A stretch of 64,000 nt of DNA from NCBI GenBank assembly GCA_902778925.1, contig CACYZN010000026.1, forward strand, positions 1 through 64,000, written 5' to 3'. The DNA is from an uncultured Bacteroidota bacterium (GTDB lineage: Bacteria > Bacteroidota > Bacteroidia > Bacteroidales > P3). The notes beneath the pieces are model-generated. The model had not been told where the DNA came from, made no database searches, and saw nothing but the letters and a program-made list of their open reading frames with translations. Shown here in pieces: positions 1 through 64,000 of this stretch. Position numbers and translations under genes: made by a program. The stretch's first letter is position 1. Each line of letters opens with the position of its first letter.

Positions 1-98
1 TCCTCACCACCGAGTGCGTCCTCTGCGACATCAAGGAACCCGAACCCCCGATGCCCGCCGGCAACCCCGGCATGGGCGGCATGGGCGGAATGTATTGA
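1..98 (+). CDS. groL: Chaperonin GroEL, C-terminal end (5' truncated by window)
   Basis: Only the last 31 codons are present; the reading frame begins at base 3. The peptide ends in the Gly-Met-rich tail GMGGMGGMY, characteristic of GroEL subunits, which projects into the chaperonin cavity and assists folding. The stop is TGA at 96-98. The rest of the gene lies upstream of the window. A hairpin at 161-188 probably terminates it. Confidence 0.9.
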   Translation, partial: LTTECVLCDIKEPEPPMPAGNPGMGGMGGMY

Positions 99-100
99 TT

Positions 101-136
101 TAGGAGTTAAGGAGACAGTAGTTAAGTAGTTAAGAC
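101..136 (+). repeat. Dispersed 'TAGTTAAG' repeat, copy 1
   Basis: Built from AGTAGTTAAG-like units around GTTAAGGAGACAGTAG. About 30 bases recur in inverted orientation at 22683-22721 downstream of fabG, so this is a dispersed intergenic repeat. Confidence 0.6.
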
Positions 137-160
137 AATACTGCTGATATCCACAATGCG

Positions 161-188
161 AAGGGAGCATCCGATTGGGTGCTCCCTT
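161..188. terminator. Bidirectional hairpin terminator between groEL and the DUF3990 cassette
   Basis: AAGGGAGCA (161-169) pairs perfectly with TGCTCCCTT (180-188) across a 10-nt loop. T-rich sequence follows on the plus strand. The position between convergent genes suggests that it ends both transcripts. Confidence 0.6.
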
Positions 189-228
189 TCTTTATGCCTT
201 CTTTGTGGGTTCTTTCTGGCTCCTTTAA

Positions 229-444
229 TCAGTTGGCACAAAACTCTTGGTAAAGTGCCACGGGCCCGAGGTGCCATTGCTTTGTGGATTCCTGTTCTAA
301 GCGTTTATAGACATCTGAGAGGTATATATCTTTCACGGCCTGAACAATGCTTTTGCCACTATCTTCGGCGAGCATTTCTGCCACTCGGCTGACTTTCGAT
401 GGCAATATCAAGTATAGGTTATCCTGTGTTATGTCGAGGTTCAT
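229..444 (-). CDS. Small protein, third gene of the DUF3791/DUF3990 cassette
   Basis: A 71-residue, probably soluble protein without signal peptide or membrane segment. It reads like a small helical protein (a PSKVSRVAEMLAEDSG stretch followed by a conserved-looking WHLGPVALYQEF end). Its ATG overlaps the stop of the DUF3990 gene (ATGA, 441-444), and a near-perfect Shine-Dalgarno AAAGGAGGTGA lies just upstream, so it is translated from the same message. Small proteins of this look recur, as I remember, beside DUF3990 genes, but I know no established function. A partner or antitoxin role is inference. Confidence 0.7.
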   Translation of the reverse strand: MNLDITQDNLYLILPSKVSRVAEMLAEDSGKSIVQAVKDIYLSDVYKRLEQESTKQWHLGPVALYQEFCAN

Positions 445-926
445 AACGTCACCTCCTTTGCTTCAACAAAAGTCAGTATTTGCAAGGCTGTCTCTGTATG
501 GAATAAATATTGGTCTACCAGCTTGTATGTCTTTAATTCTTTGATAAGATCTTGCTTGTTCAATAGACCTCCCTCATATAAGGCAAAGGCTGCATAAACG
601 CGGTCGTTAGCCACAGGGCCATATACAATATCATAATCGTGTACAAATCCTTTCTCCGTGCGATTGCGCATCACGAAGTCCACCCACTCTTCTGTCGGCG
701 ATTGGAAAAGCAGCTGTCGCAATTCTGTCGGCAAAGACTCCGGAATTTCGTAGACATTTACATAGCCCTTGTTCAGCTTCGCCTCGTCCATACGACGCTT
801 TACCCATGCCTCTGCCTGCTCATACGATGTGGTGGTATAGAAACCTGTGCCATAATCAAGTGTACGGTTTGCCTTGCGTATTTCGGGCTTCTGTATAATC
901 TCCAGACTTCCATGATACAGTTTCAT
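441..926 (-). CDS. DUF3990 family protein (ADP-ribosyltransferase-fold, putative toxin)
   Basis: 161 residues. The N-terminus MKLYHGSLEIIQKPEIR followed by LDYGTGFYTTTSYEQAEAW is the hallmark of DUF3990. The YHGS and G-FY-TT blocks resemble NAD-binding motifs of the ADP-ribosyltransferase fold, to which this family is assigned as I recall it. The substrate is unknown. The start codon overlaps the stop of the preceding DUF3791 gene by 4 bases (923-926) and has a strong AGGAGG site 5-6 bases upstream. The three-gene overlapping layout suggests one functional module, plausibly toxin-antitoxin-like or anti-phage. The region is less GC-rich than its neighbours, consistent with transfer. Confidence 0.75.
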   Translation of the reverse strand: MKLYHGSLEIIQKPEIRKANRTLDYGTGFYTTTSYEQAEAWVKRRMDEAKLNKGYVNVYEIPESLPTELRQLLFQSPTEEWVDFVMRNRTEKGFVHDYDIVYGPVANDRVYAAFALYEGGLLNKQDLIKELKTYKLVDQYLFHTETALQILTFVEAKEVTL

Positions 927-1147
927 GAGACCTCCTTTCTGCGCAATGCAATAAACTCGTCAATATCTTCCATCAGCCACTGGCGGCCCTGCGTGTGCAA
1001 CATTTCGTAGTGCTTTGCCAAATAGTCCAATACCCCATATTTACTCATCACATCCATTGCGTCACTGCCAGACAAATGTTTTTCGTTCTTGTACTGTTCG
1101 GTACAGAACGACAGGAAATAGGCTATATCTTGTTGTTTTTTACTCAT
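923..1147 (-). CDS. DUF3791 family small protein, first gene of the cassette
   Basis: 74 residues, mostly helical and acidic-basic mixed, matching the DUF3791 pattern (AYFLSFCTEQYK, a DVMSKYGVLDYL helix, then YEMLHTQGRQWLMEDIDEFI). It has no signal peptide. It is the first gene of the minus-strand cassette, with a TATCTTTG promoter element about 12 bases upstream and hence a very short leader. DUF3791 proteins habitually sit beside DUF3990. A role as antitoxin or specificity partner is inferred from this pairing only. Confidence 0.75.
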   Translation of the reverse strand: MSKKQQDIAYFLSFCTEQYKNEKHLSGSDAMDVMSKYGVLDYLAKHYEMLHTQGRQWLMEDIDEFIALRRKEVS

Positions 1148-1158
1148 ATTTCAATTTG

Positions 1159-1166
1159 CAAAGATA
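1159..1166 (-). promoter_or_regulatory. Bacteroidota -7 element for the DUF3791/DUF3990 cassette
   Basis: TATCTTTG on the minus strand, 12 bases before the DUF3791 ATG. It lies back to back with the plus-strand element at 1220. Confidence 0.65.
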
Positions 1167-1219
1167 CAACAAAATCTTGAAACGTAGAAAATATATTTTG
1201 TGATATAAGAAAAATGTCG

Positions 1220-1227
1220 TAATTTTG
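1220..1227 (+). promoter_or_regulatory. Bacteroidota -7 element in front of the structured RNA
   Basis: TAATTTTG, matching TAnnTTTG. The predicted transcript start near 1233 coincides with the beginning of the foldable region rather than with a coding sequence. Confidence 0.6.
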
Positions 1228-1230
1228 CAG

Positions 1231-1478
1231 TCGGTTTTGAGGGAGAAATCTCAAGGCCGAAAGTTAATGATTAGAAGCGTTATGCTTCCTTGTACTTGAG
1301 AACCTAGGAAATTTTCAAGCAGAGTAATCAAGGTTGTATTGCGGCTTCGCGTGTTCACGCGTGGGCTGTTTTACATTTGATTATTCGGGTTTTCCTAGGA
1401 CCTTCAAGTACGATGTGAGACATACAGGCCCACGCTTCTTTTGTATACCTGCCGCAGTAGGGTCTATTCGGCACAAAA
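1231..1478 (+). ncRNA. Rod-shaped structured RNA (6S-like candidate) or structured leader
   Basis: The region has no convincing ORF but folds extensively. GTACTTGA (1292-1299) pairs with TCAAGTAC (1404-1411); CCTAGGAAA (1303-1311) with TTTCCTAGG (1391-1399); GAGTAATCAA (1322-1331) with TTGATTATTC (1377-1386). A GC-rich apical hairpin occupies 1342-1368. Together these form one 120-nt rod interrupted by internal loops. Smaller hairpins precede it (TTGAG/CTCAA near 1237-1254, GAAGC/GCTTC at 1274-1287). A rod with internal bubbles behind its own promoter recalls 6S RNA, but I cannot match a family by sequence. It could instead be the leader of the gene at 1487. Confidence 0.5.
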
Positions 1479-1486
1479 TAGTGGCT

Positions 1487-1861
1487 ATGAGTGAAAATGA
1501 CATTTTATACGGCTTACTGAAAGTCAAAGAGCAGAATTCCAATGCAACGATAGGCATGGCATTAGAGCAATTAATGGGACTTGACGGTTTTCATTTCGAC
1601 AATTTGGGAGGCAACATTGTTACTGTCAATATCTCCGAGAATTGCAAATTCAACAAAGACGATGTGGCTGGAGTTATTGGGTTAGTTAGTAGTATGGTAA
1701 GGGAAGGAAAGTTATTGCTTGAAGAAATTGACGAAGATTTTGGGAAATATACAGAGTATGAACTATTGCGTTTGTCAACATTGGGATCTCTTGAACATGT
1801 ATTGGGTGCTGATAACGAAACATGGACACTATTATCAAGTAAATATTCAATCAATAATTAA
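1487..1861 (+). CDS. Unknown 124-residue protein
   Basis: I do not recognise this protein. Translation from the ATG at 1487 (MSENDILYGLL) gives a soluble acidic protein with no signal peptide. An upstream extension of the same frame to 1334 runs through the structured RNA and is unlikely to be coding. The composition is AT-rich compared with the genes after 3.9 kb. It lies 12 bases upstream of the LRR surface protein gene in the same direction, so the two may be cotranscribed. Confidence 0.55.
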   Translation: MSENDILYGLLKVKEQNSNATIGMALEQLMGLDGFHFDNLGGNIVTVNISENCKFNKDDVAGVIGLVSSMVREGKLLLEEIDEDFGKYTEYELLRLSTLGSLEHVLGADNETWTLLSSKYSINN

Positions 1862-1873
1862 ACCGTATTTAAT

Positions 1874-3496
1874 ATGAAAAAGAAACTTCTTTTAGTGTCC
1901 ACTTTGCTAATTACGTTAGTACACTCAGCATGGGCGTATGATTTCCAGAAAGACGGCTGGCTCTATGATATAATCAGCAATGCCAATCTTACCGTCCGCA
2001 TCGTTGGACGGGGTAGTACTCTATCTGGAGAAGTTGATATTCCGGCAAGCGTAACATATAACGGAATCACTTTTAATGTTACGGAAATTGGCAATTATGC
2101 TTGTTTTAGTCTAACTTATAATGGGTCTGGTTGGGCTTATGACATGTATCAAAACCGACTTTATAATGCAACTACAATAAACATTCCTAATACAATTACA
2201 ACCATCGGGGATAGCGCATTTGCTGCTGGGACTGGTTATGGTGGAATGGCTCTATTAACCCTCAATATTGCAGGATCTGTAACATCTATTGGATCACATG
2301 CCTTTGACGGATGCAGTAGCCTCACGAGCATTAACTTTAATTCGACTACTCCGCCGTCTATAGGAACTGGTGCATTTAATGGTGTTCCTCTCTATGCGTT
2401 TGTTTACACACCATGCGGAACATCATCAGCTTACTCCAACAATTCACAGTTGAATCAGTTTTCTCATTTCGTGGAAGAGGGTGTGTATGGAATAGTAACT
2501 CTGCAACAAACGACGGGTGGCACAATAGAAATGACCCAAGAACCGACCTGCACATTGCCTTCAATTATTACAGCAACACCTGCAACCTCATATTCATTCC
2601 CAGCATACGATTTTGTATCATGGAGCGACGGGGACACAAACAATCCGCGCTCACTGTATGTGACAAGCGATACCTTGATTAGCGCAATCTTCACGCCCCG
2701 TCAATTCTACAATATTGCGGAAGTATTTGATTCAACGCAAGGCTATGCCGTCGGCGATACGGCATACTTTGGCGATACGGCAATATTTACCGCTTATCCG
2801 TATCATGGGTACGTATTTTCTTTGTGGAAGGCGTATAATTCATCGACGCACCAATGGTTTACATTCTCGAATGAAAACCCATACTATAGGGTTATGGATT
2901 ATAGTTTGAGATTGAGAGCGGAATTCACTCCCGCACAATATACGGTAACAGTTCAATCTAATGGTGGCGGAACTGTGTACGTGGGAAGTAGCGGTAACAA
3001 TACAGGAAGTTTCAATTACCTTTCGTCGGCTTATGTTTATGCGACACCCAGCACTGGATACAGGTTTGTGATGTGGAGCGATAGCAGCGAGTTCGCAAGT
3101 CGATATATAACGGTTAGAGGCGACACAACACTGTCAGCAGTATTCGCATCCATTGAGAGCCTGCGCGACACGATTTATGTGCATGACACCACGGTTGTAT
3201 ATCACGCCGACACACTTTGGCTGCACGACACCATCATTATACATGACACTGTCTATATCACCCAAGAGGGCATTGACGGCGTGGATGTGATGAACGCAAA
3301 AGTATATTCAAGCCAAGGACAGATTTTGGTCGAAGGGGCTGACGGCAACACGGTGACATTCTTCGACATCAACGGACGAATGCTTGCCACCAAACGGGAC
3401 GACTATTCACCCTTGCGTTTTGACGTACCTGCCAGCGGCACCTATATGATAAAGATTGGCAAACACGCCGCAAGGAAGGTGGTGGTGATACGGTAG
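1874..3496 (+). CDS. BspA-like LRR surface protein with InlB-type repeats and T9SS sorting tail
   Basis: 540 residues. Residues 1-21 are a signal peptide (KKKLLLVSTLLITLVHSAWA). BspA-type LRRs follow (about 45-180; units such as NIPNTITTIGDSAF and VTSIGSHAFDGC), then a VYTPCGTSSAY block. Divergent InlB B-repeat-like units follow (about 205-420, each ending in a W-S-D...F motif). A low-complexity stalk of HDT-V-V repeats (430-470) leads to a C-terminal domain (YSSQGQILVEGADGNTV to KVVVIR) that fits a T9SS cargo sorting signal. It is likely exported and attached to the cell surface as an adhesin-like protein. Three paralogues sharing tail and stalk lie in this window (12062, 18228, 47416). GC content is markedly lower than in most neighbours. 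Confidence 0.8.
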   Translation: MKKKLLLVSTLLITLVHSAWAYDFQKDGWLYDIISNANLTVRIVGRGSTLSGEVDIPASVTYNGITFNVTEIGNYACFSLTYNGSGWAYDMYQNRLYNATTINIPNTITTIGDSAFAAGTGYGGMALLTLNIAGSVTSIGSHAFDGCSSLTSINFNSTTPPSIGTGAFNGVPLYAFVYTPCGTSSAYSNNSQLNQFSHFVEEGVYGIVTLQQTTGGTIEMTQEPTCTLPSIITATPATSYSFPAYDFVSWSDGDTNNPRSLYVTSDTLISAIFTPRQFYNIAEVFDSTQGYAVGDTAYFGDTAIFTAYPYHGYVFSLWKAYNSSTHQWFTFSNENPYYRVMDYSLRLRAEFTPAQYTVTVQSNGGGTVYVGSSGNNTGSFNYLSSAYVYATPSTGYRFVMWSDSSEFASRYITVRGDTTLSAVFASIESLRDTIYVHDTTVVYHADTLWLHDTIIIHDTVYITQEGIDGVDVMNAKVYSSQGQILVEGADGNTVTFFDINGRMLATKRDDYSPLRFDVPASGTYMIKIGKHAARKVVVIR

Positions 3497-3552
3497 CCAC
3501 CAAAAAACAAGCGCATGAAACTTTGAAATCATGCTCTTGTTTTCTGGAAATC

Positions 3553-3590
3553 ATGCTCATGATTCACCCATAATCATGAGCATTTTTTTG
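3553..3590 (+). terminator. Rho-independent terminator of the LRR gene
   Basis: ATGCTCATGATT (3553-3564) pairs perfectly over 12 bp with AATCATGAGCAT (3572-3583), loop CACCCAT, followed by a run of seven T. Confidence 0.85.
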
Positions 3591-3629
3591 TAAAGATACG
3601 CATGGATTCTGTAAGAAATGAATGAAACG

Positions 3630-3775
3630 TGATGCTGGGGTATATGCTGTGTATACGCATTGTATATGCAGGGGTATATGTTTTGTATATGCATTCTATA
3701 TCCATTCTATATCCGTTGTATATCCATTCTATATGGTAGGGCTATGGTGAGGATATGGTAAGGATATGGTGGGTA
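3630..3775. repeat. Tandem 11-nt TATATCCATTC-type repeat in the spacer before bcp
   Basis: From 3680 to 3735 the sequence runs as TATATGCATTC, TATATCCATTC, TATATCCGTTG, TATATCCATTC with exact 11-nt spacing. Flanking GGTATATG and GGATATGGT elements at 3630-3680 and 3735-3775 are degenerate relatives. No ORF or known element is evident. A possible -7 element TAACTTTG sits at 3776-3783 at the end of the array. Confidence 0.6.
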
Positions 3776-3842
3776 TAACTTTGCAAGGTGGAAAAATATG
3801 CGGTGTGGGCAGATTTATTTTCTTCATGTCGCGAAAAAGTCG

Positions 3843-3850
3843 TACTTTTG
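3843..3850 (+). promoter_or_regulatory. Bacteroidota -7 element of bcp
   Basis: TACTTTTG, with transcription predicted to start near 3857, giving a leader of about 80 bases that contains a long hairpin. Confidence 0.65.
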
Positions 3851-3864
3851 CAGTTGTTTAATCG

Positions 3865-3920
3865 CAATCAGAATAAAAAGAATAATCAGAATCTCTTTTC
3901 CATTCTTTTCATTCTGATTG
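3865..3920 (+). promoter_or_regulatory. Long hairpin in the bcp 5' leader
   Basis: CAATCAGAATAAAAAGAAT (3865-3883) is complementary to ATTCTTTTCATTCTGATTG (3902-3920) over 19 bp with one mismatch and an 18-nt loop. It ends 16 bases before the bcp start codon and is followed by A residues, not T, so it is not a plus-strand terminator. A role in mRNA stability or translation of the peroxidase is inference. Confidence 0.5.
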
Positions 3921-3936
3921 AAAAAAAAGAAAGAAT

Positions 3937-4383
3937 ATGCTACAGATTGGAACCAAGGCGCCGCAGTTCGAGGGCGCGGATGAAAATGGGAATAGTATAA
4001 AACTCAGTGACTTCAAGGGCAAGAAGCTGGTGCTCTACTTCTACCCCAAGGACAGCACGCCGGGCTGCACGGCCGAGGCCTGCGACCTGAGGGACAACTA
4101 CGAGCGCTTCCTCGCCCTCGGCTATGAGGTGGTGGGCGTCAGCCGCGACAGCGTCGCCAGCCACCAGCGCTTCCGCGAGAAGTACCAGCTGCCGTTCCAC
4201 CTTATCTCCGACCCCGACCACAAAATCCTCGAGGCCTACGAAGCCTGGGGCGAGAAGAAAAACTACGGCAAGGTCTCGATGGGAACCCTCCGCACCACCT
4301 ACGTCATCGACGAGCAGGGCACCATCGTCGACGCCATAGGCAAGGTGGACACCAAGAACCATACGGCGCAGATATTGGATTAG
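3937..4383 (+). CDS. bcp: Thiol peroxidase, Bcp/PrxQ-type peroxiredoxin
   Basis: 148 residues, close to the usual 150. It is a single peroxiredoxin domain that reduces hydroperoxides in the cytoplasm using thioredoxin. The peroxidatic Cys44 lies in the motif DSTPGCTAEACDLRD, and Cys49, five residues on, is the usual resolving cysteine of this subclass. A GVSRDS loop and the SMGTLRTTYVID segment with its conserved arginine complete the fold. A TAnnTTTG promoter and a leader hairpin precede the gene. The HEAT-repeat frame follows directly. Confidence 0.93.
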   Translation: MLQIGTKAPQFEGADENGNSIKLSDFKGKKLVLYFYPKDSTPGCTAEACDLRDNYERFLALGYEVVGVSRDSVASHQRFREKYQLPFHLISDPDHKILEAYEAWGEKKNYGKVSMGTLRTTYVIDEQGTIVDAIGKVDTKNHTAQILD

Positions 4384-5088
4384 TTGGTGGTTGTCGTTCC
4401 GCTGGGCACGAGTGTGCGCCGTGCAGGGTGCTATAATTGTGAACAATTGACAGAGAAAGCACTATACAGCAGTCTGGGTGCGCTGACCAGAAGTCGGGAG
4501 CGGTGGGAGGAAAACATCCCATACGTGGCGTCGTTGCTATGGTCGGATAGCGTGAAAATACAAGCCAAGGCGCTGTGGTTGCTGGGCGAGATGGGGTTGG
4601 CCTTTCCGGCAGCCATGGCGGACAACGTGCCTGCGATAGCCGATTTCCTCGACAGTGAGGAGCCGCTGCTGCGGGAGCGTGCGCTGAATTCCATAGGCAG
4701 GGTAGGGCGTGGGCGATACCAATCGGTAGAGCCGTATTGGCAGAGCCTGTTCCGGTTTGCCGGCGACGGGACGGCAGCCGTCAGGCTGGCGTTCGTATGG
4801 GCGTCGGAGAATATAGCCACCAACATGCCCGATGTTTACGGAGACCACATGTCGATATACGCGGAACTGCTGCACGACGGCGACGACCGTGTAAGGATGG
4901 AGGCGCCCGAGATGTTCCGTGTGGTTGGTACGCGACGGCCGGAATATATAGAGCCCTATCTTGGGCTGCTACACGAAGCGGCCGAGAACGACAGCAACCA
5001 GGTGGTCCGGATCCACTGCCTGGGCGCTATTCGTCTTTATAGCCGGCAGCAATGCGGGCGCGCTTGCGCTCGATCTCGTCGAGGATAA
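4384..5088 (+). CDS. HEAT-repeat protein, start uncertain
   Basis: The open frame encodes up to 234 residues of alpha-helical repeats (IPYVASLLWSDSVKIQAKAL, AIADFLDSEEPLLRERALNS, AVRLAFVWASENIA, DRVRMEAPEMFRVV), typical of HEAT/PBS-lyase-like scaffolds that bind proteins or nucleic acids. There is no in-frame ATG in a suitable place. The frame opens right after the bcp stop with TTG (4384), GTG (4387, 4414) or TTG (4447, giving TEKALYSSLGAL). The last 62 bases overlap the 3' end of convergent typA, and the final 18 residues there look like read-on sequence. It may be real with an unusual start, or a decaying fragment. Confidence 0.5.
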   Translation: MVVVVPLGTSVRRAGCYNCEQLTEKALYSSLGALTRSRERWEENIPYVASLLWSDSVKIQAKALWLLGEMGLAFPAAMADNVPAIADFLDSEEPLLRERALNSIGRVGRGRYQSVEPYWQSLFRFAGDGTAAVRLAFVWASENIATNMPDVYGDHMSIYAELLHDGDDRVRMEAPEMFRVVGTRRPEYIEPYLGLLHEAAENDSNQVVRIHCLGAIRLYSRQQCGRACARSRRG

Positions 5089-6862
5089 TCTTGCGTATAC
5101 GGAGGTTGGTGGGAGTAATCTCGAGGTACTCGTCCTCGCGGATATACTCCATGGCCTCCTCGAGGCTCATCTTGATGGCCGGACTGGTGGTCGACTTGTC
5201 GTCGGCGCTTTTGGAGCGCATGTTGGTGAGGTTCTTGGCCGTTACCACGTTGATGACGATGTCGTTGCCCGGCCGCAGGCTTTCGCCGATGACCTCGCCG
5301 GCGTAGACGTGGTCGCCCGGCTCGATGAAGAAGGGGCCGCGGTCCTGGAGCTTGCTGATACTGTAGGCCGTAGCCTCGCCGGTCTCCTTGGCTATGAGGG
5401 CGCCGTACTTGTGGTCGTCCATGTCGCCCTTCCACGGCTGGAACTCGAGGAAGCGGTGGGCGATGATAGCCTCGCCGTTGGTGGCGGTGAGGAGCGTGTT
5501 GCGCAGGCCTATGATGCCGCGCGAGGGGATGGTGAAGTCGAGCTGCACGCGGTCGCCCTTGGTGTCGATGGTGCCCACCTCGCCCTTGCGGCGTGTGACG
5601 ACGTCGATGACCTTCGACGAGAACTCCTCGGGCACCAGCACGGTGAGCTGCTCGACGGGCTCGCACTTCTGTCCGTCTATCTCTTTGATTATCACTTTGG
5701 GTTGGCCCACCTGCAGTTCGTAGCCCTCGCGGCGCATGGTCTCGATGAGGACGCTGAGGTGCATGATGCCGCGGCCGTAGACCAGCAGTTGGTCGGGCGA
5801 GCCGGTCTCCTCGATGCGCATGGCCAGGTTCTTCTCCAGCTCGGCATAGAGGCGGTCGCGCAGATGGCGGCTGGTGACGTACTTGCCCTCCTTGCCGAAA
5901 AATGGCGATGTGTTGATAGTGAAGAGCATAGACATGGTGGGTTCGTCGACCTTGATGGGGGGCAGAGCCTCGGGGGCGTCGGCATCGCAGATGGTGTCGC
6001 CGATTTCGAAAGCCACGTTCTTGTCGAGGTCGAGCAGCACGGCGCATATCTCGCCGGCCTCCACTTCGTTCTTGGTGCGCTCCTTGCCGAGGCCTTCGAA
6101 AGTGTAGAGCTCCTTGATCTTGGTCTTAACCATCGTGCCGTCGCGCTTGGCGAGGGTGATGGCCTGGCCTGCCTGCAGGGTGCCGCGGTGCAGACGTCCC
6201 ACGGCGATGCGGCCGAGGTAGCTGCTATAGTCGAGCGAGCTGATCATCATCTGGGTGTTGCCCTCGGGTACGATAGGCGCGGGTATATGCTCGATAATTA
6301 GGTCCATAAGGTAGCTTATGTCCTCGGTGGGGGTGTTCCAGTCTTCGCCCATCCAGCCCTGCTTGGCGCTGCCGTAGGCGGTGGGGAACTCCAGCTGGTC
6401 GTTGTTGGCGCCGAGGTTGAACATGAGGTCGAACACAGCCTCCTGCGTGGCCTCGGGGTCGCAGTTGGGTTTGTCGACCTTGTTGACCACCACGATAGGC
6501 TTCAGTCCCAGCTCGATGGCCTTCTGCAGCACGAAGCGTGTCTGGGGCATCGGACCCTCGAAGGCGTCGACCACCAGCAGGACGCCGTCGGCCATGTTGA
6601 GCACGCGCTCCACCTCGCCGCCGAAATCGCTGTGGCCCGGAGTATCGATAATGTTGATTTTGTAGCCTTTGTAGCGGACGCTGACATTCTTGCTGAGGAT
6701 GGTGATGCCGCGTTCGCGTTCGAGGTCGTTGTTGTCGAGAATCAGCTCGCCGGTCTCCTGGTTGTCGCGGAAGAGCTTGGCCTGATGAAGCATGCGGTCG
6801 ACCAAGGTGGTCTTGCCGTGGTCGACGTGGGCTATGATTGCGATATTTCTTATATTTTGCAT
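5027..6862 (-). CDS. typA: Translational GTPase TypA/BipA
   Basis: 611 residues from the ATG at 6862 ([19 protein letters not shown]); the open frame extends upstream but without homology. GTPase motifs are G1 AHVDHGKTT (11-19), [21 protein letters not shown] and NKVDKP, followed by EF-G-like domains II, III and V and the BipA-specific C-terminal domain. It binds ribosomes and aids 50S assembly and stress adaptation. A TATTTTTG promoter lies about 105 bases upstream. The 3' end overlaps the HEAT-repeat frame on the other strand. Confidence 0.95.
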
Positions 6863-6966
6863 CGTTGGGATGTTTGATTTCTCCTGATTGTCGTTACGTC
6901 CGACATTGGTGCAACGGCGTCGAAATGTGAGTCTTGCACGGATGGCTGCGTAACTATACGGTCTGC

Positions 6967-6974
6967 AAAAATAC
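6967..6974 (-). promoter_or_regulatory. Bacteroidota -7 element of typA
   Basis: TATTTTTG on the minus strand, giving a leader of about 100 bases before the typA ATG. Confidence 0.6.
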
Positions 6975-7091
6975 ACAAAAATCCGGAATTGTGCGCACAC
7001 GAATGTAAAAATATAGCACAAAAATGCGCGAGCGGTCCTGCCTTTCGTGGGATAGGGTAGTGGTCCTGTAGGCCTCCGGTAGCCTTCCGGT

Positions 7092-7186
7092 CCGGTCGTT
7101 CTTATGTCGTTCTTATGTATTTCTTATGTTGTATTTATGTTTAAAACATAAGAAATACATAAGAAGTACATAAGAAATACATAAGG
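7092..7186. repeat. Long palindromic repeat built from 11-nt units, copy 1
   Basis: Left arm: CCGGTCGTTCTTATGT followed by TTCTTATG units. Centre: ATGTTTAAAACATAA. Right arm: ATAAGAAATAC units, ending in CATAAGG. It is the first of six related intergenic palindromes (others at 14754, 33876, 40049, 44856, 53491). Confidence 0.8.
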
Positions 7187-7279
7187 CGAAATTTGGTCGC
7201 TGAGCGACTTTCTCCATCAAATAGGAGTCCGGTATAGGTCGGGGTGGAGAACGTGCATTAGGAAGGAAAACGCACTGTG

Positions 7280-7677
7280 TACATTTGTAAGCCACAACAC
7301 CCCACCAGTACCCCGTTACAGATGTAACAACGGGGCAAGGCAAGGCTGATTACAACCGTAAAGTGTGGGTAAAATGTAAATAATGTTAAAACAGTTAGGA
7401 TAGAGAATACTGTAAGATATTTGTGACTGATTACTAATATTATCAATAATAGAAATTAAAGTGATACTTAGTCTATTTTGTTGTCATGTGGAGATTCTTG
7501 GTTTTGGTGATAATGTATAGTGTAATAAGTTGTGTATTCGTATTATATATAATGTTATTTAAAGTAAAACATCTTATTGTGGGCTTGGTTACAAGTGTAA
7601 TGTTGTAAATGTAATATTTGCATATTAGAAAAATTATGTATCTTTGTAATCGCAAAGGATTGTTGTATACAAATGTA
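7280..7677. promoter_or_regulatory. Array of TTACAnnTGTAA palindromes upstream of the XRE regulator
   Basis: Palindromes lie at 7280-7289 (TACATTTGTA), 7316-7327 (TTACAGATGTAA), 7350-7361 (TTACAACCGTAA, one mismatch), 7589-7600 (TTACAAGTGTAA) and 7668-7677 (TACAAATGTA). The first three are about 35 bases apart. The last lies between the promoter at 7639 and the start codon at 7683, a position suited to repression. The surrounding 7187-7682 spacer is strongly AT-rich and otherwise shows only a small hairpin at 7311-7335. Confidence 0.55.
7639..7646 (+). promoter_or_regulatory. Bacteroidota -7 element of the XRE regulator gene
   Basis: TATCTTTG, 37 bases before the ATG. Confidence 0.7.
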
Positions 7678-7682
7678 AGATT

Positions 7683-8252
7683 ATGATAAACAGGATAAAT
7701 CTGATTTTACGGGCAAAAAATATCACCGCCCGACAGTTTGCAGAAGAAATCGGCATACAGCCCTCCGGCATGTCGCATATATTGGGTGGCAGGAACAACC
7801 CCAGTCTCGAATTTGTATCCAAGGTGCTGCGTCGCTATCCCGAGATCGATGCCAACTGGTTGCTATTGGGCAAGGGTGCCATGTATGGCTACGACGAGCG
7901 AGGTGTCGACGAACCACAGCCGGCGAACGAGCCGGAGGCCCCACGTCGGGAGCCCACCTTGTTTGGCGACGCCGACGAAGGTGAGCCGACGCCTAAGGCG
8001 GCGGAACCTTCGGTAAACCAGTCGATTGTGGAGACCATGCGACAGATGGCGACCGCCGACGGCAGTCCCTATGAAGTCGCCGACGAGCAGGCTGCTCCAC
8101 GCGACGAAGCGGCACCGCAATACAAGGCCAGCTACATGGCCGTGGCGCCGGCCGAGGCCGAGCCGCCGGCACAGTCTGGCGACAGGCGGCTGGTGCGTAT
8201 GCTGCTGATTTATAGCGACAATACCTTTGCCGAATACACGCCGCAACGTTAA
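7683..8252 (+). CDS. XRE-family helix-turn-helix transcriptional regulator
   Basis: 189 residues. The N-terminal 60 residues form a Cro/C1-type HTH (MINRINLILRAKNITARQFAEEIGI, then SGMSHILGGRNNPSLEFVSKVL, then a YPEIDANWLLLGKG end), the arrangement common in Bacteroidota regulators. The remainder is a long acidic, Pro/Ala/Glu-rich linker (about 75-160) and a short hydrophobic C-terminus (LVRMLLIYSDNTFAEYTPQR). There is no signal peptide. The array of TTACAnnTGTAA palindromes directly upstream suggests autoregulation (inference). Target genes are unknown; PPi-PFK is next downstream but has its own leader. Confidence 0.85.
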   Translation: MINRINLILRAKNITARQFAEEIGIQPSGMSHILGGRNNPSLEFVSKVLRRYPEIDANWLLLGKGAMYGYDERGVDEPQPANEPEAPRREPTLFGDADEGEPTPKAAEPSVNQSIVETMRQMATADGSPYEVADEQAAPRDEAAPQYKASYMAVAPAEAEPPAQSGDRRLVRMLLIYSDNTFAEYTPQR

Positions 8253-8283
8253 AAAAATGCAGGGCAGTGCTTTTTTTGTCCAA

Positions 8284-8304
8284 GGCATACAATAAAGGTA
8301 TGCC
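8284..8304 (+). promoter_or_regulatory. Hairpin between the regulator and PPi-PFK genes
   Basis: GGCATAC (8284-8290) pairs with GTATGCC (8298-8304) across a 7-nt loop. No T-run follows, so it is more likely a leader or processing structure than a strong terminator. Confidence 0.35.
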
Positions 8305-8351
8305 CTGGGCGTTATAAATATGTTCTTAATATAAATATAAATCACAACAAC

Positions 8352-9584
8352 ATGAAAAGCATAGCCATACTCACAGGCGGCGGTCCCGCCCCGGGAATGA
8401 ATACAGTGGTGGCCTCGGTGGCCAAGACCTTCTTGCGCGACGGATACCGCGTCATAGGTTTGCACGGCGGCTACAGTGCCCTTTTCACCGACAAGCCCCG
8501 CATGCAGGAGCTCGACTTCCTGACTGCCGACGAGATATTCAACAAAGGCGGCAGCATACTGAAGATGAGCCGCTTCAAACCCACTGCCGAGGATTTTGAG
8601 CAGCGTTTCAACCTGAAACTCTTTACCGACAACGAAATCAAGCTGCTTGTGACCGTGGGTGGCGACGATACCGCCAGTACGGCCAACCGCATAGCCAAGT
8701 TCCTGGCCGACAAGCACTACCCCATTGCCAACATACATGTGCCCAAGACCATCGACAACGACCTGCCGCTGCCCAACAGCAGTCCCACCTTCGGCTACAA
8801 CAGTGCCAAGGCCCAGGGCTGTGTGCTGGCCACCGCCGTCATGGAGGATGCCCGCACCAGCGAGAACTGGTTCGTGGTGAGCGCCATGGGTCGTTCGGCC
8901 GGCCATCTGGCCCTCGGCATCGCCGGTGCCTGCCACTATCCGATGGTCATCATACCCGAGTTCTTCAACAAGACCGAGATCACCGTCGACAAAATCATAA
9001 ACATGGTGGTCAGCTGCATTGTGAAGCGCAAGTTGATGGGTATCGACTACGGTGCCGCCATGATATCGGAAGGCGTCTTCCACTCGCTCAGCGACGAAGA
9101 GATCCGCAACAGCGGCATCCACTTCAGCTACGACGAGCATGGCCATCCCGAGTTGGGCAAGGTCTCGAAAGCCCATATCTTCAACGATTTGCTCGAGCGC
9201 AAGGTGAAGGAACTCGGCATAAAGGTGAAGTCGCGTCCCGTCGAGATTGGCTACGAGATACGCTGCCATACCCCAATCGCCTTTGACCTTACCTACTGCT
9301 CGCTGATGGGCATGGGTGTGCATACCCTCTTCAACCAAGGTTGCACGGGATGCATGGTCTATACCGACCACCAGGGCAACGTCAGTCCGCTCTACCTCAA
9401 AGACCTGCAGGACCCTGAGACCGGCAAGATACCGCCGCGTCTGGTCAATGTGGCGTCGAACAAGGTGCAGAGCTATGTCAACGACATAATGGACTACATC
9501 ACGCCGGCCGACTACGAGGCCGCGCGCAAGTACCTGCCCAACCCCGAAGAGTATGACTTCAAGCGCATCCTCAACTGGAATTGA
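8352..9584 (+). CDS. Pyrophosphate-type 6-phosphofructokinase
   Basis: 410 residues of the phosphofructokinase superfamily, catalysing phosphorylation of fructose 6-phosphate in glycolysis. N-terminal TGGGPAPGMN is the nucleotide/PPi loop. GGDD (103-106) carries the second Asp, and PKTIDND (131-137) carries Lys132 in place of the Gly of ATP enzymes; both substitutions mark PPi-dependent members. MGRSAGH (179-185) is the substrate-binding motif. Cytoplasmic. Use of PPi would make the step reversible and save ATP, as is common in Bacteroidales. The 3' end overlaps the possible start of the following gene. Confidence 0.9.
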   Translation: MKSIAILTGGGPAPGMNTVVASVAKTFLRDGYRVIGLHGGYSALFTDKPRMQELDFLTADEIFNKGGSILKMSRFKPTAEDFEQRFNLKLFTDNEIKLLVTVGGDDTASTANRIAKFLADKHYPIANIHVPKTIDNDLPLPNSSPTFGYNSAKAQGCVLATAVMEDARTSENWFVVSAMGRSAGHLALGIAGACHYPMVIIPEFFNKTEITVDKIINMVVSCIVKRKLMGIDYGAAMISEGVFHSLSDEEIRNSGIHFSYDEHGHPELGKVSKAHIFNDLLERKVKELGIKVKSRPVEIGYEIRCHTPIAFDLTYCSLMGMGVHTLFNQGCTGCMVYTDHQGNVSPLYLKDLQDPETGKIPPRLVNVASNKVQSYVNDIMDYITPADYEAARKYLPNPEEYDFKRILNWN

Positions 9585-10824
9585 CAAGGTGAAGGGTGAA
9601 AGGCTGAAGGGCAAAGGTGTCTGGCGCATTGTATTGCTTGCGTCGGTATTCATCTTATACCTTACGCCTTTCACCTCTGCCTATGGCCAGTCGAAGCAGC
9701 AGCTCGAGAAGGACAAGGCCAAGGTGGAGCAAGAGATAAAGAAGCTCAACACCGACCTCGCCAACGCCAAGAAGTCGAGCAAGAGTGGTCAGAAGCAGTT
9801 GCAGCTGCTCGAGCAGAAGATAGCTCAGCGCACCAAGCTGATAAACACCATCAACGGCCAGATGAACCTGCTGGGGATACAGATGTCGCAGACGCAGGAC
9901 AGCATCGTCATGATGCAGACGCAGGTCGACAGTCTGAAGCGCGAGTATGCCCATGTGGTGCGGGTGCTCTATGGTGAGCGCGGCAACCTCGACAAGGTGG
10001 TGCTGATGCTCGACACCAAGAGCTACAACTATGCCTACCTGCGCACCAAGTACTTCCGCGACTACAGCCGCTACCGCCGCCGTCAGGCCGCCTTCATCCG
10101 TCAGAAGGAAGAAGAACTGCACGACACCGGTGTGGAGCTGGCCCGCCAGCAGCAGGAGAAGACCACCCTCCTGGCGCAGGAGAAGCGCCAGAAGGACGAG
10201 CTTGCCCGCGAGCAGAAGCAGCGCCAGCAAAGCCTCAAGCAGTCGAAGCAGCAGGAGAAAGACCTGCAGGCCCAGATAAACCGCAAGGAGAAGCAGAAGC
10301 GTCAGCTGCAGCAGCAGATACAAAGGATAATAAACGAGGAGATAGCCAAGGCCAACAAGCAGAAGAAGAGTGCGGCACCGACGGGTGGCAGCAATGCTGC
10401 CTCCACAGCCGAGGTTGCCCTCACGAGCGATTTCGCCTCCAACAAGGGACGTCTGCCGTGGCCGGTATTCTACAATAAGGTGTCGCGCGAGTACGGCCGC
10501 TACACCCACGAGTCGGGTGGCCAGAATATGAACAATGGCATTGACCTAGTCTGCAAGTCGGGAGCCTCGGTGCAATGCGTCTTTGAAGGCAAGGTGAGCC
10601 GCGTGTTCACCTGTCCCAACGGTACCAAGGGCATTATCGTGCGCCACGGCGAATACATGACCGTCTATGCCAATATGGGCAGCGTGGCCGTGTCCGAGGG
10701 CGCCAAGGTGGCCACCAAGCAGAATCTGGGTACGGTATACACCAACTCAGACGGACAAGCCGAGTTCAGCTTCCAGCTGTGGAAAGGCACTACGTCGCAA
10801 AACCCACGCTCATGGCTGAGGTGA
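9553..10824 (+). CDS. EnvC-like murein hydrolase activator (coiled coil plus degenerate M23 domain)
   Basis: 423 residues from the ATG at 9553, which overlaps the PFK gene by 32 bases; GTG at 9589 is an alternative start giving a better signal peptide. A hydrophobic segment (VLLASVFILYLTPFTSAYG) is followed by a long Gln/Lys/Glu-rich coiled coil (about 50-255) and a C-terminal LytM/M23 fold (about 310-423: NNGIDLVCKSGASV, GTKGIIVRHGEYMTVYAN). The zinc ligands of active M23 peptidases (HxxxD, HxH) are not intact, as in EnvC. It probably activates periplasmic amidases at division. The leader/signal region contains complementary TGAAAGG/CCTTTCACC repeats. Confidence 0.82.
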   Translation: MTSSASSTGIDKVKGERLKGKGVWRIVLLASVFILYLTPFTSAYGQSKQQLEKDKAKVEQEIKKLNTDLANAKKSSKSGQKQLQLLEQKIAQRTKLINTINGQMNLLGIQMSQTQDSIVMMQTQVDSLKREYAHVVRVLYGERGNLDKVVLMLDTKSYNYAYLRTKYFRDYSRYRRRQAAFIRQKEEELHDTGVELARQQQEKTTLLAQEKRQKDELAREQKQRQQSLKQSKQQEKDLQAQINRKEKQKRQLQQQIQRIINEEIAKANKQKKSAAPTGGSNAASTAEVALTSDFASNKGRLPWPVFYNKVSREYGRYTHESGGQNMNNGIDLVCKSGASVQCVFEGKVSRVFTCPNGTKGIIVRHGEYMTVYANMGSVAVSEGAKVATKQNLGTVYTNSDGQAEFSFQLWKGTTSQNPRSWLR

Positions 10825-11579
10825 GAGACAAGCTCTACTTTGTGACCGATGCCCACCTCGGCAGCGGTCCCGACAGTGCCGGGCGCGAACGCGAACTGTG
10901 CGCCCTGCTGGAGCGTATCGGTGCCGACTGCAAGGTGCTGGTGCTGCTGGGCGACATGTTCGACTTCTGGTTCACATACCGCCACCTGGTGCCACGGGGC
11001 AACGTGCGCCTGCTGGGCCAGCTGGCGCGCATGGCCGACAGCGGCATAGAGATACACTTCTTTATCGGCAACCACGACATGTGGATGTTCGACTACCTGG
11101 CCACCGAGTGCGGGGTGGTGATGCACGACGAGCCCGAGGTGATGCACTTCGACGGCAAGACCTTCCTGGTGGGCCATGGCGACGGCCTGGGCCACCTCGA
11201 CCGTGGCTTCGACCTGATGCGCCGTGTGTTCCGCAGCCGCCTCAACCAGCGCCTCTTCGCCCTCCTTCCGGCGGGCCTCACCTTCCCCTTCGCACGCCGC
11301 TGGAGCGACAGCAACAAGCGCAAGCACGAGCGTCAGGACTCGCTGCACTACCTTGGCGACGACCGCGAGGGTATAGTGCTCTACTGCCGCGAGCGGCTGC
11401 AGCGTGAGCGCTTCGACTACTGTGTCTTCGGCCACCGCCATACGCCGCTCACCATGCCGCTCGACGACCGTTGCACCTACGTGAACGTCGGCGACTGGCT
11501 CAACAACCGCAACTATGCCGTCTACACCCCAGCTACAGGATCACTCACCCTCCATGACTACCGCGACCAGCTTTCGTGA
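10812..11579 (+). CDS. LpxH-like UDP-2,3-diacylglucosamine pyrophosphatase
   Basis: 255 residues from ATG 10812, overlapping the EnvC-like gene by 13 bases; an in-frame start at 10779 is possible. It is a calcineurin-type metallophosphoesterase with the full motif set: TDAHLG, LLGDMFDFW, GNHDMWMFDY, VGHGDG and FGHRHTPL. It also has the C-terminal signature of the LpxH family (NVGDWLNN). It hydrolyses UDP-diacylglucosamine to lipid X in lipid A synthesis at the inner face of the inner membrane. It is packed into a polycistron with the EnvC-like and GNAT genes. Confidence 0.88.
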   Translation: MAEVRDKLYFVTDAHLGSGPDSAGRERELCALLERIGADCKVLVLLGDMFDFWFTYRHLVPRGNVRLLGQLARMADSGIEIHFFIGNHDMWMFDYLATECGVVMHDEPEVMHFDGKTFLVGHGDGLGHLDRGFDLMRRVFRSRLNQRLFALLPAGLTFPFARRWSDSNKRKHERQDSLHYLGDDREGIVLYCRERLQRERFDYCVFGHRHTPLTMPLDDRCTYVNVGDWLNNRNYAVYTPATGSLTLHDYRDQLS

Positions 11580-12048
11580 GGCCACCATGGCCGATGTCGA
11601 CGCCGTGATGGACCTCGTGGCACGCCGCATCGACTGGATGAACGCCGTAGGCCTGCATCAGTGGAACGACACCGACTATTTCGGCCGCTATCCCCGCACC
11701 TATTGGGAGGCCAACATAGGCCGTTTCCTGGTGGGCGAGCGCCGTGGCAAGGTGGTGGTAGCCATAGCCCTCTATGCCGACGACATGCGCTGGGGCGCCA
11801 TGCCCGACCGAGCCTACTATCTGCACCATCTGGTCACCGACCCCGAGGCCAAGGGCGTCGGAGTGGAGATGATGCGCCATGTGGAACATTATGCCGCGGC
11901 TCACGGCATCGCGGTGCTGCGGCTCGACTCGGCGGTCGGCAACACGGTGCTGGAGCGCTACTATACCGACCTCGGCTACCACGAGTGTGGCCGCTGCCAA
12001 GACCGCCTTTACTTCGGCGTGCTCCGCGAGAAACGCCTTGCCCTATAA
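11554..12048 (+). CDS. GNAT family N-acetyltransferase
   Basis: 164 residues from ATG 11554 (MTTATSFREATMADVDAV), overlapping the LpxH-like gene by 26 bases. The acetyl-CoA pyrophosphate loop appears in YYLHHLVTDPEAKGVGVEMM, followed by VLRLDSAVGNTVLERYYTDLGY, the usual C-terminal GNAT half. Soluble and cytoplasmic. The substrate cannot be told; proximity to lipid A and envelope genes may be coincidental. The LRR gene starts 13 bases later. Confidence 0.85.
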   Translation: MTTATSFREATMADVDAVMDLVARRIDWMNAVGLHQWNDTDYFGRYPRTYWEANIGRFLVGERRGKVVVAIALYADDMRWGAMPDRAYYLHHLVTDPEAKGVGVEMMRHVEHYAAAHGIAVLRLDSAVGNTVLERYYTDLGYHECGRCQDRLYFGVLREKRLAL

Positions 12049-12061
12049 ACACTTACCTGCC

Positions 12062-13537
12062 ATGAAGAAAATCGTCACTGCAGTGCTCCTGATGCTCGGC
12101 CTCGCCGCCGGTGCGCAGACCACTGCCGGCCCGGTGGAATACAGCTTCACCACCCCGTCGGGCCACACCCTCTATGCCCGTCCCGTGGTGAACGACACCA
12201 TGAAGCTCGAAGTCTACTACAAGACCACCAAGCCCACCGGCGCCCTCGAGCTGCCCAACCACATCGGGGTGAAGCGCATAGTGCGTATCGCCCAGGCGGC
12301 CTTCCGCGACTGCACCGGCCTCACCGCGGTGACCATAGCCGACTCGGTGGCCACCATAGCCCTGCAGGCCTTCAGCGGATGCACCGCGTTGGCCGATATA
12401 ACCCTTCTCTCGACCACTCCGCCCACCGTCGAGCGCCGCACGTCGGTCTACCAGCCGGTGGACCAGAATGTCTTCTATGGTGTGCCGTCGGGTGCGACGG
12501 TGCATGTGCCGTGCGGCAGCGTGGCGTCCTATGCCGATGCCGACGCCTGGGGCACCTTCTTTACCACCTTTGCCGAGGCCGACCAGCCCCGGCTGTTTGC
12601 CCTGCCTGCCTGCGACACCACGCGCGGCAGCGTGGCCGCCGTGCGCAGCGACTGCCACTGCTGGCACCTGGTACCCACGCCCATTGAGGGCTACAGCTTC
12701 GACGCCGCCGCCAGCGGCTGGGACACCCTGCAGCTGTTCTGCAATGGCGCCGCCGCTCCCGACACGGCAGTCTTCGTGGCCACCGCCGTGCCGCCGACGC
12801 AAGACTCCACGACCGCATACGACACCATCACCGTGAACGACACTGTGACCTACGTCGACACGCTGACCGTCGTGGACACCCTCGTGGTGCGCGACACCCT
12901 TACCGTCCTCGACACCCTTACCATCCTGGATACCCTTACCGTCTACGACACCTTGTCGGTCCTCGACACCCTTACCGTCCTCGATACCCTTACCGTCCTT
13001 GATACCCTTACCGTCCTCGACACCTTGACCGTTCTTGATACCCTGACGGTACTCGACACCACCGTGGTCGCTGTGGTCGACACGCTGTGGCATATAAGCA
13101 ACGTGACCATATACGACACCGTGGCGGTACACGATACCGTCACCTACCTCGACACCACCGTGGTCACTGTGGTCGACACGCTGTGGCATATAAGCAACGT
13201 GACCATATACGACACCGTGACGGTGCGCGACACCCTGACGGTCTACGACACGGTGCATGTGGCCGTCGTCGACACCACGCACTGTGTGGTCTACGACACC
13301 GTGGTGGTGACGGTAGAGGGCGCCGACGAGTTGATGCTGACGGTCGGCACCGCCGGGCGCCAGGTGCTGGTGCGCGGCGCCGGCGGCCATGCGCTGGCCC
13401 TCTACGACGCGGCGGGTCGTCCGGTGGGTAAAAAAGAGACCGCCGTCGATGCGACGGCAGTCTTTCCGGTATCGGTGCCGGGCGTCTACCTGCTGCGGGT
13501 CGACGGCGGCACGGTGCACAAGGTGGTGGTTCCCTGA
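12062..13537 (+). CDS. LRR surface protein with long LTVLDT repeat stalk and T9SS tail
   Basis: 491 residues from ATG 12062 (the longer upstream frame is spurious). Signal peptide 1-19 (KKIVTAVLLMLGLAAGAQ). A short BspA-type LRR section (AFRDCTGLTAVTIADSVATI) and a VPCGSVASYADADAW block follow. An extraordinary stalk occupies about residues 255-420: eleven exact 6-residue units (DTLTVL type), then two 32-residue repeats containing VVDTLWHISNVTIYDT. The C-terminal 65 residues (VLVRGAGGHALALYDAAGRPV to HKVVVP) match the T9SS-type tails of its paralogues. It is GC-rich, unlike the paralogues at 1874 and 18228. Likely a secreted, cell-surface protein. Confidence 0.8.
   Translation: MKKIVTAVLLMLGLAAGAQTTAGPVEYSFTTPSGHTLYARPVVNDTMKLEVYYKTTKPTGALELPNHIGVKRIVRIAQAAFRDCTGLTAVTIADSVATIALQAFSGCTALADITLLSTTPPTVERRTSVYQPVDQNVFYGVPSGATVHVPCGSVASYADADAWGTFFTTFAEADQPRLFALPACDTTRGSVAAVRSDCHCWHLVPTPIEGYSFDAAASGWDTLQLFCNGAAAPDTAVFVATAVPPTQDSTTAYDTITVNDTVTYVDTLTVVDTLVVRDTLTVLDTLTILDTLTVYDTLSVLDTLTVLDTLTVLDTLTVLDTLTVLDTLTVLDTTVVAVVDTLWHISNVTIYDTVAVHDTVTYLDTTVVTVVDTLWHISNVTIYDTVTVRDTLTVYDTVHVAVVDTTHCVVYDTVVVTVEGADELMLTVGTAGRQVLVRGAGGHALALYDAAGRPVGKKETAVDATAVFPVSVPGVYLLRVDGGTVHKVVVP
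12857..13054 (+). repeat. Eleven tandem 18-nt units encoding DTLTVL
   Basis: Units start every 18 bases from 12857 to 13037, consensus GACACCCTTACCGTCCTC, differing mainly at silent or conservative positions. The unit is a multiple of three, so copy-number change would lengthen or shorten the stalk without breaking the frame. Confidence 0.9.
13055..13222 (+). repeat. Two 96-nt-spaced direct repeats in the LRR stalk
   Basis: About 72 nearly identical bases beginning GACACCACCGTGGTC recur at 13055 and 13151; each encodes DTTVV-VVDTLWHISNVTIY. Confidence 0.8.
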
Positions 13538-13543
13538 TGTGCG

Positions 13544-14098
13544 CTACTCTACCCAGCGCACGTAGTCGGGCTTGCGCTGCGGTGCCGGGGCGCCCTGTTT
13601 GGCGGCATAGCCCAGCACCAGGTGGTCGACGCCCACGTAGTCGCCCTCGATGCCCAGCTCGCGCAGCAGTGCTTTTCCTTCCTCGCTCTCGAACTCTTCC
13701 TTGGCGCGGTGTATCCAGCACGAGGCCAGACCCACAGCCTCGGCGGCGTTGGCCATGTTGGTGAGCACGGCGCATCCGTCGTACATGTGGGTGGGCACCG
13801 TGCGGTCGGCCAGCACGAGCAGCACCACGGGGGCGCCGTAGAAGGGGTCTATGCCCTCGTGCGGGGTGCCGCCGCGCTGCACGGTCAGCTCGTTCCAGAT
13901 GCGGGCGTTCATCAGGCTCAGCCGGTCGCGCACGTCGCGGCGTGTGACGGCCACAATCACCGGGCTCTGCTTGCCGTGGCCCGTGGGGGCGTAGGTGCCG
14001 GCCTCGCACACCTGGGCTATCAGCTCGTGGGGCGGCAGCTGGGGCTGGAACGAGCGGCACGAGCGCCGCTTCTTCATGGTGTCGAGCGTGGCGTTCAT
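13544..14098 (-). CDS. Nitroreductase family protein
   Basis: 184 residues from ATG 14098. Typical FMN-dependent nitroreductase fold: KKRRSCRSFQP at the N-terminus binds FMN phosphate, then AGTYAPTGHGKQSP, and VGLASCWIHRAKEEF in the middle. A C-terminal LVLGYAAKQGAPAPQRKPDYVRWVE follows. It reduces nitro compounds or quinones with NAD(P)H in the cytoplasm; the natural substrate is unknown. The start overlaps the stop of the upstream lipoprotein gene (ATGA), so both are cotranscribed from the promoter at 14582. Confidence 0.9.
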   Translation of the reverse strand: MNATLDTMKKRRSCRSFQPQLPPHELIAQVCEAGTYAPTGHGKQSPVIVAVTRRDVRDRLSLMNARIWNELTVQRGGTPHEGIDPFYGAPVVLLVLADRTVPTHMYDGCAVLTNMANAAEAVGLASCWIHRAKEEFESEEGKALLRELGIEGDYVGVDHLVLGYAAKQGAPAPQRKPDYVRWVE

Positions 14099-14538
14099 TT
14101 TCCCAGCACTTTGAGCAGTGTGATCACGGCGGCGGCAGTGGCGGCGGTCTGCGTCACCTTCTCGGTGTTGAGGTTGGCCAGGCCCGAGGTGGCGAGCAGC
14201 TTGTCGACGAAGGCCGAGGCGTTGGCCTGGGTGATGAGGCCGGCCGAGCTGGCTATCAGACCCGTGGTGAAGGCCTTGCGGTAGGCCTGGTCGCCCTTGT
14301 GCTGCTTCAGCGTCGAGTAGGCGGTGGCCAGCGCCAGGGCGTTGTTCAGGTTGTTGGCGTTGCTCAGGTCGATGGTGCCGCTGTTGTGGTACGAGCTGTA
14401 GAGGCCCTGCACGGCGGTGCCGCAGGCCTGGCCGGTGGCCTGGGCCACGGGGTCGCTCGAGGCGGCCGACTGCATGAAGCTGCACGATGTGGTTGCCAAG
14501 GTGGCAAAACATGCGATGAGAAGTGCTAAACGTTTCAT
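14095..14538 (-). CDS. Small lipoprotein of unknown function
   Basis: 147 residues. An N-terminal signal peptide ends in a lipobox (LATTSC, Cys19), so it is probably lipid-anchored in the envelope. The mature part is helical, Ala/Thr/Asn-rich and ends in a hydrophobic segment (AATAAAVITLLKVLGK). I do not recognise a family beyond generic Bacteroidales lipoproteins. A TACCTTTG promoter lies about 45 bases upstream. It is the first gene of a two-gene operon with the nitroreductase. Confidence 0.75.
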   Translation of the reverse strand: MKRLALLIACFATLATTSCSFMQSAASSDPVAQATGQACGTAVQGLYSSYHNSGTIDLSNANNLNNALALATAYSTLKQHKGDQAYRKAFTTGLIASSAGLITQANASAFVDKLLATSGLANLNTEKVTQTAATAAAVITLLKVLGK

Positions 14539-14581
14539 AGTTAATGTGTATTATTATTGTTTGTTGTTACTAATCCGACTG

Positions 14582-14589
14582 CAAAGGTA
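14582..14589 (-). promoter_or_regulatory. Bacteroidota -7 element of the lipoprotein-nitroreductase operon
   Basis: TACCTTTG on the minus strand, about 44 bases before the lipoprotein ATG. Confidence 0.65.
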
Positions 14590-14753
14590 CGCATTTTTTC
14601 CCAATCGGCGCCATACTTTTTTACTTTCCGCTTTTCACCCCCACTTCCGTCCCCGACAGACCCCTTGTCGCCACATACACAGTGTGTTATAAGCTGGAAT
14701 GCACCGTAACGCCCTCTAAATCAGCTCCCCAAGGGTTCCTCTCCGGTTCCCCT

Positions 14754-14835
14754 CCGGTAGTTCTTATATCGTTCTTATGTATTTCTTATGTATTTCTTAT
14801 GTTTTAAACATAAATACAACATAAGAAATACATAA
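14754..14835. repeat. Long palindromic repeat, copy 2
   Basis: Starts TCCGGTAGTTCTTAT, continues with ATTTCTTATGT units, centre TTATGTTTTAAACATAA, and a shorter right arm ending ACATAAAG where a 7-nt minisatellite begins. It lies in the 14539-15148 spacer, which holds no gene. Confidence 0.8.
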
Positions 14836-14836
14836 A

Positions 14837-14995
14837 GTGGAGAGTGGAGAACGGAGAGTGGAGAGAGGGGAGTGGAGAGTGGAGAGTGGAGAACGGGGAG
14901 TGGAGAACGGAGAGCGGAGAGTGGAGAGCGGGGAGTGGAGAACGGAGAGCGGAGAGTGGAGAGCGGGGAGTGGGGAGTGGAGAGTGGAGAGTGGA
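14837..14995. repeat. 7-nt minisatellite (GGAGAGT/GGAGAAC/GGAGAGC), locus 1
   Basis: About 160 bases of imperfect tandem 7-nt units directly abutting palindromic repeat copy 2 and ending about 120 bases before the pruA promoter. The reverse strand is open only because of low complexity, so I do not call a gene. Confidence 0.85.
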
Positions 14996-15112
14996 TTGGA
15001 AAGGGATAAGGAGGGGTGGCTGAGGGGATGCGGAGGGGTGGCTGAGGGGTGACTGGGGAAGAAAAAAAACAGGCTGTTGGTAACTTTTTTCGCCGCATTG
15101 AGGAAAAAGTTG

Positions 15113-15120
15113 TATATTTG
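15113..15120 (+). promoter_or_regulatory. Bacteroidota -7 element of pruA
   Basis: TATATTTG followed by CAG, 29 bases before the pruA ATG. Confidence 0.65.
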
Positions 15121-15148
15121 CAGTCCGAAAAACATTAAAACCAATACT

Positions 15149-16783
<1,635 letters not shown>

Positions 16784-16798
16784 TCTGAAGGGCGCGAG

Positions 16799-16900
16799 GT
16801 GAAAGGTGAAGGGTGAAAGGTTAAATCTAAAACATTGCAGATATGAAGAATATTAAGTATTTGTTGTTGGTTTTCACCTTTCACCTTTTACCTTTCACCT
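16799..16900 (+). repeat. Complementary TGAAAGG / CCTTTCACC arrays around the M28 peptidase start
   Basis: GTGAAAGGTGAAGGGTGAAA (16799-16818) and onward can pair with TTTCACCTTTCACC-type sequence at 16872-16900 inside the signal-peptide codons. The start codon at 16843 lies in the loop. Confidence 0.6.
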
Positions 16901-17730
16901 TTATTGTGTCGGCCCAGGACAGCGTCTACGCCCGACGCATAGTGTGCGACCTGGCGGCGGACGACATGTACGGGCGCGGCATGCAGATGCGGGGCGACTC
17001 GATAGCGGCCGACTACCTGCGCCGCGAGCTGATGGCCAACGGCGTGAAGCCGCTGTGCGACCGCTACTACCAGTATTTCCGCTTCCCGCAGTCGCGCACC
17101 AAGCCCCCTATCGTCAAGGCGGGCTACCGTTCGCAGAACATCTGTGGCTACATACCCGGCGAGGTGGACACCATGATAGTCTTCACCGCCCACTACGAGC
17201 ATCTGGGCATGAACGGCGACACCGTCTTCCACGGTGCCCATGACAACGCCAGCGGCACGGCGGCGGTGATGGACCTGGCCCGCATGGCCAACCAGCAGCG
17301 TGGCCACTACACATACGTCTTCCTGCTCTTTGGTGGCGAGGAGAGCGGCCTCGTGGGCTCGCGCTGGTTTGCCGAGCATCCGCTAATTTCGCTCGCCAAG
17401 GTGAAGCTGCTGGTCAACATAGACCTCTTCTGTGGTGGCGACGACGGACTGATGGTGGTCAACGCCAACAGCCGCGAGACGGCGCCGTATGTCGACCTGC
17501 TGCAGCGCATCAACGACCTGCAGGGCCTTACGCCCAGGATCGGGCGTCGCGACAATGCCGCCAACAGCGACCACTACTGGTTCACCGGCGAGTGTCCAGC
17601 CATATTCATCTACACCCTCGGCGGTCCCTTCGGCGGCTACCACAGTCCCACCGACACCTGCGAAGGCTGTGGCCTGGCCAACTACCACCGCCACATGACC
17701 CTCCTGCGCGCTTTCATCGAACAGCTGTAG
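16843..17730 (+). CDS. Secreted M28-family metallopeptidase (aminopeptidase-like)
   Basis: 295 residues. The signal peptide (about 1-24) has an unusual core, FTFHLLPFTF, encoded by TTTCACC repeats. The di-zinc M28 core is complete: HYEHLG, HDNASGTAA (bridging Asp), GGEESGLVGS (Glu base and ligand), NIDLFCGGDD and the final GGYHSPTDTCE histidine. It probably removes N-terminal residues from peptides in the periplasm or outside. The leader can fold onto the signal-peptide codons. It sits after pruA and before a small membrane protein gene, each apparently a separate unit. Confidence 0.9.
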   Translation: MKNIKYLLLVFTFHLLPFTFIVSAQDSVYARRIVCDLAADDMYGRGMQMRGDSIAADYLRRELMANGVKPLCDRYYQYFRFPQSRTKPPIVKAGYRSQNICGYIPGEVDTMIVFTAHYEHLGMNGDTVFHGAHDNASGTAAVMDLARMANQQRGHYTYVFLLFGGEESGLVGSRWFAEHPLISLAKVKLLVNIDLFCGGDDGLMVVNANSRETAPYVDLLQRINDLQGLTPRIGRRDNAANSDHYWFTGECPAIFIYTLGGPFGGYHSPTDTCEGCGLANYHRHMTLLRAFIEQL

Positions 17731-17775
17731 ATTGTTCTTTCAATTATCAATTCTAATCTTTAAATACATAAAGCT

Positions 17776-18021
17776 ATGGGTATCATCATCACAATCCTTA
17801 TCGGAGCCCTTGCCGGATTCCTGGCGGGCAAGATCATGAAAGGGGCCGGCTTCGGCTTCTGGGTCAACCTCTTGGTTGGTATCGTCGGCGGCTTCATCGG
17901 CGGCAACGTCCTGGGGTGGATAGGCATCCACTGGGGCAGCACCCTCGTGGGCCAGATCATCACCGCCGTCATCGGCGCCGTCATCCTCCTTTGGGTTATC
18001 TCCCTTATCAAGAAGAAATAA
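17776..18021 (+). CDS. GlsB/YeaQ/YmgE family stress-response membrane protein
   Basis: 81 residues, nearly all hydrophobic, with three predicted membrane segments rich in glycine (IGALAGFLAGKIMKG, GIVGGFIGGNVLGWIGI, IITAVIGAVILLWVI) and a Lys-rich end. This is the transglycosylase-associated/GlsB signature. The family sits in the inner membrane and is induced by stress in other bacteria; the molecular role is unclear. It is followed by a hairpin terminator at 18045. Confidence 0.88.
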   Translation: MGIIITILIGALAGFLAGKIMKGAGFGFWVNLLVGIVGGFIGGNVLGWIGIHWGSTLVGQIITAVIGAVILLWVISLIKKK

Positions 18022-18044
18022 GTGGAACCCAACCCTCTCGTACT

Positions 18045-18073
18045 AATGCTGGTCCTGTGGCCAGCATTTTATT
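18045..18073 (+). terminator. Terminator after the GlsB-like gene
   Basis: AATGCTGG (18045-18052) pairs with CCAGCATT (18061-18068), followed by TTATTT. Confidence 0.7.
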
Positions 18074-18094
18074 TGCCATATCGCAAAATGTTCG

Positions 18095-18102
18095 TATCTT
18101 TG
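18095..18102 (+). promoter_or_regulatory. Bacteroidota -7 element of the third LRR gene
   Basis: TATCTTTG with a leader of about 120 bases that contains a CTCGCTT/AAGCGAG hairpin near 18106-18137. Confidence 0.65.
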
Positions 18103-18227
18103 CACTCGCTTTCGAGAGCTGAAAGCAGTAAGCGAGAAAAAGCATTGCTGCAGCACATACCCTCATGCCTTTTCTTATTGTATTGAATTATTGTTCTGCG
18201 GGAGGGTCGCGGGAAGAAAAATAATAG

Positions 18228-20045
18228 ATGAAACGTAAATGCTTGTTTGCCGTATTGTTGGCCATATCTATGTGTGTGACTGCACAAGTGAATAATTATC
18301 CAGCTGTCACACCGTCTGGACATACATTATACTATAACATTGCTGATGGAGAAGCGGAAGTCACCTTCAAAAGCTACAATTACCCCAATTATGGCAGTTT
18401 GATAGACAGTACATTGATAATACCGGACAGTATTATGTATGAAGACGTCAAATACCCGGTAACCGCAATCGGCTACCAGGCATTTGCGTATGCAGAGATG
18501 CAGCATGTTGTCATCCCCAATACCGTACGTACTATCGGCATGTGGGCGTTCGGTCCATGCCCGTATTTGACGGAGGTGGTTATTCCAAATTCCGTTGTTG
18601 TGATGGGACAGGGAGCGTTCGGTGGTTGTTATAGTTTGGCTTCTGTTGTGCTGCCGGATTCGATAACTGCCATCGCGAGTCAGACATTCGATGCCGACAC
18701 TTCACTTGTTTCAATAGTCATTCCCGACGCAGTGACCACAATAGGAGCTGGCGCCCTTTCGCAATGTTACAGCCTCCGGTCGGTAACATTCGGGCGTTCG
18801 GTGAACAGTATAGAAGGTGGAGCCTTGTCTCATGGGAAGAATTTGGACACTCTTGTTTTTCTCTCTAATGTAGCCCCGTGGATTGGTAACATATTCTATA
18901 CCGACACGCTTCACCTTGTCATAGACATCCCATGTGGATCCTACCACTCGTATTATCCAAAGTTCGGTTCAAACCATACATATATTGTACCATCGGTCAA
19001 CCTGTCTATGAATGTTACCTCTTCGGCTCCAGATTGGGGCATCGCGAATGTCGTACTAGATGCCGATCAGCAGGATGTGAGATGCGACTCAAGTGCTGTG
19101 ATACAAGCTACAGCCAACTACGGCTATCACTTCACTGGATGGAGCAATGGCAGCATGGCGAACCCAGACACATTGATGATTGACAGGGATAGTGTATTGA
19201 CTGCCGGTTTTGCGAAGAACAGCTACACGGTGGAGGTGCAGAGCTCCGACCCGACTATCGGCTCTGTCACTGGAGTCGGTGTGTTTGACTATCTTGATAC
19301 TATTGTGTTGGCCGCAACTGCTGTAAGCCCATACCACTTTGTATGTTGGAGCGACGGGAACACGCAAAACCCACGGCAATATGTTGTGACAAGCAATGCT
19401 GTGAGAACTGCAATGTTTGGTATTGATACATTTAGCGTGAACCTTCAGGTCGATAGCCTCACCCATGGCATCTGTACAGGTTTCGGCAACTACCCATACG
19501 GTTCTGCAGCCTTAGTGGTGGCAGTGCCATACAGTGGATACCAGTTCTCTCATTGGAGCGACGGTTCGACGTTCAACCCCTACATTTTTGCTGTGGTTGA
19601 CAACGTCCAACTGACAGCATTCTTCTATGAAAACGGTAGCCCCTACCAAGATACCTTAGTGGTGCATGACACAGTGTATGTGGATGTCCCGGTTCATGAT
19701 ACCACATACATAGCGCTGACAGATACCTTGTATTTAACAGCGACAGACACTCTTTTTCTCCACGATACAATTTATCTGCCGCAATACATCCACGATACCG
19801 TTTATATCACTCAGGAAGGCATCGATGGCGTGGAGGCGCTGAATGTCAAGGTGTATTCTAGCCAAGGGCAGATTGTGGTGGAAGGTGCCGAGGGCAACAT
19901 GGTGACGCTCTATGACGTGAACGGACGTGTGCTGGCTACCAAGCAGGATGAATACGCTCCGCTGCGTTTTGACTCGCCCGTCAGCGGTACCTATATGATT
20001 AAGATAGGCAATCATCCAGCCCGCAAGGTGGTGGTGATTAGATGA
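18228..20045 (+). CDS. BspA-like LRR surface protein with three InlB-type repeats and T9SS tail
   Basis: 605 residues. Signal peptide 1-20. At least six BspA-type LRRs (about 55-215: VVIPNTVRTIGMWAF, VVIPNSVVVMGQGAF, VVLPDSITAIASQTF, IVIPDAVTTIGAGAL). A VIDIPCGSYHSYYPKF block and three InlB B-like repeats follow (about 255-470, each with a GY-F-W-S-G-NP core). Next comes a DT-V stalk (LVVHDTVYVDVPVHDTTYI). The tail (VYSSQGQIVVEGAEGN to RKVVVIR) is nearly identical to that of the gene at 1874, so both probably use T9SS for export and surface anchoring. It is less GC-rich than the genes around it. Confidence 0.82.
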   Translation: MKRKCLFAVLLAISMCVTAQVNNYPAVTPSGHTLYYNIADGEAEVTFKSYNYPNYGSLIDSTLIIPDSIMYEDVKYPVTAIGYQAFAYAEMQHVVIPNTVRTIGMWAFGPCPYLTEVVIPNSVVVMGQGAFGGCYSLASVVLPDSITAIASQTFDADTSLVSIVIPDAVTTIGAGALSQCYSLRSVTFGRSVNSIEGGALSHGKNLDTLVFLSNVAPWIGNIFYTDTLHLVIDIPCGSYHSYYPKFGSNHTYIVPSVNLSMNVTSSAPDWGIANVVLDADQQDVRCDSSAVIQATANYGYHFTGWSNGSMANPDTLMIDRDSVLTAGFAKNSYTVEVQSSDPTIGSVTGVGVFDYLDTIVLAATAVSPYHFVCWSDGNTQNPRQYVVTSNAVRTAMFGIDTFSVNLQVDSLTHGICTGFGNYPYGSAALVVAVPYSGYQFSHWSDGSTFNPYIFAVVDNVQLTAFFYENGSPYQDTLVVHDTVYVDVPVHDTTYIALTDTLYLTATDTLFLHDTIYLPQYIHDTVYITQEGIDGVEALNVKVYSSQGQIVVEGAEGNMVTLYDVNGRVLATKQDEYAPLRFDSPVSGTYMIKIGNHPARKVVVIR

Positions 20046-20148
20046 GAAATGTCCGCGAGTTGTCAAGAATAATTCATGATAATTCGCGGTCATTTGCGGT
20101 AATTCGCGTTTAATATAGAAGTAGCGGAACGTTAAAGTTTAGTTAAAA

Positions 20149-20178
20149 AAGGCCCTGTCGCACGACGGGGCCTTATAT
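20149..20178. terminator. Bidirectional terminator between LRR and FKBP genes
   Basis: GGCCCTGTC (20151-20159) pairs with GACGGGGCC (20164-20172), loop GCAC. Six A lie before it, giving a T-run on the minus strand, and TTATATT follows on the plus strand. A GC-skewed AATTCGCGG-type short repeat precedes it (20080-20110). Confidence 0.75.
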
Positions 20179-20250
20179 TATATATGCGTCACTTTATAGG
20201 ATTGAGGGAATGCGACGCGGTGTTCTTTGAAATGCTGAGAAGATAGGTTC

Positions 20251-20859
20251 TTACAGCACATTGATGAGCTCGACGGTGAAGATGAGGGCGGCGTAGGGCG
20301 GGATGTCGGCGCCGGCGCCGTGCTCGCCGTAGGCGAGGTTGTAGGGGATGTAGAACTTGAAGATGGACCCCTCTTTCATCAGCTGCACACCTTCCGTCCA
20401 GCCGGCGATGACCTGGCGCAGGCCGAATTCGGCAGGCATGCCGCGGCGGTAGCTCGAGTCGAAGACGGTGCCGTCGATGAGGGTGCCCTCGTAGTGGCAG
20501 CGCACGGTATCGCTGGCCTTGGGTTTGCGGCCGGTGCCCTCTTTGACGACCTCGTACTGCAGGCCGCTGGAGGTGGTGGTCACTTCGGGACGCAGTTTGT
20601 TGCGGTTGAGGAAGGATTCGCCTTCGCTGCGGGCTGCCTTGCCGCGCTCGGCGGCTTCGGCCTGCTGGCGGTCTTCGAGCTCGGTGAAGAAGTGCTGCAG
20701 CACCTGCTGAACCTCGGCGGCGCTCATCTGTTCGGGCCGGCCTTCCATCACGTCGCGTATGGCGGCGGCATAGTCGTCTACGTTCAGGCTCTTTCCCAAG
20801 CCCATTCCAATCAGTTGGTGGCCAATATTGTGGCCTAATGCATAGCTAAGTTTATCCAT
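20251..20859 (-). CDS. FKBP-type peptidyl-prolyl cis-trans isomerase (FklB-like)
   Basis: 202 residues without a signal peptide, so probably cytoplasmic. The N-terminal dimerisation region (MDKLSYALGHNIGHQL, about 1-85) is followed by a linker helix and a C-terminal FKBP domain (about 95-202): VRCHYEGTLIDGTVFDSSYRRG, VIAGWTEGVQLMKEGS and IPYNLAYGEHGAGADIPPYAALIFTVEL-type motifs, with the binding-pocket residues Tyr, Phe, Asp, Trp and Tyr in place. It accelerates Xaa-Pro isomerisation in protein folding. The gene starts just downstream of the BtuF-like gene (1 base between), so they are cotranscribed. Confidence 0.92.
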   Translation of the reverse strand: MDKLSYALGHNIGHQLIGMGLGKSLNVDDYAAAIRDVMEGRPEQMSAAEVQQVLQHFFTELEDRQQAEAAERGKAARSEGESFLNRNKLRPEVTTTSSGLQYEVVKEGTGRKPKASDTVRCHYEGTLIDGTVFDSSYRRGMPAEFGLRQVIAGWTEGVQLMKEGSIFKFYIPYNLAYGEHGAGADIPPYAALIFTVELINVL

Positions 20860-20860
20860 A

Positions 20861-21793
20861 TTATTGTTTGTTGTTCATTCTTTCTCTTAAATACAGGATG
20901 GCGTCGATGTTGCGTGGCACCTGTAGGTCGAGGGTGCCGCTGACGATGCCTATGACGTGGCCGTTGCGGACGGCGCGCAGGCGGTTATAGGGCTTCATGC
21001 CGCAGAAGGCGGCGCTGTCCTCGCGGCGCACTATGATGTAGTCGGGCTCTTCCCTCATCAGGGCTTCGAGGCTGTAGCTCCAGCCTTCGATGTCCTCGGC
21101 TATGTTGCGGCCTCCGGCCATGCGTATGATGTCGTTGATGAAGGTGTTGCCGCCGGCGGTGAAGTTGCCGCCAGCGCCGAAGCCCACGACGTAGTAGACC
21201 TTTGGTAGTGCGTTATTGTGTAATTGTGTCAGTGTGTTAGTGTCTAACGCATTGACGCGTTCACGCATTAACGCATTCAGCGAGTCGGCCTCGTGCTCTT
21301 TGCCCACTAGACGGCCTATGGCGCTGATGTTGTCGTATAGGGCTTGGAAGCGGGGCTTCTCGATAACGCATACCATTGGCACACCCATCTGGTCCAGTTG
21401 GTCGGTAGCCTTGCGGCTGACCATCGAGCCGCTGATGACCAGGTCGGGCTTCATGGCGAGGATGCTCTCGATGCTGAGGTTGCTGATGCCGCCGATGGAG
21501 GGTATGGTGGCGACTTCGGGCGGGAACTCGCAGAAGTCGGTGCGTCCCACGAGCAGTTTTTGTGCGCCGAGGGCATACATAATCTCGGTGACGGCGGGCG
21601 AGAGGCTGACCACGCGTTGGGGGTGGGCGGGTATGGCAACGGTGCGGCCGTAGTCGTCGACTACGGTGTCAGTGACGGAGGCTTGCTGCTGCGGCGCACC
21701 GCAGGAGGCGAAAAGAATTATTAAAAGGAGTGAAAGGGAGTGAAAGGGAGTGAGAGGGAGCGAAAGGACAAATGATTTCTTTTTCATTTTCAA
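20861..21793 (-). CDS. BtuF/FepB-type periplasmic-binding lipoprotein of an ABC transporter
   Basis: 310 residues. An N-terminal signal peptide with repetitive core (SLPLTPFHSLSLLLIILF) ends in a lipobox (FASC). The mature part is a helical-backbone metal receptor (cobalamin/siderophore class): YGRTVAIPAHPQRVVSLSPAVTEIMYALG, then VGRTDFCEFP, SIESILAMKPDLVISGS and the second lobe with ALMREEPDYIIV. No permease or ATPase gene is adjacent. The loop between the lobes (residues about 170-192) is encoded by an 8-nt tandem repeat. Confidence 0.88.
   Translation of the reverse strand: MKMKKKSFVLSLPLTPFHSLSLLLIILFASCGAPQQQASVTDTVVDDYGRTVAIPAHPQRVVSLSPAVTEIMYALGAQKLLVGRTDFCEFPPEVATIPSIGGISNLSIESILAMKPDLVISGSMVSRKATDQLDQMGVPMVCVIEKPRFQALYDNISAIGRLVGKEHEADSLNALMRERVNALDTNTLTQLHNNALPKVYYVVGFGAGGNFTAGGNTFINDIIRMAGGRNIAEDIEGWSYSLEALMREEPDYIIVRREDSAAFCGMKPYNRLRAVRNGHVIGIVSGTLDLQVPRNIDAILYLRERMNNKQ
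21218..21281. repeat. Eight degenerate 8-nt units inside the BtuF-like gene
   Basis: On the plus strand: GTGTAATT, GTGTCAGT, GTGTTAGT, GTCTAACG, CATTGACG, CGTTCACG, CATTAACG, CATTCAGC. Three units equal 24 bases, and the array stays in frame, encoding a surface helix/loop. Confidence 0.6.
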
Positions 21794-21811
21794 TTCTCAA
21801 TTTTTCAGTTT

Positions 21812-22591
21812 TCAAGCGTCTTCCATACCGCCGCAGACGGGCAGGAGTACACTGGTGATGTAGGGGCACATGTCGCTGGCGAGGAAGACGCAGGCTTGCG
21901 CCACCTCGTCGGTGGTGCCGGGGCGTTTCATCGGGATGCGGCTGCACCAGGTGTCCATCAGTTCTTTGGGTATGTCGGCCGTCATCTCGGTCTGCACGAA
22001 GCCTGGCGCCACCACGTTGACGCGGATATTGCGGGCGGCGAACTCCTTGGCGCAGCTCTTGCTGAAGCCCACGATGGCGGCCTTGGAGGCGGCGTAGTTG
22101 GCTTGGTTGTAGTTGCCGGCCACGCCGACCACCGAGCCGATGTTGATAATCGAGCCGTGGCCCTGTTTCCACATGGCGGGCTGAATAGCCTTGGTCATGC
22201 AAAACACCGAGCCGAGGTTGGTGTGCATGACGCGATCCATCTGCTCTTCGGTCATGCGCTTCACGGCGGCGTCGTCGGTGATGCCGGCGTTGTTCACCAA
22301 GATGTCCACATGGCCGAAGTCGGCGAGGACTTCCTTGACGAAGGCCTGTGCCTGTTCCATGTCGGCCACGTCTACGGCATAGCCTTTGGCCTTGATGTTT
22401 AGCGCAGGATTCTCGGCGCTTAATGCTGAGTAAATATCATTCAGTTCCTGCTCCACGGCTTCCATGGCGGCGTTGCGCGAGCGGCCGCAGAAGGCTACGT
22501 TGCAGCCCTCTTTGGCAAAGCGTATGGCAATAGCACGACCGATGCCACGGGTGGCACCGGTGATGATGGCTGTTTTGTTTTCTAATATCAT
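21812..22591 (-). CDS. fabG: 3-oxoacyl-[acyl-carrier-protein] reductase
   Basis: 259 residues of the classical short-chain dehydrogenase fold. The NADP loop TGATRGIG, the NNAG motif (ILVNNAG), the catalytic Ser in INIGSVVG, and Tyr/Lys in YAASKAA are all present. The C-terminus ends ..VLLPVCGGM, matching the FabG pattern of a Gly-Gly near the end. It reduces beta-ketoacyl-ACP in fatty acid elongation, in the cytoplasm. A short insertion (NDIYSALSAENPALN) in the second helix region is longer than in E. coli. The BtuF-like gene follows after 18 bases. Confidence 0.9.
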   Translation of the reverse strand: MILENKTAIITGATRGIGRAIAIRFAKEGCNVAFCGRSRNAAMEAVEQELNDIYSALSAENPALNIKAKGYAVDVADMEQAQAFVKEVLADFGHVDILVNNAGITDDAAVKRMTEEQMDRVMHTNLGSVFCMTKAIQPAMWKQGHGSIINIGSVVGVAGNYNQANYAASKAAIVGFSKSCAKEFAARNIRVNVVAPGFVQTEMTADIPKELMDTWCSRIPMKRPGTTDEVAQACVFLASDMCPYITSVLLPVCGGMEDA

Positions 22592-22611
22592 TGGTTATTC
22601 TTTTGTAGCAA

Positions 22612-22721
22612 AGTAGTTAAAAAGTTAAGTAGTTAAAACGATAGCGCTTGTTGTGACTGTTGCAGCGACAAGTACTATTGCCTTAACTACTTAACTACTG
22701 TCTCCTTAACTACTTAAGGTT
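22612..22721. repeat. Inverted TAGTTAAG repeats between fabG and gapA
   Basis: AGTAGTTAAAAAGTTAAGTAG (22612 on) faces TTAACTACTTAACTACTGTC (22683 on), forming an imperfect inverted repeat around a 40-base GC-richer core. The right arm matches the repeat at 101-136 in reverse orientation. Confidence 0.6.
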
Positions 22722-23729
22722 TTAGAGCAGCTTGGCGAGCTTGGCGGCCAGGTCACCTACGCGGGTGCTGTAGCCCTTCTCGTTGTCGTACCAGCTGACG
22801 ATCTTCACGAAGTTGCCGTCCATGACCTGGGTGAGCAGAGCGTCGAAGATGCTGCTGTGGGTGTTGTCGATGATGTCGATGCTGACGATGGGCTCCTCGA
22901 CATACTGCAGTACGCCTTTCATGGGGCCTTCGGCGGCCTCTTTGATGGCGGCGTTTATCTGCTCCTTGGTGACGGTGCAGTTCAGTTCGGCGGTCAGGTC
23001 AACGACGCTGCCGTCGGGAGTGGGGACGCGCATGGCAAAGCCGTCCAGCTTGCCTTTCAGTTCGGGGATGACCAGACCCACAGCCTTGGCGGCGCCGCTG
23101 CTGGTGGGGATGATGCTGACGGCGGCGGCACGGGCGCGACGTAGGTCGCTGTGCGGCTGGTCGAGGATCTTCTGGTCGTTGGTGTAGCTGTGGACGGTGT
23201 TCATCAAGCCGCGCTTGATACCGAATTTGTCGTTCAGCACCTTAGCCACGGGAGCCAAGCAGTTGGTGGTGCAGCTGGCGTTCGAGACGAGCTGCATGTC
23301 TTTGGTCAGCACGCTGTCGTTGACGCCCATGACGATGGTGGCGTCGACGTCCTCGGCCTTGCTGGCGGGCACGGTGAGGATGACCTTCTTGGCGCCGGCG
23401 TTGATGTGTTTCATCATCTGCTCGCGTTTCTTGAACAGACCGGTGCTCTCGACCACAATGTCCACGCCGAGGTCTTTCCAGGGCAGGTTCTGCGGGTCGC
23501 GCTCGGCATAGATTTTCACCTTCTTGCCGTTCACCACGAGGCAATCACCTTCGGCGTGCACTTCGCCGTCGAAGTTCTCGTGTACAGAGTCGTATTTGAA
23601 CAGGTATGCCAGGGTGTTGGCATCGGTGAGGTCATTGATTGCGACAATTTCCAGCTCGGGGTGGGCGAGCATGGCGCGGAAGGACATTCTTCCAATACGG
23701 CCGAAACCGTTGATTGCTACTTTTACCAT
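22722..23729 (-). CDS. gapA: Glyceraldehyde-3-phosphate dehydrogenase, type I
   Basis: 335 residues, full length. N-terminal NAD-binding GFGRIGR, the catalytic cysteine in SNASCTTNC with the downstream His in NTVHSYTNDQ, phosphate-site TGAAKAVG-like SGAAKAVG, and C-terminal SWYDNEKGYS are intact. It catalyses the NAD-dependent oxidation of glyceraldehyde 3-phosphate in glycolysis. A TACTTTTG promoter lies about 55 bases upstream. Cytoplasmic tetramer. Confidence 0.97.
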   Translation of the reverse strand: MVKVAINGFGRIGRMSFRAMLAHPELEIVAINDLTDANTLAYLFKYDSVHENFDGEVHAEGDCLVVNGKKVKIYAERDPQNLPWKDLGVDIVVESTGLFKKREQMMKHINAGAKKVILTVPASKAEDVDATIVMGVNDSVLTKDMQLVSNASCTTNCLAPVAKVLNDKFGIKRGLMNTVHSYTNDQKILDQPHSDLRRARAAAVSIIPTSSGAAKAVGLVIPELKGKLDGFAMRVPTPDGSVVDLTAELNCTVTKEQINAAIKEAAEGPMKGVLQYVEEPIVSIDIIDNTHSSIFDALLTQVMDGNFVKIVSWYDNEKGYSTRVGDLAAKLAKLL

Positions 23730-23780
23730 GTTATTTGTTTTTTAATGATTTATGTTACTTTGTCCTATTTGGTGTGTCTG

Positions 23781-23788
23781 CAAAAGTA
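23781..23788 (-). promoter_or_regulatory. Bacteroidota -7 element of gapA
   Basis: TACTTTTG followed by CAG on the minus strand. Confidence 0.65.
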
Positions 23789-23813
23789 CATATAGTTTTT
23801 GAACTGTGCAAAT

Positions 23814-26351
23814 TTATTTTTTCACCACACGTGTTGCTATTGCATCTGCACGCAGTATATATATGCCACGGGGCAATGCCGAGAGGTTCATTGTGGTGGT
23901 GCCGGTCTGGGCTTTCTGTGTAAGGATGATGTGGCCTGTTATGTCGATCAACTGCAGTGTGGCCGGGTGGGGAAGCTCTACGGTCAGCCGGCTGGTAGTG
24001 GGGTTGGGATACACGGCCAGCCTGAATTCGTCTTGCATGTCGTATATGCCCACGGGATGGGGGGCGGAATAGGGCATATAGCGGAATGACTTGCCGCTGT
24101 CGGTTGTGTCGTGCACGAACTGGCGGCGCACACCGTCGCTGAGCACCTGCAGCATCTGCACCGAGCTGTAGGTCGAGCTGTTGCTGAAAGCAGTGGTGTA
24201 GGCCAGGTCGACCTGCTCCACCGAGCCGGCTTCGAAGATGAAGGGCCCGCTGGCACCCAGGCCGCGGCGGTCGCCAGGAATGTTACCTATGCCATTTTCG
24301 CTCCAAGTGTATGAAATATCGGGCACCACGCCGTCGGTGTTCCAGAACCAAGGATCGCTGTCGCCAGGGAACATGAAGTTGCAGTCGAGAGATGTAATCC
24401 CAGTATTGAAACCGTTGCCGCCAAACTTCATGTGCTGTCCGTTCTTCCAATAGCCGCGCAGGTAGTTGTATACATCTGATGCTTCGGCGGGGTCGGTGTT
24501 TGGAAAGTTGGTATTGCCGTTCTCATAGTAGACGAAGCCGGTGAGGCCGAGGCGTTCGTTGTCCACCACTCCGTCGCCGAAGTTTAGACCGTTGATGGCT
24601 TGGTTGCCAGTTATGTCGCCAGGGACGAAGTGCCACGAGCGGTAGTCGATGAAGAAGAAGCGGTCGGCGGCGGCGTTGATGGCGACGGTGTCGAGGGTGC
24701 CGTCCGCGCGACGGAAGGTCTCGAGGGTGTCGTGCAGCGCCTGGTTGGGGCTGTTGAGGATGTATTCGATGTCGACACGGCCGTTATCGCGCTCATCCTG
24801 CTCCTGCACTGCGCCTCCCAGCAGCATGCAGCCTTGTGCCGGAGGTATACCATAGTACATACTTGAACCTGGGCCATCTTCGTCGTCGCCGTTGTAGCCA
24901 TAGAACAAGCCCCGACGCACATCACAACCGATGAAATCGTCGTAGGAATAGCCAAGGTCGAAGTCAACGAAGAGTCCTAAGTAGGTGTCGATGTAGGTGG
25001 TTTCGGAGCGGTTGTAGATGTCGTAGTGGGCGAAGACGGTATTGTTCAAGGAGGCGTCACTTGTGTCGCCGAAGACGTAAGTCATACAGTGCACCTCGAT
25101 GCCGAAGGGAGAGCCGTATGTGTTGCGATGCTGTCCTACATCGTTGAAGATTGAGAAGGTGCACTCGTCGCCGCGTATGATGGGGTAGTCGCCGGCCAGC
25201 GCGTTGTAGTTGCCGTTGCTATCGGCGTCGTAGAAGGGGGCCATGCGTTCTGCGAAGCCCTCGGTGCCGCTACCTGGCCATGAGCGTATCTCGTCGATGG
25301 GCTCGTAGTCTGGCTCGCCGCAATGGGCTATATGGTAGTCTATCTGTTCGCGCGTGAGGTGCCACACACGGTTGTACTTCTTCACTGTGGCAGTATCGGT
25401 CGAGGCACTGCCGTCTATACGCAGTGGCCCCGGCATGTAGTCGTAGCTATTGGTTCCATAGGTTTGTGTTGTCGTAGCGTTGGCAGCGCTGAGCCACAGT
25501 CCGTTGGTGTAGAGGGGTGATGCTCCTCCAATGGTGTAGTTCGATGTTGTGCCGTTGAAGCCCATGTTGCCGAAGGGAAAGACGGGGGCGTTCACATTGT
25601 TGGCCGTCAATGTGGCGGGCTGGCCCAGAGTCAGCGCGTAGGCGTGCACGGTGTCGGGTCCTTCGACGACTTTGTGGTTCGCGCCGGTGCTCCATATAAT
25701 CATTTTATTGTTGGGCTGCTGGAAGGAGCCGCCGGTGAAGTCGGCATAGTACCAGGCTGTCTCTCCAGGCTCGTAATATGCCGGCCAGCCGTATATTTCT
25801 ATGGTGGGGTCGTCGGTGGTCACTTCAAACCATACGGCGCATGGCGACCAAAGACGCGAACGGTACCAATTGTTGATCCAGCGCCAGTTTGGCATGGCAC
25901 CGCAGGGTAATGCCACCACGGTGTGGTTGAGGTAGTTGTTTCCCAGAGAAACAGTGATGTCGGCGCCCTTCGTAGGGGGTGTCATGCCGGCGAAGGCCAG
26001 TGTGTCGAGGCTGGAAGTGCTAAATGCCGATGCTCCGATGAAGTCGATGGTGGAAGGCAGCGACACGTAGTTGACGCTGGCTCCAGAGAAGGTTATAGGG
26101 TTCACCCCGGTTACTGTCCATACGGTGTCGTTGTACGTCAGTGTCTCGGGCACTACTATGCGGCCGGTGTAGGCGTGGGTAGTGTTCTTGCAGATGAACA
26201 CCTGCGGTGGGTCGGTGCTGACTATGCCGCAGCGCAGTTCCACACTGTCGGCATTGTACACATTGAATACGCGCGTAATCGTCTGCGCGGTGACGATGTT
26301 GCCCGCCATAATTAGGAAAATAGCTGCCAATGCTCTGTAAATCTTTGTCAT
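23814..26351 (-). CDS. Large secreted protein with T9SS type A sorting domain
   Basis: 845 residues from ATG 26351 (MTKIYRALAAIFLIMAGNIVTAQ is the signal peptide). The N-terminal part has a single LRR-like segment (GVNPITFSGASVNYVSLPSTIDFIG), a VALPCGAM block like that of the LRR proteins, and an unrecognised 500-residue Asp/Asn/Tyr-rich body (for example TYLGLFVDFDLGYSYDDFIG). The C-terminus has the canonical YPNPTTSRLTVEL opening and NLSALPRGIYILRAD..RVVKK ending of a type A sorting domain. It is exported by T9SS; its function is unknown. A TATCTTTG promoter lies about 52 bases upstream. Confidence 0.85.
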   Translation of the reverse strand: MTKIYRALAAIFLIMAGNIVTAQTITRVFNVYNADSVELRCGIVSTDPPQVFICKNTTHAYTGRIVVPETLTYNDTVWTVTGVNPITFSGASVNYVSLPSTIDFIGASAFSTSSLDTLAFAGMTPPTKGADITVSLGNNYLNHTVVALPCGAMPNWRWINNWYRSRLWSPCAVWFEVTTDDPTIEIYGWPAYYEPGETAWYYADFTGGSFQQPNNKMIIWSTGANHKVVEGPDTVHAYALTLGQPATLTANNVNAPVFPFGNMGFNGTTSNYTIGGASPLYTNGLWLSAANATTTQTYGTNSYDYMPGPLRIDGSASTDTATVKKYNRVWHLTREQIDYHIAHCGEPDYEPIDEIRSWPGSGTEGFAERMAPFYDADSNGNYNALAGDYPIIRGDECTFSIFNDVGQHRNTYGSPFGIEVHCMTYVFGDTSDASLNNTVFAHYDIYNRSETTYIDTYLGLFVDFDLGYSYDDFIGCDVRRGLFYGYNGDDEDGPGSSMYYGIPPAQGCMLLGGAVQEQDERDNGRVDIEYILNSPNQALHDTLETFRRADGTLDTVAINAAADRFFFIDYRSWHFVPGDITGNQAINGLNFGDGVVDNERLGLTGFVYYENGNTNFPNTDPAEASDVYNYLRGYWKNGQHMKFGGNGFNTGITSLDCNFMFPGDSDPWFWNTDGVVPDISYTWSENGIGNIPGDRRGLGASGPFIFEAGSVEQVDLAYTTAFSNSSTYSSVQMLQVLSDGVRRQFVHDTTDSGKSFRYMPYSAPHPVGIYDMQDEFRLAVYPNPTTSRLTVELPHPATLQLIDITGHIILTQKAQTGTTTMNLSALPRGIYILRADAIATRVVKK

Positions 26352-26403
26352 GTTGTTGATATTTAATTGATTATTTTTTTTGTGTCTTTGGGAATGTCTT
26401 TTG

Positions 26404-26411
26404 CAAAGATA
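26404..26411 (-). promoter_or_regulatory. Bacteroidota -7 element of the T9SS cargo gene
   Basis: TATCTTTG on the minus strand, 52 bases before the ATG. Confidence 0.7.
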
Positions 26412-26500
26412 CGAAATTGATTTTGTATTTCCAAAAAACAATTTGCGAAGGCAGGAGGAATTATAGTCAATGCGATGTGTTGTCCTGGACTATAAACGAT

Positions 26501-26530
26501 AAGCCTGGCAGCCATAAAGCTGCCAGGCTT
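26501..26530 (-). terminator. Hairpin downstream of valS
   Basis: AAGCCTGGCAGC (26501-26512) pairs perfectly with GCTGCCAGGCTT (26519-26530), 6-nt loop. The T-run is weak on either strand. Confidence 0.65.
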
Positions 26531-26593
26531 GAGGTGGATGTTTGTTTTGTGGTTATACTGTGTGCGATATATTCACTGTAGCGGGTACGTATG

Positions 26594-29251
26594 TCAGGCG
26601 CCGAGGGCGGCAATCTGGGCACGGAGGGCTGCGATTTTGGTTTCAGCGTCACGCTGCTTGTTGCGCTCCTTTTCGATGACGGCGGCCGGGGCGCCGTTGA
26701 CGAATTTCTCGTTGGAGAGCTTGCCCATAACGCTGCGCAGGAAGCCTTCGGCGTATTTCAGCTCGTCTTGCAGCTTTTTCAGCTCCTCTTCCTTGTTGAC
26801 GTTCTCGGGCATGGGCACGAAGCATTCCATGGTGCCGACCATGAAGGAAAGGGCGCCGGCGGGCTTCTCGTGTATTTCGCTGATGGCGCTGACATTGGCC
26901 AGCTTGCGGACTATGCCGTCGAAGCGGACGAAGCGGTAGCGGTCGTCGGCAGCGATGAACGATACCTCCAGAGCCTCTTTGGGCGATAGGTTACGGGTGT
27001 TGCGTATGTTGCGCACGCCGGCTATGACCTCACGGGCGGTGTCGAACTCGTCGAGCAGGCGCTGGTCGTAGAAGACGCTGGTGGGCATGTGCTGGTTCAT
27101 GATGCTGAAGTTGGCATTGATGAAGGCGGTCTTCTCGTCGTCTTTGCCGATGGTCTGCAGGGCATGCCATATCTCTTCGGTGACGAAGGGCATGAAGGGG
27201 TGCAGCAAGAGCATCAGACGGGAGAAGATGCTGACGGTGGCGTCGTAGGTCTCGCGGTCGATGGGGGTGCCGTAGGCGGGCTTCACCATCTCGAGGTACC
27301 AAGAGCAGAAGTCGTCCCAAGCCAGCTTGTAAGTGGCCATGAGAGCCTCGCTGAGGCGGTACTGGTCGAAGTCTTTCTCTATCTCCTCGATGACCTGTGC
27401 CATGCGCTGCTCCATCCATTGGACGGCCACGGCATTCTCCTGACTCTGCTGTATGTCGCCCACCTGCCAGCCGCTGACGAGGCGCAAGGCGTTCCAGAGC
27501 TTGTTGCTGAAGTTGCGGCCTTGCTCACAGATGGCTTCGTCGAAGGGGAGGTCGTTGCCGGCAGGGGCGGTGAGGAGCATGCCCATGCGGACGCCGTCGG
27601 CGCCGTATTTGTCGATGAGCATGATGGGGTCGGGGCTGTTGCCTAGCGATTTGCTCATCTTGCGGCCCAGCTTGTCACGCACGATGCCGGTGAAGTATAC
27701 GTTGTGGAAGGGTACGTCGTTGCGATATTCCTCGCCGGCCATGATCATGCGGGCCACCCAGAAGAAGATGATGTCGGGAGCGGTGATGAGGTCGGCGGTG
27801 GGGTAGTAGTACTTGATTTCGGGGTTGTCGGGGTTGCGTATGCCGTCGAAGAGCGAGATAGGCCAGAGCCATGAGCTGAACCAGGTGTCGAGCACGTCCT
27901 CGTCCTGACGCAGGGCGCCGGTGTAGCCGTACTTCTCGGCGGCTATCTTGCGGGCTTCCTCTTCGTTGATAGCCACGATGGTCTCCACCTTGCCGTTCTG
28001 TTCCAGATACCAGGCGGGGATGCGCTGGCCCCACCACAGCTGGCGGCTGATGCACCAGTCCTTGATGTTCTCCAGCCAGTGGCGGTAGGTGTTCTTGAAC
28101 TTGGCGGGGTGGAAGCGGATGGTGTCGTCCTCGACTACTGCGAGGGCCTTTTTGGCCACGTCGTCCATCTTCATGAACCACTGGGCCGAGAGCTTGGGCT
28201 CGATGACGGCGTCGGTGCGCTCTGAGTGGCCTACCTTGTTGGTATAGTCTTCGGTCTTCTCGACAAGGCCGGCTTCCTCGAGGTCTTTCATGATAGCCTT
28301 GCGGCAGGCAAAGCGGTCCATGCCGGCGTACTTGCCGCCGTGCTCGTTGAGGGTACCGTTGTCGTTGAAGATGTCGATGCTCTCAAGGCCGTACTTCATG
28401 CCGAGGTTGTAGTCGTTGATGTCATGGGCGGGGGTGATCTTTAGGGCGCCGGTACCGAATTCGCGGTCTACATACTCGTCCATGATGATGGGCACCACGC
28501 GGCCTACGCCGGGTACTATGACGCGCTTGCCCTTGAGCCACTGGTAGCGCTCGTCCTCGGGATGCACGCACACGGCGGTGTCGCCCATGATGGTCTCCGG
28601 GCGCGTGGTGGCGACGACGATGTACTTGTCCTCGCCCTCGACGTAATATTTAAGGTAGAAGAGTTTGCCGTGGCTCTCCTTATAGATGACCTCCTCGTCG
28701 CTGACGGCGGTGAGGGCCTGGGGGTCCCAGTTTACCATGCGCACACCGCGGTAGATGAGCCCCTTGTTGTAGAGGTCGACAAAAACGCGGATGACGCTCT
28801 CGTAGCGCACCTCGTCCATGGTGAAGGCGGTGCGGTCCCAGTCGCAGGAGGCGCCGAGCTTGCGGAGCTGCTTGAGGATGATGCCGCCATGTTCTTCCTT
28901 CCACTCCCATGCGTACTTCATGAATTCGTCACGTGTGAGGCTACGTTTGTCGATGCCGCGGTCGGCGAGCATCTTCACCACCTTGGCTTCAGTGGCTATG
29001 CTGGCGTGGTCGGTGCCTGGCACCCAGCAGGCGTTCTTGCCCTGCATGCGGGCGCGGCGAACGAGAACGTCCTGGATGGTATTGTTGAGCATGTGTCCCA
29101 TGTGGAGTACGCCGGTTACGTTGGGCGGCGGAATAACAATAGTATAGGGCACACGGGTATCGGGCTCCGAGTGGAAGAGTTTCTTGTCAAGCCAGAATTG
29201 GTACCATTTCTCCTCGATGGCACGTGGATCGTATTTTGATGCTATTTCCAT
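26594..29251 (-). CDS. valS: Valyl-tRNA synthetase
   Basis: 885 residues, normal length. It attaches valine to tRNA(Val). Class I motifs are [13 protein letters not shown] (HIGH box) and [14 protein letters not shown] (KMSKS). The editing domain lies between them ([13 protein letters not shown]), followed by the anticodon-binding domain ([10 protein letters not shown]) and a C-terminal coiled-coil arm from about residue 815 ([16 protein letters not shown]). Cytoplasmic. It starts 17 bases upstream of the outer-membrane protein gene's coding end on the same strand, so cotranscription with the preceding genes is possible. Confidence 0.97.
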
Positions 29252-29268
29252 TTGGTATTAGCTGTTTA

Positions 29269-29826
29269 TTATTTCTTCTTTGTCATGGAGTTCAGTCTAT
29301 CCGTGGCTGTGCGGCTGTGGGGGACTGAGAAACCTACACCAAAGGTGAGGCCGTTGAATTCTTTCAGCTTCGGCACTATCTCGTAGCCCACCGAGAAGTG
29401 GACCATGTAGATGTTCACCGCCAGCGTCGGAGTCATGGTGAAGTAGGTGTTCTTCTCGGTCTTGCCGGTGCTCTGGTTGTGGTCTTTGGTCATGTCCATA
29501 CCCAGCACAAGCATCGGACGGAAGGTGATGGCTCCCCAGTCGGTGACGTCTTCGTCGAAGGTGTAGCCCACCCAGCCGAGGCGCATGGACCATGTAGGCT
29601 CAATACGCTCGGCGCCGTTGTTGGTGAGAAAGTACTTGCCGTTTTCGCCGAAGCCGAACGAGAGGAACGAGCCGCCGGCCGTAGAGAAGCCGTAGGGGTA
29701 GGCGGGCTGGTACGAGTAGCCTACCATCTTCATCCATGAGTGCTTGATGTTGAAAATGTTTTCGCTCTGGGCGAATGTGGTGGCCATCAGCGAGAGCATG
29801 GCCGCAAAGATAATGCTTTTTTTCAT
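29269..29826 (-). CDS. Small outer-membrane beta-barrel-like protein
   Basis: 185 residues from ATG 29826. Signal peptide 1-19 (KKSIIFAAMLSLMATTFAQ). The mature protein has alternating amphipathic strands (FLSFGFGENGKYFL, WSMRLGWVGYTF, WGAITFRPMLVLGMDM, FTMTPTLAVNIYMVHFSVGYEIV, FNGLTFGVGFSV), consistent with an eight-strand outer-membrane barrel. It ends with a basic tail. No specific family is recognised. It lies between the rhomboid gene (18 bases upstream) and valS. Confidence 0.75.
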   Translation of the reverse strand: MKKSIIFAAMLSLMATTFAQSENIFNIKHSWMKMVGYSYQPAYPYGFSTAGGSFLSFGFGENGKYFLTNNGAERIEPTWSMRLGWVGYTFDEDVTDWGAITFRPMLVLGMDMTKDHNQSTGKTEKNTYFTMTPTLAVNIYMVHFSVGYEIVPKLKEFNGLTFGVGFSVPHSRTATDRLNSMTKKK

Positions 29827-29843
29827 GTGATGTGTTGTATTGA

Positions 29844-30455
29844 TTATATTCTTGAGAAGGGATGTTTGCGCCAATATAATATAAGGATGAGTCCAATGAA
29901 CATGCCGCCGAGGTGGGCGAAGTGGGCTATGCCGTCGTATGAGCGGAAGATGCCTTCGAACAGCTCGATGGCAATCATGCCTATGATGAACCATTTGGTC
30001 TTGATGGGGACCAGGAAGTAAAGGTATATGTACTCGTTGGGGAACATCATGCCGAAGGCCAGCAGCAGTGCGTAGATGGCGCCCGAAGCACCCACCGATA
30101 CGTGTACGCCGGGCACCAGCAGGTTGAGCAGGCCGGCTCCGATGCCGCACACCAGATAATAGAACAGGAAGCGGCGCGAGCCCCAGTAGTTCTCCAGCGT
30201 GGTGCCGAACATCCATAGCGAGAACATGTTGAAGAACAGGTGGTCGAGCGAGCCGTGCATGAACATGTAGGAAAGTGGCTGCCACAGACGGAAGTTGCCC
30301 GACGATGGGGTCCAGATGCCGAGCCAGTAGTTGAGGTCGACCACGTGCTGCATGTTGAGCACGTAGTACAGTCCATAGCAGAGTATGTTTATGATGAGCA
30401 GGTGTTTTACTGCCGGCGGCAGCATGCTGAATCCTTGGGGTTGGTATTGGGCCAT
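29844..30455 (-). CDS. Rhomboid family intramembrane serine protease
   Basis: 203 residues from ATG 30455, two bases after the mutL stop. Six predicted membrane segments. Rhomboid catalytic features are intact: HGSLDHLFFNMFSLW (H and N in TM2), the nucleophile GASGAIYALL, and the histidine in HFAHLGGMFIGL. It cleaves transmembrane substrates in the inner membrane; the substrate is unknown. It is cotranscribed with mutL and possibly the barrel protein. Confidence 0.9.
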   Translation of the reverse strand: MAQYQPQGFSMLPPAVKHLLIINILCYGLYYVLNMQHVVDLNYWLGIWTPSSGNFRLWQPLSYMFMHGSLDHLFFNMFSLWMFGTTLENYWGSRRFLFYYLVCGIGAGLLNLLVPGVHVSVGASGAIYALLLAFGMMFPNEYIYLYFLVPIKTKWFIIGMIAIELFEGIFRSYDGIAHFAHLGGMFIGLILILYWRKHPFSRI

Positions 30456-30457
30456 GT

Positions 30458-32236
30458 CTATTTCAGTAGTTCTTCTGGTTTGACTATAGTGATTATCTTC
30501 TTGCCCGAGGGCGAGGTGTCGGCCATGGGACAGGCGAAGAGGTCGGCCACCAGCTGCTGCATCTCGGCCTGCTCGAGGCGGGCGGGGCATTTGGCGGCAA
30601 TCTGCTTGGCCAGCGAGGCACAGAGGCTTGTGCTGCGGTCGACGAAGCGCTGCATCGTGGAGCCCCTGTAGTCGGCCAGCAGACGCTCAATGAGGTGCTG
30701 CAGGTCGTCCTCGTGCACTTCGGGCGGGGTGGCGGTGACCACGAAGGTGCCACTGCTCCGCTGTGCTATCTCGAAGCCGTACTGCTTGAGGTCGGGCAGC
30801 AGTTCGCTCAGCATCTCGGCATCGGCAGCCTGCAGGTGGCAGTCTACGGGAAAGAGCAGCGTCTGCGAGCTGTTGGCGCCCCACTCCGAGTTGCGCACCA
30901 TGCGGTCGAAGGCGATGCGCTCCCTGGCGCGTTGCAGGTCGATGACGGCCAGCCCCGAGCTGAGGGCGGTGACGATGTAGCGCTCTTGCAGCTGCATGCA
31001 GGTGCCGGCCGATGGGGTGGGGGTAGGGGCTTTAGGGTCTATAGGGTCTTTAAGGTCCTCAAGGTCGTTAAGGTCATTAGGGCCTTTAAGGTCGGTGGAC
31101 TCTATCTTCAGGCGGGTCTGGGCGGCGGTGGCCCGGAAGGGGTTGTAGTCGGGATTGTAGCTGATGCGGGGTGGGGTGGGGGTGTGCCCTTTGGGGACGG
31201 GCCCGATGTTGAACTCGGGCGGGGTGTCGAAGCTGAGCTCGGTACCGAGACTGAACTGGCCTATGGCGCGCTTCACGGCCGACCGCAGTATGGCGAAGAG
31301 GGCGTGGTCGTCGACGAACTTCACCTCGGTCTTCGTGGGGTGTATGTTGACGTCGATGCGCGAGGGGTCGACCTGCAGGCCTATGAAGTAGCTGGGAAAG
31401 GAGCGGTCGGGCAGCAGGTCGGCATAGGCGCGTTCGACGGCGGTGTTGAGCGAGGGGTGCTTTATGAAGCGGCCGTTGACGAACAGGTACTGCTCGCCGC
31501 GCGTCTTGCGCGAGAACTCGGGCCGGCTCACGAAGCCGTGTATGCGCACCAGGTCGGTCTCCTCGTCGACGGCGTACATGCGCTCCTTGTAGAGCGAGCC
31601 GAACAGGCCTGCTATGCGCTGCAGCATGCCGCCTGGCTTGAGGTCGTACACGGTCTTGCCGTTGCTTTGCAGGGTGAAGCCTATGTCGTGGTGTATAAGG
31701 GTGATGCGGCGGAACACCTCCTCGATGTGCCCGAATTCGACGCTGTCGCGCTTCAGGAAGTTGCGGCGGGCCGGTACGTTGTAGAAGAGGTTCTTCACCG
31801 CCACGGTGGTGCCGCAGGGGCATACCAGGTGGTGCTGGTCCACGATGTGCGACCCCTCTATCTGCACCTGGGTGCCCAGCTCGCTGTCGGCCTGCCGGGT
31901 GCGCAGCTCCACCTGCGCGATGGCTGCTATCGAGGCAAGCGCTTCGCCGCGGAAGCCCATGGTGTGTATGGCGAAGAGGTCGTCGGCACGGTGTATCTTG
32001 CTGGTAGCATGCCGCTCGAAGCATAGACGCGCGTCGCCGTCGCTCATGCCGCATCCGTTGTCGGTCACCTGTATCAAGGTGCGGCCGGCATCCTTCACCA
32101 CCAGGTCTATCTGGGTGGCGCCGGCGTCCATGGCGTTCTCCAGCAGCTCCTTGACGGCGCCGGCAGGGCGGTCCACCACCTCGCCGGCCGCTATCTGGTT
32201 GGCTACGCTATCGGGTAGTATGTTGATTATGTCCAA
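30458..32236 (-). CDS. mutL: DNA mismatch repair protein MutL
   Basis: 592 residues if translated from TTG 32236 (DIINILPDSVANQIAAGEVV, the usual MutL N-terminus); TTG 32266 adds ten residues. No ATG is available, and the start overlaps the upstream gene by 29 bases. The GHKL ATPase motifs ELLENAMDAGA, DNGCGM and GFRGEALASI are intact. The C-terminal dimerisation domain has DLQRARERI where endonuclease-type MutLs carry DQHAxxER, so the metal site may be altered. The linker (about residues 385-415) is encoded by a 9-nt tandem repeat. It couples mismatch recognition by MutS to strand removal. Confidence 0.92.
   Translation of the reverse strand: MDIINILPDSVANQIAAGEVVDRPAGAVKELLENAMDAGATQIDLVVKDAGRTLIQVTDNGCGMSDGDARLCFERHATSKIHRADDLFAIHTMGFRGEALASIAAIAQVELRTRQADSELGTQVQIEGSHIVDQHHLVCPCGTTVAVKNLFYNVPARRNFLKRDSVEFGHIEEVFRRITLIHHDIGFTLQSNGKTVYDLKPGGMLQRIAGLFGSLYKERMYAVDEETDLVRIHGFVSRPEFSRKTRGEQYLFVNGRFIKHPSLNTAVERAYADLLPDRSFPSYFIGLQVDPSRIDVNIHPTKTEVKFVDDHALFAILRSAVKRAIGQFSLGTELSFDTPPEFNIGPVPKGHTPTPPRISYNPDYNPFRATAAQTRLKIESTDLKGPNDLNDLEDLKDPIDPKAPTPTPSAGTCMQLQERYIVTALSSGLAVIDLQRARERIAFDRMVRNSEWGANSSQTLLFPVDCHLQAADAEMLSELLPDLKQYGFEIAQRSSGTFVVTATPPEVHEDDLQHLIERLLADYRGSTMQRFVDRSTSLCASLAKQIAAKCPARLEQAEMQQLVADLFACPMADTSPSGKKIITIVKPEELLK
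31031..31095. repeat. 9-nt tandem repeat in the mutL linker
   Basis: About seven units of GGTCNTTAA (plus strand) encode DLK-GPN-DLN-DLE-DLK-DPI-DPK. Unit length is a multiple of three, so copy number can vary without frameshift. Confidence 0.75.
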
Positions 32237-33653
32237 CTTGCTCCTGTTTCTTTTCGTGTTCGTCAAGGAAGCGCATCAGCCCCTTGATGGGCAGCACCTT
32301 GTTCATGATGACGTCGCGGTGCTCGTCCAGTATTATCATCGTCGGGGCGCCGTGCACGTTGTAGGCCTCCTGATAGTCGATGTTGACGTTGGTGCCGCCG
32401 ACGTTGACCCAGCGGAAGTCGTGTTCGCGCACATAGCGCTTCCACTTGTCGACGTCGCTCTCGTAGCCGATGGCGTAAACCTCGAAACGGTTGTTGCCCA
32501 CGGCGCGCAGCGAGTCGTACAGCACCTTCAGCTCCTCGCTCTGCTCCTGGCAGTGGTGGCAGTCGGGGTCCCAGAACCACAGTATCACATAGCGGTTGGG
32601 AAACCTGTGGCTCGAAATCCAGTCTTTGGGGTCGTTGCTCTGGTTGGTGTCGGCCATCAGCAGCTCGCGGCCGTGGGCACCGATCAGGCTCTGGCTTATG
32701 CGGTTCAGGTTGTAGCGCATGTTGTGCAGGGTGGCCTCCGTCGCCCAGGGGCAGCGGCCGCGCAGGTAATACTGCGAGGCTAGGTGGCACCACACGGCGT
32801 CCCACCCTATGTTCTTGGTCGACCGGAAGTAGCGCGGCTCGATGTGGTCGAACACATACTGCAGCAGCTTGGTGTTGCCGCCGATGCGGGCCGCCAGCCG
32901 GTCGATGGTCGCGTTGATGGTGTCGCTGTCGGCATAGTACATCAGGCCGTAGAAGAAATAGTTCACCTTGTTGAACAGCTGCGGGCTATGCAGTACCTCC
33001 GTACTCTGCAGGTCGTAGTCGGTGTTGAAGAAGGCGTCCCAGTAGTGCATGCGGTAGTAGGTGGGCTTGTCGGCTACAGTGTCTGGCACCTCCGGCGCCT
33101 CGCACAGGTTGAGCAGGGTGAAGTACAGGTTCTGCTGCTTCCCGTGGCGGGTGGTGCGCTCGTAGTCCGTCATGCGTTCTATCAGTGCGGCCTCCTCCTT
33201 GGCGGCCTGCTCGCGCTCCGTCCGGTCGGTACTTTTCTTGCGTTTCGCTATGGCGTCCATCTCAACCTTGGCGGCATCTTCCACGGCCATATAGGCATAC
33301 ATGGCGCTGTTGGTCTCACACCCCTTCACCTTGACCGAAGCCGCCGAAAGCCGGGCGTCGCCCTCGATGGTGAAGCGGCGGCTACGGTCTATGCAGAAGT
33401 CGCCCACCGCCGTCTTGCCGTCCTGCCGCAGCAGTGCATACATGCCGCGCTCCCACTTCCGCCGGCCGGCGAAAGTGTAGCTGCCGCGGTGCAGCCGCGC
33501 CGTGTCGACCACCGTCGTCTTGTCGCGGAAATGCTGCCCTATGTACAGCACACTGTCGGTGGCACCGTCGAGGCGGAAGGTGAAGCTATATTGCTGGGCC
33601 TCAACGCAGCCCATGCCCAGCATCAAGGCCAGTATCAGTATGGTGTGTCTCAT
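32208..33653 (-). CDS. Thioredoxin-like lipid- or peptide-envelope protein (DUF5106/TlpA type)
   Basis: 481 residues. Signal peptide 1-19 (RHTILILALMLGMGCVEAQ). The N-terminal beta-rich region resembles DUF4369 (FRLDGATDSVLYIGQHF), the helical middle resembles DUF5106 (about 110-330), and a C-terminal thioredoxin fold (about 345-470) has the redox motif WDPDCHHC and the cis-Pro in VHGAPTMIIL. It probably works as a periplasmic thiol oxidoreductase. The last 29 or so bases overlap the mutL start. No accessory redox gene is nearby. Confidence 0.85.
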   Translation of the reverse strand: MRHTILILALMLGMGCVEAQQYSFTFRLDGATDSVLYIGQHFRDKTTVVDTARLHRGSYTFAGRRKWERGMYALLRQDGKTAVGDFCIDRSRRFTIEGDARLSAASVKVKGCETNSAMYAYMAVEDAAKVEMDAIAKRKKSTDRTEREQAAKEEAALIERMTDYERTTRHGKQQNLYFTLLNLCEAPEVPDTVADKPTYYRMHYWDAFFNTDYDLQSTEVLHSPQLFNKVNYFFYGLMYYADSDTINATIDRLAARIGGNTKLLQYVFDHIEPRYFRSTKNIGWDAVWCHLASQYYLRGRCPWATEATLHNMRYNLNRISQSLIGAHGRELLMADTNQSNDPKDWISSHRFPNRYVILWFWDPDCHHCQEQSEELKVLYDSLRAVGNNRFEVYAIGYESDVDKWKRYVREHDFRWVNVGGTNVNIDYQEAYNVHGAPTMIILDEHRDVIMNKVLPIKGLMRFLDEHEKKQEQVGHNQHTTR

Positions 33654-33780
33654 CGCTTTCTACTGTCAAACTATTCCTAAACGTCCCTCGCGCGATATTA
33701 TTGTGCGCAATGAATAAAATATTCTTTCGCAACCTCTCACTACCTTTCACAACCTCTCATTTTTAACTTTTAACTCTCTA

Positions 33781-33862
33781 CTCCCCCCACTCTCCACTCT
33801 CCGCTCCCCGCTCACCACTCTCCACTCCCCACTCCCCACTCCCCACTCTCCACTCTCCACTC
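33781..33862. repeat. 7-nt minisatellite, locus 2 (C-rich orientation)
   Basis: Tandem CTCCACT/CTCCCCA units next to palindromic repeat copy 3. The 33654-34226 spacer contains only these repeats and a diverged copy of the TTTAAGTT module (33976-34060). Confidence 0.8.
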
Positions 33863-33875
33863 CTCCTCCCCTCCG

Positions 33876-33975
33876 CCCGTTCTTATGTCGTTCTTATGTA
33901 TATCTTATGTTGTATTTATGTTTAAAACATAAGAAATACATAAGAAATACATAAGAAGTACATAAGAAATACCGG
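33876..33975. repeat. Long palindromic repeat, copy 3
   Basis: CGTTCTTATGTCGTTCTTAT at left, centre ATGTTTAAAACATAAG, right arm of ATAAGAAATAC/ATAAGAAGTAC units ending in AAATACCGG. Confidence 0.8.
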
Positions 33976-34205
33976 CGGGGGAGCTGGTTGCCAGGCGGTT
34001 ATGAAGGGGATGCTTTTTGGCCTAAATCTTAAATTCTTTAGGTTTTAACTTAAATAGTGTGAAAAACGAGGTCTGACGGTGTCTGTAGGGGCGGTGCTTC
34101 TGGTGTCGGTGCCGGGCAGGGAGCGCGGCATCGGTGCAGGGGGCTGTGGGCTAGACTTTTGCAAATTATTTTATACGCGGTGGCCGGCAATCCGTTTTTT
34201 TTGCG

Positions 34206-34213
34206 TAATTTTG
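34206..34213 (+). promoter_or_regulatory. Bacteroidota -7 element of dnaX
   Basis: TAATTTTG followed by CAGG, 13 bases before the ATG, implying a near-leaderless message. Confidence 0.6.
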
Positions 34214-34226
34214 CAGGCGGAAAATA

Positions 34227-35375
34227 ATGTCAAAACCAATGGACAACTTTGTCGTATCGGCACGGAAATACCGTCCGGCCACCTTTGCCAGCGTCGTCGG
34301 ACAGGAACACATCACCCGTACCCTGAAGAACGCCATACTCACCGGCCAGCTGCCGCAGGCTTTCCTCTTCTGCGGACCGCGCGGAGTGGGCAAGACCACC
34401 TGCGCCCGCATTCTGGCCAAGACCATCAACTGCGAGCACCTGACCCCCGAGGGCGAGGCCTGCAACGAGTGCCAGAGCTGCCGCTCGTTTGTGGAAGGGG
34501 CCTCGATGAGTATCTTCGAGCTCGACGCCGCCAGCAACAACTCGGTCGACGACATCCGCGAGCTCGTCAAGCAGGTATACATTCCGCCCCAGACCGGCCG
34601 CTACAAGGTCTACATCATCGACGAGGTGCACATGCTCAGCGCCGCCGCCTTCAACGCCTTCCTGAAGACCCTCGAGGAGCCGCCGGCCTATGCCAAGTTC
34701 ATCCTCGCCACCACCGAGAAGCACAAGATAATACCCACCATACTGAGCCGCTGCCAGGTGTTTGACTTCAAGCGCATCGAGGTGGCCGACATCGTGGCCC
34801 ACCTGCGCTACGTGGCCGACCGCGAGGGGGTGAGCTACGAGCCCGGCGCCCTCGACCTCATAGCCCGCAAGGCTGAAGGCGGCATGCGCGACGCCCTCTC
34901 CACCTTCGACCAGCTGGTCAATTTCACCCAGGGCAACCTCACCCGCGCCCTCTGCCTCGAGAACCTCAACGTGCTCGACGAGGACTACTACTTCCGCCTG
35001 GTCGACAGCGTGCGGTCGGGCGACATCAGCGGCGCCCTGCTCCTCTACCGCGAGGTGATAGGCAAAGGCTTCGGCGGCCAGCACTTCCTCACCGGCCTGT
35101 GCGAACACCTGCGCAACCTGATGGTGAGCCTCGACCCCCAGACCCTCGTCCTCATCGACGGCGGCGACGAGCTGCGCAGCCGCTACGGCCAACAGGCCCA
35201 GCGCTGCGGCCTGCCGCTGCTGCTAGGCTGGCTTACCATGGCCTCCGACTACGAGTATCGCTTCCGCGAGGCCAACAACAAGAACCTCTTTGTCGAGATA
35301 TGCCTCATGCGGCTGGCCTCGGCCTGCATGGCGCCTGCCGCCGCGCCGGCAGCAGCCCAGCCCCCGCAGGGTTAG
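34227..35375 (+). CDS. dnaX: DNA polymerase III gamma/tau subunit, N-terminal ATPase part
   Basis: 382 residues up to TAG 35373-35375. It is the clamp-loader ATPase: Walker A CGPRGVGKTT, a zinc-binding cysteine set (CEHLTPEGEACNECQSC), DEVHMLS Walker B, sensor 1 ILATTEKHK, then domain III (FGGQHFLTGLCEHLRNL). It ends in an Ala/Pro linker (MAPAAAPAAAQPPQG) exactly where gamma differs from tau in other bacteria. Downstream of the TAG the same frame stays open to 35990 and encodes the missing C-terminal tau part. So either the gene is broken, or a stop-codon readthrough makes both forms. Confidence 0.93.
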   Translation: MSKPMDNFVVSARKYRPATFASVVGQEHITRTLKNAILTGQLPQAFLFCGPRGVGKTTCARILAKTINCEHLTPEGEACNECQSCRSFVEGASMSIFELDAASNNSVDDIRELVKQVYIPPQTGRYKVYIIDEVHMLSAAAFNAFLKTLEEPPAYAKFILATTEKHKIIPTILSRCQVFDFKRIEVADIVAHLRYVADREGVSYEPGALDLIARKAEGGMRDALSTFDQLVNFTQGNLTRALCLENLNVLDEDYYFRLVDSVRSGDISGALLLYREVIGKGFGGQHFLTGLCEHLRNLMVSLDPQTLVLIDGGDELRSRYGQQAQRCGLPLLLGWLTMASDYEYRFREANNKNLFVEICLMRLASACMAPAAAPAAAQPPQG

Positions 35376-35990
35376 ATAGCAAGTAGTCCCGCAAGGGCAG
35401 GCACGGACACCCCCAAGACCGCTCCCGAACCCGAGCGGCCGCCGCAGCCAGTGGCCCCCGAGCCGGTGGTCGCCCCGCCGGCAGCGCCTGCACCGGCGCC
35501 GGCACCAGTGGCAGCGCCACCCGCCGCCCAGCACGGCCAGGCTCAGCGGCCACAGCGCCCGTCGCTGCTCTCCGGCTCCATAAACATCAACGTCGCACCC
35601 CCCGCGCCGACCGCCGTGCCCAAGGTGGCAGCCGACGTCGAACCCCTCACCCAGGAGGCACTGGAGCGCTACTGGACCGAGGTCGCCGACGAGCTGGACC
35701 TGCAGGAACTGCTGCGCGACGGACAGGTGCGCCTCGGCGAGAAGCCCGGCCTCATCGAGGTCGACGCCCAGACCACCTGGTTCCACGACGACTTCCGTCA
35801 GCACAAGCTCGACGTGCTCACCGCCCTGCGCAACAAGTGCGGCATGCCCATGCTCGAGTGCAAGGTGAACCCCCTCTTCGTCGAGAAGAACGGGGTACTC
35901 TACTCGCCCGACCAGAAATACAATGCCATGCTCGAGCGCAATCCGGCCATAGCCGGACTGCGCAAGCTGTTCCCCAACATAGACTACTAG
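35376..35990 (+). CDS. dnaX: dnaX tau-specific C-terminal part, in frame after the amber codon
   Basis: In the same frame as 34227-35375, 204 codons follow the TAG without another stop. An Ala/Pro-rich linker (TAPEPERPPQPVAPEP, then AAPAPAPAPVAAPP) leads to a folded domain (about the last 125 residues: LTQEALERYWTEVADELD, FRQHKLDVLTALRNKCGMPM, YNAMLERNPAIAGLRKLFP). It matches the C-terminal part of Bacteroidales gamma/tau proteins. Independent initiation at GTG 35451 is possible but has no obvious ribosome site. The domain is unlikely to be dispensable debris because codons and frame are well preserved. Confidence 0.7.
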   Translation: MASSPARAGTDTPKTAPEPERPPQPVAPEPVVAPPAAPAPAPAPVAAPPAAQHGQAQRPQRPSLLSGSININVAPPAPTAVPKVAADVEPLTQEALERYWTEVADELDLQELLRDGQVRLGEKPGLIEVDAQTTWFHDDFRQHKLDVLTALRNKCGMPMLECKVNPLFVEKNGVLYSPDQKYNAMLERNPAIAGLRKLFPNIDY

Positions 35991-35991
35991 G

Positions 35992-38812
<2,821 letters not shown>

Positions 38813-38821
38813 CGCACGCCG

Positions 38822-39898
38822 ATGCACCGCTGCCGACTGTGCCTACTGATGCTTGCCCCGCTGCTGGCCCTCGCCCTGCCGTCGGCCGGCCAGCAGGCCC
38901 GCCTCGAGCTCTCGGCCCTGGGTGCCTACATGATGCCCAACAACTTCAACATGCCCGAGTTCAACCGCGGTGCCGCCGGTGTGGAATTCGCTTGGTGGCG
39001 ACGCACCGGCGGCGACGAGGAGTGGAAGCAGCGTCGCGCCTACCCCTACTTCGGCCTCAAGGGATCGTTCCTCTACATCGTCGACGGCCCCTCCGGCCAC
39101 CGCTTCGGCCTCTCGCCGGCGCTCAAGGCCCCACTCTTCGGCCACAGGCTCTTCTACTCCATGGCCCTCGGCGCCTCGGTCTACACCAAGCCCTACTGCC
39201 TCACCCACGACCCCGAGAACATCTTCATAGGCCCCTGGGTGAGCTTCCTCATCGAGTTCGGACTGACCTACCACCTCGGCGACCGCCTGCTGCTCGGCGC
39301 CTCGCTGCTGCACACCAGCAACGGTGGCCTCTACCGTCCCAACAAGGGCCTCAACTACCTGCAGTTCAGCCTGGGCTATGCATTGACCGCCGGTGACGGC
39401 AGCAACCTGCGCGCCACGCCCGACCGCCACGCCATGCCCGACGGGCCTCGCCGCGAGGTGGGCTTCACCCTCTCGCACGGACTGGTGATGAGCCGCCACC
39501 TGATGCAGGACGGCTACTTCCCGTGCTACGACTTGGCCGTCAACTACATGCGCTACCTCACCCCCGTGGTGGCCGTCGGCGGCAACGTCGACCTGTGGTA
39601 CAACCACAGCCACACCTGGCAGCTGCCGCGCTACCACGACCGCTACCCCCTGCCCGTGTACCTCGGCCTGCAGGGCGCCGTCGAAGGCTTCTGGGGACCG
39701 GTGAGCCTGCGCCTCGGCGTGGGTGTGGTGGCCCTCGCCTCGTCGCGCGTGGGCATGCGCCTCTACGAGCGCATGGGTCTCTACTACAACTGGGGCCGCA
39801 ACTATGTGGGCCTCGGCCTCAACGCCCGCGCCGGCATGATCGAGTTTGTCGAGCTCGGCTACGGCCTCCGCCTGCCCCTCGGCCGCCACGGCCGCTAG
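38822..39898 (+). CDS. PagL-like lipid A 3-O-deacylase / acyloxyacyl hydrolase family protein
   Basis: 358 residues. Signal peptide about 1-23. The mature part shows alternating outer-membrane beta-strands and the catalytic motif LLHTSNGG (His164, Ser166, Asn167), followed by the PNKGLNYLQFSLGY segment typical of the Bacteroidota branch of the PagL/acyloxyacyl hydrolase family. It would trim acyl chains from lipid A in the outer membrane. It is longer than PagL (about 170 residues): a second barrel-like half (200-355) follows. It starts 9 bases after ligA. Confidence 0.78.
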   Translation: MHRCRLCLLMLAPLLALALPSAGQQARLELSALGAYMMPNNFNMPEFNRGAAGVEFAWWRRTGGDEEWKQRRAYPYFGLKGSFLYIVDGPSGHRFGLSPALKAPLFGHRLFYSMALGASVYTKPYCLTHDPENIFIGPWVSFLIEFGLTYHLGDRLLLGASLLHTSNGGLYRPNKGLNYLQFSLGYALTAGDGSNLRATPDRHAMPDGPRREVGFTLSHGLVMSRHLMQDGYFPCYDLAVNYMRYLTPVVAVGGNVDLWYNHSHTWQLPRYHDRYPLPVYLGLQGAVEGFWGPVSLRLGVGVVALASSRVGMRLYERMGLYYNWGRNYVGLGLNARAGMIEFVELGYGLRLPLGRHGR

Positions 39899-39935
39899 CC
39901 TCCGGCGCCACCCTCCTTCGCCCCCGCAAGACACC

Positions 39936-40048
39936 CCTTTTAACGCCGTTTAACTTAAACCTTAAAGGATTTAAGATTTCGGCTGGATTTTGACCCCTTC
40001 GTAACCGGCTGATACCCAGCTCCGCCAGCCATCCCCTCCGCTTCCCCT
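39936..40048 (+). repeat. TTTAAGTT-module repeat, copy A, attached to palindrome 4
   Basis: About 108 bases from TAACGCCGTTTAACTTAAAC to the CCGG of the palindrome, nearly identical to 44742-44855 at the same distance from its palindrome. The 39899-40233 spacer holds nothing else. Confidence 0.85.
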
Positions 40049-40148
40049 CCGGTACTTCTTATGTATTTCTTATGTATTTCTTATGTATTTCTTATGTTTT
40101 AAACATAAATACGACATAAGATATACATAAGAACGACATAAGAACGGG
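40049..40148. repeat. Long palindromic repeat, copy 4
   Basis: CCGGTACTTCTTATGT with three further ATTTCTTATGT units, centre ATGTTTTAAACATAA, right arm ending AGAACGGG. A short GGAGAGT-like stretch follows (40140-40200). Confidence 0.8.
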
Positions 40149-40233
40149 CGGAGGGGACGGAGTGGGGGACGGGTGGGGGAGGGCGGAGAGTGGCGAGGGG
40201 GAGTCTGAAGCGGCGAAAAAAAAGAGGCCGGAG

Positions 40234-42882
40234 CTAAGCTTCGGCCTCTTTCAGTTTCTGTTCCACCTGCGCTCGCTTCCACGGCGTCGAGAGGTCGAAA
40301 ATCTGGTCTATGGGCTTGCTGAGCATCTCGACCAGCTGGTGGGTGTTGTCCTGGTGGTCTATCAGCTCCAGGTCGGCGGCCACCTGCGTCCAGTCGTGCT
40401 GCGAATAGAGCAGCGGCACGAAGTCCATCAGGTCGAAGTTGCGCAGCACCATGTTGTCGATGCCTTCGGTCTCGATGCGCGAATGTGCGCGGGCTAGCTT
40501 GATTTCGCCCACCTCCTGCAGCACCTGCTGGTACTTCTCGTAGAGCACGTATTCGTTGAGCATGAAGGCCACGACGGCGTCGGAGAGGCGGTTCCACAGG
40601 CTCACGGGCAGCGGGCGTGCCACGAAGCGGCCTATCATGAAGCTGCCGGCGGTGAGGCCCGAGATGCCGCGCGAGGTGCAGGCGTGCTGCACGCGCTGGA
40701 AGAAATCGACCTTGTGCTTGGTGTGCAGCAGGTTGAAGAGTCGGCTCTGGTCGTTGTGGTCGCCCATGCGGCTTTGCAGCACCCCGTCGATGTAGTCGTC
40801 GGGGCGGTTCTCGTACCACGTGTTCACTATCTCGGCGGCCTGGCGGGGCTTGTCCTGCATGTCGAGCCTGATGAGGCGGGCCAGCTTGTTGATGTCGGTT
40901 ATGTGAGCCACCTGCTGCGAGCCCACGATGCCTTGGTACTGCAGGTAGGCGTGCTTCATCTGCTCGAAGAAGGTGTGCTCCTCGTCGCTCAGCTCCACGG
41001 GAGCCCCTTGCAGGTACTTGGTGAAGCGGGCAGGGCGGAAGTTGGCCTGGCCGCGGTAGATGGTCTGGCGCCGCGAGCTGAGGGTCAGCATGTCGCCCTC
41101 CTTGATCGAGAGGCCGTCGGCGTTGACGATGGTGTCGCCCACGATCTTGATGCCGTAGGACTGAAGGTCCATGAAGGCCGGTATGCCGTAGCCGCGGCAA
41201 GCCGTCACCACGTGTATGGCGGCCGGCATCATCGAGAGTATGGCGTCGACCTCGTTGAGGGTGATTGTGTCTTCCGGCACAAAGTGCTCCTGGCAGAGGC
41301 ACACGTTGAAGCCCTTGGCCTTGAGCTCACGGGCGCGCCCTATCGAGAGGCACAGGCAGGCCGAGGTGGCGGTGCGCGGCAGCACCGACAGGCCGTGGCC
41401 GAAGAACTGCAGCTTCGACAGCGAGCGGTCGTCTATCGAGGCCGAGATGATCTGGCGCAGGTGGTAGGGCTTTATGAGGTCCATCACGTCGGTATCGTCG
41501 ACCTGGCCGTTGTTGCGCAGGTCGATGGCCGAGATGAGGGCGGCGCGGCCCGTCATCTCCGAGGCGTTCAGCTGCAGCACTGAGAAGAGGCTCAGCTGGT
41601 GGGGGCGGCTCTCGACGGCAAACTCGATGGTCACCGGCGTGCGGTAGCGGGCCTCCAGCTTCTTCAGCAGCGGGTCGAAGTGGTACACCGCCGGGAACTG
41701 GCGCCGTATCTCGTTGCGGTCGCTGTAGGCCAGGTCCTCGGTCGTCACGTCGCCCGTCATGATTTCCTCGCCGAAGATATTGCGGTAGCTCTCGATCTGC
41801 TTGCCGGTGCCGGTGCGTGAGTGGCGGCTGTAGAGCACCCCGGGGTAGCTCTCGTTGTTGCCTATGGTCCACACCATGCGCTGCAGTATCAGGCTGGGGT
41901 AGGCCTGCTTGCCCTGCATGAAGGTGAGTATCAGGTCCGAGTTGTTGATGTAGAAATCGCGCACATGCTCCGTCAGGCGCAGGGCCTGGTAATGGGCGTC
42001 GGTCAGCAGGCGCTCGTCGATGGCCGAGATACGGCTCTCGAGGTCGGCAATGCGGGTCTCCTGCTCGGCGGCCGTCAGGCTGATGTCGGTGCGCTGGTAG
42101 CGGTGCTCTATGCCAAGCATCTCGGCTATAGTGTGCATCGTGCTCAGGTAAACACGGTTGGCCATGCTGTCGGCATACATGTGGCGCAGGGCGCTGTAGG
42201 CCGTGCGGGTCACGCCGATATTGAGCAGCGTGGGCATCAGGCCGGGTATGTACTGCGGCATGGCGCAGCGTATGGCGAACACCAGTGGATTGTGGCTGTC
42301 CCCCAGACGCAGGCGCGTCATCACCTCCAGGTTGGCAATGGCCGTCTCGAGCAGCTCGGGCAACAGCTGCGGCTGGTTGAAGGCACGGGCTGTGATGATG
42401 CAGAAGTCGGGCACCGGATAGCAGTTCTGTGTCAGGTCGAGCAGCATGCGCCCCTTGTAGCTGATGCCCTCGTCGGTGAACTCGCCGTGCGAGAGGGTGG
42501 TGATGAGGCAGTCGTTGTCGTGTAGCGGGTGGCTCTCGACATATTCAATGCACTCGCGGCGGAAGGCGTTGCGCAGTTCGGTGAGCTCGGCGCAGGTGTG
42601 GCCGTCGCGCTCGGCCAGCAGCATCTCCAGGTAGCGGCGGCGGTCGCCGACCGAGAGCTTCAGCAGGCGGTACATGTCGTACCAGCGCGGCGGAAACTCG
42701 CGCACCGTGCCGTCGGGGTCTCCCTCGAGGCGGTAGATGACGGTGCCGGGCTTGTTGCCTTCGAGCCGGTTGGCAGGGTCTTCGCTGTCGTGGTCGAATA
42801 TCTCGCGGCCCTCGCGGGCGTAGAGGTCGACCATGAAGAAGTTGGGATAGCTGGCGCGGATGCGGAATGAGGTGACTCTCAT
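40234..42882 (-). CDS. Divergent pyruvate phosphate dikinase-like protein without the PEP-binding barrel
   Basis: 882 residues from ATG 42882. Residues 140-440 follow the PPDK ATP-grasp (LTQNCYPVPDFCIITARAFN, NPLVFAIRCAMPQYIPGLMPTLLNIG, QRMVWTIGNNESYPGVLYSR, FGEEIMTG, YRTPVTIEFAVE). Residues 500-615 follow the swivelling phosphohistidine domain (PEDTITLNEVDAILS...IHVVTACRGYGIPAF, then IKEGDMLTL). His557 aligns with the catalytic histidine, but the usual GGxTSHAA context is lost, and Gln in the AQGE nucleotide motif is Phe. The PEP/pyruvate barrel is absent, replaced by a 265-residue helical region. Function unknown; last gene of the ruvX-def-TPR operon. Confidence 0.7.
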   Translation of the reverse strand: MRVTSFRIRASYPNFFMVDLYAREGREIFDHDSEDPANRLEGNKPGTVIYRLEGDPDGTVREFPPRWYDMYRLLKLSVGDRRRYLEMLLAERDGHTCAELTELRNAFRRECIEYVESHPLHDNDCLITTLSHGEFTDEGISYKGRMLLDLTQNCYPVPDFCIITARAFNQPQLLPELLETAIANLEVMTRLRLGDSHNPLVFAIRCAMPQYIPGLMPTLLNIGVTRTAYSALRHMYADSMANRVYLSTMHTIAEMLGIEHRYQRTDISLTAAEQETRIADLESRISAIDERLLTDAHYQALRLTEHVRDFYINNSDLILTFMQGKQAYPSLILQRMVWTIGNNESYPGVLYSRHSRTGTGKQIESYRNIFGEEIMTGDVTTEDLAYSDRNEIRRQFPAVYHFDPLLKKLEARYRTPVTIEFAVESRPHQLSLFSVLQLNASEMTGRAALISAIDLRNNGQVDDTDVMDLIKPYHLRQIISASIDDRSLSKLQFFGHGLSVLPRTATSACLCLSIGRARELKAKGFNVCLCQEHFVPEDTITLNEVDAILSMMPAAIHVVTACRGYGIPAFMDLQSYGIKIVGDTIVNADGLSIKEGDMLTLSSRRQTIYRGQANFRPARFTKYLQGAPVELSDEEHTFFEQMKHAYLQYQGIVGSQQVAHITDINKLARLIRLDMQDKPRQAAEIVNTWYENRPDDYIDGVLQSRMGDHNDQSRLFNLLHTKHKVDFFQRVQHACTSRGISGLTAGSFMIGRFVARPLPVSLWNRLSDAVVAFMLNEYVLYEKYQQVLQEVGEIKLARAHSRIETEGIDNMVLRNFDLMDFVPLLYSQHDWTQVAADLELIDHQDNTHQLVEMLSKPIDQIFDLSTPWKRAQVEQKLKEAEA

Positions 42883-43403
42883 TTTGCGGCCAGGTTGTTG
42901 GCTGAAGCGGCGTTCATGATGGCGTCGAACATCTCTTCGGGGCTCATGCCGATGTAGGGCAGTGTCTTGCGGGCGTCGTCGGCCAGGTAGTGGTCGGGAT
43001 AGGTGTCGGCGAAGTAGGTGTAGGCTTCGCGGGCTTCGTCGTAGCGGCCGGCGGTCTCGAGGGCGTAGCCGCGCAGGAAACAGCAGCCTGCTATGTCGTC
43101 GAAGCCGGGGTAGAGGGCTATGATGCTGTCGAGCAGCAGCACGGCCTGGTCGGCCTGACCGGTGTTGACGCACACGTCGGCGGCGCGCATGAGGTAGACT
43201 GGGGCTAGGCTGTCGTCGGGAAAGTCGGCGGCGAACTGGCGGTAGAGGCCGAGCATCTGTGCCACCGCCTCGTCGGCCGTGCCGATGTCGATGGTGGAGA
43301 GCTGCAGCTCGTGCTGCGAGATGGCTTCGATTTGTTTATCCCTGCTGGTGCCGCAGGCGGCCAGCAGCACGGCGGCTATCAGGGTGACGATGGTTCTTCT
43401 CAT
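42879..43403 (-). CDS. TPR-type lipoprotein
   Basis: 174 residues. Signal peptide with lipobox LLAAC (Cys17), so probably lipid-anchored. The mature part has tetratricopeptide-like helices (AVAQMLGLYRQFAADFPDDSLAPVYLMRAADV, AVLLLDSIIALYPGF, AREAYTYFADTYPDHYLADDARKTL), similar to the BamD/YbgF type of assembly lipoproteins. Its stop overlaps the PPDK-like start (ATGA), so the two are translationally coupled. A functional link between them is inferred from this only. Confidence 0.8.
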   Translation of the reverse strand: MRRTIVTLIAAVLLAACGTSRDKQIEAISQHELQLSTIDIGTADEAVAQMLGLYRQFAADFPDDSLAPVYLMRAADVCVNTGQADQAVLLLDSIIALYPGFDDIAGCCFLRGYALETAGRYDEAREAYTYFADTYPDHYLADDARKTLPYIGMSPEEMFDAIMNAASANNLAAK

Positions 43404-43421
43404 GGTATGTCGGTTGGGTGG

Positions 43422-43979
43422 TTAGCGTCTCTTCATGCGGTAGCGGGTGGCGACTTTGCCGGCGGCGATGTCGTTCAGCTTGCGGCGCAGCATGGTCTTG
43501 CGGAGCGACGAGAGGCGGTCGGTGAAGACTTTGCCATCGAGGTGGTCGACCTCGTGCTGCACCACGCGGGCGTAGAGGCCGGTGGCGGTGTCGGTGTGCT
43601 CGTGCCAGTCCTCGTCGTAGTAGCGCACCACTACCGACTCGGGCCGCAGCACGTCTTCGTGTATGTCGGGCACCGAGAGGCAGCCTTCGTTGAAGTACTT
43701 CTTCTCGCCGAGGAACTCCACTATCTCGGGGTTGATGAGGGTGTGCTGCTCGGCCACCTCGCCGTAGGTGTCGGTCTTCTCGTCGTAGGGGCGGAAGCCG
43801 ATGACGACCACGCGGATGGAGAGGTCCACCTGCGGTGCCGCCAGGCCCACGCCGTCGGCGGCGTACATGGTCTCGTACATGTTGGCTACCAGCTCTTTCA
43901 GGTTGGGGTAGCTCTGGTCTATCGGTTGCGCCACTTTGCGCAGCGTCGGGTGGCCGTAGCCTATAATCGGTAGTATCAT
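43422..43979 (-). CDS. def: Peptide deformylase
   Basis: 185 residues from ATG 43979. It removes the N-formyl group from nascent proteins using Fe2+ or Zn2+. All three motifs are present: GVGLAAPQ, EGCLSVP (metal Cys) and QHEVDHLDG (metal His and catalytic Glu). An insertion between motifs 1 and 2 (FRPYDEKTDTYGEVAEQ) is typical of the Bacteroidota type. The start overlaps the ruvX stop by 4 bases (ATGA at 43976-43979). Confidence 0.96.
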   Translation of the reverse strand: MILPIIGYGHPTLRKVAQPIDQSYPNLKELVANMYETMYAADGVGLAAPQVDLSIRVVVIGFRPYDEKTDTYGEVAEQHTLINPEIVEFLGEKKYFNEGCLSVPDIHEDVLRPESVVVRYYDEDWHEHTDTATGLYARVVQHEVDHLDGKVFTDRLSSLRKTMLRRKLNDIAAGKVATRYRMKRR

Positions 43980-44398
43980 AATGCTTGTTTGTTTGATCTC
44001 ATGTAGTCTTGCAGCATGATGGTGGCCGCCACGCGGTCTATCATGCCTTTGTCGCGGCGGTCTTTCTTGCGCAGGCCGCTGTCGATCATGCTCTGGAAGG
44101 CCATCTTCGACGTGAAGCGCTCGTCGATGCGTGCCACCTCGCGGTCGGGGAACGCGGCCCGCAGCGCTGCGACGAAGGGCTCGATGAGCTGCATCGACTC
44201 GCTGGGGGTGCCGTCCAGGTGGCGCGCCTCGCCCACCACGAAGAGGTCCACCGCCTCGCGCGCGCAATAATCTTTGATATACTGCATCACACGCGGTGTC
44301 TCCACCGTGGCCAGCGCCGTGGCAATGATGCGCTCGGGGTCGGTCACCGCCAGCCCCGTGCGTCGTGCGCCATAGTCTATTGCCATAATGCGTCCCAT
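43976..44398 (-). CDS. ruvX: Holliday junction resolvase-like RuvX/YqgF
   Basis: 140 residues from ATG 44398 (MGRIMAIDYGARRTGLAV). RNase H-like fold with DYGARRTGLA at the N-terminus, VVGEARHLDGTPSE in the middle, IDERFTSKMA and the DRVAATIMLQDYM C-terminal motif. It is implicated in pre-16S rRNA 5' processing and recombination. Cytoplasmic. Upstream lies a 19-bp hairpin made of GGAAAG units and then the tRNA gene. First gene of the operon with def, TPR lipoprotein and PPDK-like gene. Confidence 0.92.
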   Translation of the reverse strand: MGRIMAIDYGARRTGLAVTDPERIIATALATVETPRVMQYIKDYCAREAVDLFVVGEARHLDGTPSESMQLIEPFVAALRAAFPDREVARIDERFTSKMAFQSMIDSGLRKKDRRDKGMIDRVAATIMLQDYMRSNKQAL

Positions 44399-44417
44399 AC
44401 TTGCAGGGTGTAAAGAT

Positions 44418-44468
44418 GAAAGTGGAAAGCGGAAAGCCTTACGCGTCACTTTCCTCTTTCCACTTTTC
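44418..44468. repeat. Inverted GGAAAG repeats between tRNA and ruvX
   Basis: GAAAGTGGAAAGCGGAAAG (44418-44436) is complementary to CTTTCCTCTTTCCACTTTTC (44449-44468) with one internal mismatch and a 12-nt loop. Confidence 0.6.
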
Positions 44469-44477
44469 TCTTCCTAG

Positions 44478-44551
44478 TGGCCCCTCTCGGGCTCGAACCA
44501 AGGACCCGCTGATTATGAGTCAGCTGCTCTAACCAACTGAGCTAAGGGGCC
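44478..44551 (-). tRNA. tRNA with anticodon CAU (Met or Ile2)
   Basis: 74 nt. Acceptor GGCCCCU pairs with AGGGGCC; D-arm contains AGCUCAGUUGGUUAGAGC; anticodon loop CUCAUAA in stem GCUGA/UCAGC; T-arm contains GGUUCGAGCC. CCA is not encoded. The GGCCCCU acceptor recalls Ile2 tRNA in which C34 is lysidine-modified, but elongator Met cannot be excluded by eye. Confidence 0.95.
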
Positions 44552-44585
44552 GTTTGACCACTGTTCCTACTCTCGAAATCGGCTG

Positions 44586-44593
44586 CAAAATTA
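44586..44593 (-). promoter_or_regulatory. Bacteroidota -7 element of the tRNA
   Basis: TAATTTTG followed by CAG on the minus strand, about 35 bases before the mature 5' end. Confidence 0.6.
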
Positions 44594-44741
44594 CTACATT
44601 TTTCCGACATACAAAAAATTTTTTTCTCACCGCCAGCGCCCCAGCGCCCTAACCGCCTGATATTGCGCCCCTATGCGCCTGCCAATTTTTTTCAACACCC
44701 TAGCCGTCCACCTTCGACCCCGTCAGCAGCCGCCCGGGAAG

Positions 44742-44855
44742 CCTTTTTAACGCCGTTTAACTTAAACCTTAAAGGATTTAAGATTTCGACCGGATTTTGA
44801 CCCCTTTTTAACCGGTTGATACCCAGCTCCGCCAGCCATCCCCTCCGCTTCCCCT
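44742..44855 (+). repeat. TTTAAGTT-module repeat, copy B, attached to palindrome 5
   Basis: Nearly identical to 39936-40048, again with 108 bases between TAACGCCG and CCGG. The 44552-45048 spacer holds this repeat, the tRNA promoter and the ilvE promoter. Confidence 0.85.
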
Positions 44856-44921
44856 CCGGTACTTCTTATGTACTTCTTATGTATTTCTTATGTATTTCTT
44901 ATGTTTTAAACATAAATACAA
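44856..44921. repeat. Long palindromic repeat, copy 5 (right arm lost)
   Basis: CCGGTACTTCTTATGT plus three units and the centre ATGTTTTAAACATAAATACA, then unrelated GC-rich sequence, so this copy is truncated and cannot form the full hairpin. Confidence 0.8.
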
Positions 44922-44995
44922 GGCGGTGGTGACCCGATGGCGAGGCGACGCGGAGGCGATAAGAAATATTTTTTTTGGCAATCGATTTTATTTTG

Positions 44996-45003
44996 TATCT
45001 TTG
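44996..45003 (+). promoter_or_regulatory. Bacteroidota -7 element of ilvE
   Basis: TATCTTTG with a leader of about 40 bases. Confidence 0.7.
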
Positions 45004-45048
45004 TGGGCAGTTAAAACGACATAAATAACACACAAAAAACTAACAACC

Positions 45049-46062
45049 ATGAATATAGATTGGCAAAACCTCCCGTTTGGTTACGTAAAAACGGACTACA
45101 ATGTGCGCTGCTGGTACCGCAACGGCCAGTGGGGCGAGATTGAAATCTCCAGCTCCGAGCACATCGAGATGCACATGGCTGCCAGCAGCCTCCACTATGG
45201 CCAGGAAGCCTTCGAGGGCCTGAAAGCCTACCGCTGCAAAGACGGCAAAATCCGCATCTTCCGTCCCGAAGCCAACGCCGAGCGCCTGCAGAGCACCTGC
45301 CGCGGCATCATGATGCCCGAGCTCAGCACCGAGAAGTTCGTCGAGATGTGCAAGCGCGTCATCAAACTCAACGAGCGCTTCATTCCTCCCTACGGCACCG
45401 GCGCCAGCCTCTACCTGCGCCCGCTGCTCATCGGTACCGGCATCACCGTGGGTGTCAAGCCCGCCGACGAATACCTCTTCATGATCTTCGTCACCCCCGT
45501 GGGACCCTACTTCAAGGGCGGCTTCAAGGCCAACCCCTACGTCATCACCCGCAAGTACGACCGCAGCGCCCCGCTCGGCACCGGCGTCTACAAGGTCGGT
45601 GGCAACTACGCCGCCAGCCTGAAGGCCCACGTCGAAGCCTGCCACGGCGGCCAGTACGCCTGCGAGTTCTACCTCGACGCCAAGGAGAAGAAATACGTCG
45701 ACGAAGCCGGCGCCGCCAACTTCTTCGGCATCAAGGACGGTGCCTACATCACCCCGAAGAGCACCTCCATTCTGCCCTCCATCACCAACAAGAGCCTCAT
45801 GCAGCTCGCCGAGGACATGGGCATGAAAGTCGAACGCCGTCCCATCGACGTCGAAGAGCTCTCCACCTTCCAGGAGGCCGGCGCCTGCGGCACTGCCGCC
45901 GTCATCAGCCCCATCGAGCGCCTCGACGACCCCGAGACCGGCAAGAGCTACGTCTTCGGCAAAGAGCCCGGCCCCTACAGCACCAAGCTCTACAACGCCC
46001 TCCGCGCCATCCAGCTCGGCGAGGCAGAAGACAAGCACAACTGGAACACCATCATGGACTAA
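45049..46062 (+). CDS. ilvE: Branched-chain amino acid aminotransferase
   Basis: 337 residues of fold-type IV PLP enzymes. It transaminates Val, Leu and Ile with 2-oxoglutarate. Conserved stretches: SSLHYGQEAFEGLKAYRC, RFIPPYGTGASLYLRPLLIGTG, the PLP lysine in VYKVGGNYAASL, and EEAGACGTAAV-like QEAGACGTAAVISPI. The length agrees with the larger (type II/eukaryote-like) group. Cytoplasmic. Its own promoter and a strong terminator at 46108 make it a single-gene unit. Confidence 0.95.
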   Translation: MNIDWQNLPFGYVKTDYNVRCWYRNGQWGEIEISSSEHIEMHMAASSLHYGQEAFEGLKAYRCKDGKIRIFRPEANAERLQSTCRGIMMPELSTEKFVEMCKRVIKLNERFIPPYGTGASLYLRPLLIGTGITVGVKPADEYLFMIFVTPVGPYFKGGFKANPYVITRKYDRSAPLGTGVYKVGGNYAASLKAHVEACHGGQYACEFYLDAKEKKYVDEAGAANFFGIKDGAYITPKSTSILPSITNKSLMQLAEDMGMKVERRPIDVEELSTFQEAGACGTAAVISPIERLDDPETGKSYVFGKEPGPYSTKLYNALRAIQLGEAEDKHNWNTIMD

Positions 46063-46107
46063 TCCAGCGATACTTCGAGGCCTCGTGTTGAGAAGCAACA
46101 AGGAAAG

Positions 46108-46131
46108 CCGCTCAGCCGAGCGGTTTTTTTT
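46108..46131 (+). terminator. Rho-independent terminator of ilvE
   Basis: CCGCTC (46108-46113), loop AGCC, GAGCGG (46118-46123), then eight T. Confidence 0.88.
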
Positions 46132-46179
46132 ATGCATCGTGTAAGATTTCGACCGTTTTTTACGTCGTATATATTTTGT

Positions 46180-46677
46180 ATGGACAAACCAGCCAGGAAG
46201 AGTTATGCCGACTACGAGGCTTTCATGCTGCGGCACCGCGTCACGGTGTGGCGCGCCTGCTGCCGCTTTGCCCATAACGACAAGGAGCTGGCCCGCGACC
46301 TTGTGCAGGAGGTCTACCTGGCCCTTTGGCTCCGCTTCGACCAGCTCGAGGCCGGCGACAACCCGTGGCAGCAGAGGGTCTGGGCCTGGCGCGCTACGCT
46401 GTCGGTGCTGGTCGACCTCTACCGCAAGCGCAAGCCCGCGACCGTGCCGCTCGACACCGTACGCGACCTGTCCGACCACTCGGCCGCGGCCGAGATGGCC
46501 GAGCTCATCGACGACCTGATGTCACGGCTCGACGACGAGGAGCGCAGGATGCTGCAGATGCGCCTCGACGGCTACGACGCCACCGAGATAGGACGGGCTC
46601 TAGGTATCGAACGTAATGCGGTATATCAGCGAATGAACCGTATCATAAATAAACTGAGGAAGGAATATGGAAGGTGA
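46180..46677 (+). CDS. ECF-type RNA polymerase sigma factor
   Basis: 165 residues from ATG 46180 (MDKPARKSYADYEAF). Sigma region 2 (VWRACCRFAHNDKELARDLVQEVYLALW) and region 4 (LDDEERRMLQMRLDGYDATEIGRALGIERNAVYQRMNRI) are clear; regions 1 and 3 are absent, as in ECF sigmas. It recruits RNA polymerase to a specific promoter set. The downstream gene overlaps by 11 bases and encodes a small membrane protein in anti-sigma position. The four-gene operon ends in an LRR surface protein, suggesting signal-controlled surface expression (inference). Confidence 0.9.
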   Translation: MDKPARKSYADYEAFMLRHRVTVWRACCRFAHNDKELARDLVQEVYLALWLRFDQLEAGDNPWQQRVWAWRATLSVLVDLYRKRKPATVPLDTVRDLSDHSAAAEMAELIDDLMSRLDDEERRMLQMRLDGYDATEIGRALGIERNAVYQRMNRIINKLRKEYGR

Positions 46678-46912
46678 CATTAAACAACAACTGGAAGCCA
46701 TCATCGACGGCTACGACGAATGGTTCGAGTGCCGGCGGCGCCGCCGGGCCAATGTCTTGCGGTCGGCGACACTAATTGTGGCGGTGGCGCTCTGCGTCGG
46801 TTCGGCGGCTTGGCTCATGCCCCAACGTAGCGACACCTATGTGACCGGTAGCCTCGGCTGCTGCACTGCCGAAGCCTGTTCCCATGTCAGTGTGATGTTG
46901 GCAAGCCTATGA
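46667..46912 (+). CDS. Small single-span membrane protein, putative anti-sigma or sigma partner
   Basis: 81 residues. A short cytosolic N-terminus (MEGDIKQQLEAIIDGYDEWFECRRRRR) precedes one membrane span (about 30-50: SATLIVAVALCVGSAAWLM) and a short exterior with Cys-Cys pairs (GCCTAEAC). The layout, cytoplasmic helix plus membrane anchor right after an ECF sigma gene, fits a minimal anti-sigma factor, but no known anti-sigma domain is evident. It overlaps the sigma gene by 11 and the next gene by 4 bases. Confidence 0.65.
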   Translation: MEGDIKQQLEAIIDGYDEWFECRRRRRANVLRSATLIVAVALCVGSAAWLMPQRSDTYVTGSLGCCTAEACSHVSVMLASL

Positions 46913-47391
46913 AAAGGTGGATTATAACTTTTGTTCTTTTGACTACCCTTGGAGTGGGGGGCGTCGCCGTGTGGCGCTACGTGCTTCCGTGGCAGCAGGT
47001 CGGCGACCTCTACCGCCGCTATGAGCATGCCGACGGCATCGCCGCCAGCTACATCCACAATTTCCCCGTCAACGACACACTCTTGCTCGACGTCACCCTG
47101 CTCGAGGCCACTACCGACAGTGCCTTCCGGCAGCTGCTAGACGACCTCTCCATACCGGAAATGGACTCATCGTTGATGCAGGCTGTCTATGATAATCGGA
47201 AGGACCTGGTTTTCTCCAAAATGATTGCCAAAGGCGAGAATCCGAAGGCCGCGGTCGACCCTGCGCAGGCAGACCTCGTCGCTGTCTCCATCCTCAGCCG
47301 CACAGCCACGGTGTTCCATGTCGGCGGTATCGGCGAGCTGCAGGCAGTGTTACACTACAACTACGATAAATCAACAAAAACCATTGAATAA
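46909..47391 (+). CDS. Membrane-anchored protein of unknown function in the sigma operon
   Basis: 160 residues. An N-terminal membrane anchor or signal peptide (RWIITFVLLTTLGVGGVAVW) precedes a soluble, probably extracytoplasmic domain. The fold is not recognised: charged helices (DSAFRQLLDDLSIPEMDSSL) and a C-terminal beta segment (LSRTATVFHVGGIGELQAVLHYNYD). The start overlaps the previous stop (ATGA), so translation is coupled. It sits 24 bases before the LRR gene. Confidence 0.65.
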   Translation: MKRWIITFVLLTTLGVGGVAVWRYVLPWQQVGDLYRRYEHADGIAASYIHNFPVNDTLLLDVTLLEATTDSAFRQLLDDLSIPEMDSSLMQAVYDNRKDLVFSKMIAKGENPKAAVDPAQADLVAVSILSRTATVFHVGGIGELQAVLHYNYDKSTKTIE

Positions 47392-47415
47392 CATAATATA
47401 ATAAAGTCAACAACA

Positions 47416-48660
47416 ATGAAAGACACAAAAGTATTTGCAATCCTATTGGTGATTTGCCTTACGGCTGCCCCGAAGCTGGCGGCGGCTTACGACTTCAGTG
47501 CCGTGTGCAGCACGGGACAGACACTCTACTACAACTACGGCGGCGGGGTGAACGGTGTGACCGTCACCTATCCCGGCACCTCTGCCGACTCGCCCTGGAG
47601 CGGCTACACAAAGCCTACGGGCACGCTGATTATCCCCTCCACTGTCGTCCACGACGGAGTGACGTACAATGTCGTCGCCATCGGGAACGATGCTTTCTAC
47701 AACTGCAGCTCCATTACCATGCTGACCATACCGAATACGGTGACCCAGATAGGGGCGGAAGCGTTCTATCAGTGCCAAGGGCTGGTGTGGCTGACGTTGC
47801 CCGACAGCCTGCTGCTCATGGGCAGCAAAGCCTTCTTGCGCTGCAACAGCCTGCTGTCGGTCACGCTGCCCAACAGCTTGATAGCAGTGCCCAACGAGGC
47901 TTTCGAATATTGCAGCGCCATTACCTCGCTGACAGTTGGCAGTGGCGTGGCCTCGTTCGGCAATAATGCATTCCACGGATGCTACGGCCTCACTTCCATC
48001 ACATGCTATCGAAGCGTCGCCCCCGCGCTGAGCAGTGGTGCAATGCAATTTGTCCCCTCGTCGGCGGTGGTAACTGTTCCTTGCGGCAGTATGGCATCCT
48101 ATCAGGCAACGTGGACTGCCTTCAGCAACATTGTCGAGATGGAGGGAGCCTCGTTTTCGGCCACCGCATCCGACGGAAACATCGGGGTCGTCAATGTCCT
48201 AACCCAGCCCACGTGTGCCGCGCCGATGGCGGTGATAGAGGCTGTGGCAGGGACCGGATACCGTTTCGACCACTGGAGCGATGGAAACACCCTCAATCCA
48301 AGAACACTGACAGTCACAACCGACACTTCGCTGGTGGCGTTCTTTGTTCTGGACAGTCTGCATGACACAGTGTATGTCCACGACACTGTGTATGTCTACG
48401 ACACAGTGTACATACACGACACTATCATTGTGGGGATAGACGGGGTGGACGCTCTGGTGGCAAAGATATACTCCTCCCACGGGCAGATAGTGGTCGAGGG
48501 TGCCGGGCAAAATGTGGTGACGCTATTAGATATGAGCGGACGTATCCTCGCCACGCGGCAGGAAGGAGACGGGCCGGTGCGCTTCGACGTCACTGCTGCA
48601 GGTGCCTACCTCGTGAAGGTCGGCCCTTATGCAGCGCGGAAGGTTGTTGTTGTGAAATAG
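47416..48660 (+). CDS. BspA-like LRR surface protein with T9SS tail, last gene of a sigma operon
   Basis: 414 residues. Signal peptide about 1-24. BspA-type LRRs (about 65-195: LTIPNTVTQIGAEAFYQCQGL, LTLPDSLLLMGSKAF, VTLPNSLIAVPNEAF, LTVGSGVASFGNNAFHGCYGL) are followed by a VPCGSMASYQATW block and one InlB B-like unit (GYRFDHWSDGNTLNPR). A stalk of VYVHDTVYVYDTVYIHDT comes next, and a tail (YSSHGQIVVEGAGQN to ARKVVVVK) matching those of the other three paralogues. Likely T9SS-exported. Unlike them it follows a sigma and two membrane protein genes. Confidence 0.82.
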   Translation: MKDTKVFAILLVICLTAAPKLAAAYDFSAVCSTGQTLYYNYGGGVNGVTVTYPGTSADSPWSGYTKPTGTLIIPSTVVHDGVTYNVVAIGNDAFYNCSSITMLTIPNTVTQIGAEAFYQCQGLVWLTLPDSLLLMGSKAFLRCNSLLSVTLPNSLIAVPNEAFEYCSAITSLTVGSGVASFGNNAFHGCYGLTSITCYRSVAPALSSGAMQFVPSSAVVTVPCGSMASYQATWTAFSNIVEMEGASFSATASDGNIGVVNVLTQPTCAAPMAVIEAVAGTGYRFDHWSDGNTLNPRTLTVTTDTSLVAFFVLDSLHDTVYVHDTVYVYDTVYIHDTIIVGIDGVDALVAKIYSSHGQIVVEGAGQNVVTLLDMSGRILATRQEGDGPVRFDVTAAGAYLVKVGPYAARKVVVVK

Positions 48661-48672
48661 GCAAGATATAAA

Positions 48673-48710
48673 GAAAACAGGGAGCTCCTGGTCAGGGACT
48701 CCCTGTTTTC
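48673..48710. terminator. Bidirectional terminator between LRR gene and gcvH
   Basis: GAAAACAGGGAG (48673-48684) pairs perfectly with CTCCCTGTTTTC (48699-48710), with a T-run on both strands. Confidence 0.85.
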
Positions 48711-48732
48711 TTTTGTCAAGATGCTTTAGTGC

Positions 48733-49110
48733 TTAAGCACCGATTTTGGCGGTGTAGGCGGCGGCATCCAGCAGGCCGTCGATGTCGGCCATGTTAGCGG
48801 GCTTCACCTTGATGATCCAGCCGGCACCGTAAGGATCGTTGTTGATGGCGCTGGCATCCTCGAGGGCGGCGTTGAACTCGACCACCTCGCCGGTAACAGG
48901 CATCAGCAGGTCGGCCACGGTCTTCACGGCTTCGACACTGCCAAAGGCCTCGCCAGCCTCCACGGTGTCGCCTTCACAGGTAACGTCGACAAACACGATG
49001 TCGCCCAACTCGTGCTGAGCGTAATCGGTGATACCAACGAAAGCAAATTCGCCTTCTACTCGCACCCATTCGTCGTCCTGGGTGTACTTCAAATTTGTGG
49101 GAATGTTCAT
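48733..49110 (-). CDS. gcvH: Glycine cleavage system H protein
   Basis: 125 residues, typical length. It carries the lipoyl arm that shuttles the aminomethyl group between P, T and L proteins. The lipoylated lysine is in the motif [12 protein letters not shown], preceded by [22 protein letters not shown]. The N-terminus [20 protein letters not shown] is standard. Cytoplasmic. Single gene; gcvP and gcvT are not in the window. Promoter TATCTTTG at 49156. Confidence 0.95.
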
Positions 49111-49155
49111 ATTCTTATGTTATTAGGTGTTTATTTCACTCTTTAATCAACTCTG

Positions 49156-49163
49156 CAAAGATA
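49156..49163 (-). promoter_or_regulatory. Bacteroidota -7 element of gcvH
   Basis: TATCTTTG on the minus strand, 46 bases before the ATG. Confidence 0.7.
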
Positions 49164-49215
49164 CACCTTTTTTTTGAACCGCACGTTTTTTTTTACCCAA
49201 TTACCGAAAAATGTG

Positions 49216-49223
49216 TATCTTTG
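49216..49223 (+). promoter_or_regulatory. Bacteroidota -7 element of rho
   Basis: TATCTTTG followed by CCGTG. The leader of about 130 bases before rho has no ORF and might allow autogenous attenuation, as is known for rho in other bacteria. Confidence 0.65.
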
Positions 49224-49359
49224 CCGTGTCAAGTTGAAGATGCAGAGTGTCGCAACATGCTGACACAGCGTCTGAAATCACAAAAACAGGTTTGCGTTTT
49301 AGGTTTGGGAATACTGCTTTGTTGCTGCTCGAACCGAAACAGACAACTAAAACAAAACT

Positions 49360-51195
49360 ATGTATAGTAAAACCGAATTGGAGAACAAAGCCCAGATTGA
49401 GCTACTGACCATAGCCGAGCAGATGGGCATCCCGCGCGCCAAGCGCCTCGAACAGCAAGAACTTATTTACCGTATTCTCGATGTACAGGCTGCCACACCG
49501 GCAGAAAAGGACGACCAAGACGACAGCCAGCGCCGTCACCGTCAGCACATGAAGCCACAGCTTCTGGCCGAGTCGTCGCTCAAGAACCCGGAAGTACACA
49601 AGAAGAACGACCGCCGCCGCGAACAGCAGTCCGAGGCTCAGAGCCCGAAGGCCGAGCCCAAGCCCAAAGCTGAGGCCAAGCCCGCCGAATTCAATATAGC
49701 CTCGGTCGAGATGCCCGAGGTTCCTACCGTGCCCGACCTCTTCACACCGGACCGTCGCTTCATGGTGCGCCGCAACGAGGCCGCCCCTGCCGCCCCTGCT
49801 GCCGAACCTGCCCCTGCCGCGACCGAGACCCAGGCCGAGCCTGTAGCCGCCGAGGCTGTACCGGCTCAACCGGCGAAGCGCAAGCGTGGCCGTCCGCGCA
49901 AAAACCAGGCGTCGGCATCACAGCCTGCCGCCACCGACACCACTGCGCCGGAACCCGCCCCCGAGCCTGCCCCCGCAGCCGCCAGTCCCGCACCGGCCGT
50001 GGTTGCCGAGCCGACGGCACCTGCACCGGAACAGCCTGCCGAGCCGACACAAAAGAAAAAGCATTATGCCTACGAGACCGAGGGTGTAATCGAGGCCGAA
50101 GGTGTGCTCGAGATGGTACCCGATGGCTACGGCTTCCTGCGCTCGAGCGATTTCAATTACCTCTCGTCTCCCGACGACATATACATCTCGCCGCAGCAGA
50201 TACGCAACTACGGCCTTAAGACTGGCGACACCATACGCGGCCGCGTGCGTCCGCCGCGCGAGGGCGACAAGTTCTTCCCCATGGTCAAGTTTATCGAAAT
50301 AAACGGCCTCGCCCCCGACCGTATCCGCGACCGCATACCCTTCGAGAGCATGACGCCGCTCTTCCCCGAGGAGAAGTTCAAACTTACGGGCCATCCGCAG
50401 GAGACCCTCTCCACCCGCATTGTCGACCTCTTCACCCCCATCGGAAAAGGCCAGCGCGGCCTCATCGTGTCGCAGCCCAAGACCGGTAAGACCACCCTGC
50501 TGAAAGAGATAGCCAACGCCATCAGCTACAACCATCCCGAGGTCTACCTCATGGTGCTCCTTATCGACGAGCGCCCCGAAGAGGTGACCGACATGCAGCG
50601 CTCGGTCAAGGCCGAGGTGATTGCCTCCACTTTCGACGAGCCGGCCGACCGCCATGTGCGCATTGCCAACATAGTGCTCGAGAAGGCCAAACGCCTCACC
50701 GAGTGCGGCCACGACGTGGTGATAGTGCTCGACTCCATCACGCGACTGGCGCGTGCCTACAACACGGTGCAGCCCGCCAGCGGCAAGGTGCTCAGCGGTG
50801 GCGTGGAAGCCAACGCCCTGCAGAAGCCCAAGCGCTTCTTCGGTGCCGCCCGCAACATCGAGGGCGGCGGCTCGCTGACCATCATTGCCACTGCCCTCAC
50901 CGAGACGGGTTCAAAGATGGACGAAGTCATCTTCGAGGAGTTCAAGGGTACGGGCAACATGGAGCTGCAGCTCGACCGCCGTCTGGCCAACAAGCGCATC
51001 TACCCGGCCATCGACCTGGTGGCGAGCAGCACGCGCCGCGACGACCTGCTGGTGAAGCCCGACATACTGGCGCGCAGCGTGGTGCTCCGCAACCACCTGA
51101 CCGACCTCACGCCGCAGGAGGCCATGGAGTTCCTGCAGAAGTCCATGCGCAACACGACCTCAAACGAGGAGTTCCTCTACACGATGGACAAATAG
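49360..51195 (+). CDS. rho: Transcription termination factor Rho
   Basis: 611 residues, about 190 more than E. coli Rho. N-terminal Rho_N domain ([21 protein letters not shown]). A long insertion (about 45-235) rich in Ala, Pro, Glu and Lys includes an AT-hook-like [11 protein letters not shown]. The RNA-binding cold-shock domain follows ([20 protein letters not shown]), then the RecA-type motor with Walker [13 protein letters not shown]-loop region and [19 protein letters not shown]. It terminates transcription by hexameric RNA translocation. Such inserts are common in Bacteroidota and can promote phase separation or extra RNA binding. Confidence 0.96.
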
Positions 51196-51198
51196 AAC

Positions 51199-51224
51199 AG
51201 CGGGCCGCCTGGTGGCGGCCCGCT
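51199..51224. terminator. Terminator between convergent rho and DUF6266 genes
   Basis: AGCGGGCCGCC (51199-51209), loop TGGT, GGCGGCCCGCT (51214-51224): an 11-bp perfect stem. Confidence 0.8.
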
Positions 51225-51236
51225 GCTGTCTTTGGC

Positions 51237-51890
51237 TCAGACTATGGTGCCCGAGCCGAGGTAGGCGCTGGGACTGTTCAGCCCCTTGTTGTCCGCACCG
51301 TTGCCGACGGCGAAGCCGTAGGCGTGGATGCGCATGCCCGACCAGCCGGAGGGTACGCTGATGCTGACGCTGCCGGCGCTGCGAAGCACCGCGCTGCTCA
51401 GCACACCGCTCTTGGTGTCGGGCTGGAAGACGAAGACGTAGACCTGGTCTCGGCTGTCGGCCATGTACACGTCGCTGTTGGGCACGAAGGTGACGTCGAC
51501 CGTGAGCGCCTCGTCGGTGCGCACCGAGCCGAAGCCGGGCATGTGCAGCAGACCGTAGCTCACCTCGAGCTGTGTGTAGTCGACCATCACCTCGGCCGGG
51601 GTGTCGCCGCTGACGGCCTTCCAGTTGCGCTCCATGAAGTCGTTGCCCTGGCTCTGGTGCTTCTGGGAGGCCGAGCCGGCCAGGCCGATGTTGATGGCGG
51701 GTACGAAGGCCCGGGCCACCTTGCCCAGCTCCGAGAAACGGGCCCGCACCAGCTGCTGGTCCTTGGTACGGGGGTTCTTCACCTTGGCCACATAGGCACG
51801 CATGTACTTCTTGCCATAGCGCTTGTAGCCTACCACTGTTCCTACTTTACCGTTGACACCGTCGAGGATGCCTAGATTGAAACTTGCCAT
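51237..51890 (-). CDS. DUF6266 family protein
   Basis: 217 residues. The N-terminal MASFNLGILDGVNGKVGTVVGYKRYGKKYMRAYV and the following KNPRTKDQQLVRARF are characteristic of DUF6266, a Bacteroidota family of unknown function that is often present in several copies. No signal peptide. It is predicted mostly beta in the second half (LTVDVTFVPNSDVYMADSRDQVYVFVF). A clear Shine-Dalgarno (AAAGGAG, 8 bases before ATG) precedes it, unlike most native genes here. It may be cotranscribed with the HTH gene upstream. Confidence 0.85.
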   Translation of the reverse strand: MASFNLGILDGVNGKVGTVVGYKRYGKKYMRAYVAKVKNPRTKDQQLVRARFSELGKVARAFVPAINIGLAGSASQKHQSQGNDFMERNWKAVSGDTPAEVMVDYTQLEVSYGLLHMPGFGSVRTDEALTVDVTFVPNSDVYMADSRDQVYVFVFQPDTKSGVLSSAVLRSAGSVSISVPSGWSGMRIHAYGFAVGNGADNKGLNSPSAYLGSGTIV

Positions 51891-52006
51891 TTTTTTGCTC
51901 CTTTCTTTTGTTTGGGTTGTTGATGTTTTTGTTTGCTTGCCAATCGTCGCGACCGTTTGACACCTTTAAAGGTAAGGCCTGGGCGGCGGAAAGGCTTTTT
52001 TCTTCA

Positions 52007-52489
52007 TCAACTTTCCCTTGGTTGCCGCAACTTTTCGTTCATTTCTGCAGCGCCACTCTTGTCGATGCGGCCGTTTTCCTGCACGATATTCGACTTGAGC
52101 AGCCGGTCGATCTGGCTGTGGCTGTAGTAGACGCGCCCCCCGATGATGTGCGGCAGCACGTAGCCCTTCTTGGCCCAGTTGCGCAGTGTGCGTGCCGAGA
52201 CCTGCAGCATGTCGCATGCCGCCCGCACCGTGAGCCATTCGTCGTGTTGCAGCTGCTCCTGCGGCCGCTCCATGGCCACCACGGCGGCCTGCCGCGTGGC
52301 GGGGTACTCGCGGTGCATCAGGTCGACGATGCCGCTGTCGCTCAGCTCTCTGCCGCGCCGCACGCCGATGCTGAAGTTGTCGATGCGCCCGTCGGGACGC
52401 TCGATGAATAGGTATATCATGCTGGGCTCTGCCTCGTAGTCGAGCCCCAATTCGTGCAGTATGGACTGCATTTCGTCGTGTGTTATCAT
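52007..52489 (-). CDS. Helix-turn-helix (MerR/excisionase-like) DNA-binding protein
   Basis: 160 residues. The C-terminal half carries a winged HTH of the helix_turn_helix_17/MerR type (WLTVRAACDMLQVSARTLRNWAKKGYVLPHIIGGRVYYSHSQIDRLL), typical for Bacteroidota mobile-element and accessory regulators. The N-terminal half (about 1-75) is an unrecognised acidic region. No signal peptide. TACTTTTG promoter at 52546, divergent from the gene at 52765. It may regulate itself and the divergent gene (inference). Confidence 0.85.
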   Translation of the reverse strand: MITHDEMQSILHELGLDYEAEPSMIYLFIERPDGRIDNFSIGVRRGRELSDSGIVDLMHREYPATRQAAVVAMERPQEQLQHDEWLTVRAACDMLQVSARTLRNWAKKGYVLPHIIGGRVYYSHSQIDRLLKSNIVQENGRIDKSGAAEMNEKLRQPRES

Positions 52490-52545
52490 GATGTTTTGTC
52501 TTTTGGGTTGATGATACTTTGTTTTGGACGTCCGTTTTTCGACCG

Positions 52546-52553
52546 CAAAAGTA
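52546..52553 (-). promoter_or_regulatory. Bacteroidota -7 element of the HTH gene
   Basis: TACTTTTG on the minus strand. It is one of two divergent promoters in the 52490-52764 spacer. Confidence 0.65.
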
Positions 52554-52701
52554 CAACTATTATCGATTCGATTTTCGTAAATTGTTGTGCGTCAATTTAT
52601 AGCACGCGCGCCGAACTTTCTGCGCACCCGTGCGGCACGCCATCGCACGGCTTGCGCCAAAAGAGAGCACGAAAATTGTTGCAAAATCCCAAAAACATTC
52701 G

Positions 52702-52709
52702 TACCTTTG
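52702..52709 (+). promoter_or_regulatory. Bacteroidota -7 element of the 52765 gene
   Basis: TACCTTTG, 56 bases before the ATG. Confidence 0.65.
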
Positions 52710-52764
52710 TTAGGTCGAAAATACAAGCTCATACCACGGTAACAGCCATGACTTTCAACAAAGT

Positions 52765-53460
52765 ATGGCAAAAGTCGCCAGCATCCTGCCGGCCGATATT
52801 GCTGCCGTGCGCCAGCTGCTGGACGAGGAGGGCACGCCACCCCGGGTGCAGGTCGAGGTGTGGCTGGCCCTGTGGAGCCTAAACTATGGCCCCCGCTGGG
52901 CGCTGCAGTGCATGGCCGAGGCCGAGCGCCTGGCCGACCTGATGGAGCGCGAGGCGGCGGTGCGCAGCCGGCTGGCGGCCCTGCAGGCTTCGGCCGGCGC
53001 CGCAGCCGTGCCGCCCACATTGCCCCCGCGCCGTTGCTACTACTGGCTCGGCCCCCGCCTGGGGGTGAAGTCCGACAGGCTGAACGAGTGCATCCTGAAC
53101 CTGGCCGCCGCCAGCCTGATAGCCCACAGCCGCGAGCAGCTGGACGCCCTGCGCCGCGGCCTCGGCCTGACATTGAGCGCCGCCGAGGAGGGCACCACCC
53201 CGCCGTGGGTCTACTGGCTCGGGCCGGTCGACGTGCTGTGGCTGCTGGTCGACGGACTGTTCCGGCTGGGCGTCATCGACTGCAGCGGCGGCCCCCGCAT
53301 GAAGTGGCGCACCGCTACCGGCATCTTCCTCCATGCCGACGGGTCTCCCTTCGACACCACGCTCAAAAACTCGCGCTGCACCAACCCCGAGAAGCATAAG
53401 TTGCTGCAAAACCTTGTCTTTACGCCACTTGAGGATGCTATCGCCCACCGTGGCGCCTAG
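52765..53460 (+). CDS. Unknown 231-residue protein
   Basis: A soluble, Leu/Ala/Arg-rich protein without signal peptide. It has two similar WLGP motifs (YYWLGPRLGV near 90-100 and VYWLGPVDVLWLLVDGLF near 150-165), suggesting an internal duplication. Its C-terminus (LKNSRCTNPEKHKLLQNLV) resembles that of several DUF proteins found with Bacteroidota HTH genes, but I do not recognise a family with confidence. Divergent from the HTH gene and possibly regulated by it. Confidence 0.6.
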   Translation: MAKVASILPADIAAVRQLLDEEGTPPRVQVEVWLALWSLNYGPRWALQCMAEAERLADLMEREAAVRSRLAALQASAGAAAVPPTLPPRRCYYWLGPRLGVKSDRLNECILNLAAASLIAHSREQLDALRRGLGLTLSAAEEGTTPPWVYWLGPVDVLWLLVDGLFRLGVIDCSGGPRMKWRTATGIFLHADGSPFDTTLKNSRCTNPEKHKLLQNLVFTPLEDAIAHRGA

Positions 53461-53490
53461 CCTCGGGTGGTCTTCCCCAAGCCTTCCGGT

Positions 53491-53596
53491 CCGGTAGTTC
53501 TTATGTACTTCTTATGTATTTCTTATGTTGTATTTATGTTTAAAACATAAGAAATACATAAGAAATACATAATAAGAAGTACATAAGAACTACCGG
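53491..53596. repeat. Long palindromic repeat, copy 6 (most complete)
   Basis: Begins CCGGTAGTTCTTATGTACTT and ends as the mirror image AAGTACATAAGAACTACCGG; centre ATGTTTAAAACATAAG. Both arms contain 11-nt units. As DNA or RNA it can form a hairpin of about 50 bp, interrupted by a few unit mismatches. Confidence 0.88.
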
Positions 53597-53699
53597 AGGG
53601 GAAGCGGATGGGAAGGGGAGAGGGACTGTGGATGAGTGGGTTACGGCGGTGGTGGCTGTTTTTTTTCGGCAAAGGGGTGTGCGATTGAAGAAAAGTGCG

Positions 53700-53707
53700 T
53701 ATCTTTG
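53700..53707 (+). promoter_or_regulatory. Bacteroidota -7 element of the threonine aldolase operon
   Basis: TATCTTTG, 38 bases before the ATG. Confidence 0.7.
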
Positions 53708-53744
53708 CACCTCGAAATCAAGTGGAAAAAAACATTCTGACACG

Positions 53745-54893
53745 ATGAAGCGCGGATTTGGAAGCGACAACCACTCGGGTGCCAGTCCCGAGGCAATCGA
53801 GGCCCTGGTGCGGGCCAACAGCGAGCATGCGCTGGCCTATGGCGACGACGAGGTCACGGCACGGCTCGAACAGCTGATACAGACCACTTTCGGCCCACAG
53901 GCCAAGATATACCTGGTGTTCAACGGCACGGGTGCCAACGTGCTGAGCATCGACGCCATGTGCCGAAGCCACGAGGCGGTGGTGTGTGCCGAGACGGCCC
54001 ACATCAACGTCGACGAGTGCGGGGCGCCGCAACGGGTGGTGGGCTGCCGACTGCTGACGGTCGACACGCCCGACGGCAAGCTGACGCCCGACCTGGTGCG
54101 CACGCGGCTGCACGGCTTCGGCTTCGAGCACCACTCGCAGCCCAAGGCCATCAGCATCAGCCAGCCCACCGAGCTGGGCACCCTATACACCCTCGACGAG
54201 ATTCGGGCGCTGGCCGAGTTGGCACACAGCCACGGCATGTACCTGCACGTCGACGGCGCGCGGCTGGCCAACGCCGCTGTGGCGCTGGGCTGCTCGTTCA
54301 AGGAGATGACCACCGACTGCGGCGTCGACGCACTGAGCTTCGGCGGCACCAAGAACGGCCTGCTCATGGGCGAGAGCTGCGTGCTGCTCAACCCCGCCCT
54401 CGACGTCGAGATGAAGTACCGCCGCAAGCAAATGACCCAGCTGGGCAGCAAGATGCGCTTCATGGCGGCGCAGATGGAGTGCTACCTGGAGAGCGGGGAG
54501 CTGAGAGTGGAGAGTGGAGGGTGGAGAGCGGGGAGTGGAGAGTGGAGAGTGGAGAGTGGAGAGCGGAGAGTGGAGAGTGGAGAGCGGAGAGCGGGGAGTG
54601 GAGAACAAGCTCCTTTGTGGAAGAGAAACGCCGAGCACAGCAACCGCATGGCGCAGCTGCTGCGGGCCGAGGTCGAGAAGGTCGAGGGGGTGAAGATTAT
54701 GTATCCCGTGCAGGTGAACAGCGTCTTTGCGCAGTTGCCCACCGACGTGTGGCACCGCCTGCAGCAGCGCTATTTCTTCTACGACTGGGACGAAGCCGCC
54801 GACGTGGTGCGCTGGATGTGCTCGTTCGATACCACAGAAGACGATATTCACGGTTTCATTAATGCTTTAAAGGAAGAGCTATGCAGACAGTAA
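53745..54893 (+). CDS. ltaE: Low-specificity threonine aldolase / beta-eliminating lyase with minisatellite insertion
   Basis: 382 residues from ATG 53745. PLP fold type I: HINVDECGA, VDGARLANA and the PLP lysine in LSFGGTKNG (Lys203). It cleaves threonine to glycine and acetaldehyde. Between MRFMAAQMECYLE and LWKRNAEHSNRMAQLL, where relatives go directly from one helix to the next, about 40 residues (248-287) are encoded by 7-nt GGAGAGT units and read as SGEWRVE/SGERRVE repeats. The frame is kept. It may still fold with a flexible loop, or it may be impaired. The next gene overlaps by 13 bases. Confidence 0.88.
   Translation: MKRGFGSDNHSGASPEAIEALVRANSEHALAYGDDEVTARLEQLIQTTFGPQAKIYLVFNGTGANVLSIDAMCRSHEAVVCAETAHINVDECGAPQRVVGCRLLTVDTPDGKLTPDLVRTRLHGFGFEHHSQPKAISISQPTELGTLYTLDEIRALAELAHSHGMYLHVDGARLANAAVALGCSFKEMTTDCGVDALSFGGTKNGLLMGESCVLLNPALDVEMKYRRKQMTQLGSKMRFMAAQMECYLESGELRVESGGWRAGSGEWRVESGERRVESGERRAGSGEQAPLWKRNAEHSNRMAQLLRAEVEKVEGVKIMYPVQVNSVFAQLPTDVWHRLQQRYFFYDWDEAADVVRWMCSFDTTEDDIHGFINALKEELCRQ
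54488..54606 (+). repeat. 7-nt minisatellite inside the ltaE coding sequence
   Basis: About 17 imperfect GGAGAGT/GGAGAGC units, the same family as the intergenic arrays. The net length keeps the reading frame. Confidence 0.9.
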
Positions 54894-55891
54894 GACTAGG
54901 ACGGAGCGGACTTGTGGTTCCGCGCAACGGATTCGGGGCTTTGCCCATACAGCGTATCAGCCAGGCCGATGCGGTGAAACTGATACGCCGTGCGCTCGAC
55001 GGCGGCATGTACTATTTCGACACGGCCCGCTTCTACACCGACAGCGAGGAGAAGCTGGGCGTGGCCCTCGAGGGTCGCCGCCACGAAGTTATAATCAGCA
55101 CCAAGACCGGTGCCACTACCGCCGATGGCTTCTGGAGCGACCTGGAGACCAGCCTGCGCCTGCTGCGCACCGACTATGTGGACCTCTACCAGTTCCACAA
55201 CCTGGCCTTCTGCCCCAAGCCCGGCGACGGCAGCGGACTGTACGAGGCCATGCTCGAGGCGCAGCGCCAGGGCAAGGTGCGCCACATAGGCATCACCAAC
55301 CACCGCCAGCGCGTGGCCATGGAGGCCATAGAGAGCGGCCTGTACGAGACCCTGCAGTACCCCTTCAGCTACCTCGCCACCGAGGCCGACAAGCGCATCG
55401 TCGAGAGCTGTCTGCAGCACGACATGGGCTTCATCTGCATGAAAGGCCTCAGCGGCGGCCTAATCACCCACTCGGCGGCCGCCTACGCCTGGCTGGCGCA
55501 GTACGAGGTGGCACCCATCTGGGGCATACAGAAAGAGAGCGAGCTCGACGAATGGCTCAGCTACCAGGACAACCCGCCGGCGCTCGACGCCGCCATGCAG
55601 GCCGTCATCGACCGCGACCGCCGCGAGCTGAGCGGCGACTTCTGTCGCGGCTGCGGCTACTGCCAGCCCTGCACCGTCGGCATCAAGATACAGGACTGCA
55701 ACCGCATGTCGCTCTTCCTGCAGCGTGCCCCGCACAGCGTCTACGTCACCCAGGAGTGGGCCGACGAGATGGCCAAGATCGACGACTGCGTGCATTGCGA
55801 CCTCTGCAAGAGCCGCTGCCCCTACGGGCTCGACATACCCAACCTGCTGGTGCGCAACAAGGCCGACTTCGACCGGGTGTGGAACCGATAG
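54881..55891 (+). CDS. Aldo/keto reductase with C-terminal iron-sulfur motifs
   Basis: 336 residues. TIM-barrel aldo/keto reductase with DTARFYTDSEEKLG (catalytic Tyr area), STKTGATTADGFWSDLETSLRLL and HIGITNHRQRVAMEA. The C-terminus carries two cysteine clusters (CRGCGYCQPCTVGI and CVHCDLCKSRCPYGL) typical of 4Fe-4S members. The nucleotide and substrate are unknown. It overlaps ltaE by 13 and trmO by 13 bases, so the three are one operon. Confidence 0.9.
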   Translation: MQTVRLGRSGLVVPRNGFGALPIQRISQADAVKLIRRALDGGMYYFDTARFYTDSEEKLGVALEGRRHEVIISTKTGATTADGFWSDLETSLRLLRTDYVDLYQFHNLAFCPKPGDGSGLYEAMLEAQRQGKVRHIGITNHRQRVAMEAIESGLYETLQYPFSYLATEADKRIVESCLQHDMGFICMKGLSGGLITHSAAAYAWLAQYEVAPIWGIQKESELDEWLSYQDNPPALDAAMQAVIDRDRRELSGDFCRGCGYCQPCTVGIKIQDCNRMSLFLQRAPHSVYVTQEWADEMAKIDDCVHCDLCKSRCPYGLDIPNLLVRNKADFDRVWNR

Positions 55892-56559
55892 CACATATCG
55901 AAAGCCCCTTCGGCAGCAAGTTCGGCGTGCCGCGGCAGGCCGGGCTGGCCGACTGCGAGGCCCGTGTGGTCTTCGAGCCACGCTACCGTGTGGCCGAGGC
56001 CGTGCGCGGCATCGAGCAGTTCGACTACCTGTGGCTTGTGTGGCAGTTCCATCTGGCCGAGCGCCAGGAGTGGAGCCCCACCGTGCGCCCGCCGCGCCTG
56101 GGCGGCAACCGTCGCATCGGCGTCTTCGCCACCCGCAGCCCCTTCAGGCCCAACCCCATAGGCCTCTCGAGTGTGCGCCTGCTCGGCGTCGACCTCGACG
56201 AGCAGGCGGGACCGGTGCTGCGTGTGGCCGGTGCCGACCTCGTCGACGGCACCCCCATCCTCGACATCAAGCCCTACATACCCTATGCCGACAGCCACCC
56301 CGAAGCCCGTGCCGGCTACGCCGCGCAGGCACCTGCCGCGCTGCCGGTGGTCGACGACCACGGCCTGCTGCTGCAGCTGCCGTCGGCCGAGCGCCAGGCC
56401 GTGCAGCAGGTGCTAGCCCTCGACCCGCGTCCCGGCTACCAGCACGACCCGCAGCGCGTCTACGCCGTGGACTACGGCCGCTGGGAGGTGCGCTTCCGTG
56501 TGGGACAGGCGGTCGAGGTGGTCGACGTGTCGGAAAGAAAAACTTCACCCGCGGTGTAA
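55879..56559 (+). CDS. trmO: tRNA (N6-threonylcarbamoyladenosine37-N6)-methyltransferase TrmO
   Basis: 226 residues from GTG 55879 (EPIAHIESPFGSKFGVPRQ); a longer upstream frame is a shadow of the AKR gene. It uses S-adenosylmethionine to methylate t6A37 in tRNA-Thr. The TrmO/YaeB signature RIGVFATRSPFRPNPIGLS and the GADLVDGTPILDIKPYIPYAD block are intact. The C-terminal part contains the VYAVDYGRWEVRF end. Cytoplasmic. The start overlaps the aldo/keto reductase by 13 bases. Confidence 0.93.
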   Translation: MEPIAHIESPFGSKFGVPRQAGLADCEARVVFEPRYRVAEAVRGIEQFDYLWLVWQFHLAERQEWSPTVRPPRLGGNRRIGVFATRSPFRPNPIGLSSVRLLGVDLDEQAGPVLRVAGADLVDGTPILDIKPYIPYADSHPEARAGYAAQAPAALPVVDDHGLLLQLPSAERQAVQQVLALDPRPGYQHDPQRVYAVDYGRWEVRFRVGQAVEVVDVSERKTSPAV

Positions 56560-56584
56560 CATTTTGCCACCGGCAGACGTCTAT

Positions 56585-57100
56585 ATGGCGATGAGCATGA
56601 GCAACGCACAGATTGTCGAAGGCTGCCGCCGCCGCGACGCCAAGGCCCAACGGGCTCTGTACGACGCAACGGCACCGATGGCTCTGGGCGTGTGTATGCG
56701 CTATGCCGCCAACCGCGACGAGGCCCAGGACCTGATGCAGGACGCCTACATCAAGGTCTTCGAACGCATAGGTCAGCTGCGCGATGCCGACCGCCTCGAG
56801 GCATGGGTCTACAGCATCATGGTCAATACCGGCGTGCAGCATTGCCGCAAGGCACACCGCGAGACGGTGGTCGACGACCTGGAGCCGGTGGCGTCGGCGG
56901 TCGACTTCGACCCCTACAGCGCCCATGATCTGGTGGCGGCCATGCAGCAGCTCAGCCCGCGGCACCGCCTGGCGTTCAACCTCTTTGCAGTCGAAGGCTA
57001 TTCGCTCGACGAGGTGGCGCAGCAGATGAAGTGCTCGAATGTGAATGTGAGGGTGATGCTCAACCGAGCCCGCAACAAGATGAGAGAGTTCTTGAGATAG
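56585..57100 (+). CDS. ECF-type sigma factor paired with a membrane/T9SS-domain protein
   Basis: 171 residues from ATG 56585 (56591 and 56597 are also possible). Region 2 (ALGVCMRYAANRDEAQDLMQDAYIKVFERI) and region 4 (SPRHRLAFNLFAVEGYSLDEVAQQMKCSNVNVRVMLNRARNKM) are clear. It belongs to the typical Bacteroidota ECF group. The following gene, 30 bases on, encodes a single-span membrane protein in anti-sigma position with a periplasmic T9SS-type domain. Targets are unknown. Confidence 0.9.
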   Translation: MAMSMSNAQIVEGCRRRDAKAQRALYDATAPMALGVCMRYAANRDEAQDLMQDAYIKVFERIGQLRDADRLEAWVYSIMVNTGVQHCRKAHRETVVDDLEPVASAVDFDPYSAHDLVAAMQQLSPRHRLAFNLFAVEGYSLDEVAQQMKCSNVNVRVMLNRARNKMREFLR

Positions 57101-57129
57101 CAACGAAACTGGAATAAAACACAAGCAGA

Positions 57130-57951
57130 ATGGACTGGAAACAATATACCGAGCAACCCGACGAGGGACTTTTCGACGAGATACAGCACAGGCTACATGT
57201 GCGTCGCCTGTGGCGCGTGGGCGGCTGGGTGGCCTCAGTGGCCGTGCTGGCCACCGTGGGCATCGTGGCATTGGGCATCGTGTCCACGCAGGACAGCCGC
57301 CAGCAGGCCGAGCCCACGGCAGAAGCCGTGTTGCCGGCAGCCGGCACAGTGGCGCCCGATGTTGTGGACCAGCCGGCCGTGAAGCAGCAGGTGGCCGTGG
57401 TGCCGTCGGAGGCAAAGAAGGTTGTCGCCGTGGCCGAACCCGTGGTGGCAGCCACGGTGGCCGACAGCGTAGTCGAGGCTCCGCGCATGCTGTCGGCCGT
57501 CGAGCCCAAGCAGTCCGAGAGGGTGGCCGAGGCCGTGGCGGCAGCTCCCGCCGCAGTGGCAACTCCATCCACCAGCACCGTGCAGCCGGGCACGCCCCGC
57601 GAACCCCGGGCCACCGAGCAGGCTGTGGCCGCCAAGATTGGGCAGCCGGCGGTCGACTCGTCCTACCGTTTCAGCATACTGAAAGCACCCAATGTGATAG
57701 TGCCTGGCGACGACGCCGACGAGGTGCGCCGCTTCAAGGTGACGCCGCTGGAAAGCATCAGCGACTTCTCGATAATGATATTCAACCGCCGTGGACAGAG
57801 GGTGTACAGCAGCAAGGACCAGGCCTTCGCCTGGGACGGTACGCACGAGGGGCAGCCCCTGCCGCAGGGTGCCTACGTGTGGGTGGCCTCTTTCCGCGAC
57901 GCCTCGGGCATGCCGCACACTGAGCGAGGCACAGTTACGGTGCTGAGGTAA
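57130..57951 (+). CDS. Single-span membrane protein with a T9SS type-B-like C-terminal domain (anti-sigma position)
   Basis: 273 residues. A cytosolic N-terminus of 29 residues (MDWKQYTEQPDEGLFDEIQH) precedes a membrane span (30-51: VGGWVASVAVLATVGIVAL). A Val/Ala/Pro-rich linker of about 130 residues follows, then a C-terminal domain (187-273). It begins PNVIVPGDDADEVRRFKV and has FNRRGQRVYSS, W-G and GAYVWVASFRD, matching the gliding-motility (CHU_C/type B) sorting domain. It lacks a signal peptidase site, so the domain would be held in the periplasm. Its place after a sigma gene suggests a regulator that senses T9SS state (inference). Confidence 0.72.
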   Translation: MDWKQYTEQPDEGLFDEIQHRLHVRRLWRVGGWVASVAVLATVGIVALGIVSTQDSRQQAEPTAEAVLPAAGTVAPDVVDQPAVKQQVAVVPSEAKKVVAVAEPVVAATVADSVVEAPRMLSAVEPKQSERVAEAVAAAPAAVATPSTSTVQPGTPREPRATEQAVAAKIGQPAVDSSYRFSILKAPNVIVPGDDADEVRRFKVTPLESISDFSIMIFNRRGQRVYSSKDQAFAWDGTHEGQPLPQGAYVWVASFRDASGMPHTERGTVTVLR

Positions 57952-57980
57952 GTTTTTTCTTCTATATATAAAAAAAGTTG

Positions 57981-57988
57981 TATCTTTG
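57981..57988 (+). promoter_or_regulatory. Bacteroidota -7 element of rnpB
   Basis: TATCTTTG followed by CAG, 17-24 bases before the P1 helix. Confidence 0.75.
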
Positions 57989-57998
57989 CAGTCCGAAT

Positions 57999-58386
57999 AT
58001 AATGGCAGGGACTGTTCTATCGCCGTGTGCCATAGTGCGCAGGGAGGAAAGTCCGGGCAGCGCGAGCCACCATGCTTCCTAACGGGAAGGGGCTGTGAGG
58101 GCAACCGAACGGCTACAGACAGCGCCGCAGAAAGAGATACCGCCCACTATGCTGCCTCGGCAGCATAAGGCAAGGGTGAAAACGCGAGGTAAGAGCTCAC
58201 GTCGTGTCCTGGCGACAGGCACGGGGGCAAGCCTCATGGGCTGAAAGACCATGTATACCGGCAAGCCGCAAGGCAGCAGGCAGGCTCGCTTGCATTGCCG
58301 GGGGGTAGGTTGATAGAGACCGTCGGCGACGGCGGTAGTAGATTGATGATAGAACACGACAGAACCCGGCTTATAGGTCCCTGCTT
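57999..58386 (+). ncRNA. rnpB: RNase P RNA, class A
   Basis: The P1 strands GCAGGGAC (58005-58012) and GTCCCTGC (58377-58384) enclose the molecule. The conserved core GAGGAAAGTCCGGGC (near 58042), the GGTAAGAGCTCAC-type element and ACAGAACCCGGCTTATAG at the 3' end are signature blocks of bacterial type A RNase P RNA. It cleaves 5' leaders from tRNA precursors together with RnpA. The T-run after 58385 terminates transcription. Confidence 0.95.
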
Positions 58387-58414
58387 TTTTTATTCGCAAC
58401 AAAAGACTGCGCAG

Positions 58415-59218
58415 ATGACAAAGAAACTGATGATAGCAATGGGAGCCCTTTTGCTGGCGGCATGCTCAGGACAGTATGTCGGTGTGCCCCGCAATACCGT
58501 GCTAAGCTATCAGGCCCGCCCCACCTACGGGCACCTCTACGACATGGCCGAAGCCTATGCCGTGGCTATCAACAACGCCGTGGCTGAAGATACCATGCAC
58601 CCGGGCATGTATGCCGAGTACGGGGTGGCGCTGGCTCTCATGGGCCACGATGGTGAGGCCTGCCTCATGCTCAACGCCGAAGCCCGTGCTTTCCCGCAAA
58701 GCCGCCTCATGGTGCAGCGCATCAAGCAGCGCCTTATGCCGGACCTGCTGGCCGACACCATGGCGCCGCTATACCCGCTGGCCGACATCGACAAGTTGCA
58801 CCTGTGGGCCTACGACAGTGTCAAGGCACTTATAGCACTGCCCCCGATAGCTGCAGTAATCGACAGTACCGATACCGCCCGCATCATGGAGCAGACACCG
58901 GTGGACTCGGTGCAGTACCCGATACGCCTTACCGCCAACCAGAAACGCGAGATGTTGGCCGAAGAGCAGGCCAAGGCCGAGAAGCGCCGCCAGTTTGTGG
59001 CCGACTCGATAGCGGCCGCCAAGCAGGCTGCCATCGATGCCCGCAAGCAAGCCCAAGCCGACCGTCAGGCCGACAAGAAGGCTAAGCAGGAAGCCCACAA
59101 GAAGGCTGACAAGCAAAAGAAGCAGGCTGCCAAGGAGAAGGAGAAACAGCGCAAGCAGGAACAGGCCCAACGCGAAGCCGAACGCCGCGAGCAAAAGAAG
59201 AAAGGAGGCAAGCAATGA
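58415..59218 (+). CDS. DUF4810-type lipoprotein with Lys/Gln/Glu-rich tail
   Basis: 267 residues from ATG 58415. Signal peptide with lipobox LLAAC (Cys17). The domain at about 25-140 resembles DUF4810 (YDMAEAYAVAINNAVAE, HPGMYAEYGVALALMG). The C-terminal 80 residues are a highly charged coiled coil or unstructured tail (NQKREMLAEEQAKAEKRR and many KKAK repeats). DUF4810 proteins sit beside DUF799 and often CsgG-like lipoproteins. The DUF799 gene follows with a 4-base overlap (ATGA). Confidence 0.8.
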   Translation: MTKKLMIAMGALLLAACSGQYVGVPRNTVLSYQARPTYGHLYDMAEAYAVAINNAVAEDTMHPGMYAEYGVALALMGHDGEACLMLNAEARAFPQSRLMVQRIKQRLMPDLLADTMAPLYPLADIDKLHLWAYDSVKALIALPPIAAVIDSTDTARIMEQTPVDSVQYPIRLTANQKREMLAEEQAKAEKRRQFVADSIAAAKQAAIDARKQAQADRQADKKAKQEAHKKADKQKKQAAKEKEKQRKQEQAQREAERREQKKKGGKQ

Positions 59219-59970
59219 AGCGTCTGCTAGTGTGGATGCTGCCCTTGATACTCTTGGCTATGGGCTGCAAAGGAGAAAAGAAACTGTCGATATACAGTCA
59301 GATGTATAAGGAGGATCCCGCCGTGCTCTATATAGCGCCGCTCAACGACATGGCCATGCGCCGTGCAGTGCGCGAGGTGGGCGACTCGGCCTACAACAAC
59401 TCTATCAATACGGCTGCCATGCAGCTCTACCTCACTGCGGCCAGTCCGCTGGTGAGCAATGGCTACTATGTGCCCGGTCCCGTGGCGTCGGCCCAGATAG
59501 CCGCCACCGAAGGCCGCACCGGAAAGCAGCTGCGCAACAGCAGTATCGACGACCTTTATACCAACCTCGGTATCGACGCGGTGCTCTTCATCGACCTGCT
59601 GTCGTGGAACCAGACCCACAACACCTGGACGGTCGAGGTGGAGTACATGGTGCGGTCGACCCACAGCGGTGGAGAGCTGCTGTACAAGCATGTCACCGCC
59701 ACCAAGATACTCCCCACCGACTACAGGGGCAACCCGCAGCCCTTGAAGGAGGACTTGGACTTCCAGCATGACTACGGCTGCGACCTCGAGACAGCGCAGC
59801 GCTGCCGCCTGGTGGAGATACTGAACCAGTACGTCCTCCGCGACCTGCCCTCCGGCCAGCGTGCACGCCGCCACAGCAGCGAGCCCTACACCGTGTCTCA
59901 GCCCGAGTATTTCAAACTACGCATCCACAAAGATGGCAGCGTCGAGGCCATGAAAAGCAGTGCCGAGTGA
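59215..59970 (+). CDS. DUF799/GNA1162-type lipoprotein
   Basis: 251 residues. Lipobox LLAMGC (Cys20). A central domain (MAMRRAVREVGDSAYNNSINTA, LYLTAASPLVSNGYYVPGPV, SIDDLYTNLGIDAVLFIDLL, EVEYMVRSTHSGGELL) matches DUF799, related to TolB/CsgG-type folds. It is an outer-membrane-facing lipoprotein expected to act with DUF4810. The usual third partner, a CsgG family protein, is not present next to it. It overlaps the DUF4810 gene by 4 bases and comB by 1. Confidence 0.82.
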   Translation: MKRLLVWMLPLILLAMGCKGEKKLSIYSQMYKEDPAVLYIAPLNDMAMRRAVREVGDSAYNNSINTAAMQLYLTAASPLVSNGYYVPGPVASAQIAATEGRTGKQLRNSSIDDLYTNLGIDAVLFIDLLSWNQTHNTWTVEVEYMVRSTHSGGELLYKHVTATKILPTDYRGNPQPLKEDLDFQHDYGCDLETAQRCRLVEILNQYVLRDLPSGQRARRHSSEPYTVSQPEYFKLRIHKDGSVEAMKSSAE

Positions 59971-60698
59971 TGAGAATAGAGCTTTCGCTATCGCCTGCGC
60001 TGTATCCCTATCGCACCATCCAGTGCGGCCACACCACGGTGGCTATCGACGTGCTGCGCGCCACTACGGCCGTATGTGCTGCCTTCCAGGCCGGATGCGA
60101 CGAGGTGGTGCCGCTGAGCGACCTTGAGAGCCTGGCCCGCTACCGCTCGCTGGGCTATCGTCTGGCCGCCGAACGCAACGGTTGCAAGGTGGACATTACC
60201 CTTGCCGACGGTAGCGTGGAGACCGCCGACTACGGCAATTCGCCCACGGAGTATCTTCGCTACGACATGCACGGCGTGCGTCTCGCCTACAGCACCACCA
60301 ACGGCACTGTGACGATAGTGCGCGGCGCCGATGCCGACCTCACCTTGGTGGGAGCTTTCGCCAACCTTTCGGCCTTGTGCGAGCGCCTGCGCGCCGACCG
60401 ACGCGACGTGGTGCTGCTCTGCTCGGGTTGGAAGCAGGACTTCTGCATCGAGGACACCCTCGTGGCTGGAGCCATATTGGAGCGCATGTCCGATGTGGCC
60501 ACACCCCACGGCGATGCTGCCCAGATGGCCCTTGCTCTGTGGCAGGTGGCCAAAGACAATCCTTTCGATTATTGCCAGCGATGCACCCATGTGCACCGCC
60601 TGTACCGCCTGGGCGCCGAGGCCGATGTGCGCTTCGCCTTCGAGCCCGACACTTGCCCTGTGGTACCTCAACTGCACAATGGAATACTGACACGATGA
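59970..60698 (+). CDS. comB: 2-phosphosulfolactate phosphatase-like protein
   Basis: 242 residues from ATG 59970 (GTG 59967 is alternative). ComB family: VAIDVLRATTAVCAAFQAGCDEVVPL, AERNGCKVD, YGNSPTEY, STTNGT and LLCSGW are family blocks. The family enzyme hydrolyses 2-phosphosulfolactate in coenzyme M synthesis; in a Bacteroidales it more likely serves another sulfonate or is repurposed. Cytoplasmic. The next gene overlaps its stop (ATGA). Confidence 0.88.
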   Translation: MRIELSLSPALYPYRTIQCGHTTVAIDVLRATTAVCAAFQAGCDEVVPLSDLESLARYRSLGYRLAAERNGCKVDITLADGSVETADYGNSPTEYLRYDMHGVRLAYSTTNGTVTIVRGADADLTLVGAFANLSALCERLRADRRDVVLLCSGWKQDFCIEDTLVAGAILERMSDVATPHGDAAQMALALWQVAKDNPFDYCQRCTHVHRLYRLGAEADVRFAFEPDTCPVVPQLHNGILTR

Positions 60699-61333
60699 GA
60701 CGTCTGCTGCCCATAGTACTCCTGTTGTTGTTGCCTGCCCGACAAGCGGCGGCACAGTGGGATACGGCAGGGCTGCGTATGGACCATTTCGCGACTACTC
60801 CCGCCCTCGTGAGCGTAGGCCTTGGGGCTGCCGGGAGCGTGCTCACCTTCGTGCCCACGGCCAACCGCCTTGCCGTCGCCGTGCGCGACGAGGTAGTGGC
60901 CGCCGACCTGCCGCGTCTGCATTTCGACGACTACCTTCAGTATCTGCCCCTCTCCACTCCGGTGGTGCTGCAGCTGTGCGGCGTGAAGGGACGTCACTCC
61001 CTCGGCCGAATGGCTATGCTCGAAGGAGGAAGCTACCTCTTGGGTGGAGGCTGGCTGTACGGGCTGAAGTACGGCATCGGACGCATGCGGCCCGACAGTA
61101 GCAAGAACAACAGTTTCCCCAGCGGCCACACCTTCACCGCCTTTGCCGGCGCCGAGCTGCTACGCCGCGAGTATGGCGACGAATACCCTTGGGTGGCTGT
61201 GGCGGGCTACACCGTGGCCACGGTGGTAGCCTTGATGCGCGTGTACAACAACCGCCACTGGGTAGGCGACGTGCTGGCCGGCGCCGGATTGGGCGTGCTG
61301 AGCGTCACCCTTGTGTACTGGGCCTTGGATTAG
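60695..61333 (+). CDS. PAP2-family membrane phosphatase
   Basis: 212 residues from ATG 60695. Signal peptide about 1-20, then membrane segments. The three acid phosphatase motifs are present: KYGIGRMRPD, FPSGHTF and YNNRHWVGDVLAGAGLG. It dephosphorylates lipid phosphates (undecaprenyl-PP, phosphatidate or lipid A type) at the periplasmic side. The C-terminus ends after the last membrane segment (VLSVTLVYWALD). It overlaps comB by 4 bases; SulP follows after 16 bases. Confidence 0.9.
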   Translation: MRRLLPIVLLLLLPARQAAAQWDTAGLRMDHFATTPALVSVGLGAAGSVLTFVPTANRLAVAVRDEVVAADLPRLHFDDYLQYLPLSTPVVLQLCGVKGRHSLGRMAMLEGGSYLLGGGWLYGLKYGIGRMRPDSSKNNSFPSGHTFTAFAGAELLRREYGDEYPWVAVAGYTVATVVALMRVYNNRHWVGDVLAGAGLGVLSVTLVYWALD

Positions 61334-61349
61334 AAAAACCTTATTCACC

Positions 61350-63056
61350 ATGAAACTATTCGATACAAGCAACCTGAAAGGAGATCTCTTCGGCGGCGTC
61401 ACCGCCGGAATTGTGGCCTTGCCTCTGGCCTTGGCCTTCGGAATACAAGCCTTTGGCGGTGTGAGCGACCCCAACGCAGCTTCGATGGGCGCCTACGCCG
61501 GTCTGGTGGGAGCCACCCTGCTGGGCTTCTTCGCTGCCATGTTTGGCGGCACCCCCAGCCAGATCAGCGGCCCCACGGGACCTATGACCGTCGTCTCGGC
61601 CACCCTCGTCTCGGGTGTGTGGGCTTCCAGCGGCGGCGGCAATGTGTCGTCGGTGCTCGTCAGCATGGCGCTGGCGGCCATCTTCTGCGGCCTCTTCCAA
61701 ATCCTCTTTGGCTGCATCAAGATCGGCAAATACGTGCGCTACATACCCTATCCGGTGCTGAGCGGCTTCATGAGCGGCATCGGCGTGATCATCATCCTGC
61801 AGCAGCTCTATCCCCTTGTGGGACAAAGCGGCAGCGGCTCGATGATCAACCTGCTGGTGGGCTTACCCTCGGCGGTAACCTCGCTCTCGCCCATGGCCTT
61901 GGTGCTCGGTCTGGCCACCGTGGCCATCATCTACCTCTTCCCCTTGCTCACCAAGAAGGTCCCGTCGACCCTTGTGGCCCTGATTGTGGTGACGGTGGTG
62001 TCGCTGTTCCTCGATATGGACGGCGTGCCGACCATCGGCGACATACCCGCCGGCCTGCCGTTGCCGTTCTTCGCTTCCGACAAGGTCGACCTGGCCGCTA
62101 TCGACTGGATGTCGGTGCTGGTGGCTGCCATCGTGCCTGGTCTCACCCTGGCCGGTCTTGGCTCGATCGACACGCTCCTCACCTCGGTGGTGGCCGACAA
62201 CATCACCAAGACCAAGCACAACAGCAACCGCGAGCTGATAGGGCAGGGCATAGGCAACACCGTGGCCGGCCTCTTCTGCGGTCTGCCCGGCGCCGGTGCC
62301 ACCATGCGTACCGTGGTCAACGTGAAGAGCGGCGGCCGCACCCGCCTCAGCGGCATGGTGCACGCCCTCGTGCTGCTGGCCGTGCTGCTCGGACTTGGGT
62401 CGCTGGTCAAGTATGTACCCCTCTCGGTGCTGGCCGGTATCCTCATCACCGTGGGCGTGGGCATCATCGACTTCCGCGGCTTCCGCGACCTGCCCAAGAT
62501 ACCGCGCGCCGACGCAGTGGTGCTTATCGTGGTGTTCCTCGTTACCGTATTCGTTGATTTGCTCACCGCCGTCGGCATCGGCATGGTCATTGCCTGCGTG
62601 CTCTTCATGAAGCGCGCCTCCGACCTCGTGGAAGGCGGCTACAGCAGTCAGGAACTGACCAACTTCGACAAGGAAAGCCCCTGGGACGACGAACACGGCA
62701 TGCCCGACACCGTGGCCCACAAAATCTACGTACAGCGCCTCAACGGCCCCATCTTCTTCGGCACCATCAACAAGTTCAAGGAGGTGATGCAGACTGTGCC
62801 GCAGGACGCCCGCATCGTCATCATCCGCATGCGTCTGGTGTCGTTCATGGACCAGAGCGGCCTCTACGCCATGGAGGAAGCCATCAAGGACATACAGTCG
62901 CACGGCACCCAGGTGCTCATGACCATCATCCAGCCGCAGCCGATGTACATGCTCACCACGCACAAAGTCATCCCTGGCGTCGTCCCCGAGGACCACACTT
63001 TCAAGACATTCGAAGAATGCACAGAATATCTGCGTAATCAATTAGAAAACAAATAA
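61350..63056 (+). CDS. SulP family inorganic anion transporter
   Basis: 568 residues from ATG 61350. Ten to twelve membrane segments, the SLC26/SulP signature in the first third (GGVTAGIVALPLALAFGIQAFGG, SGPTGPMTVV), and a C-terminal STAS domain (about 460-560: IYVQRLNGPIFFGTINKFKEVM, IIRMRLVSFMDQSGLYAMEEAI). It transports sulfate, bicarbonate or similar anions across the inner membrane. Together with comB this could indicate sulfur metabolism, but no operon-wide function is proven. Confidence 0.93.
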   Translation: MKLFDTSNLKGDLFGGVTAGIVALPLALAFGIQAFGGVSDPNAASMGAYAGLVGATLLGFFAAMFGGTPSQISGPTGPMTVVSATLVSGVWASSGGGNVSSVLVSMALAAIFCGLFQILFGCIKIGKYVRYIPYPVLSGFMSGIGVIIILQQLYPLVGQSGSGSMINLLVGLPSAVTSLSPMALVLGLATVAIIYLFPLLTKKVPSTLVALIVVTVVSLFLDMDGVPTIGDIPAGLPLPFFASDKVDLAAIDWMSVLVAAIVPGLTLAGLGSIDTLLTSVVADNITKTKHNSNRELIGQGIGNTVAGLFCGLPGAGATMRTVVNVKSGGRTRLSGMVHALVLLAVLLGLGSLVKYVPLSVLAGILITVGVGIIDFRGFRDLPKIPRADAVVLIVVFLVTVFVDLLTAVGIGMVIACVLFMKRASDLVEGGYSSQELTNFDKESPWDDEHGMPDTVAHKIYVQRLNGPIFFGTINKFKEVMQTVPQDARIVIIRMRLVSFMDQSGLYAMEEAIKDIQSHGTQVLMTIIQPQPMYMLTTHKVIPGVVPEDHTFKTFEECTEYLRNQLENK

Positions 63057-63060
63057 TACT

Positions 63061-63771
63061 ATGGGAAGAGCATTTGAATACCGCAAAGCGAGAAAACTGA
63101 AACGTTGGGGCCACATGGCCCGCACCTTCACCAAGATCGGCAAGGAGATCGAGCTGGCCGTCATAGCCGGCGGTCCCGACCCCTCTTCCAACCTGCGTCT
63201 GCGCCTGCTGATGCAGACCGCCAAGAGCGAGTCGATGCCCAAGGACAACGTGGAACGCGCCATTAAGCGCGCCACCGAGAAAGACAAGTCGGCCTACAAA
63301 GAGGTCGTCTACGACGGCAAAGGCCCCCACGGCGTGGCCATCGTCGTCGAGACCGCTACCGACAACCCCACCCGCACCGTCGCCAACCTGCGCGCCGCCT
63401 TCGTGCGCGGCAAGGGCGAACTCGGCACCATGGGCATGAACGACTTCCTCTTCGAGCGCAAGTGCAGCTTCGTGGTCGCCTGGCGCGACGACATCGACAT
63501 GGATGAACTCGAGCTCGAGCTTATCGACTGCGACATCGACGAGGTGTTCCGCGACGAGGACGAAATACTCATCTATGCCGACTTCACCAACTATGGCCCC
63601 ATCAGCAAGTTCCTCGAGGACAAAGGCCTCGAGATAAAGAGCTTCAAGTTCGAGCGCATACCCCTCACCACGCGTGAACTCACCGACGAGGAGCAGGAGG
63701 ATGTCAACGGCCTCATCGAACGCCTGGAAAACGACGACGACGTCGTCAACGTCTTCCACAACATGGCCTAA
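63061..63771 (+). CDS. YebC/PmpR family DNA-binding regulatory protein
   Basis: 236 residues, full length. The N-terminus MGRAFEYRKARKLKRWGHMARTFTKIGKEI and GGPDPSSNLRLRLLMQ, then NVERAIKRAT and EVVYDGKGPHGVAIVVE blocks, define the TACO1/YebC family. Members act as transcription regulators and, in some bacteria, help ribosomes through polyproline stalls. The acidic C-terminus is standard. It starts 4 bases after the SulP stop, so it is probably cotranscribed. Confidence 0.95.
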   Translation: MGRAFEYRKARKLKRWGHMARTFTKIGKEIELAVIAGGPDPSSNLRLRLLMQTAKSESMPKDNVERAIKRATEKDKSAYKEVVYDGKGPHGVAIVVETATDNPTRTVANLRAAFVRGKGELGTMGMNDFLFERKCSFVVAWRDDIDMDELELELIDCDIDEVFRDEDEILIYADFTNYGPISKFLEDKGLEIKSFKFERIPLTTRELTDEEQEDVNGLIERLENDDDVVNVFHNMA

Positions 63772-63783
63772 GCTCTAGCAGCG

Positions 63784-63954
63784 AGTGGAGAGTGGAGAGT
63801 GGAGAGTGGAGAGCGGAGAGTGGAGAGTGGAGAGTGGAGAGTGGAGAGTGGAGAGTGGAGAGTGGAGAGCGGAGAGTGGAGAGTGGAGAGCGGAGAGTGG
63901 AGAGCGGAGAGTGGAGAGTGGAGAGTGGAGAGTGGAGAGTGGAGAGTGGAGAGC
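63784..63954. repeat. 7-nt minisatellite, locus at window end
   Basis: About 24 regular GGAGAGT/GGAGAGC units, directly downstream of the YebC gene; the most homogeneous array in the window. Confidence 0.9.
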
Positions 63955-64000
63955 AGGCTAGCACACTAGCAGCTGCTCGCCACTCTCCCTTTTCTAACTT

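What the first reader, a model, noticed from the sequence alone, without database searches (positions are those of the whole stretch)
35340..35480. In-frame amber codon at the gamma/tau junction of dnaX
TAG at 35373 interrupts dnaX precisely in the Ala/Pro linker between the ATPase half and the tau-specific C-terminal domain. The frame then stays open for 204 codons in the same phase, with preserved protein-like sequence. Other bacteria make gamma and tau by frameshifting or transcription slippage at this place. A leaky stop would give the same two products by a different route. The alternatives are a sequencing error, a recent nonsense mutation, or separate initiation at GTG 35451.
Basis: partly seen in the sequence, partly recalled or inferred. 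Interest (0 to 1): 0.72.

Follow-up and report, generated by a model that had tools for sequence, protein, structure and literature searches.

The report
Conserved amber stop inside dnaX gene
In a group of gut bacteria the gene for the DNA-copying clamp loader carries a stop signal in its middle that has been kept in over a hundred species, which strongly suggests that ribosomes read through it part of the time to make a short and a long protein from one gene, a job that other bacteria do by slipping the reading frame.

Summary
Confirmed and extended. TAG at 35373-35375 interrupts dnaX in frame. It is not a local error: of 120 genomes of the genus (contains Candidatus Colimorpha, Bacteroidales), 112 had a readable junction. 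In 106 the junction stop is TAG followed by A with tau in the same frame; final stops of the same genes are mixed (TGA 59, TAA 23, TAG 22 of 104). The other 6 end ORF1 at AGG CNT AGC TAG and continue tau in +1. The bases after TAG (ATW GCA AGR) go against codon bias. A 3-5 bp stem 10 or 12 nt downstream occurs in 96 of 100 genes, about 40 in synonymous shuffles, but folding energy is not unusual. The post-stop part shows purifying selection. RF1 is present; no CUA-anticodon tRNA was found in an incomplete set. Eight other genera of the family have mostly one uninterrupted ORF, two use A-runs, one was unreadable. Best reading: programmed UAG readthrough making gamma (382 aa) and tau (about 587 aa). 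No protein evidence was available.

The parts
34227..35372 (+). dnaX ORF1: gamma-like product (clamp-loader ATPase, lid, domain III), 382 aa
   Evidence: NCBIfam TIGR02397 dnaX_nterm 417 bits, cut-off 250
35373..35375 (+). in-frame UAG at the gamma/tau junction
   Evidence: same column in 100 of 100 aligned genes; UAG in 106 of 106 main-type genes, always followed by A
35376..35384 (+). nine-base 3' context (here ATA GCA AGT; genus consensus ATW GCA AGR), held at nucleotide level
   Evidence: ATA/ATT 100 of 100 (ATC is 812 of 1173 codons in other conserved Ile columns); GCA 94 of 100 (264 of 1686 elsewhere); AGA/AGG 99 of 99 Arg (83 of 1094 elsewhere)
35388..35397 (+). small stem-loop CCC-GCAA-GGG, 5' arm starting 12 nt after the UAG (10 nt in most relatives)
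   Evidence: stem of 3 bp or more in 96 of 100 genes; mean 40.4, maximum 49 in 100 rounds of synonymous shuffles
35376..35987 (+). post-stop coding region: Ala/Pro linker and tau-type C-terminal domain, 204 codons, same frame
   Evidence: NF011531 positions 465-609; open 166-259 codons in 101 genes of the genus, the window's included; purifying selection
35634..35987 (+). folded C-terminal domain of the tau product
   Evidence: AlphaFold2: mean pLDDT 86, pTM 0.62; weak Foldseek matches to E. coli tau domain V, 5fku_E and 2aya
35988..35990 (+). final stop (TAG) of the tau frame

Best explanation
dnaX of this genus makes two proteins by programmed stop-codon readthrough. Most probably many ribosomes terminate at the UAG with RF1 and release gamma (382 aa). 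A fixed share decode the UAG with an ordinary near-cognate tRNA, helped by the cis-signal W-UAG-AUW-GCA-AGR and a small stem-loop 10-12 nt downstream, stay in frame, and make tau (about 587 aa), which carries the C-terminal domain that in E. coli binds the polymerase. One group of 6 genes has replaced the in-frame UAG by a +1 frameshift (AGG CNU AGC UAG), keeping the same two-product layout. Shown: conservation of UAG, context, stem register and frame; purifying selection past the stop; RF1 present; no CUA-anticodon tRNA in the set found. Inferred: that readthrough (or the +1 shift) occurs, which amino acid is inserted, how efficient it is, and the role of the two products.
For: UAG in 106 of 112 readable junctions of the genus, always UAGA, with the tau frame kept, while the final stops of the same genes are TGA 59, TAA 23, TAG 22 of 104. 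3' context against codon bias. Stem register conserved beyond protein constraint: 96 of 100 genes, at most 49 in 100 shuffle rounds; at 31 other places along the gene stems of 3 bp or more stay near expectation. Post-stop dN/dS median 0.47 in the C-terminal domain and 0.58 in the linker, 0.20 before the stop. No conserved start codon. Homopolymer of 7 or more within 60 nt in only 4 of 106. The 6 other genes keep a stop plus continuation by +1. Two other genera of the same family make the break with A-runs in all 18 genes read. RF1 gene over the family cut-off. The 44 tRNA matches carry ordinary anticodons, none CTA. UAG is an ordinary stop in the window: 20 of 45 greedy ORFs of 150 aa or more, some of them surely spurious.
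Against: No protein, ribosome-profiling or reporter data. The MFE of the hairpin window is not lower than in synonymous shuffles; a scan against simple shuffles shows a dip there (-1.0 to -1.5 kcal/mol at three of four window positions) but similar dips elsewhere, -1.43 at +43 and -1.07 at -56; the window's own 126-nt fold is ordinary (z -0.82); RNAalifold found no pair; L097 has lost the stem. The stem is only 3-5 bp, weak for a stimulator. By codon diversity alone the Ile column is not unusual (0.49, mean 0.43 of 12 other columns). The context matches no signal known to me. The tRNA set comes from one 93%-complete genome and lacks tRNA-Ile (GAT) and tRNA-Ala (TGC), so it is incomplete. The sequences are related, so counts are not independent.
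Confidence: 0.8

Rival explanations
1. Split gene: gamma ends at the UAG and the C-terminal part is a separate protein from an internal start in the linker (such as GTG 35451).
For: Start-like codons exist after the stop in each of the 100 genes examined: first ATG/GTG/TTG 11 to 111 codons after it.
Against: No start position is conserved. A split gene needs neither the same frame across the stop nor a fixed UAG, yet 106 of 112 keep frame 0 while the post-stop length varies from 166 to 259 codons in 101 genes, and the nine bases after UAG are held.
Confidence: 0.08
2. Another in-frame route past the UAG: the ribosome hops over it (stop-hop or bypass) without decoding it.
For: Fits in-frame continuation equally well; the 2016 recoding review (passage seen) says that in-frame stop hopping could underlie some supposed readthrough cases and that no occurrence is known.
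Against: Re-pairing hops need the same codon at take-off and landing: the codon before UAG has 17 forms and recurs in frame within 20 codons in only 25 of 106 genes.
Confidence: 0.06
3. UAG is read as sense by a dedicated suppressor or special tRNA, or is partly reassigned in this lineage.
For: None found.
Against: No CTA anticodon among the 44 tRNA matches of the window's genome; RF1 present with GGQ and PAT (the roles of these motifs are recalled); UAG ends 20 of 45 greedy window ORFs. Limits: one genome, 93% complete, tRNA set incomplete; a suppressor with an odd structure could be missed.
Confidence: 0.03
4. The tail after the stop is a decaying remnant and only gamma is made.
For: dN/dS is higher after the stop than before it (0.47 and 0.58 against 0.20).
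Against: The frame stays open for 166 codons or more in all 101 genes measured, median dN/dS stays below 1, and the domain is conserved (56 rows). The window's genome has one match only at E 1e-60 or better, so no other source of tau was seen there.
Confidence: 0.02
5. Sequencing error or recent nonsense mutation at 35373.
For: The window comes from a draft assembly of 54 contigs.
Against: Same TAG in 106 of 112 readable junctions, the window's included.
Confidence: 0.003

Closest known systems
E. coli dnaX -1 programmed frameshifting (gamma from A AAA AAG plus stem-loop; PMC5009743 section 21 and PMC3711429 section 23 read)
   Same: Two products, gamma and tau, from one dnaX at the same domain junction, with a downstream stem.
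   Different: E. coli: single ORF for tau, gamma from a -1 shift on a slippery run. Here an in-frame UAG ends gamma and tau needs readthrough; no slippery run.
Two-ORF dnaX with A-runs (17 fs-genes, 12 with poly-A; Antonov et al. 2013, PMC3711429, section 23 read)
   Same: tau requires recoding and gamma is the default product; found here in all 18 genes read of genera g7 and g9 of the same family.
   Different: Those change frame at a run of A; here the frame is unchanged and the barrier is a UAG.
Thermus thermophilus dnaX transcriptional slippage (PMC5009743, section 21 read)
   Same: gamma and tau from one gene by a non-standard step.
   Different: Slippage on an A-run; a homopolymer of 7 or more lies within 60 nt in only 4 of 106 genes here.
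Programmed stop-codon readthrough of RNA viruses (recalled)
   Same: Leaky in-frame stop, fixed short 3' context or structure close downstream, C-terminally extended product.
   Different: A bacterial chromosomal replication gene, and a 3' motif (AUW GCA AGR) not known to me as a readthrough signal.
prfB and Ty1/Ty3 +1 frameshifting (recalled) for the 6-gene group
   Same: Stop or slow codon in the A site followed by continuation in +1.
   Different: Site AGG CNU AGC UAG; re-pairing of the P-site tRNA in +1 would be poor, so the exact shift codon is unresolved.

Membership tests
dnaX (DNA polymerase III gamma/tau) | N-terminal clamp-loader ATPase, lid and domain III | tested here: met
   TIGR02397 417 bits (cut-off 250); PF13177 and PF22608 over cut-off; PF12169 (domain III) 24.3 bits, just under its cut-off 24.4
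dnaX (DNA polymerase III gamma/tau) | tau-specific C-terminal domain | tested here: inconclusive
   Matches the C-terminus of NF011531; no Pfam match; Foldseek to E. coli tau domain V weak (5fku_E E 0.067, 2aya E 0.17; 0 of 623 matches at E 0.001 or better); profile search of PDB sequences gave one hit, 2jrb_A 'ORF 1 protein', E 0.0079
Programmed stop-codon readthrough | Conserved in-frame stop followed by an open, selected frame | tested here: met
Programmed stop-codon readthrough | Conserved local context or 3' RNA signal | tested here: met
   Context. Stem: for; against or unspecific
Programmed stop-codon readthrough | Extended protein shown in cells, with an amino acid at the stop | not testable with these tools
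   needs mass spectrometry or reporters
E. coli-type dnaX -1 frameshifting | Slippery heptamer and tau in frame 0 without a stop | tested here: not met
   stop in frame 0; no A-run in the window's junction
A-run (slippage) two-ORF dnaX | A-run at the junction and tau in another frame | tested here: not met
   homopolymer of 7 or more within 60 nt in 4 of 106; tau in frame 0 in 106 of 112
T4 gene 60-type bypassing | Matched take-off and landing codons (recalled) | tested here: not met
   preceding codon recurs in frame within 20 codons in 25 of 106
UAG reassignment or dedicated suppressor tRNA | tRNA with CUA anticodon, RF1 lost or UAG rare | tested here: not met
   (window's genome only, 93% complete, tRNA set incomplete)
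+1 programmed frameshifting (6-gene group) | Zero-frame stop with the downstream domain open in +1 | tested here: met
   the shift itself not shown

The most novel reading that the evidence does not exclude
A whole bacterial genus makes the tau subunit of its replicase, likely essential, by efficient (tens of percent) UAG readthrough with an ordinary tRNA. The cause would be a compact cis-signal (NNW UAG AUW GCA AGR plus a 3-5 bp stem), a readthrough signal not known to me in bacteria, which one lineage has converted into a +1 frameshift site at the same junction while other genera of the family use A-run slippage or none.
Probability: 0.45. Interest if true: 0.88.

Novelty: new variant of a known kind. 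Interest (0 to 1): 0.78.

Why it matters
Making gamma and tau by recoding is a textbook case of frameshifting and slippage; this would be a different route to the same pair. It would give bacteria a conserved, testable chromosomal readthrough signal with over a hundred natural variants, and one family in which uninterrupted, slippage, readthrough and +1 solutions of the same problem can be compared. Gene callers end such genes at the first stop, so tau is probably mis-annotated in this genus (inference). It also bears on how much gamma matters: the nearest genera have a single-ORF gene, and this lineage has a gene whose default product is gamma.

Tried and rejected
Sequencing error or recent mutation: rejected by 106 of 112 readable junctions. 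Separate start: no conserved start. Homopolymer slippage. Re-pairing hop. Genome-wide UAG reassignment or suppressor tRNA. Known RNA family at the junction: Rfam gave only two chance-level hits (E 1.2 and 3). RNA editing of the UAG: not tested; set aside because the known bacterial A-to-I motif (recalled) differs.

Results against or neutral to the hairpin are kept: RNAalifold zero pairs, MFE against synonymous shuffles -0.08 +- 0.15, simple-shuffle scan unspecific, own junction z -0.82. The stem test that succeeded counts exact pairs in a fixed register (83 of 100, shuffles mean 36.0, maximum 51 of 200 rounds); the register starting 12 nt after the stop was added after I had seen the window's own clade. 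In one search, at 31 other places, stems of 3 bp or more stay near or below expectation; stems of 4 bp or more reach 12 of 100 against 3.8 expected at one of them (codon +41).

Element search: one search used one hairpin variant (CGCC...GCGG) only, which does not cover the window's own variant; 58 of 59 hits lie after a dnaX motif in Bacteroidales or Bacteroidetes records and 1 (Sulfitobacter, L189) does not. The short pattern is near its control counts in many genomes and was not used as evidence. A scan of plasmid records gave no place covering 80% of the gene.

Literature: eight searches in an open-licence library; no title or abstract start among the rows listed reports UAG readthrough in dnaX. 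The lists were capped: 20 of 46,476 papers, 20 of 55, 12 of 27, complete in the other five. Subscription papers are not covered. Papers seen: PMC5009743 (passages and section 21), PMC3711429 (passages and section 23), PMC8957277 (passages), PMC11126739 (passages); all others in search listings only.

Full report
Observation. The window carries dnaX on the + strand. ORF1 (34227-35375, 382 aa) matches clamp-loader ATPase and lid models and ends in TAG at 35373-35375. The next 204 codons stay open in the same frame to 35987; their product matches only the C-terminal part of the DnaX model NF011531 (E 2.7e-7) and no Pfam family.

Who it is. The genome (G000, 2.23 Mb, 54 contigs, 93% complete) belongs to a genus of which 120 genomes, its own included, were searched. 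Many of the named records are by title MAGs from ruminant or horse gut.

Conservation. Of the 120 genomes, 8 gave no readable junction (7 without a dnaX-level match: G013, G035, G044, G046, G056, G063, G093; and G103, fragments only). In the other 112, 106 have TAG at the junction with the tau frame continuing in frame 0, and 6 have another arrangement. In the 100 genes that could be codon-aligned from start to end (left out of the 106: L004, L029, L079, L104, L150, L151), the TAG falls in one column. The stop is TAG in 106 of 106 and the next base A in 106 of 106, whereas the final stops of the same genes are TGA 59, TAA 23, TAG 22 (104 seen) followed by T 38, A 25, C 23, G 18. This within-gene control argues that the identity of the junction stop is selected. 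The base before the stop is A 70, T 33, G 3, C 0, in gene regions of 45-68% G+C.

Nucleotide-level signal. After the TAG come ATA/ATT (100 of 100), GCA (94 of 100) and, in the 99 genes with Arg, AGA/AGG (99 of 99). In other conserved columns of the same genes ATC makes 812 of 1173 Ile codons, GCA 264 of 1686 Ala codons and AGA/AGG 83 of 1094 Arg codons. By codon diversity the Ala column is lower than all 17 other conserved Ala columns, the Arg column lower than 10 of 11, while the Ile column (0.49, mean of 12 others 0.43) is not unusual. So these bases seem held as RNA or DNA, not merely as amino acids. Next comes a small stem: CGCC/GGCG, CGC/GCG, GCC/GGC or CCC/GGG by subclade, its 5' arm starting 10 nt (12 nt in the window's own type) after the stop. 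A Watson-Crick stem of 3 bp or more occurs in 96 of 100 genes; synonymous shuffles with each gene's own codon usage give a mean of 40.4 and at most 49 in 100 rounds. At the 31 other places tested, stems of 3 bp or more are near or below expectation, and stems of 4 bp or more exceed it clearly at one (12 against 3.8). Against this: window MFE is no lower than in synonymous shuffles, the simple-shuffle scan is unspecific, RNAalifold gave nothing, the window's own 126-nt fold is ordinary, and L097 lacks the stem. I take the stem as probable, the spacer motif as firm.

Is the tail translated? The frame stays open 166-259 codons in 101 genes. Pairwise dN/dS (896 of the 4950 possible pairs, those with N-terminal dS 0.2-1.2 that gave usable values) has median 0.20 before the stop and 0.47 in the C-terminal domain (149 columns), and, on 641 pairs, 0.58 in the rest of the linker. 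This is purifying but looser than the ATPase part. First ATG positions scatter from codon 16 to 209 after the stop, first ATG/GTG/TTG from 11 to 111, so no start is conserved. The C-terminal domain folds with good confidence (pLDDT 86, pTM 0.62); Foldseek has E. coli tau domain V among weak top hits (5fku_E rank 7, 2aya rank 15; none at E 0.001 or better), next to CnfU, DciA and DnaA domain I. This is suggestive, not proof.

The +1 group. In L090, L100, L105, L106, L109 and L110, ORF1 ends AGG CNT AGC TAG and the tau frame is open in +1, beginning with the same kind of residues that follow the UAG elsewhere. On a quick tree they lie inside the genus; holding the six as one clade gives a better likelihood than the free search and is not rejected (AU p 0.767), and all 107 rows of the genus form one clade against the 9 rows of the single-ORF genera g4 and g11 (support 97; 89 in the wider tree of 155 rows). 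One origin of the +1 form is thus possible, not shown. A stop has been kept there in another frame relation, which argues that the stop itself matters.

Relatives. The family search covered 12 genera, the window's included. g2 (one genome) had no readable dnaX. Loci read: g4 (5), g11 (4), g6 (4), g12 (3) and g5 (2) have one ORF; g10 has 6 with one ORF and 1 (L126) whose tau lies in +1; g8 has 8 with one ORF, 1 at a contig end and 1 (L272) in another frame; g3 has 2 with one ORF and 2 at contig ends. The 12 g9 and 6 g7 genes read all have 9-11 A at the junction and tau in the -1 (+2) frame, the two-ORF slippage type described by Antonov et al. 2013 (section 23 read). From the order-level search (247 genomes, 240 with a match) I fetched 37 dnaX loci, chosen mostly for short ORFs or odd stops: 17 from 10 families have an A-run of 10-12 before a shortened ORF1, 2 have a +1 arrangement, and no second UAG type was seen. 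Frequencies in that chosen set mean nothing.

Trans factors. RF1 is present (497 bits, cut-off 423) with GGQ and a PAT tripeptide (roles recalled). The 44 tRNA matches of the genome, read with ARAGORN, carry ordinary anticodons with no CTA; tRNA-Ile (GAT) and tRNA-Ala (TGC) are not among them, so the set is incomplete. UAG ends 20 of 45 greedy ORFs of 150 aa or more in the window, dnaX ORF1 included and some spurious. So UAG looks like an ordinary stop, and leakiness would have to be local.

Mechanism. I commit to programmed UAG readthrough by a near-cognate tRNA at a locally weakened stop. Steps shown: fixed UAG, fixed context, stem register, selected in-frame tail. Steps inferred: decoding of UAG, the amino acid, the efficiency, the gamma:tau function. 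Atkins et al. 2016 (section 21 read) describe dnaX products in a 1:1 ratio by alternative means and name frameshifting, slippage and proteolysis; readthrough is not among them. A passage of the same review says that a UAG counterpart of the RF2 arrangement, in release factor 1 genes, is unknown. In E. coli reporters readthrough runs TGA > TAG > TAA (passages of PMC11126739), so a fixed TAG rather than TGA is not simply the leakiest choice. Eight literature searches, with capped lists, showed no report of this case (listed under Tried and rejected).

Verdict. Real, conserved and, as far as I could search, new in its route; novelty 'new variant of a known kind'. What is missing is any protein measurement.

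Noticed in passing
L274 and L292 (order-level genus g13, family f2), end of ORF1: Another two-ORF dnaX whose tau part lies in the +1 frame directly after ...CGT AAA TAA C / ...CGA CGA TAA C; looks like an independent +1 type.
   Followed up: partly
L126 (G180, genus g10): A single dnaX of g10 with tau in +1 after ...TCG CAA AGA TAA TAA, while 6 other g10 genes read have one ORF; new +1 site or assembly error.
   Followed up: partly
L272 (G148, genus g8): A dnaX with tau in the +2 frame after a GGGGG stretch, while 8 other g8 genes read have one ORF; perhaps an assembly error.
   Followed up: no
L276, L278-L291, L293, L301 (order Bacteroidales): Shortened dnaX ORF1 with an A-run of 10-12 in 17 of 37 chosen loci, from 10 families (in L286 the run lies 129 nt before the stop): the A-run type seems widespread in the order.
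   Followed up: partly
L149 (G004:C222): A second, single-ORF dnaX in a genome rated 5% contaminated, 63% identical to the window's; its C-terminus resembles L304 of another family, so contamination is likely.
   Followed up: no
L313 (window's genome, prfB-like): The RF2-like gene is one continuous 375-aa frame, apparently without the usual +1 frameshift (that it is prfB is judged from the weaker prfA match).
   Followed up: no
L189 (Sulfitobacter contig): Only non-Bacteroidetes hit of the element pattern; no dnaX motif in frame before it, taken as chance.
   Followed up: partly
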